Assembly: GCA_018065375.1 (NCBI GenBank)
Contig: JAGHTJ010000085.1
Location: forward strand, 1-21,127
Reading direction: 5' to 3'
DNA from: Candidatus Equinaster intestinalis
GTDB taxonomy: Bacteria > Bacillota_A > Clostridia > Oscillospirales > Acutalibacteraceae
DNA: 21,127 bases
The notes below the pieces were generated by a model. It was not told the DNA's origin and searched no databases. It was given only the letters and a program-made list of their open reading frames with translations. The stretch's first letter is position 1, and each line of letters starts with the position of its first letter. Shown piece by piece: positions 1-21,127 of the stretch. The position numbers were made by a program, and so were the translations under genes.

Positions 1-64
1 GCCGGGCGCATTGTGTTTTATAAACACAAAACCGGCAAGGCTTACGCCTTGCCGCCGCCCGCCG
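1..64. other. Structured intergenic sequence with nested inverted repeats
   Basis: This non-coding edge sequence contains two perfect hairpins. One has arms 11-18 and 22-29 (TTGTGTTT/AAACACAA). The other has arms 34-41 and 46-53 (GGCAAGGC/GCCTTGCC) with a TTAC loop. An outer pairing, 3-8 with 56-61 (CGGGCG/CGCCCG), could enclose both and give a three-way junction. Function and strand are unknown. It may be the end of a repeat element, a structured RNA, or a terminator region of the gene beyond the window edge. The left boundary is cut. Confidence 0.35.
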
Positions 65-94
65 AAAAAAAAGGAGGGCAATATTCTGCCCTCC
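65..94 (-). terminator. Rho-independent terminator of the pgk-tpiA-gpmI operon
   Basis: On the minus strand a perfect 8-bp stem (GGAGGGCA/TGCCCTCC, positions 94-87 and 80-73) with a 6-base loop is followed directly by eight T residues (72-65). It begins 11 bases past the gpmI stop codon, so it closes the glycolytic operon. Confidence 0.92.
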
Positions 95-105
95 CTTAAA
101 AATTT

Positions 106-1638
106 TTAAAGTATAATCGACTGACCGGTCATTTCTTCAGGTTGTTTTAAACCGAGCACCTTAATAATTGTAGGCGAAATATCGCAGAGCTTACCGCCCT
201 CGCGAAGCTTACAATCCTTACCGATTACGGCAAAGGGTACGGGGTTGGTGGTGTGCGCGGTAAATGGTGAACCATCGGTATCAACCATTCTGTCGGCGTT
301 TCCGTGGTCGGCAGTAAGGAGCATTACACCGCCCATTTTAAGCACGGAATTTTTAACCCTGCCAACGCAGGTGTCAACCGTTTCAACCGCCTTTACAGCC
401 GCCTGAAATACTCCGGTGTGACCTACCATATCGCAGTTTGCAAAGTTGAGTACAACAACATCGTATTTGCCGCTCTCAATAGCCTCGCATACCTTATCAC
501 AAACCGGCTCTGCGCTCATTTCGGGCTGTAAATCATAGGTTGCAACCTTGGGTGAATTTACGAGAATTCTGTCCTCACCCTTAAACTCAACCTCTCTGCC
601 GCCGTTGAAGAAGAATGTTACGTGAGCATACTTTTCGGTTTCAGCAATACGAAGCTGTGTCATATTCTGGTCGGCAAGGAATTCGCCCAAAGTATTTTTA
701 AGCGACTGCGGACGGAATGCAATATCAACATTCGGCATTGCCGCATCGTACTGTGTCATACAAACATAATAAACCTTTTGCTGACCGCCCTTTCTCTCGA
801 AGCCCGAAAAATCGGGGTCAACGAAGGTACGGGTAATTTCTCTTGCCCTGTCGGGACGGAAATTGAAGAAAATTACGCTATCGCCGGTCTTTATTCTTTC
901 GGTGCCCTCAACAACCGTGGGGAGCACGAATTCATCGGTGATATGCTTGCCATCGGCATCTATTTCGGTGTAAGACTTTCTTACGGCAGCCGCCGCATCG
1001 TCAGTCTGTACGCCTTCGCCGAGCACCAGCGCATCATAGGCTCTGCCGACTCTTTCCCAGCGGTTATCACGGTCCATACCGTAAAATCTGCCCATAACGG
1101 TTGCAATTTTACCCACACCGATTTCCTTTAACTTTTCGTTTGTAAGGTCAATAAAATCTGCCGCAGAGGAGGGCGGAACATCTCTGCCGTCAAGCAGAGC
1201 GTGAATATAAACCCTTTCAATTCCGTTTTTCTTTGCGAGATTTACAAGGGCAAAAAGATGCTCGATATGGCTGTGAACTCCGCCGTTTGAGAGAAGTCCC
1301 ATAAAATGGAGCGCCGAATCGTTTTTCTTTACATTTTCTATCGCCTTAAGGAAAGCCTCATTGGTATAAAAATCACCATCGGCAATAGATTTTGTAATTC
1401 TCGTGAGCTCCTGGTAAACTACCCTGCCGGCTCCGATATTGGTGTGACCTACCTCGCTGTTACCCATCTGACCGTCCGGCAGACCTACATCCATACCCGA
1501 AGCGCCTATCTGTGTGGTGGGGCAGGTTTTGAAAATTTCATCAAGATTGGGGGTTTTGGCTGAATAAATGGCGTTGCCATCGGTAACATCATTAAAACCG
1601 AAACCGTCCATTATAGTTAAAACTACAGGTTTTTTCAT
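106..1638 (-). CDS. gpmI: 2,3-bisphosphoglycerate-independent phosphoglycerate mutase
   Basis: This enzyme interconverts 3-phosphoglycerate and 2-phosphoglycerate in lower glycolysis, using two Mn2+ ions and a phosphoserine intermediate. At 510 residues it matches the usual family length. The N-terminal metal site shows as MDGFG (residues 10-14). The catalytic serine lies in GQMGNSEVGH, with Ser61 as the likely nucleophile. The second metal-binding segment TADHGNADRM is near the C-terminus. The ATG overlaps the tpiA stop codon by one base (TAATG), so the two are probably translationally coupled. The ribosome-binding sequence (AAAGGC-like) lies inside the end of tpiA and is modest. The gene is last in the pgk-tpiA-gpmI operon and is followed by a strong terminator. 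Enolase is not adjacent. Confidence 0.97.
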   Translation of the reverse strand: MKKPVVLTIMDGFGFNDVTDGNAIYSAKTPNLDEIFKTCPTTQIGASGMDVGLPDGQMGNSEVGHTNIGAGRVVYQELTRITKSIADGDFYTNEAFLKAIENVKKNDSALHFMGLLSNGGVHSHIEHLFALVNLAKKNGIERVYIHALLDGRDVPPSSAADFIDLTNEKLKEIGVGKIATVMGRFYGMDRDNRWERVGRAYDALVLGEGVQTDDAAAAVRKSYTEIDADGKHITDEFVLPTVVEGTERIKTGDSVIFFNFRPDRAREITRTFVDPDFSGFERKGGQQKVYYVCMTQYDAAMPNVDIAFRPQSLKNTLGEFLADQNMTQLRIAETEKYAHVTFFFNGGREVEFKGEDRILVNSPKVATYDLQPEMSAEPVCDKVCEAIESGKYDVVVLNFANCDMVGHTGVFQAAVKAVETVDTCVGRVKNSVLKMGGVMLLTADHGNADRMVDTDGSPFTAHTTNPVPFAVIGKDCKLREGGKLCDISPTIIKVLGLKQPEEMTGQSIIL

Positions 1639-2405
1639 TATTTTGATGCCGCCTTTACAATTATTGAGAAATCCTCGGCTTTAAGTGACGCACCGCCGAT
1701 AAGTCCGCCGTCAACATTTACCTTTGAAAGCAATTCATCGGCATTTTTGGCATTCATCGAGCCGCCGTATTGTACGGTTACACCATTCGCCGCTTCTTCA
1801 CCGAAAGCCTCGGCAATGGCAGAGCGTACAAATCCGTTGCCCTCGTCAGCCTGCTCGGCAGTAGCGGTAACGCCGGTGCCGATTGCCCAAACGGGCTCAT
1901 AGGCTATAATAACATTTTTGAGCTGTTCCTTTGTTACACCGGTAAGAGCCATTTTAGTCTGGAATTTAAGAAGAGTTTCGGTATAGCCGAGCTCTCTTTG
2001 CTCAAGTGTTTCGCCAACGCAAACTATTGCCTTAAGACCTGCATTCAAAGCCGCAAGGGTGCGAAGATTAACGGTCTGGTCGGTTTCACCGAAATAGGTT
2101 CTTCTCTCGCTGTGACCGATTACTACATACTCAACACCTGCGGCTGTAAGCATCTCTGCCGAAATTTCACCGGTATAAGCGCCCGAAGCCTTGAAATGCA
2201 CATTTTCTGCACCGATTTTAATATTTGAACCCTTTGCTGCCTCTACTGCGGCGGCAACATCAATAAAGGGTACACAAAGCACTACATCGCAATCTGCATC
2301 CTTTACGAGGGGCTTCATTTCATTTATGAGCTCGGTGGTTTGTGCAGGGGTTTTATTCATTTTCCAGTTACCTGCTATAACTGCTTTTCTGTTTTTCTTA
2401 TCCAT
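1638..2405 (-). CDS. tpiA: Triosephosphate isomerase
   Basis: A cytosolic TIM-barrel enzyme that interconverts dihydroxyacetone phosphate and glyceraldehyde 3-phosphate. Its 255 residues are normal for the family. The catalytic lysine is in GNWKMN (Lys15), the electrophilic histidine in IGHSERR (His98), the catalytic base in AYEPVWAIGTG (Glu170), and the phosphate-binding loop in YGGSMN near residue 213. The start has a good ribosome-binding site (GAAAGGAAG) about 8 bases upstream. It lies 52 bases downstream of pgk. That gap contains a hairpin followed by a T-run, which probably lowers expression of tpiA and gpmI relative to pgk. Confidence 0.97.
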   Translation of the reverse strand: MDKKNRKAVIAGNWKMNKTPAQTTELINEMKPLVKDADCDVVLCVPFIDVAAAVEAAKGSNIKIGAENVHFKASGAYTGEISAEMLTAAGVEYVVIGHSERRTYFGETDQTVNLRTLAALNAGLKAIVCVGETLEQRELGYTETLLKFQTKMALTGVTKEQLKNVIIAYEPVWAIGTGVTATAEQADEGNGFVRSAIAEAFGEEAANGVTVQYGGSMNAKNADELLSKVNVDGGLIGGASLKAEDFSIIVKAASK

Positions 2406-2419
2406 TTTTATCTTCCTTT

Positions 2420-2452
2420 CTCAAAAATCAGCACGGCAGTAAGCCGTGCTGA
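2420..2452 (-). terminator. Terminator-like attenuator hairpin between pgk and tpiA
   Basis: On the minus strand a perfect 10-bp stem (2452-2443 with 2437-2428, TCAGCACGGC/GCCGTGCTGA) has a 5-base loop and is followed by TTTTTGAG. It sits between the pgk stop codon and the tpiA ribosome-binding site. It has the form of an intrinsic terminator. Because tpiA has no obvious promoter of its own, partial termination or a 3' end that stabilises pgk mRNA is the likely role. Confidence 0.7.
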
Positions 2453-2457
2453 AATGA

Positions 2458-3762
2458 TTAGTCTTTATTGTTGAGAGCCGCAATACCGGGAAGCTCTTTA
2501 CCCTCTAAAAATTCGAGTGAAGCGCCGCCGCCGGTTGAAATGTGGGTCATCTTATCAGCATAGCCGAGCTTCTGAACAGCCGCTGCGCTGTCGCCGCCGC
2601 CGATAATCGAAATAGCTCCCGATTCGGCTACTGCCTTTGCTACCTCTTCGGTACCTGCCGCAAAGTTCTTCCACTCCGAAACACCCATAGGTCCGTTCCA
2701 GATAACTGTTCCGGCTCCTGCAATGGTCTTCGAGAAGAGCTCACGTGTAACAGGTCCTATATCGAGACCCATCCAGCCGTCCGGAATAGAATCGGAATAG
2801 ATGGTCATATAAAGTGTATCCTCGGTGTACTCTCTGCCTACTACATTATCAACCGGGATAAGGAAGTTTACACCCTTTTCACGTGCCTTTGCCATAAGGT
2901 CAAGAGCAAGCTGAAGCTTATCGTCCTCACAAATCGAAGTACCGATTGTGCAACCGAGAGCCTTAAAGAAGGTGTAAGCCATACCGCCGCCGATGATAAG
3001 TGTATCAACCTTATCAATGAGGTTTTCGATAACACCGATTTTATCCGATACCTTTGCGCCGCCGAGAACTGCAACGAAGGGACGAACCGGATTTTCAAGA
3101 GCGCCACCCATTACGGAAATCTCTTTCTGAATGAGGTAACCGCAAACTGCCGGCAGATAATCTGCAACACCTGCTGTTGAAGCGTGTGCACGGTGAGCAG
3201 TACCGAATGCATCGTTTACGAAAATATCAGCCATAGAAGCAAGCTCTTTTGCAAATGTGGGGTCGTTCTTGGTTTCTCTTGCATCGAAACGAACATTTTC
3301 GATAAGAACGGCTTTACCGTTTGTAAGAGCGGCAACCTTTGCCTTGGCATCTTCGCCGATAATATCTGCCGCGAAGGTAACCTTACCGTCTAAATACTCA
3401 TTGAGCTTATCTGCAACCGGCTTTAAGGTGAACTTTTGAGCATCTTCAGCCTTTGCCTTTTCAAGATATTTCTGTGTAGCGGCCGCCTTCTCCTCCTCGG
3501 GGAGAGCCTCTACTGCCTTCTTTTCCTTTTTAGAAAGACCGAAGCCTTCGGTGAAAATGCTGTGCGGCTTACCCATGTGTGAGCAAAGGATAACCTGCGC
3601 ATCATGCTCGAGCAAATATTTAATGGTGGGCAAAGCGCCGATTATACGGGTTTCACTTGTAATTTTGCCGTCCTTCATCGGCACATTGAAATCACAGCGA
3701 ACAAGAACCTTCTTGCCTGCAACATCAATGTCTTCAATAGTTTTCTTTTTAAGAGCGTCCAT
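2458..3762 (-). CDS. pgk: Phosphoglycerate kinase
   Basis: Transfers phosphate from 1,3-bisphosphoglycerate to ADP, the first ATP-yielding step of glycolysis. Recognisable segments are [16 protein letters not shown] (N-terminal substrate site), [53 protein letters not shown] and [13 protein letters not shown] (nucleotide site). A start three codons upstream is possible (position 3771). However, the ribosome-binding sequence AAAGGA overlaps that ATG and sits 9 bases before the ATG at 3762, so I chose 3762 (434 residues). This is about 35-40 residues longer than usual. The extra length is a Lys/Glu/Ala-rich segment at about residues 67-111, between the SHMGKP loop and LKPVADKL. First gene of the operon; gap is not next to it. 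Confidence 0.96.
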
Positions 3763-3806
3763 AAAAAACATCCTTTCAGTATTTAAAGTAACTGTTATAC
3801 CTTATT

Positions 3807-3834
3807 ATTGTACCACAATTTTGCGGATTTTCAA
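3807..3834 (-). promoter_or_regulatory. SigA-type promoter of pgk-tpiA-gpmI
   Basis: Minus-strand TTGAAA (3834-3829) and TACAAT (3812-3807) are separated by 16 bases. The -10 is preceded by TGG, giving an extended -10 (TGnTACAAT). The predicted transcription start is near 3800, about 38 bases upstream of the chosen pgk start. Confidence 0.7.
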
Positions 3835-3860
3835 TATTTTTCTTAAAAATTGTTAAATTT

Positions 3861-4355
3861 TTACCAATGATAATTATGAAGCTGACCGAAATTCTGAAGC
3901 TCGGGATAATTCCACTGACGAAGCACCTCATAAACGCCTATCGCAACCGAGTTTGAAAGGTTTAAGCTTCTCGCATCGCTTATCATGGGTATTCTTACAC
4001 ACCTATCCCGGTTTTGAAGCAAAAGTTCCTCGGGAAGCCCCTTTGTTTCCTTGCCGAAAAAAAGATAGCAGTTATCGGGGTATTCTATCTCGGTATGGGT
4101 GTGAAGTGCCTTGGTTGTGAAGAAGAAAAACTCGCCGCTGTTTTTTGCGAAAAAGTCCTCTAAATTATCATAATATGTTATATCGAGATACTGCCAATAA
4201 TCGAGCCCCGCCCTTTTAAGCTTTTTATCGTCTATCGTAAAGCCCATAGGACCTACAAGATGAAGCCTTGCTCCGGTTGCCGCGCAGGTGCGGGCAACAT
4301 TGCCGGTGTTCTGCGGTATCTCGGGCTCTACCATTACTATATTTATACTTGCCAT
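3861..4355 (-). CDS. trmL: tRNA (cytidine/uridine-34 2'-O)-methyltransferase, SpoU/TrmL family
   Basis: A SAM-dependent trefoil-knot (SPOUT) methylase expected to 2'-O-methylate the wobble base of tRNA-Leu(CmAA) and tRNA-Leu(cmnm5UmAA). Its 164 residues fit the short TrmL form without an RNA-binding extension. Conserved parts are EPEIPQNTGNVART near the N-terminus, FFGKETKGLPEELL (motif 2), and RIPM followed by RSLNLSNSVAIGVYEVLRQ (motif 3, knot and SAM site). The ribosome-binding site AAGGAGGG is strong. A tRNA-Leu(CAA), a standard TrmL substrate, is encoded about 7 kb away, which is probably coincidence. The gene has its own promoter; no strong terminator separates it from pgk, only an A/T-only stem at about 3839-3860. 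Confidence 0.93.
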   Translation of the reverse strand: MASINIVMVEPEIPQNTGNVARTCAATGARLHLVGPMGFTIDDKKLKRAGLDYWQYLDITYYDNLEDFFAKNSGEFFFFTTKALHTHTEIEYPDNCYLFFGKETKGLPEELLLQNRDRCVRIPMISDARSLNLSNSVAIGVYEVLRQWNYPELQNFGQLHNYHW

Positions 4356-4373
4356 AAAATCCCTCCTTAAAAT

Positions 4374-4401
4374 ATAATACCCTTAAATTTAAACTTGTCA
4401 A
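4374..4401 (-). promoter_or_regulatory. Promoter of trmL, overlapping the divergent promoter
   Basis: Minus-strand TTGACA (4401-4396) and TATTAT (4379-4374) with a 16-base spacer. The -35 hexamer lies almost exactly on the -35 hexamer of the plus-strand promoter at 4395-4423. Confidence 0.72.
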
Positions 4402-4423
4402 GCGGATAATAATAATGTATAAT
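4395..4423 (+). promoter_or_regulatory. Promoter of the membrane protein gene at 4442
   Basis: TTGTCA (4395-4400), a 17-base spacer, and consensus TATAAT (4418-4423). The predicted transcription start, about 4430, falls at the GAGGTG ribosome-binding sequence. This gives an unusually short leader of about 12 bases and rules out the in-frame ATG at 4415, which overlaps the -10 box. Confidence 0.78.
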
Positions 4424-4441
4424 ATGTGCGAGGTGAAAACA

Positions 4442-5017
4442 ATGCAAAATGAAAATCTTTTAAAGATGGTGCGGGATTATCAGTACAAAAAATCCATCTG
4501 CTATCCCAAAACTCATGAAAGAATATACTGTAATCTTCGCATATACTATATACTTGCCTTTGCCTATCTTATTATCGTTTCGGCTATTCTCATTATGGGG
4601 CTTGCCTTTACAAAGGCCAGTGATAAAAGTTATCTTATAAATACCTGCATAGCATCTGCGCTTTATACGGCGGCATTCGTTCTTATGTTTTTCAAGAGGG
4701 ATTTAATAGGACTAATACTCAATATTGCCGCTACATTTTTTAAGGCGCTTCCCCTTATACCCACACAGATACTTAATGCAGATGTTGTGGATATTAAGCC
4801 GGCGTTTTATTGGGAGCATCTTCTCCCCGTAGTTCTGCTTTTTATCGGAAGTATATGGATGAGCATTATTTCCACGAGGGAAAGACGGCTTGTTCGCAGG
4901 GATAAAAAAATAGTTTTAACCAATCTTTATAATGAGCATCATACCGAGGATATGAGCGAGGAAGACTGGGAAAACTTTGTGAATAACTACATTTCAAACT
5001 ACAAGGAAAAATACTGA
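4442..5017 (+). CDS. Unrecognised four-helix integral membrane protein
   Basis: I do not recognise this 191-residue protein. The start at 4442 is chosen because GAGGTG lies 6 bases upstream and the longer in-frame start at 4415 overlaps the -10 box. The N-terminal ~30 residues are charged and cytoplasmic-looking. Four hydrophobic stretches follow: around YYILAFAYLIIVSAILIMG, INTCIASALYTAAFVLMFF, LIGLILNIAATFFKALPLI and LLPVVLLFIGSIWMSII. Then comes a basic turn (RERRLVRRDKK) and an acidic, aromatic C-terminal tail (DMSEEDWENFVNNYI). The positive residues after the last helix suggest both ends are cytoplasmic. It is a single-gene unit with its own promoter and terminator, divergent from trmL. 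It could be a small stress or envelope membrane protein; no function is assigned. Confidence 0.85.
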   Translation: MQNENLLKMVRDYQYKKSICYPKTHERIYCNLRIYYILAFAYLIIVSAILIMGLAFTKASDKSYLINTCIASALYTAAFVLMFFKRDLIGLILNIAATFFKALPLIPTQILNADVVDIKPAFYWEHLLPVVLLFIGSIWMSIISTRERRLVRRDKKIVLTNLYNEHHTEDMSEEDWENFVNNYISNYKEKY

Positions 5018-5024
5018 AAAACCG

Positions 5025-5055
5025 GGTCCCGAAGCAATTCGGGGCCTTTCTTTTT
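5025..5055 (+). terminator. Terminator after the membrane protein gene
   Basis: A 9-bp stem (GGTCCCGAA at 5025-5033 with TTCGGGGCC at 5038-5046, one G-U pair) closed by a GCAA tetraloop of the GNRA type is followed by TTTCTTTTT. It starts 8 bases after the stop codon. Confidence 0.88.
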
Positions 5056-5097
5056 CGGGAAAGGTCAGAGAAAGTCAAAAAAATTTTCAAAAAACTA

Positions 5098-5125
5098 TTG
5101 ACTTTTCGGAAAAGGCGGATATAAT
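5098..5125 (+). promoter_or_regulatory. SigA promoter of the hrcA-grpE-dnaK-dnaJ operon
   Basis: TTGACT (5098-5103), a 16-base spacer, and TATAAT (5120-5125). The predicted start is near 5132, immediately before the CIRCE operator, which is the usual arrangement for HrcA repression. Confidence 0.85.
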
Positions 5126-5133
5126 AAGAATTG

Positions 5134-5160
5134 TTAGCACTCGAAGTGTTAGAGTGCTAA
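5134..5160 (+). promoter_or_regulatory. CIRCE operator (HrcA binding site)
   Basis: A perfect inverted repeat TTAGCACTC (5134-5142), 9-base spacer, GAGTGCTAA (5152-5160), identical to the CIRCE consensus. It lies at the predicted transcription start, between promoter and hrcA, so HrcA should repress its own operon at normal temperature. No second CIRCE was seen in the window. Confidence 0.98.
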
Positions 5161-5180
5161 AAGGAAAACGGGGTGGGAAA

Positions 5181-6212
5181 ATGGAACTTACTTTAAGGCA
5201 GAAAGCTATACTTGCCGAAATCGTAAAACTGCATATTGCGGGCGGCGAGCCCATCGGCTCAAAGCTTTTGTGCGAGGTTTTGTCGGACGCACCCTCAAGT
5301 GCAACCCTCCGTAACGAAATGAGCACCCTCTGCCTTTTGGGTCTTCTTGAGCAGCCCCACACCTCGGCAGGCAGAATACCTACCGCCGCAGGATATAAAA
5401 TGTATATAGAAAGCCTTATGAACGAAAACAAGGCAAGCGAGGAAATTCGCAGGTATATAGATGAGGCTCTCGAATCTGCGGAGTCTGACCCCGAAAAGCT
5501 TCCCGAATACGCCGGCAAGGCGCTCAATAATATAACCGGTCTTCCGGTTCTTGCCGCCGATATTTCCCTGCACGGACCCAAAATAAAACGTGTTGAGCTT
5601 TTGCCGCTCGGAAGTAACGTTGCTATGATGGTGCTTATAACATCGGACGGTAAAACAAGAAGCCGCCTCTGCCATTCGGATAAGCCAATCAGCCGGCATA
5701 TAATCCACAGCTTTAATTCTGTTGCAGAAAAAAAGGTTCTCGGCAGATTCACGAGCGACCTCTCCCCCGCTTATATGCAGAATGCCATTTTGGAATACGG
5801 TATCGAATCATTTACGCTTATGCCGCTTTTTTCGGCGCTTAACAGTATGATTAAGGATATTGAGCAATCGGCAGTAAGCATTGTCGGGCAGTCTACACTT
5901 TTCGGGTCTTCCTTTGAAACACGCGAAGCCGAAAAGATAATTTCGCTGATAAATAAACGCGAAACTCTTATGTCACTTTTTAACGGAGATAATCTTACCG
6001 GGGTGGTTTTCGGAGGAGAAACACAGTTTTCGGCACTCAAGCCCTCAAGTATAGTCTTCGCAAAATACAACGCCGGAAATAACTCGCAGGGCTGTATCGG
6101 AGTTATAGGACCTATGCGAATGTCCTACGAGCAGATAATACCGAGCATTGAATACACCGCAAAACGTATGAACGAGCTGCTTTCGAATGCGCTTTGCAGT
6201 ATGGAGGAATAA
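5181..6212 (+). CDS. hrcA: Heat-inducible transcription repressor HrcA
   Basis: HrcA binds CIRCE and represses the class I heat-shock genes; in characterised relatives GroEL helps it fold. The protein is 343 residues from the ATG at 5181, the usual family length. An in-frame GTG at 5154 lies inside the CIRCE operator and is implausible. The N-terminal winged helix shows as LTLRQKAILAEIVKLHIAGG, GEPIGSKLL and SATLRNEMSTL, followed by LLEQPHTSAGRIPTAAGYKMY, which is characteristic of HrcA. The C-terminal part holds the GAF-like domain and ends with GVIGPMRMSYEQIIPSIEY, also typical. The ribosome-binding region is GGGGTGGG, 4-5 bases before the ATG. First gene of the operon; the gap to grpE is one base. 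Confidence 0.97.
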   Translation: MELTLRQKAILAEIVKLHIAGGEPIGSKLLCEVLSDAPSSATLRNEMSTLCLLGLLEQPHTSAGRIPTAAGYKMYIESLMNENKASEEIRRYIDEALESAESDPEKLPEYAGKALNNITGLPVLAADISLHGPKIKRVELLPLGSNVAMMVLITSDGKTRSRLCHSDKPISRHIIHSFNSVAEKKVLGRFTSDLSPAYMQNAILEYGIESFTLMPLFSALNSMIKDIEQSAVSIVGQSTLFGSSFETREAEKIISLINKRETLMSLFNGDNLTGVVFGGETQFSALKPSSIVFAKYNAGNNSQGCIGVIGPMRMSYEQIIPSIEYTAKRMNELLSNALCSMEE

Positions 6213-6213
6213 A

Positions 6214-6747
6214 ATGTCAGAAGAAGCAAAAAAGGAACAGGTTGCAGAAGAAAAAGAAGCTCCCGTTTCAAAACCCAAATCGGAAAAACCGAAAAAGAAC
6301 AAAAAAGATGATGAAATCACAAAATTAAAGGCAAAAATAGAAGAGGAACACAATCTTCTTTTACGCACTGCCGCAGAGTTCGATAATTACAAAAAGCGGA
6401 CCGACAGAGAAAAACTTTCGGTAGGCGAATATGCCAAGGCAGATGTAATTAAAAAGCTTCTGCCGATTATCGACAATATTGAGCGTGCAGGCGAGCCGAA
6501 CCTCGAAAATCCCGATTATATTAAGGGCATCGAGCTTATCACAAAGCAGTTTTCCTCCCTTGCACAAACACTCGGTATCACACCGATTGCTTCTCCGGGA
6601 GATACATTCGACCCCAATCTTCACGAAGCCGTAATGCACGTAGAAGATGAAAGTTTGGGAGAAAATGTAATAGCACAGGTTTTACAGCAGGGCTACAAAA
6701 TCGGAGATACGGTTATCCGTACGGCGATGGTAAGCGTTGCAAACTAA
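6214..6747 (+). CDS. grpE: Nucleotide exchange factor GrpE
   Basis: GrpE is the dimeric co-chaperone that releases ADP from DnaK. It has 177 residues from the ATG at 6214, where GGAGGA (inside the last hrcA codons) is the ribosome-binding site. A longer in-frame start at 6187 within hrcA is unlikely. The first ~35 residues are Lys/Glu/Pro-rich and disordered. A long charged coiled coil follows (around ITKLKAKIEEEHNLLLRTAAEFDNYKKR), then the C-terminal beta domain with the GrpE signature GDTFDPNLHEAVMHVED and QQGYKIGDTVIRTAMV. It lies between hrcA and dnaK, which is standard order. Confidence 0.97.
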   Translation: MSEEAKKEQVAEEKEAPVSKPKSEKPKKNKKDDEITKLKAKIEEEHNLLLRTAAEFDNYKKRTDREKLSVGEYAKADVIKKLLPIIDNIERAGEPNLENPDYIKGIELITKQFSSLAQTLGITPIASPGDTFDPNLHEAVMHVEDESLGENVIAQVLQQGYKIGDTVIRTAMVSVAN

Positions 6748-6777
6748 CATATAAAAAATCATAAAGGAGTAAATATT

Positions 6778-8619
6778 ATGGGAAAAATTATCGGTATCGA
6801 CCTCGGTACAACAAACTCATGCGTAGCCGTTATGGAAGGCGGCGAAGCAGTAGTAATCGCAAACGCGGAGGGCGGCAGAACAACGCCGAGCGTAGTTGCA
6901 TTTTCTAAAACCGGAGAAAGAATGGTAGGTCAGGTTGCAAAGCGTCAGGCAATCACCAATCCCGACCGTATAATCAGCTCCATCAAACGTGAAATGGGCT
7001 CAAACTACACCGTAGCCATTGACGAAAAGAATTACACCCCGCAGGAAATTTCGGCAATTATTTTGCAGAAATTAAAGGCAGATGCAGAGGCTTATCTCGG
7101 CTCTACCGTGAGCGAAGCGGTTATCACCGTTCCGGCATACTTTACCGATGCACAGCGTCAGGCAACCAAAGATGCGGGTAAGATTGCAGGTCTTGAGGTT
7201 AAGAGAATTATCAACGAGCCCACCGCGGCGGCTCTCGCCTACGGTATCGACAAGGACAACGACCAGAAGGTTATGGTTTATGACCTCGGCGGCGGTACCT
7301 TCGATGTTTCGATTATCGAAATGGGAGACGGTGTTCAGGAGGTTCTCGCTACTGCCGGTAACAACAAGCTCGGCGGCGATGACTTCGACAAGCGCATTAT
7401 GGATTGGATAGTTGCAGGCTTCAAGGCTGAAAACGGCATTGATTTGTCGGCTGATAAAATGGCAATGCAGAGAATTAAAGAGGCGGCCGAAAAGGCAAAA
7501 ATCGACCTTTCTGGTATGACACAGGCCGATATTAACCTCCCCTTTATTACCGCAGATGCTACCGGCCCGAAGCATTTCGAAACAAGTCTTTCAAGAGCAA
7601 AATTCAATGAGCTCACCGCAGACCTCGTTGAAGCTACTATGGGACCGGTTCGTCAGGCACTTTCGGATTCCGGTCTTAATAAAAACGAAATCAATAAGGT
7701 TCTTATGGTCGGCGGTTCTTCGAGAATTCCGGCTGTTCAAGAGGCTGTTAAGTCCTTTATGGGCACCGAGCCCTTCAAGGGCATCAACCCCGATGAATGT
7801 GTAGCACTCGGTGCGGCACTCCAGGGCGGCGTTCTCGGCGGAGACGTTAAGGGTCTTCTCCTTTTGGACGTTACTCCCCTATCTCTCGGTATCGAAACCA
7901 TGGGCGGCGTTTCCACCAAGGTTATCGACAGAAACACCACCATTCCCGCCAAGAAAAGCCAGATTTTCTCTACTGCGGCTGACGGTCAGACCTCGGTTGA
8001 GGTTCACGTTCTGCAGGGTGAAAGAGAGTTTGCAAAGGATAACAAAACACTCGGCGTATTCCATCTTGACGGTATTGCTCCCGCTCCCCGCGGAATCCCC
8101 CAGATTGAGGTTACATTCGATATAGATGCCAACGGTATCGTTCACGTATCGGCAAAGGACCTCGGCACCGGCAAGGAAAACGATATTACCATCACCTCAA
8201 ATACCAATATGTCCAAAGAGGATATTGATAAGGCCGTTAAAGAAGCCGAGCAGTATGCCGCAGAGGATAAAAAGCGCAGAGAAGATATTGATGTAAGAAA
8301 CGGCGCTGACCAGATGATTTATCAGACCGAGAAAACTCTCACCGAGTTCGGCGATAAGGTATCAAGCGATGAAAAGGCAAAAATCGAAGCCGCCAAGGAA
8401 GCTTTAAAGGAAGCTTTAAAGGGCGACAATATCGAGGATATAAAGGCAAAGCAGGAAGCCTTGCAGAAGGAAATTTACGCTATAAGCGAAAAGATTTACA
8501 AGGCAACCCAGGCGGCGCAGGGCGACGCACAGGCTGACCCCAATGCCAATCCGGCAGGCGGCGCCGATAACGTTTACGATGCCGATTTTACCGATGTTGA
8601 CGACAGCAACAAGCAGTAA
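6778..8619 (+). CDS. dnaK: Chaperone protein DnaK (Hsp70)
   Basis: An ATP-driven cytosolic chaperone that binds exposed hydrophobic segments, working with DnaJ and GrpE. It has 613 residues, normal for Gram-positive DnaK. The nucleotide-binding domain (about 1-358) has [45 protein letters not shown] (about 167) and [12 protein letters not shown]. The interdomain linker and beta sandwich start at [18 protein letters not shown] (about 359). The helical lid runs from about 476, and the tail (about 581-613) is Ala/Gly/Asp-rich. The ribosome-binding site AAAGGAG precedes the ATG. It is 30 bases from grpE and followed by a hairpin before dnaJ. Confidence 0.99.
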
Positions 8620-8633
8620 AAGAAATTAAAAAA

Positions 8634-8652
8634 GGGCGGCTCACAGCCGCCC
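8634..8652. other. Intercistronic hairpin between dnaK and dnaJ
   Basis: A perfect 8-bp GC-rich stem (GGGCGGCT at 8634-8641, AGCCGCCC at 8645-8652) with a CAC loop. On the plus strand it has no T-run after it, so it is more likely an mRNA processing or 3'-end stabilising structure than a strong terminator. Read on the minus strand it is followed by TTTTTT and would form a terminator for antisense transcription. Confidence 0.7.
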
Positions 8653-8680
8653 GATATTCTCATACATAGGAGAGTTTTTC

Positions 8681-9835
8681 GTGGCAGAAGAAAAAAGAGA
8701 TTATTACGAGGTTTTAGGCGTTGATAAAAGCGTAAGTGACGATGACCTCAAAAAAGCATACAGAAAAGCGGCTAAAAAATATCACCCCGATTTAAACCCG
8801 GGAGATAAAACAGCCGAACAGAAATTCAAAGAGGTAAACGAGGCATACGAGATTTTATCCGATAAGGAAAAGCGTGCCCGCTATGACCAGTTCGGTCACG
8901 CGGGGGTTGACCCCAACTTCGGCGGTGGCGGCGGCTACGGCGGAGGCTTTGGCGGATTCGGAGGCTTCGGAGATTTCGGCGACCTCGGCGATATTTTCGG
9001 CAGTATTTTCGGCGGTGGCGGCGGTTCACGGCGCAACCCCAACGCGCCCAGGCGCGGCAACGATACTGCGGCAAACGTAATAATTTCTTTTGAAGAAGCG
9101 GCAAAGGGTTGTAAGAAAACCGTAAAGGTTACAAGAATTGAAAACTGTACCGAATGCGGCGGAAATGGCTGTGAAAAGGGTACGCAACCCAAAACCTGCC
9201 CCGCTTGTCACGGAAGCGGCTCGGTAACCTCCGTTCAGCGTACACCCTTTGGCTCAATGCAGACACAGCGCCCCTGCGAACAATGCAGAGGCACCGGTAA
9301 AATCGTGGATAAGCCCTGCCGTACCTGCGGAGGAAAAGGCAAAATCAGACACACCTTAAACCAGGAGGTTGAAATCCCGGCCGGCATTGATGACGGTCAG
9401 ATACTCAATATTCGCGGCGGCGGTGATGCGGGAAGCAACGGCGGTCCGGCGGGCGATTTGCACATCAATATAACGGTTCGCCCCCACCCGATTTTCGAGC
9501 GTGACGGTTTCGATGTATTCTGCACTATACCGATTACATTTTCTCAAGCGGCTCTCGGTGCTGAAATCACGGTTCCCACGCTTGACGGCAAGGTGAAGTT
9601 CACCATACACGAGGGAACACAGTCGGGCGATGAATTCAAGCTCAAGGGCAAGGGCATACAAAGGCTTCGTTATTCGGGCCGCGGCGACCAATATGTAAAG
9701 GTATTTGTTGAGGTGCCGAAAAACCTCTCAAAGGAGCAAAAAGAAAGGCTCAAGGCATTCGATGAAGCCGTAAACGAGAGCAATTATAAAAGCCGCAAAA
9801 CCTTTGCAGAAAAGTTAAAAGATTTTTTTGATTAA
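8681..9835 (+). CDS. dnaJ: Chaperone protein DnaJ (Hsp40, type I)
   Basis: DnaJ delivers unfolded clients to DnaK and stimulates its ATPase. The start is GTG, fixed by AGGAGA about 10 bases upstream and by [14 protein letters not shown] being a normal DnaJ N-terminus. The 384-residue protein has all type I parts. The J domain has the HPD motif at residues 35-37. A Gly/Phe-rich region runs from about 71 to 119. Four CxxCxGxG-type zinc repeats lie at about 156-223 ([32 protein letters not shown]). C-terminal substrate-binding domains follow. Last gene of the operon. The GTG start and preceding hairpin may both lower DnaJ output relative to DnaK. Confidence 0.98.
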
Positions 9836-9843
9836 AATTATTA

Positions 9844-9872
9844 AAACCGCTCTTTTTGAGCGGTTTATTATT
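9844..9872. terminator. Bidirectional terminator between dnaJ and the XRE gene
   Basis: A perfect 9-bp stem AAACCGCTC (9844-9852)/GAGCGGTTT (9858-9866) with a TTTTT loop and T-rich flanks on both strands. It serves the convergent dnaJ (plus) and XRE gene (minus, stop codon at 9868-9870 inside the T-rich tail). Confidence 0.9.
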
Positions 9873-10083
9873 TTCTATTGATTTCGGGTGTATCCGTACG
9901 GCAAAGAATATAATCAATGCTCACTCCGTAAAAATCGGCAAGACGAATCAAAGACTCGGTTGGAGGTATTCTCTCCCCGTTTTCAAATTTTGAAAGCAAC
10001 GCTTGCTCAATTCCCGTTTCCATTTGAACTTTAATTTGTGTGTACCCTTTTTTCTTCCTCAAAGCTCTTAAATTGTTCTGCAT
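9868..10083 (-). CDS. Small XRE-family helix-turn-helix transcriptional regulator
   Basis: A 71-residue DNA-binding protein made almost entirely of one Cro/C1-type HTH domain. LRALRKKKGYTQIKVQMETG is helices 1-2, and EQALLSKFENGERIPPTESL is the recognition helix and turn. IRLADFYGVSIDYIL is the typical XRE ending, followed by a short polar tail. There is no separate dimerisation or ligand domain. I chose the ATG at 10083 because GGGTGAT lies just upstream; in-frame ATGs up to 10125 fall inside the palindrome repeats. It is divergent from the zinc-ribbon/TM2 gene, and the shared 120-bp intergenic region holds three regularly spaced palindromes. It probably binds these, repressing itself and the neighbour; this is inferred from layout, not shown. 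Confidence 0.88.
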   Translation of the reverse strand: MQNNLRALRKKKGYTQIKVQMETGIEQALLSKFENGERIPPTESLIRLADFYGVSIDYILCRTDTPEINRK

Positions 10084-10094
10084 ATCATCACCCA

Positions 10095-10180
10095 ATGACA
10101 TTATGTCATAATTTAGTATTGACATTTATGACATAATGTCATAATTTAGTATTGACATTTATGACATAATGTCATATAAT
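10095..10180. repeat. 33-bp tandem repeat array carrying three 15-bp palindromes
   Basis: Two 33-base units (10095-10127 and 10128-10160) differ at one base, and a partial third begins at 10161. Each unit starts with a palindrome ATGACAT-N-ATGTCAT centred at 10102, 10135 and 10168, exactly 33 bp apart, about three helical turns, so all sites face nearly the same side. The middle site extends to 19 bp (10126-10144). The third sits between the -35 and -10 of the TM2-gene promoter. Each complete unit also carries TTGACA. The array is most simply read as a multi-site operator for the adjacent XRE protein. Confidence 0.9.
10152..10180 (+). promoter_or_regulatory. Consensus SigA promoter of the zinc-ribbon/TM2 gene with embedded operator
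   Basis: TTGACA (10152-10157), a 17-base spacer, and TATAAT (10175-10180), both hexamers perfect. The spacer is almost entirely the palindrome at 10161-10175, so a protein bound there would block RNA polymerase. An upstream copy of the -35 (10119-10124) faces only TAATTT at the matching -10 position and is probably a by-product of the duplication. Confidence 0.88.
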
Positions 10181-10203
10181 TCTTTTAAGAAAGGGGAATT
10201 TTT

Positions 10204-10584
10204 ATGGAAAATCAAACCAATGAAAAAACGAAATTTTGTAAGCACTGTGGCGGAACAATTCCGGAAGATGCGGTAATTTGCACCTTGTGTGGCCGCCAAG
10301 TTGAAAAAATTGCAGATGGCTCGCAGCCTAATATTGTAATTAACAATTCAAACGCAAACGTTAATACCAATGTAAATAAAAATGCAGGCGGTTACGGTCG
10401 TCCGAAAAACAAATGGGTAGCATTGATTTTATGCCTTTTCTTGGGATTTTTCGGTGCTCATAAGTTTTATGAAGGCAAGGCAGGTATGGGCATTCTTTAT
10501 TTACTTACCGGCGGACTTTTCGGTATTGGCGTGATAATTGATTTTATTGTAATTCTCACGAAACCGAATCCTTATTATGTATAA
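10204..10584 (+). CDS. Zinc-ribbon and TM2 domain membrane protein
   Basis: A 126-residue protein with three parts. The N-terminal zinc ribbon has Cys12, Cys15, Cys26 and Cys29 (CKHCG and CTLCG). An Asn-rich flexible linker follows (about residues 43-62). The TM2 domain (about 68-122) comprises two membrane helices around [20 protein letters not shown], then [22 protein letters not shown]2 domains are widespread, with no settled biochemical role in bacteria; the zinc ribbon may bind a partner or nucleic acid at the membrane face. The ribosome-binding site AAAGGGG is 7-8 bases upstream of the ATG. It is expressed from a strong promoter that contains a palindromic operator, so it is likely tightly repressed until a signal relieves the divergent XRE protein. 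Function is not assigned. Confidence 0.93.
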
Positions 10585-10599
10585 TCCATAACAAAATTA

Positions 10600-10633
10600 A
10601 CGAGCCAAGCGAAATGCTTGGCTCGTTTTCATT
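10600..10633. terminator. Bidirectional terminator between the TM2 and TspO genes
   Basis: A perfect 11-bp stem ACGAGCCAAGC (10600-10610)/GCTTGGCTCGT (10616-10626) with a GAAAT loop, followed by TTTTCATT on the plus strand and TAATTTTG on the minus strand. Confidence 0.88.
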
Positions 10634-11102
10634 AGTTTAGTAAATAGACACCGAAATTAAGATATGCGGCAATACAGCACCAAACAATATACGGTATCAT
10701 AAGGTAGCCCGCCCATTTGTTGATTTTGTAAAATTTTACGGTAGTTACAACAATAAGCGCTATCATTATGAGCAACCAGACGAACGCAAAAAGGTATGCC
10801 TCCATATTGAAAAATATTATCGACCAGAAGAAGTTGAAAACAAGCTGTACTCCGTAAAAAAGCAAAGCCGAGGTTTTTTTATCCTCCGGCGACCTTGCCG
10901 TATAAACGAGGTATGAGGCTATGCCCATAAGAATATAGAGGATAGTCCAGACTATCGGAAATGCAATTCTCGGCGGAGAAAAGGGCGGTTTGTTTATGAT
11001 TTCAAAGCTTTTCATGCCCTCCATGGTAAGAAGCGCCGAGAGTCCGCCGACCGCCAGCGGAACAATTATGCCGATTATCAGCGGCAACTTTTTTATTTTC
11101 AT
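10632..11102 (-). CDS. tspO: TspO/MBR family tryptophan-rich sensory membrane protein
   Basis: A 156-residue five-helix membrane protein of the TspO/translocator-protein family, which binds porphyrins and similar ligands and has been linked to tetrapyrrole handling and stress sensing. Family marks are KPPFSPPRIAFPIVWTILYILMGIASYLVY (the PPxxxFPxVWxxLYxxMGxAxYxV pattern), QLVFNFFWSIIFF (usual LxLNxxWSxxFF) and the C-terminal NKWAGYLMIPYIVWCCIAAYLNF, with the conserved YxxWxxxAxxLN. The start is supported by GGGGTG 6 bases upstream. It forms a single-gene unit. No clear promoter was found upstream, and no tetrapyrrole genes are nearby, so the physiological ligand is open. Confidence 0.93.
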   Translation of the reverse strand: MKIKKLPLIIGIIVPLAVGGLSALLTMEGMKSFEIINKPPFSPPRIAFPIVWTILYILMGIASYLVYTARSPEDKKTSALLFYGVQLVFNFFWSIIFFNMEAYLFAFVWLLIMIALIVVTTVKFYKINKWAGYLMIPYIVWCCIAAYLNFGVYLLN

Positions 11103-11168
11103 TTTTTCACCCCGATAGTAATGTATGAAATTTTTTGGCCTTTTATACGGTAATATTGCAAAAAACTC

Positions 11169-11197
11169 TTGATTTTAATTTTGTTTTCAGTTATAAT
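11169..11197 (+). promoter_or_regulatory. Promoter of tRNA-Leu
   Basis: TTGATT (11169-11174), 17-base spacer, TATAAT (11192-11197). The predicted start is near 11204, leaving a precursor leader of about 20 bases before the mature tRNA. Confidence 0.8.
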
Positions 11198-11224
11198 ATT
11201 ACCGTTGCTTGTGTAACTGTATAT

Positions 11225-11311
11225 GCCGGTGTGTTGGAATTGGCAGACGAGGTGGACTCAAAATCCATTCCTGGCGACAGGGTGCGGGTTCAAGTCCCGC
11301 CACCGGCACCA
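11225..11311 (+). tRNA. tRNA-Leu (anticodon CAA)
   Basis: The acceptor stem GCCGGTG (11225-11231) pairs with CACCGGC (11301-11307), followed by discriminator A and an encoded CCA (11309-11311). The anticodon loop CTCAAAA gives anticodon CAA at 11259-11261, reading UUG. A long variable arm (around TCCTGGCGACAGGGT) marks it as a class II tRNA, and the T arm has GCGGGTTCAAGTCCCGC. The gene is monocistronic, with its own promoter and terminator. Confidence 0.97.
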
Positions 11312-11356
11312 AAATTTCCAAGGCGAACCTTTAGGTTTGTTTTGGAAATTTTTTTG
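11312..11356 (+). terminator. Terminator of the tRNA-Leu gene
   Basis: AAATTTCCAA (11312-11321) pairs with TTGGAAATTT (11342-11351), enclosing a smaller GAACC/GGTTT stem, and a T-run follows. It begins immediately after the CCA. Confidence 0.87.
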
Positions 11357-11390
11357 TTGTAAAATTGCGGGGCTTGAAGTAGGAGCGGTA

Positions 11391-11648
11391 GTGAATGACA
11401 GTCCTGATCCGGCAGATAAACTTGAAGAACTTTTTGTTTTTCCCGATACACATACAATACAAATTAAAACAAGCTTTAGTACGGTATGCCTATATGTTAT
11501 GAAAGACGGAAGAATTGTAAAACAAGTAATGTGCGGAGATAGCGAAGTCCAAGAAAAAGATTACGAAGTATACTCGGCGGACGAAAAGCATCTGATGACA
11601 AAACAACGCCTTACCGACCTACTAAAAAAATACGAAAACACAATTTAA
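11391..11648 (+). CDS. Small hypothetical protein, GTG start, possibly a gene remnant
   Basis: An 85-residue ORF starting with GTG at 11391, 5 bases after AGGAG. I do not recognise it. The composition looks protein-like: a short N-terminal segment, a probable beta-rich middle (HTIQIKTSFSTVCLYVMKDGRIVKQ), and a charged helical C-terminus (HLMTKQRLTDLLKKYENTI). There is no signal peptide or membrane segment. The open frame continues upstream through the tRNA by chance. No convincing promoter lies between the tRNA terminator and this ORF, though read-through or a weak TGTAAAAT element is possible, and no terminator follows. It may be a genuine small gene or the 3' remnant of a larger one. Confidence 0.5.
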   Translation: MNDSPDPADKLEELFVFPDTHTIQIKTSFSTVCLYVMKDGRIVKQVMCGDSEVQEKDYEVYSADEKHLMTKQRLTDLLKKYENTI

Positions 11649-11681
11649 TATTATACCGCTCTATTCAGCATACATCTTATC

Positions 11682-11710
11682 TTGACTTTAATTCTACATT
11701 ATGTTATTAC
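11682..11710 (+). promoter_or_regulatory. Promoter of the duplicated-domain secreted protein
   Basis: TTGACT (11682-11687), 17-base spacer, TATTAC (11705-11710) preceded by TGT, giving an extended -10. The predicted start near 11717 falls at the AGGAGG ribosome-binding site, so the leader is very short. Confidence 0.68.
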
Positions 11711-11730
11711 ATATATAGGAGGCGCTATTT

Positions 11731-12363
11731 ATGAAACGTATTATTTGTTTATTAGTAACTTTTGTATTATTGGTAAGTCTTTTTGCGGTACCGTCATTTG
11801 CCGAAAACAACAGTAACGCTACGCTTGCGAAAAGTGTGCTGTCACGTCAGGTTGTTTTTGATGACCTTTTAAAATTTACCGAAGCGGTAAACACAAACGA
11901 ACCCGATAAAATCCTCAACGCTCTCTTTGAAGCGGCTCCGAATTTTATTGCCGAAATCAAAAAGGCTTTAGACGAGGATTTTGACAGTTTATCGAGCAGC
12001 TCTTTATCCGAGCTTACCACTCCGCCAAACACTCCCGAGCGCAACGTTTATGCCGCAAAATATATGATGAACTCACAAGTTTTACTTGACGATTTCTGCA
12101 AATTAACCGATGTAATTAAAGAGGGCGATGCCGGAAAAATTTTTATGCTCTTCCTCGAAATTTATCCCGATTTTACGGCAGAGTGCAAAAAAGGTTTCAC
12201 CGAATACGATAACCCTATTATTGATGCTTCCCTGATTCAAGGCGCCGTAATCAATTTTGATAATTCGGATTTTGTATGGATAATTATGGCGGCATTGATA
12301 GGCATTGCTATAGGTGCCGGGGTGACCTTGATTATAATAAAAAAGAAAAATAAATCCGCTTGA
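11731..12363 (+). CDS. Secreted, C-terminally membrane-anchored protein with an internal duplication
   Basis: A 210-residue protein of unknown function. It has a classical signal peptide (MKRIICLLVTFVLLVSLFAV, likely cleaved after SFA at about residue 24) and a single C-terminal membrane helix (about 181-203) ending in a basic KKKNK tail. This predicts an extracytoplasmic domain anchored with its C-terminus inside. Residues 40-80 and 116-156 align without gaps, offset 76, with 15 of 41 positions identical. The shared pattern is QV..DD..K.T, then KI, then E..P.F.AE.KK. The repeats look helical and acidic and are joined by a Ser/Thr/Pro-rich linker. The start is supported by AGGAGG 8 bases upstream. 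It is a stand-alone unit with its own promoter and a strong terminator. No catalytic motif or sortase signal is visible. Confidence 0.88.
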   Translation: MKRIICLLVTFVLLVSLFAVPSFAENNSNATLAKSVLSRQVVFDDLLKFTEAVNTNEPDKILNALFEAAPNFIAEIKKALDEDFDSLSSSSLSELTTPPNTPERNVYAAKYMMNSQVLLDDFCKLTDVIKEGDAGKIFMLFLEIYPDFTAECKKGFTEYDNPIIDASLIQGAVINFDNSDFVWIIMAALIGIAIGAGVTLIIIKKKNKSA

Positions 12364-12370
12364 TTATAAC

Positions 12371-12415
12371 AAAACCGGGGTGAACGCTACTCGTTCACCC
12401 CGGTTTTTTTATTTT
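12371..12415. terminator. Strong terminator between the repeat protein and glyA
   Basis: A perfect 16-bp stem (12371-12386 with 12392-12407, core ACCGGGGTGAACG) and a 5-base loop, with a T-rich tail to about 12415 on the plus strand. On the minus strand it is followed by TTTTG, so it can also end glyA transcription. Confidence 0.93.
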
Positions 12416-12416
12416 A

Positions 12417-13595
12417 TTACATCAAATTTTCTTTAATAAGAGCATCTATTTTTCTTGCTATCTGAACGAAATCCTCGGCAGTTTTTCCACGCGTGGTTTC
12501 TGCTGCAGTTCCTATTCTTACGCCGCTTGCGAGGGAAGGCTTGCGGGTTTCGTTAGGTACACAGTTTTTATTTAAAGTAATTCCGTTTTTATCAAGCATT
12601 TCCTGAACACTCTTACCGTCAATATTCGGGTGAGTGTTGGTGAAATTTATAAGGAAGAGGTGATTATCGGTGCCGCCGGTTACAACCTCATAACCGAGGC
12701 GGATAAATTCATCGCACATTGCCTTGCAGTTTTTAACGAGGGTATGAACATACTCTTTATATTCGGGAGTGCAAGCTTCTTCAGCCGCAACCGCTTTGCC
12801 TGCGATAATATGCTGAAGCGGACCGCCCTGGCAACCCGGGAAAATAGCAGAGTCTACCTTTTTGGCAAGCTCGGGTCTGCAGAAAATCATACCGCCGCGA
12901 GCGCCGCGGAGGGTTTTATGTGTTGTGGTGGTGATAATATCGGCAATGCCAAAGGGAGAGGGATGGTCGCCGGCTACGATAAGTCCCGCAATGTGCGCCA
13001 TATCTACCATAAAATACGCGCCAACGCTCTTGGCTATCTTACCTATTCTCTCAAAATCAATTATACGGCTGTATGCAGACGCACCGGCAAGAATAAGCTG
13101 CGGTTTATATTCGTTTGCCTTTTTCTCAATATCATCGTAATCAATAAAGCCCTGGTCGTTTACATCGTAAAACTTCATATTATAAAGCTTTCCGCTGAAG
13201 TTTACGGGTGAACCGTGGGAAAGGTGACCGCCGTTATCAAGGCTCATCGAAAGAATGGTATCGCCCGGCTTTAAAACGCTCATATATGCCGCCATATTTG
13301 CCGAAGAACCGCTATGCGGCTGAACGTTTACGTGATAATCGGTGCCGAAAGCCTCTTTCCATTTATCACAGCAGTATTCCTCGAGCTCGTCTACACACTC
13401 GCAACCGCCGTAATATCTGCCCTTATTACCCGATTTATGCTGAAGCGGATAACCCTCACTATACTTATTTGTAAGGCAGGAGCCCATAGCCTTCATAACA
13501 TTTTCGCTTACGAAGTTTTCACTTGCGATAAGCTCGATGGTATGATTTTGTCTTTCCTGCTCTTTTTCGATGAATTCAAAAACCTTTGACTGCAT
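12417..13595 (-). CDS. glyA: Serine hydroxymethyltransferase
   Basis: A PLP enzyme that interconverts serine and glycine with transfer of a one-carbon unit to tetrahydrofolate. Key parts are HTIELIASENFVSENV near the N-terminus, SGNKGRYYGGCECVDELE, VQPHSGSSANMAAY (PLP phosphate site), VDMAHIAGL with the PLP-ring aspartate at about 198, and the Schiff-base lysine in TTTTHKTLRGARGG (Lys227). At 392 residues it is about 20-25 shorter than E. coli GlyA, mainly from a trimmed N-terminus and short loops; nothing catalytic is missing. The start has GGAGG 9 bases upstream. It is monocistronic with its own promoter. Confidence 0.97.
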   Translation of the reverse strand: MQSKVFEFIEKEQERQNHTIELIASENFVSENVMKAMGSCLTNKYSEGYPLQHKSGNKGRYYGGCECVDELEEYCCDKWKEAFGTDYHVNVQPHSGSSANMAAYMSVLKPGDTILSMSLDNGGHLSHGSPVNFSGKLYNMKFYDVNDQGFIDYDDIEKKANEYKPQLILAGASAYSRIIDFERIGKIAKSVGAYFMVDMAHIAGLIVAGDHPSPFGIADIITTTTHKTLRGARGGMIFCRPELAKKVDSAIFPGCQGGPLQHIIAGKAVAAEEACTPEYKEYVHTLVKNCKAMCDEFIRLGYEVVTGGTDNHLFLINFTNTHPNIDGKSVQEMLDKNGITLNKNCVPNETRKPSLASGVRIGTAAETTRGKTAEDFVQIARKIDALIKENLM

Positions 13596-13625
13596 TTTTT
13601 ATCAACCTCCGTTAATTTTTCTACC

Positions 13626-13634
13626 ATTATAACA
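13626..13634 (-). promoter_or_regulatory. Extended -10 promoter of glyA
   Basis: On the minus strand TGTTATAAT (13634-13626) is a perfect extended -10 element. The -35 position shows only TTTTAA, weak, as often seen with an extended -10. The start would be near 13619, giving a leader of about 24 bases. Confidence 0.65.
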
Positions 13635-13668
13635 CATTTTTCTGCCTTTTAAAAGCTTTTTTTACCTA

Positions 13669-13697
13669 TTGACATATTTTTTTATTCTCTGTATAAT
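13669..13697 (+). promoter_or_regulatory. Consensus SigA promoter of the FAD oxidoreductase
   Basis: TTGACA (13669-13674), 17-base spacer, TATAAT (13692-13697), both perfect. The predicted start is near 13704, so translation begins at the ATG at 13725 rather than at the in-frame GTG at 13704. Confidence 0.88.
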
Positions 13698-13724
13698 TAT
13701 TAGGTGGAAAGGTGTGATTTTTTT

Positions 13725-14990
13725 ATGAAATCTTACGATTTGATAGTTCTCGGTGCCGGTATGAGCGGCTGCGGTGCGGCAATAGCCGCCGCAAGAGAAG
13801 GAATCAGCGTTTTACTTGTTGATAAATCCGGATTTTTGGGAGGCGCGGCAGGTAACAACCTTGTAACTCCGTTTATGCGCTCTCATACTAAAATAGACGG
13901 TAAGGATTTTCCGCTTTGCCGCGGTATTTTTGCCGAAATACAAAACGAGCTTATGAACTACGGCAAGCACACCGATACCGCATACAAATACGGATATTTT
14001 AATTGCGAATATTTAAAGGTTTTACTCACCGAAAAATGTATAAAAGCCGGAGTTGAGCTTTTACTCCATTCAACCCTTTGCGACCTGAAAAAAGAGGGCG
14101 AAACCATAAAAAGCATTACGGTTACCGCCAAGGGTCAGAGATTTGAGCTTGCGGCAAAAAGGTTTATTGATGCTTCGGGAGACGCCGATTTGGCGGCTAT
14201 GGCGGGTTATCCCTTTAAAATCGGCAGAGAGGACGGTCTTTGCCAGCCAATGACACTCTGCTTCAGAATTGCCGGAATAAACCGCGAAATTTTCGATACC
14301 GAATACAAAAACATTGACCCGCTGTATAAAGAATTCAAAAAGCAGGGCAAAATTAAAAATCCGAGAGAGGACGTACTCTTTTTCAATACCCTCGACCCCT
14401 CGGTTCTGCATTTTAATTCAACGAGGGTGATACGATTAAACCCCACCGACCCCTTTGATTTAACCCGCGCGGAGCTTGAATCACAAAAGCAGATGATAGA
14501 GCTCTATCTCTTCCTCAAAAACAATTTTGAAAGCTTTAAAAACAGCTACATTTCGCAGGCGGCGGCAGAAATCGGTGTTAGAGAAAGCCGTATGATTTGC
14601 GGCGAGCACACACTCACCGGCGAAGAAATACTTTCCCTTAAAAAGCCGTATGATACCATTGCTCTGGGCAACTATGATATTGATATTCATTCTCCCACCG
14701 GTGAAGGCACATCGCATCATTTCTTCGGCGAGGGCGAATACTACGGTATTCCCTACCGTTGCCTTATACCTAAAAATGCCGAAAATCTGCTCGTAGCGGG
14801 AAGATGTATTTCGGGAACCCACGAGGCGCAGGCATCATTCCGAATTATGCCGATAGTTTGCTGTATCGGTGAAGCGGCGGGAACCGCTATAGCACAGCTC
14901 ACTAAAACAAACAAATCGGTAAAGGATATTGATATTGCCGCTTTACAGCAGACCCTTAAAAATAACGGAGCTCTGCCTGAAAAATATTAA
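13725..14990 (+). CDS. FAD-dependent oxidoreductase (FAD_oxidored family)
   Basis: A 421-residue flavoprotein of unknown substrate. The N-terminal Rossmann motif DLIVLGAGMSGCGAAIAAAR is followed by VDKSGFLGGAAGNNLVTPFM, the arrangement seen in the FAD_oxidored (PF12831-like) group. A second dinucleotide-binding segment, FIDASGDADLAAMAGYP, lies near residue 150. The C-terminus has YGIPYRCLIPKNAENLLVAG, then CISGTHEAQASFRIMPIV and a GEAAGTAIA helix, again typical. The start at 13725 is preceded by AAAGGTG, 10 bases upstream. There is no signal peptide, so it is cytosolic. It stands alone between glyA and jag with a perfect consensus promoter, which implies substantial constitutive expression. 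Relatives are often misnamed 'xanthan lyase'; I do not assign a reaction. Confidence 0.92.
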   Translation: MKSYDLIVLGAGMSGCGAAIAAAREGISVLLVDKSGFLGGAAGNNLVTPFMRSHTKIDGKDFPLCRGIFAEIQNELMNYGKHTDTAYKYGYFNCEYLKVLLTEKCIKAGVELLLHSTLCDLKKEGETIKSITVTAKGQRFELAAKRFIDASGDADLAAMAGYPFKIGREDGLCQPMTLCFRIAGINREIFDTEYKNIDPLYKEFKKQGKIKNPREDVLFFNTLDPSVLHFNSTRVIRLNPTDPFDLTRAELESQKQMIELYLFLKNNFESFKNSYISQAAAEIGVRESRMICGEHTLTGEEILSLKKPYDTIALGNYDIDIHSPTGEGTSHHFFGEGEYYGIPYRCLIPKNAENLLVAGRCISGTHEAQASFRIMPIVCCIGEAAGTAIAQLTKTNKSVKDIDIAALQQTLKNNGALPEKY

Positions 14991-15006
14991 ATATAAAATT
15001 GCAAAC

Positions 15007-15040
15007 AAAAACGCTCGGCGATGCCGAGCGTTTTTAATTT
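15007..15040. terminator. Bidirectional terminator between FAD oxidoreductase and jag
   Basis: A perfect 13-bp stem (AAAAACGCTCGGC 15007-15019/GCCGAGCGTTTTT 15023-15035) with a GAT loop and T-runs reading out on both strands. It closes both convergent transcripts. Confidence 0.92.
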
Positions 15041-15048
15041 TATTTACT

Positions 15049-15954
15049 TTAGTTTATTTTACCGTAAAGCGGGAGCTCTGCATCTTTTTTGGGCTCACGA
15101 GCCGTATCTACGGCAGGTGCGCTCTGACGGAAGCTTCTCGAACCGCGATTTGCGCCTCTTTCACTGCTGATAACTACGCGGCGGTTTATACCCTCGCCTA
15201 TCGAAGATGATGTTACACCGTCAATCCCCTGAACAGTAGTATGAATTATACGGCGCTCATAGGGATTCATCGGCTCAAGCGATCTGCTTCTGCCGGTACG
15301 AAGTACTTGAGATGCATAGCGGCGGGCAAGGCTTTCGAGAGATTTTTCTCTTCTCTGTCTGTAATTGCCGATATTGATATTTACTTTATAATATCCGCCT
15401 GCGCTGTTTGCGGCAAGACTGCACAAATACTGAAGCGAATCGAGGGTTTCTCCCCTGCGGCCGATAACCGCGCCGAGACCCTCACCCGAAAGATAAAGCG
15501 CCGCGCCGTTTTCCTTTACGGCAACCTTGATTTCGGTATTTTCACAGCCGAGGTAAGAAAGGATGTTTCTTAAATAATCAACCGCTTTTTTGGCAGGTGA
15601 ATCTCCGGGAAGCTCATCAGCCGGAACGGTATCCTCTGGGGGAAGTGTATCTTCAATTTCTTCTGTTTTCTTTTCTCTTTGTACGGCAGGCTTTTCTGCT
15701 CTCGCCGCTTTCTTTTCAGCCGGCTTTCTTTCGGCCTTTTTCGGTTTTTCATCAGGCAATTCGATAAAAGCTACAACCTCTGCCTTTGAGCCTCCGAAAA
15801 TACCGAGTGTTTTTTTCTTGGGAACCGATATTGTATCATATTCTATAAAATCTTCATCAAATTTTGTGCCTGCAAGTTCAGCACACAGATTATTTTTTGC
15901 ATCTTCAATGGCCTCTTCTATTGTAAGGCCGTAGCCTGTTGCTTCCTTTTTCAA
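15049..15954 (-). CDS. jag: RNA-binding protein Jag/KhpB (SpoIIIJ-associated)
   Basis: A cytosolic RNA-binding protein conserved beside yidC in Firmicutes and linked to cell elongation and RNA regulation as KhpB/EloR. It has 301 residues in the full three-part form. The Jag_N domain (about 1-52) has GYGLTIEEAIEDAK and ends in LGIFGG. A Lys/Glu/Pro-rich disordered linker spans about 67-118. The KH-II domain (about 120-200) has its loop in AVIGRRGETLDSLQYL. The R3H domain (about 208-276) has LEPMNPYERRIIHTTV and SIGEGINRRVVI. A basic Arg/Ser tail ends the protein. It lies 17 bases after yidC and is last in the operon; mnmE and mnmG, common next genes, are absent here. Confidence 0.96.
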   Translation of the reverse strand: MKKEATGYGLTIEEAIEDAKNNLCAELAGTKFDEDFIEYDTISVPKKKTLGIFGGSKAEVVAFIELPDEKPKKAERKPAEKKAARAEKPAVQREKKTEEIEDTLPPEDTVPADELPGDSPAKKAVDYLRNILSYLGCENTEIKVAVKENGAALYLSGEGLGAVIGRRGETLDSLQYLCSLAANSAGGYYKVNINIGNYRQRREKSLESLARRYASQVLRTGRSRSLEPMNPYERRIIHTTVQGIDGVTSSSIGEGINRRVVISSERGANRGSRSFRQSAPAVDTAREPKKDAELPLYGKIN

Positions 15955-15971
15955 GACGAATCCTCCTAAAT

Positions 15972-16871
15972 TTATCGTGACTGAAGTGTTTTACTTTCGT
16001 TTTCGTACTCTTTGATTAACTTTTTTGCTCTCTGCTTTGCTATCATCTTATACGGACCGTAGAAATACTGAATTCCCGCCTGAATAAGACCGCCGATTAT
16101 ACTTGAACAAGCCCAATAAAAACCGAGTCCGCAGGGTGCCATAAAGGCAAACACGAGGGAAACTATCGGCATAGTGAGCATCAGACCGCTCATACTCGGC
16201 GCATCGGGGTTATTTTTCTTACTCATAATAATCGAAATTATGCTCGAAATCATAGCCCCCGCAAAGGATAAGAACGGAATTATCCAGTTAAGCTCGGCAT
16301 CCTTAAGATTAAAGGTGAAATGCGGAGTTGTGGTAAGGTCAATTCCGAGGAAATTGAAATTGATATTTGCTATTGCCCCGGAAATATCGGCATTTGCATA
16401 GCTTCCCGCAAAGATTTTACCTACGAGGTCAAGCTCTGCACGGATATTATTTGAAGCAATACCTGCACCCTCAATCGCCTGCTTGATTGTTGTGGCATCA
16501 AGGCTTGTAAGATATGTGAGCGGGCTTATAACAAGATAATACACGCTGAAAAGCAAAACCATACGCAAAATCATCGGCAGACATCCGCCCGACATTTTGA
16601 TATTTTCCTTTTGATAAAGCTCCTGCATTGCGGTATTGTATTTTTGCTTATCATCGCCGCATTTTTCCTTGAGCTTATCAAGCTTGGGTCTTATAAGGGT
16701 TTGCTGAACCGTTGCTTTCTGGCTTTTAATGCTTAACGGTATAAGCACAATATTGATTACAAGGGTAAAAAGAAAAATTGACGCCGCAAAATTATTATTG
16801 CTGATATACATCATTAAACGAAGCACATACTGGAATATATACTTGTTTATTAGGCTGAAAATCGCTGTCAT
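15972..16871 (-). CDS. yidC: Membrane protein insertase YidC/SpoIIIJ (Oxa1 family)
   Basis: It inserts membrane proteins alone or with Sec. The 299-residue protein is a Gram-positive-size YidC. It has a first family helix around FAASIFLFTLVINIVLIPLS, a charged cytoplasmic coiled hairpin (about 48-92), GGCLPMILRMVLLFSVYYLV, and C-terminal helices (FLSFAGAMISSIISIIM, SLVFAFMAPCGLGFYWACSS). There is no lipobox cysteine at the N-terminus, unlike many bacillary SpoIIIJ proteins. Two groove residues look changed. The helix-1 position that usually carries Arg (VRxxxxPL) is Asn40, and the usual Gln of LLIQMP is Arg103. The N-terminus is short, with AAGGATGG upstream. It lies 23 bases after yidD. Confidence 0.94.
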   Translation of the reverse strand: MTAIFSLINKYIFQYVLRLMMYISNNNFAASIFLFTLVINIVLIPLSIKSQKATVQQTLIRPKLDKLKEKCGDDKQKYNTAMQELYQKENIKMSGGCLPMILRMVLLFSVYYLVISPLTYLTSLDATTIKQAIEGAGIASNNIRAELDLVGKIFAGSYANADISGAIANINFNFLGIDLTTTPHFTFNLKDAELNWIIPFLSFAGAMISSIISIIMSKKNNPDAPSMSGLMLTMPIVSLVFAFMAPCGLGFYWACSSIIGGLIQAGIQYFYGPYKMIAKQRAKKLIKEYENESKTLQSR

Positions 16872-16894
16872 TATATTGTACCATCCTTCAATGG

Positions 16895-17131
16895 TTATTT
16901 TTTGTATTTTATTTTTTTGGGTGGAACGGGGTCATATCCGCCTTTACAAAACGGATTACACCGTAAAATACGCCAAATCGTCAAAAAACTGCCTTTAAAT
17001 GCACCGTGAGTTTTTATCGCCTGAACCCCATAGCACGAGCAGGTAGGCGTAAAACGGCAGCTATTGGGAAGAAGCGGAGAAATACCTTTTTGATACACCT
17101 TTATTATGGCTATCAAGAGTTTACTTATCAT
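16895..17131 (-). CDS. yidD: Membrane protein insertion efficiency factor YidD
   Basis: A small amphipathic membrane-associated protein that assists YidC-dependent insertion. Its 78 residues match the family. The hallmark cysteine-rich segment is [16 protein letters not shown], and the second signature is [18 protein letters not shown] basic tail follows. The start ATG lies within the last codons of rnpA (11-base overlap) with GGAAAG just upstream, so the two are translationally coupled. The gene sits between rnpA and yidC, as usual. Confidence 0.95.
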
Positions 17132-17462
17132 TTTCTTTCCACATTTCAGCAGAGATTAACTGCTTTTTCAGTTCGTTTGCAATATCATAGCTCTTCATTC
17201 TGAAGATAGCACTTCGTGCAACAAAAACAAAATCACATCCGCAATTTATATGCGGAATACACTCTCTGAAGGCGGCGGTTATAAGGCGCTTGGCACGGTT
17301 GCGCATAACTGCGCTGCCGAGCTTTTTGCTCACCGTTATACCAAAACGCACCTGATTGCCGCGCGTAACAAACGCATAGGTAACAAAACCCGCGTTTACA
17401 AAAGACCTGCCGCGAGAGTATGCACGGCGGAATTCCTTGTTTAATTTCAGTTTTTTAAGCAT
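17121..17462 (-). CDS. rnpA: Ribonuclease P protein component
   Basis: The protein subunit of RNase P, which helps the RNA subunit process tRNA 5' ends. It has 113 residues, normal length. The family signature [17 protein letters not shown] (the RNR motif) and an N-terminal basic stretch around [14 protein letters not shown] are present. It follows rpmH after a 51-base gap with a terminator-like hairpin and overlaps yidD by 11 bases. The RNR-containing helix and central cleft residues are intact. Confidence 0.97.
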
Positions 17463-17474
17463 TTCTTTACACCT

Positions 17475-17511
17475 TTAAAAAAGAAAAGCCACCTGTAATG
17501 AAGTGGCTCTT
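17475..17511 (-). terminator. Attenuator-like hairpin between rpmH and rnpA
   Basis: On the minus strand AAGAGCCAC (17511-17503) pairs with GTGGCTTTT (17492-17484), one G-U pair and a 10-base loop, followed by CTTTTTT. It lies downstream of the rpmH stop codon. It probably lets most transcripts stop after rpmH while some continue into rnpA. Confidence 0.68.
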
Positions 17512-17513
17512 AA

Positions 17514-17648
17514 TTAATAAGTGAGCTGCTTTCTTCCTTTTGAACGCCTGCGGGCAAGTACCTTTCTGCCGTTTGCAGTAGCCATTCTCTTTAAAAATCC
17601 GTGCTCTTTTTTGCGATGAATTTTTTTAGGTTGATAAGTTCTTTTCAT
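17514..17648 (-). CDS. rpmH: 50S ribosomal protein L34
   Basis: A 44-residue, highly basic ribosomal protein of the large subunit. The translated sequence begins [20 protein letters not shown] and continues [20 protein letters not shown], the standard L34 pattern. The ribosome-binding site AAAGGAGGT lies about 9 bases upstream, and a strong SigA promoter lies further up. It is the first gene of the rpmH-rnpA-yidD-yidC-jag cluster. Confidence 0.98.
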
Positions 17649-17706
17649 TTTTACATACCTCCTTTTAAAACACATTTGGGCATATCACATAGCCCCTCAC
17701 TATGAG

Positions 17707-17736
17707 ATTATACCGCAACTGCACCCATTTTGTCAA
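17707..17736 (-). promoter_or_regulatory. SigA promoter of the rpmH operon
   Basis: Minus-strand TTGACA (17736-17731), an 18-base spacer, and TATAAT (17712-17707), both perfect hexamers. The predicted start near 17700 gives a leader of about 52 bases. Confidence 0.9.
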
Positions 17737-17747
17737 CCATAAATTTA

Positions 17748-18299
17748 TTATTTGAGTTTTTTTAATGCAACACGCAAAACCGCCATCATAATAACGGCTA
17801 TTACCGTATTGGGAAGCATATATACCGAATTATATACCGCCGAATAAACAAAGGGATTTGAAAATACAAAGGGAAGTCCCTCAACCGCGGTGGGAACGAG
17901 TATTTTATATATTGTAATACCGCTTACAAAATGCACCAAAAAGCGTGCGAAGCAACCTACTATTACCGAAACCTCAATCAGTTTTGATTTGTTTTTGAAA
18001 AATCCCGCAACACCAACTGCGCCGTATGCCAAAACATAATCGAGAAGAACGCTTAAAAGTCCCCATCCTATTCCCCCGCTTATGATACATTTAAGCAGAC
18101 CGAAGCAAAGTCCGCTTATTGTTCCGTAAAAGGCACCGCGGCGATAACAAATTATAAACAGCGGCACCATAACAAAATCCACCGAACCGCCAAGAGCCGC
18201 TATCGGGATTTTGATAAACGAGAGCGCCAGGGCTATGCCCACCAGCACCGCACTTTCGCAAATTGCATAAATCGGTTTTTGTGTTTTTCTGTTTTCCAT
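17748..18299 (-). CDS. thiT: Thiamine ECF transporter substrate-binding component ThiT
   Basis: The S-component of an energy-coupling-factor transporter that captures thiamine and docks onto a shared EcfA/EcfA'/EcfT module encoded elsewhere. The 183-residue protein has about six membrane helices. Family marks include LALSFIKIPIAALGGSVDF near the N-terminus, YRRGAFYGTISGLCFGLLK, LLDYVLAYGAVGVAGFF and ARFLVHFVSGITIY. The start has AGAGGA just upstream. Identification is strengthened by the TPP riboswitch and terminator directly upstream, which should shut off expression when thiamine pyrophosphate is plentiful. No ECF ATPases are nearby, consistent with a shared group II transporter. Confidence 0.94.
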   Translation of the reverse strand: MENRKTQKPIYAICESAVLVGIALALSFIKIPIAALGGSVDFVMVPLFIICYRRGAFYGTISGLCFGLLKCIISGGIGWGLLSVLLDYVLAYGAVGVAGFFKNKSKLIEVSVIVGCFARFLVHFVSGITIYKILVPTAVEGLPFVFSNPFVYSAVYNSVYMLPNTVIAVIMMAVLRVALKKLK

Positions 18300-18326
18300 T
18301 TTTCCTCTTTCCTTTCAAAAAGAGCG

Positions 18327-18359
18327 AATAAAAAATGCCGCAGATTTTCTGCGGCATTT
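18327..18359 (-). terminator. Riboswitch-controlled intrinsic terminator upstream of thiT
   Basis: A perfect 12-bp stem (AAATGCCGCAGA/TCTGCGGCATTT, 18359-18348 with 18344-18333) with an AAA loop and a T-run into 18330. It lies between the TPP aptamer and the thiT ribosome-binding site, the normal expression platform. It may also end read-through from the upstream YfhO-family gene, which has no terminator of its own. Confidence 0.92.
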
Positions 18360-18377
18360 GCATAGGTTTGCTGTTTT

Positions 18378-18458
18378 CTCCTACGTCGGCATTATCCGCA
18401 TCAGGTTATAGGTCGAAGCATAACGGCTTCCTCTCAGCCCGAGTAATCGAACTCCCTT
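18378..18458 (-). promoter_or_regulatory. TPP riboswitch (THI element)
   Basis: The minus strand contains the pyrimidine-sensing CUGAGA (18437-18432) in GGGCUGAGAGG, and the pyrophosphate-sensing helix with ACCUGAU, GGAUAAUGCC and GACGUAGG (to about 18380). Both are highly conserved in TPP aptamers. A GAGU/ACUC hairpin (18454-18451 with 18444-18441) matches P3. A clear closing helix P1 was not found. Binding of TPP is expected to allow the downstream terminator to form and switch thiT off. Confidence 0.95.
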
Positions 18459-18469
18459 TTTGTGTTTCC

Positions 18470-18498
18470 ATTATACACCGTTTTATCGGCTTTTTCAA
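18470..18498 (-). promoter_or_regulatory. Promoter of the thiT riboswitch transcript
   Basis: Minus-strand TTGAAA (18498-18493), 17-base spacer, TATAAT (18475-18470). The -35 box overlaps the stop codon of the upstream YfhO-family gene. The predicted start near 18463 lies just before the aptamer. Confidence 0.83.
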
Positions 18499-21074
18499 GT
18501 ATCTTCTTCACCAATATCAATATTTATTATAAATCCCTGCCCGAATTCATCGTTCGGCGCTGATACCGGATACTGTTTGCCGAGCTCATCGGCGATACTG
18601 TCAAGTGACGAAGCCGTTATTTCATCGGTCTGCTCGGTCATCATATCGGCAACATCATATTCCGCGTATCTTGCTATCAGCTGTTCTCCCTCGGGATATT
18701 CGGGTACTTTTCTGTGCTTTTTCATTATAAGGCAAGCGAGAATATATACAACGAATGCTATCGCCGCCGTAATGCTTATCTTAATTCCGAGACCGAGATA
18801 CGGGGTATTATAGGTAAACTCTATTTTGCTTTCCCCGGCGCCTACCTTTACCGCCATAAAGCCGATATTTGCCTTTACGATTTCGGCTTCCTTGCCGTTT
18901 ACCGTGGCGCTCCAGCCCTCCTCATAGGGTACCGAGAAGAAATAGAGCGTAGGCTTATCGCTTTCCACCAAAGCGGTGAACTTATCATTTTCAACGCTGA
19001 AGCTTTTTGCCGCCGTATCTTTAAGCGCCTTACAGTCTTCAGCGGTTTCTTCCTTTATAAAGTAGATTTCTTTTGATTTATCAAAGGGCTTTAAAACATC
19101 AAGGCATTTCTTTGCTTCTTCATCATCTAAAACAACCGCTTTAAGCATTATATCGGCTCTTTCAGATGAGGAATAGGCTTCGCAATCGGTACGCGTTATA
19201 TACTTATCGTATGCGAAACCGTACGGAATATAATTCTCATTCTCGTAAATCTTAAAATTGTTTTGCGTTGTGAGGTACTTATACGCCGGCATCTCACATT
19301 CGCCCTCTTCGTTTTCAAAGCTCTTTTCATTTTCGAGATTGAGCAGATATTTTACCGAAAGCAAATCTCTGATTGCAGGGGTTTTAGTGGTGGGGCGACT
19401 TGCAACGCTTCGCTGTTCACCGATAAATTCATAAAAATCGGTTACCGATTGCGGAACTATCGAATGAAAAGCATTTATTGAGTTATATCCAAGGTACATT
19501 CCGGTATTATCGGGGGATTCGTATAGGTCTATACGGTAATTGTTCTTATCCCCCGGCAGATTGAGCTCACCCTCAATAAGCGCATCAATCGTAACCTCCT
19601 GCTTATAGGCATGGATTCTGCCGCCCGCTATGAATACAAAGGAATAAAATACACTTATTAGACAAACCAGCGCCATTGCAAGATTCATAAACGCCTTATC
19701 ACGTTTCTTGATTACAAGCACCATAAATGCGGCAAGTCCGAGCGCCACGAGGGCTATCGCGCAGGAAATCCAGAAACGTTTGGTATACATTTCGGAATTT
19801 CCGCTATCGGTATACAGGCCGAAAATTATCTTTCCGTTTTGCAGTTGCGGGAAAAATCCTATTACAAGGGTAAACGCAAGGGTTATAAACGCCGTCCATT
19901 TAACCGCGCTTGAGAAATCCATTTCGCGGTCTTCAAGCGACATTACGGTTGCCAGACACATCATAAGTATCGGCATAAAGAACCATCTTGCATAGTAAGC
20001 GACATTGAATGCCGTAAACGAGCTGTTAAGAATCGGGAAAAGGGCAAAAACTATGCTTGTGCAAATAATACGCTTGAGCCAGCTTCCCTTGTTTTTGCCG
20101 CAATAGGCAAATACTCCGATAACGCCGAAAAGCGGCAACCAGCCACCGAGGGAGGACCATTTTACCTCTGCACCCGGGAAAAATACCGGACGTGCCGGTA
20201 AATCCGGCGGGAAAAAGAAGCATTCGAAAATATTGAGATAAATCTGCTCCTTGCCGTACATTATGGCATTCCAGCCCAAATTTATATGGGAAATTCTGCC
20301 GTTACCCAAAAGCGCCATAACGGTTGGTAAAAGTATAAGCGAGGTTGCGGCAAGACCGATAACCGCCTCTAAAATAAGCAGAATAAATCTGCCAACGCTT
20401 ATCTTTATTGCCTTCGAGCAAAGACGAATTATAAAATATATAACCGTGAAAACTACCATTCCGTAGAAGAAGAAATAATTGATGCCCGCGCTTAAAAATA
20501 CGCAAACTGCAAAAAGTCCTCTGCGGTTTTCGGTAATTAAAAGCTCAAATGAAAGAAGCAAAAGCGGGAAAAAAATTATTGCTTCGTGGAAATGGTTGAA
20601 AAAGATATTGTATACGGAAAATCCGCAAAAGGCGTAGAGCAAACCGCCGAGACGTGCCGCCTCGGGAGTTCTCGTAAAGCGGCGGATATAAAGGTATGCC
20701 GTAAGGGCGGCGCAGGCAAATTTAAGAACGAGCAACGGCGCCATAAAATACGGAATCCAACTGCTCGGGAAGGGTACCGTAATCCAGAAAAACGGACTGC
20801 CGAGCAGATAAAAGGTATATGAAGAAATAAAGTTTACGCCAAGGTCGGTAGACCAGTTCCAACCGAAATTACCGGTTCTTACGGCATCGTGGCACATCTG
20901 ATAAAAGGGTATTTGTTGAGCATTGAAATCTCCGTAAAATGTAAAATATCCATTATCGAGATATATAAAGGGCGCAAAAATCAGCGCGGCGGTAAAAAAT
21001 GCAATCAAAAAAGTGCTTAACCACCGTTCTTTTTGAGGGCGCAGGGCCATTGCTTTATCATAAGAATATCCCAT
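18495..21074 (-). CDS. YfhO family membrane protein (GT-C-like glycosyltransferase)
   Basis: A large integral membrane protein related to B. subtilis YfhO, which acts in glycosylation of lipoteichoic acid and similar envelope polymers. From the ATG at 21074 it has 859 residues; GGGAG lies 7 bases upstream, and the longer start at 21101 overlaps the predicted transcription start. The N-terminal half has about 12 membrane helices, beginning FLIAFFTAALIFAPFIYLDN, with YGDFNAQQIPFYQM and NWSTDLGVNF in the first outer loop, a GT-C type arrangement. The C-terminal extracytoplasmic domain ends with FFSVPYEEGWSATVNGKEAE, a YfhO hallmark, before a last helix (GIKISITAAIAFVVYILACL). An acidic cytoplasmic tail of about 75 residues follows. 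Donor and acceptor are unknown. Confidence 0.9.
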   Translation of the reverse strand: MGYSYDKAMALRPQKERWLSTFLIAFFTAALIFAPFIYLDNGYFTFYGDFNAQQIPFYQMCHDAVRTGNFGWNWSTDLGVNFISSYTFYLLGSPFFWITVPFPSSWIPYFMAPLLVLKFACAALTAYLYIRRFTRTPEAARLGGLLYAFCGFSVYNIFFNHFHEAIIFFPLLLLSFELLITENRRGLFAVCVFLSAGINYFFFYGMVVFTVIYFIIRLCSKAIKISVGRFILLILEAVIGLAATSLILLPTVMALLGNGRISHINLGWNAIMYGKEQIYLNIFECFFFPPDLPARPVFFPGAEVKWSSLGGWLPLFGVIGVFAYCGKNKGSWLKRIICTSIVFALFPILNSSFTAFNVAYYARWFFMPILMMCLATVMSLEDREMDFSSAVKWTAFITLAFTLVIGFFPQLQNGKIIFGLYTDSGNSEMYTKRFWISCAIALVALGLAAFMVLVIKKRDKAFMNLAMALVCLISVFYSFVFIAGGRIHAYKQEVTIDALIEGELNLPGDKNNYRIDLYESPDNTGMYLGYNSINAFHSIVPQSVTDFYEFIGEQRSVASRPTTKTPAIRDLLSVKYLLNLENEKSFENEEGECEMPAYKYLTTQNNFKIYENENYIPYGFAYDKYITRTDCEAYSSSERADIMLKAVVLDDEEAKKCLDVLKPFDKSKEIYFIKEETAEDCKALKDTAAKSFSVENDKFTALVESDKPTLYFFSVPYEEGWSATVNGKEAEIVKANIGFMAVKVGAGESKIEFTYNTPYLGLGIKISITAAIAFVVYILACLIMKKHRKVPEYPEGEQLIARYAEYDVADMMTEQTDEITASSLDSIADELGKQYPVSAPNDEFGQGFIINIDIGEEDT

Positions 21075-21105
21075 ATCTTTTCTCCCAAAATAATATTTCA
21101 TTGAT

Positions 21106-21114
21106 ATTATAACA
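21106..21114 (-). promoter_or_regulatory. Extended -10 promoter of the YfhO-family gene
   Basis: The minus strand reads TGTTATAAT (21114-21106), a perfect extended -10 element. The -35 would lie beyond the window edge. The predicted start near 21099 is about 25 bases before the chosen ATG. Confidence 0.7.
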
Positions 21115-21127
21115 GATTATGATATAA

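Follow-up and report, generated by a model that had tools for sequence, protein, structure and literature searches.

The intergenic region studied here raises the question of why one perfect palindrome should stand three times, at even steps, between the gene for a minimal XRE-family protein and a divergently transcribed gene for a membrane protein. The region lies in the window, by which we mean the whole stretch of 21,127 nucleotides that was analysed (Candidatus Equinaster intestinalis, contig JAGHTJ010000085.1). Exact ATGACATNATGTCAT palindromes, to which no strand is assigned, occupy positions 10095-10109 (operator 1, proximal to the XRE gene), 10128-10142 (operator 2) and 10161-10175 (operator 3), with evenly spaced centres at 10102, 10135 and 10168. 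Shuffled versions of the window (100 shuffles, three mismatches allowed) held 0.51 palindrome matches on average and reached three or more in 2 of 100 cases. The three palindromes at 33-bp steps reported in a preliminary description of this DNA are exact, with coordinates confirmed, and the 33-bp tandem duplication reported there is near-perfect as originally framed (a repeat search gave 97% in its own frame) and perfect, 33/33 identical, if each unit is made to run from the spacer through the operator (10110-10142 against 10143-10175). Operator 3 fills the 17-bp spacer of a perfect promoter on the forward strand (TTGACA at 10152-10157, TATAAT at 10175-10180), again as described before; a promoter scan gave this as the only 12/12 match between 9700 and 10700, a segment that holds no surplus of promoter-like matches in general (3 found, 3.9 expected). 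A duplicated TTGACA on the same strand at 10119-10124 has no -10 partner, TAATTT standing 17 bp downstream. Duplication within the window would best explain both this partnerless -35 and operator 2, which lies within the identical 33-bp unit as an extra copy.

On the other side of the palindromes, 11 bases intervene between operator 1 and the XRE start codon (ATG at 10083), in agreement with the earlier placement of the first palindrome just before a minimal XRE gene. The gene (9868..10083, reverse strand) encodes 71 residues belonging to the HTH_3 family (Pfam, 56.8 bits against a cut-off of 23). In-frame ATGs further upstream (10101 and 10125) are unlikely starts, because in most relatives translation begins at this same residue, behind a Shine-Dalgarno sequence of the GGTG type. 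Since the gene abuts dnaJ with a terminator-like hairpin in the convergent gap (9844..9866, seen on both strands and assigned to neither), it looks monocistronic. The XRE strand of operator 1 reads TGA-CATAAT at its centre, which would fit an extended -10 element of the XRE promoter inside the operator; the promoter scan did not list this -10 and gave weaker alternative candidates instead. Among relatives, the proximal operator keeps TAA at its centre (79-83%, 98-100%, 96%), and the three central bases of the distal operator vary. The XRE promoter is apparently weak and the divergent one consensus.

The divergent gene (10204..10584, forward strand), which we call the cargo, encodes a zinc-ribbon and TM2 membrane protein of 126 residues (TM2 72.1 bits, cut-off 27.9; DZR 27.7, cut-off 27.3). 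A TspO/MBR family gene (10632-11102) is convergent with it, with a terminator-like hairpin in between, and is followed by a tRNA-Leu (caa) gene (11225-11311), across which the listed ORFs are probably not genes. The 22 window proteins searched against Pfam belong chiefly to housekeeping families. Two window proteins have no Pfam match: one of 210 residues (11731-12363), with a signal peptide and a C-terminal membrane segment by eye and no NCBIfam match either, and one of 200 residues (4415-5017).

Loci for comparison were retrieved by similarity to the XRE protein alone, and the best 80 of 159 relatives were kept (71-83% identical). All are from metagenome-assembled genomes recorded as Clostridia or groups within, and the 80 are not fully independent, since L026 and L027 come from opposite ends of a single contig, and the pairs L019/L028 and L036/L041 are near-identical. 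The palindrome, on whose presence beside orthologous XRE genes the earlier proposal of an operator depended, was found as a pair in 75 of these best 80 loci: directly upstream of XRE in 74, with a start-to-start spacing of 32 bp in 49 and 33 bp in 25, and about 0.5 kb upstream of XRE in L012. In two further loci (L011, L039) a recognisable site is accompanied by a degenerate one, and three close XRE genes (L030, L062, L064) stand without operators. Palindromes of the form ATGAC-N5-GTCAT number 144 in the 811,261 bases of the loci, 141 of them at most 150 bp upstream of XRE, the remaining three being the L012 pair and one stray copy in L016. The sequence that separates operators and XRE in L012 (L012:5466-6000) may hold a small gene, which suggests that the XRE side, too, may acquire cargo.

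The promoter is conserved along with the operators. A divergent promoter matching at least 10 of 12 positions with a spacer of exactly 17 bp was present in 73 of the best 80 relatives, being perfect in 40; among the regions preceding other genes of these loci, taken as controls, 24 of 551 reach the same score. In 72 of the 80 the distal operator, which operator 3 of the window equals, is recognisable inside the promoter spacer (it is degenerate in L039). The loci that failed are L006, L012, L015, L016, L030, L062 and L064; the scan of L012 stopped short of its displaced operator pair, and in L006, L015 and L016 a good promoter around the distal operator is absent. A third in-register operator is absent from all of the best 80 relatives, although weak third matches (10/12) lie 119-144 bp upstream of XRE in L016, L020 and L058. 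Since the relatives have no such site, the third operator of the window appears to be a recent local addition, for which slippage between the near-identical sites is the best reading. It should give stronger or sharper repression, but its effect could also be neutral. The earlier reading of the palindromes as operators is supported by the conserved pair and by the agreement of helix and operator classes described below, but three sites are not the norm. In the same way, the argument that three helical turns set the sites on one face of the DNA is plausible for the window but does not generalise, as a spacing of 32 bp is commoner than 33 bp and other subtypes use 25 or 54-57 bp.

We consider it likely that the region is a self-repressed cassette with a strong promoter and an exchangeable cargo, a reading supported directly by the sequence architecture and its conservation, the near-privacy of the operator, the variety of the cargos and the correspondence between recognition helices and operators. 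In this scheme a dimer of the 71-residue XRE would bind 15-bp ATGACA-N3-TGTCAT operators, as the agreement of helix and operator classes indirectly suggests. Because the distal operator lies within the spacer of a consensus promoter, a bound dimer would shut off the divergent cargo, here the zinc-ribbon/TM2 gene; because the proximal operator lies by the XRE start, probably over the XRE -10, XRE would also repress itself and its level would be held low. The fixed spacing of 32 or 33 bp suggests that dimers cooperate. As the protein has no room for a sensor domain, release would probably come from dilution, proteolysis or an unknown anti-repressor. The unit of XRE, operators and promoter stays constant across relatives, with the cargo differing.

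No published description of the XRE/operator/TM2 system was among the matches listed in a literature search, which missed most subscription journals; the papers listed deal with the pLS20 switch, other regulons, toxin-antitoxin systems, mobile elements, and controller proteins and restriction-modification regulation. Several known systems offer partial likenesses. Phage and ICE immunity repressors use tandem operators in divergent promoters, and the closest PDB sequence match of XRE is the regulator of ICEBs1, itself an Xre protein (7t8i, E 1.5e-7), with weak matches to the 434 and P22 C2 repressors (E 0.006-0.009); unlike such repressors, XRE lies among 22 window proteins in which Pfam found no integrase or phage families, and it scores below the cut-off of the NCBIfam model for phage RstR-type repressors (52.3 bits against 80). 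A phage origin was considered and rejected: the operator-pair pattern occurs in four contigs of viral origin, but inspection by eye of the surrounding ORFs of at least 50 residues showed no XRE. Operator pairs at 32 bp in viral contigs (L108:6362-6408, L110:6374-6420, L109:4668-4714) stand just upstream of genes, with no XRE seen, and these genes presumably encode small heat-shock (Hsp20-type) proteins.

RcoLS20, the regulator of plasmid pLS20, belongs to the XRE family, and C.Csp231I and C.EcoO109I are restriction-modification controller proteins, small HTH dimers with two 15-bp palindromic operators upstream of their own gene, as the cassette has in 75 of the best 80 relatives (three in the window), with autoregulation predicted here. 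C.Csp231I, the nearest precedent with measurements, regulates itself through a pair of 15-bp sites ahead of its gene; a gap of 18 bp separates them (33 bp between their starts), and its length is critical for binding of the second dimer (PMC4321490). Its operator as given there (CTAAG-N5-CTTAG) differs from the ATGACA-N3-TGTCAT of the cassette, and, unlike that system, the window has no linked restriction or methyltransferase genes among the 22 proteins searched, while the divergent cargo of the cassette is variable and mostly membrane or secreted. RcoLS20 has divergent promoters, one strong and repressed, the other weak and autoregulated (PMC4207663). The cassette shares with this Gram-positive regulator the divergent promoters, but the pLS20 switch involves a tetramer, DNA looping, multiple sites per operator and conjugation genes, as against a 71-residue protein with two or three single sites.

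These likenesses give substance to a concentration-dependent switch between activation and repression, in which XRE at low levels would activate its own weak promoter from one operator and at high levels repress it, so that the cargo would be transiently on when the cassette enters a new cell. We regard such a switch as possible but doubtful. Operator size and spacing are as in C.Csp231I and the divergent promoters as in pLS20 Rco, the XRE promoter appears weak beside a consensus cargo promoter, and activation at one site is conceivable, as C proteins and RcoLS20 both activate and repress; however, the distal operator within a consensus spacer is where a site would be expected to block the promoter, and no restriction-modification or conjugation families were found among the 22 window proteins with Pfam.

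Returning to the self-repressed cassette, its cargo is the most variable part. Counting the window, 71 loci have an assigned cargo gene; in 61 it starts at most 120 nt from the -10, the other 10 lie further away and some loci have none, so that the promoter may serve nothing there or the ORF choice may be wrong. The 71 cargos fall into 47 BLAST groups and include zinc-ribbon membrane proteins, lipoprotein-like proteins, BspA-type LRR proteins, DUF4190 and DUF2130 proteins, an ABC ATPase and others. Near cargos (59 after near-duplicates were dropped) were set against 787 ORFs from elsewhere in these loci: hydrophobic membrane or signal segments are predicted for 85% of the cargos and 36% of the background (Fisher p 1.6e-13), and the first 60 residues contain two CxxC motifs in 13 of 59 cargos as opposed to 12 of 787 background ORFs (p 6.7e-10), in what is a crude test based on simple ORF calling and hydropathy, with the background ORFs called differently. 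TM2, which had been put forward as the target of control, does follow the promoter in the window, but it is one among many cargos. None of the window neighbours, TM2 included, has a useful-length match in the 80 XRE loci, where the only two TM2 matches cover 28 and 35 residues, and a plasmid search returned a single weak TM2 match.

The distribution of the cassette is likewise patchy. Among 30 genomes, 27 of them with a match, the DnaK proteins nearest to that of the window (88-90%) come from G018, G011, G140, G139, G001 and G135, which occur together in one genus sample. Across the 61 genomes of the genus sample the exact operator pair was found in 10 and XRE in 14, and across the 101 genomes of the family sample the exact pair was found in 2. 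Nine dnaK-dnaJ stretches contained neither a close XRE nor TM2; six of these reach at least 3 kb past dnaJ, two are shorter and one has no dnaJ in range. The stretches L115 and L117 contain distant XREs alone (48% and 33% identical, respectively). TM2 matches were obtained in 7 of the 61 genus genomes, near-full-length (77-81%) in G157 and G165, both without a close XRE and with other neighbours around TM2 than in the window, and at E 1e-40 in 8 of 250 further genomes.

It could be argued that XRE is an ordinary, vertically inherited regulator and that the variety of cargos reflects poor conservation of gene order among distant metagenome-assembled genomes. Pairs of XRE at least 85% identical share a cargo group more often than those below (22 of 261 against 34 of 2223), which is a weak link, and the 40 most similar pairs are mostly about 50-70% identical at third codon positions, which points to old splits and counts for vertical descent. 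We nevertheless hold this to be unlikely, given the 47 groups among 71 cargos and their functional bias, the patchy presence of XRE and of the operator pair in genus and family, the six related genomes with neither a close XRE nor TM2 within at least 3 kb past dnaJ, and the TM2 orthologues with other neighbours in two genus genomes.

The small XRE adjoins small membrane proteins, and this together with weak matches to antitoxin models in NCBIfam would fit a module for defence or of toxin-antitoxin-like type, with XRE keeping a harmful membrane protein neutralised or silent. We find this quite improbable, because the antitoxin matches all fall far below their cut-offs (HipB 25.8 bits against 79, Y4mF 23.3 against 71.65, PezA 20.3 against 290), the linked gene in the window is TM2 and not a toxin of a type II system, and the cargos are as varied as BspA-type LRR, DUF2130 and ABC ATPase proteins. 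PADLOC assigned seven families among 55 cargos, each to one cargo and none to the TM2 of the window; a defence-system reading was set aside, as it had weak single matches only. No restriction-modification families were found in these 55 cargos among the 25 listed of 40 Pfam families.

The operator of the self-repressed cassette also appears to be nearly private within the genome. The exact operator pair is present in 26 of the 30 genomes of the loci, once in each except G016, which has two copies near the ends of one contig; it was not found at this stringency in G008, G020, G024 and G028. Close XRE genes (E 1e-18) number one per genome in the 30 genomes, double in G016. In L026/L027 (JAFUKG010000032.1), identical XRE loci lie near both contig ends, probably a terminal duplication of the assembly. 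Searching the single-operator pattern in a second set of 30 genomes (the 26 with the exact pair and four others, all chosen for having the cassette) gave 55 exact matches, 54 of them at the cassette, and 29 of the 30 genomes have no copy away from it. No wider regulon was seen in these genomes, and the regulator therefore looks private, a property measured in genomes with the exact site, since the four pair-less genomes (those of L011, L038, L049 and L059) were left out. Against a strict single copy, isolate SIG498 has both L046, which carries operators, and L062, which does not. The sole outside match had suggested that G001 keeps the relic of a cassette behind dnaJ; this was rejected, the match lying within a 715-residue coding sequence, which we take to be Tex-like.

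A role of the palindromes as hairpins in RNA or as transposon ends, instead of protein sites, is extremely unlikely: perfect inverted repeats in tandem and an innermost pair changed on both sides in L024 could be cited in its favour, but the arms are near-invariant in 74 loci except for the innermost pair of the distal site (A-T in 55, mismatched in 15, G-T in 3 and G-C in 1, the last being L024) and the three central bases vary, a combination of invariant arms and broken pairing that fits protein-DNA recognition rather than RNA pairing, and copies beyond the cassette are absent from 29 of the 30 genomes, the sole exception falling within coding sequence.

TM2 genes elsewhere led to related cassettes. 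Of ten TM2 loci examined, six (L129, L149, L152, L153, L154 and L156, the match in the last beginning at residue 40) carry beside TM2 a divergently oriented small XRE that belongs to another subtype; the TM2 neighbour is presumably a CopG/RHH-like protein in L150 and a YlxM-like HTH protein in L128, and no regulator was seen beside TM2 in L151 and L155. TM2 relatives adjoin at least four other small XRE types divergently, several with their own palindromes.

Two XRE queries of other subtypes, taken from TM2 loci, gave 45 loci, among them the truncated L200 as well as L186 and L190, which denote a single place. A promoter of at least 10/12 with a 17-bp spacer was present in 23 of 30 loci for the first query and in 14 of 14 for the second; a palindrome with arms of at least 5 fills the spacer in 6 of 23 and 12 of 14 of these promoters, respectively, compared with 1 of 551 controls that has both such a promoter and such a palindrome. 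Hydrophobic segments were predicted in 12 of 18 near cargos for the first query and 7 of 8 for the second. Three operator classes could be distinguished: TAACC..GGTTA, with the helix KQ[PS]QY (n=12) and a spacing of 54-57 bp in 12 of 12 loci with a pair, both operators flanking the promoter and not lying within its spacer; CTGCAAwTTGCAG, with the helix CSQQVY (n=6) and a spacing of 25 bp in 6 of 6; and TATCTG..CAGATA, with the helix [SA]QNTYSQYE (n=12 distinct) and, among 13 distinct loci, a spacing of 25 bp in all but one, which has 26 bp. The recognition helix matches the operator class in 30 of 30 assignable distinct loci, a fit to be read in the light of classes defined after viewing the sequences and of shared ancestry, which accounts for part of it; on the other hand, the TAACC and CTGCA classes both came from one query. 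The other 15 of the 45 rows comprise 13 without a class, the unreadable L179 and the duplicate L186; L172, outside the classes, is an exception in having a KQPQY helix with no TAACC-type site found. In L169 (1734-1801) and L163 (810-915), third operator-like copies lie 24-25 bp from a neighbour, which suggests that other subtypes have gained operators as well.

More tentatively, and with somewhat less than even confidence, we suggest that gut Clostridia harbour a large class of strong, portable, self-repressed promoters. Each subtype would combine a minimal XRE and a consensus divergent promoter with a fixed operator pair, placed either in the promoter spacer and against the start of XRE or on the two sides of the promoter. 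The operator codes of the subtypes would match their helices, the site of the window subtype would be nearly private, cassettes and their envelope or zinc-ribbon cargos would be freely recombined, one cassette occurring with many cargos and one cargo with many cassettes, and operator number would change by tandem duplication. What is unusual about the locus is the exchangeable self-repressed cassette with its matched XRE-operator subtypes, and not the triplet of palindromes. If this is true, a unit of regulator, operator and promoter moves between genes as a module, and newly acquired surface or membrane genes would receive a promoter that is strong yet limits itself, and crosstalk with the rest of the genome would be low. 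The natural collection of helices and operators would then help to decode XRE specificity and supply orthogonal repressors, and one style of control would link poorly understood genes for small membrane, lipoprotein and zinc-ribbon proteins.
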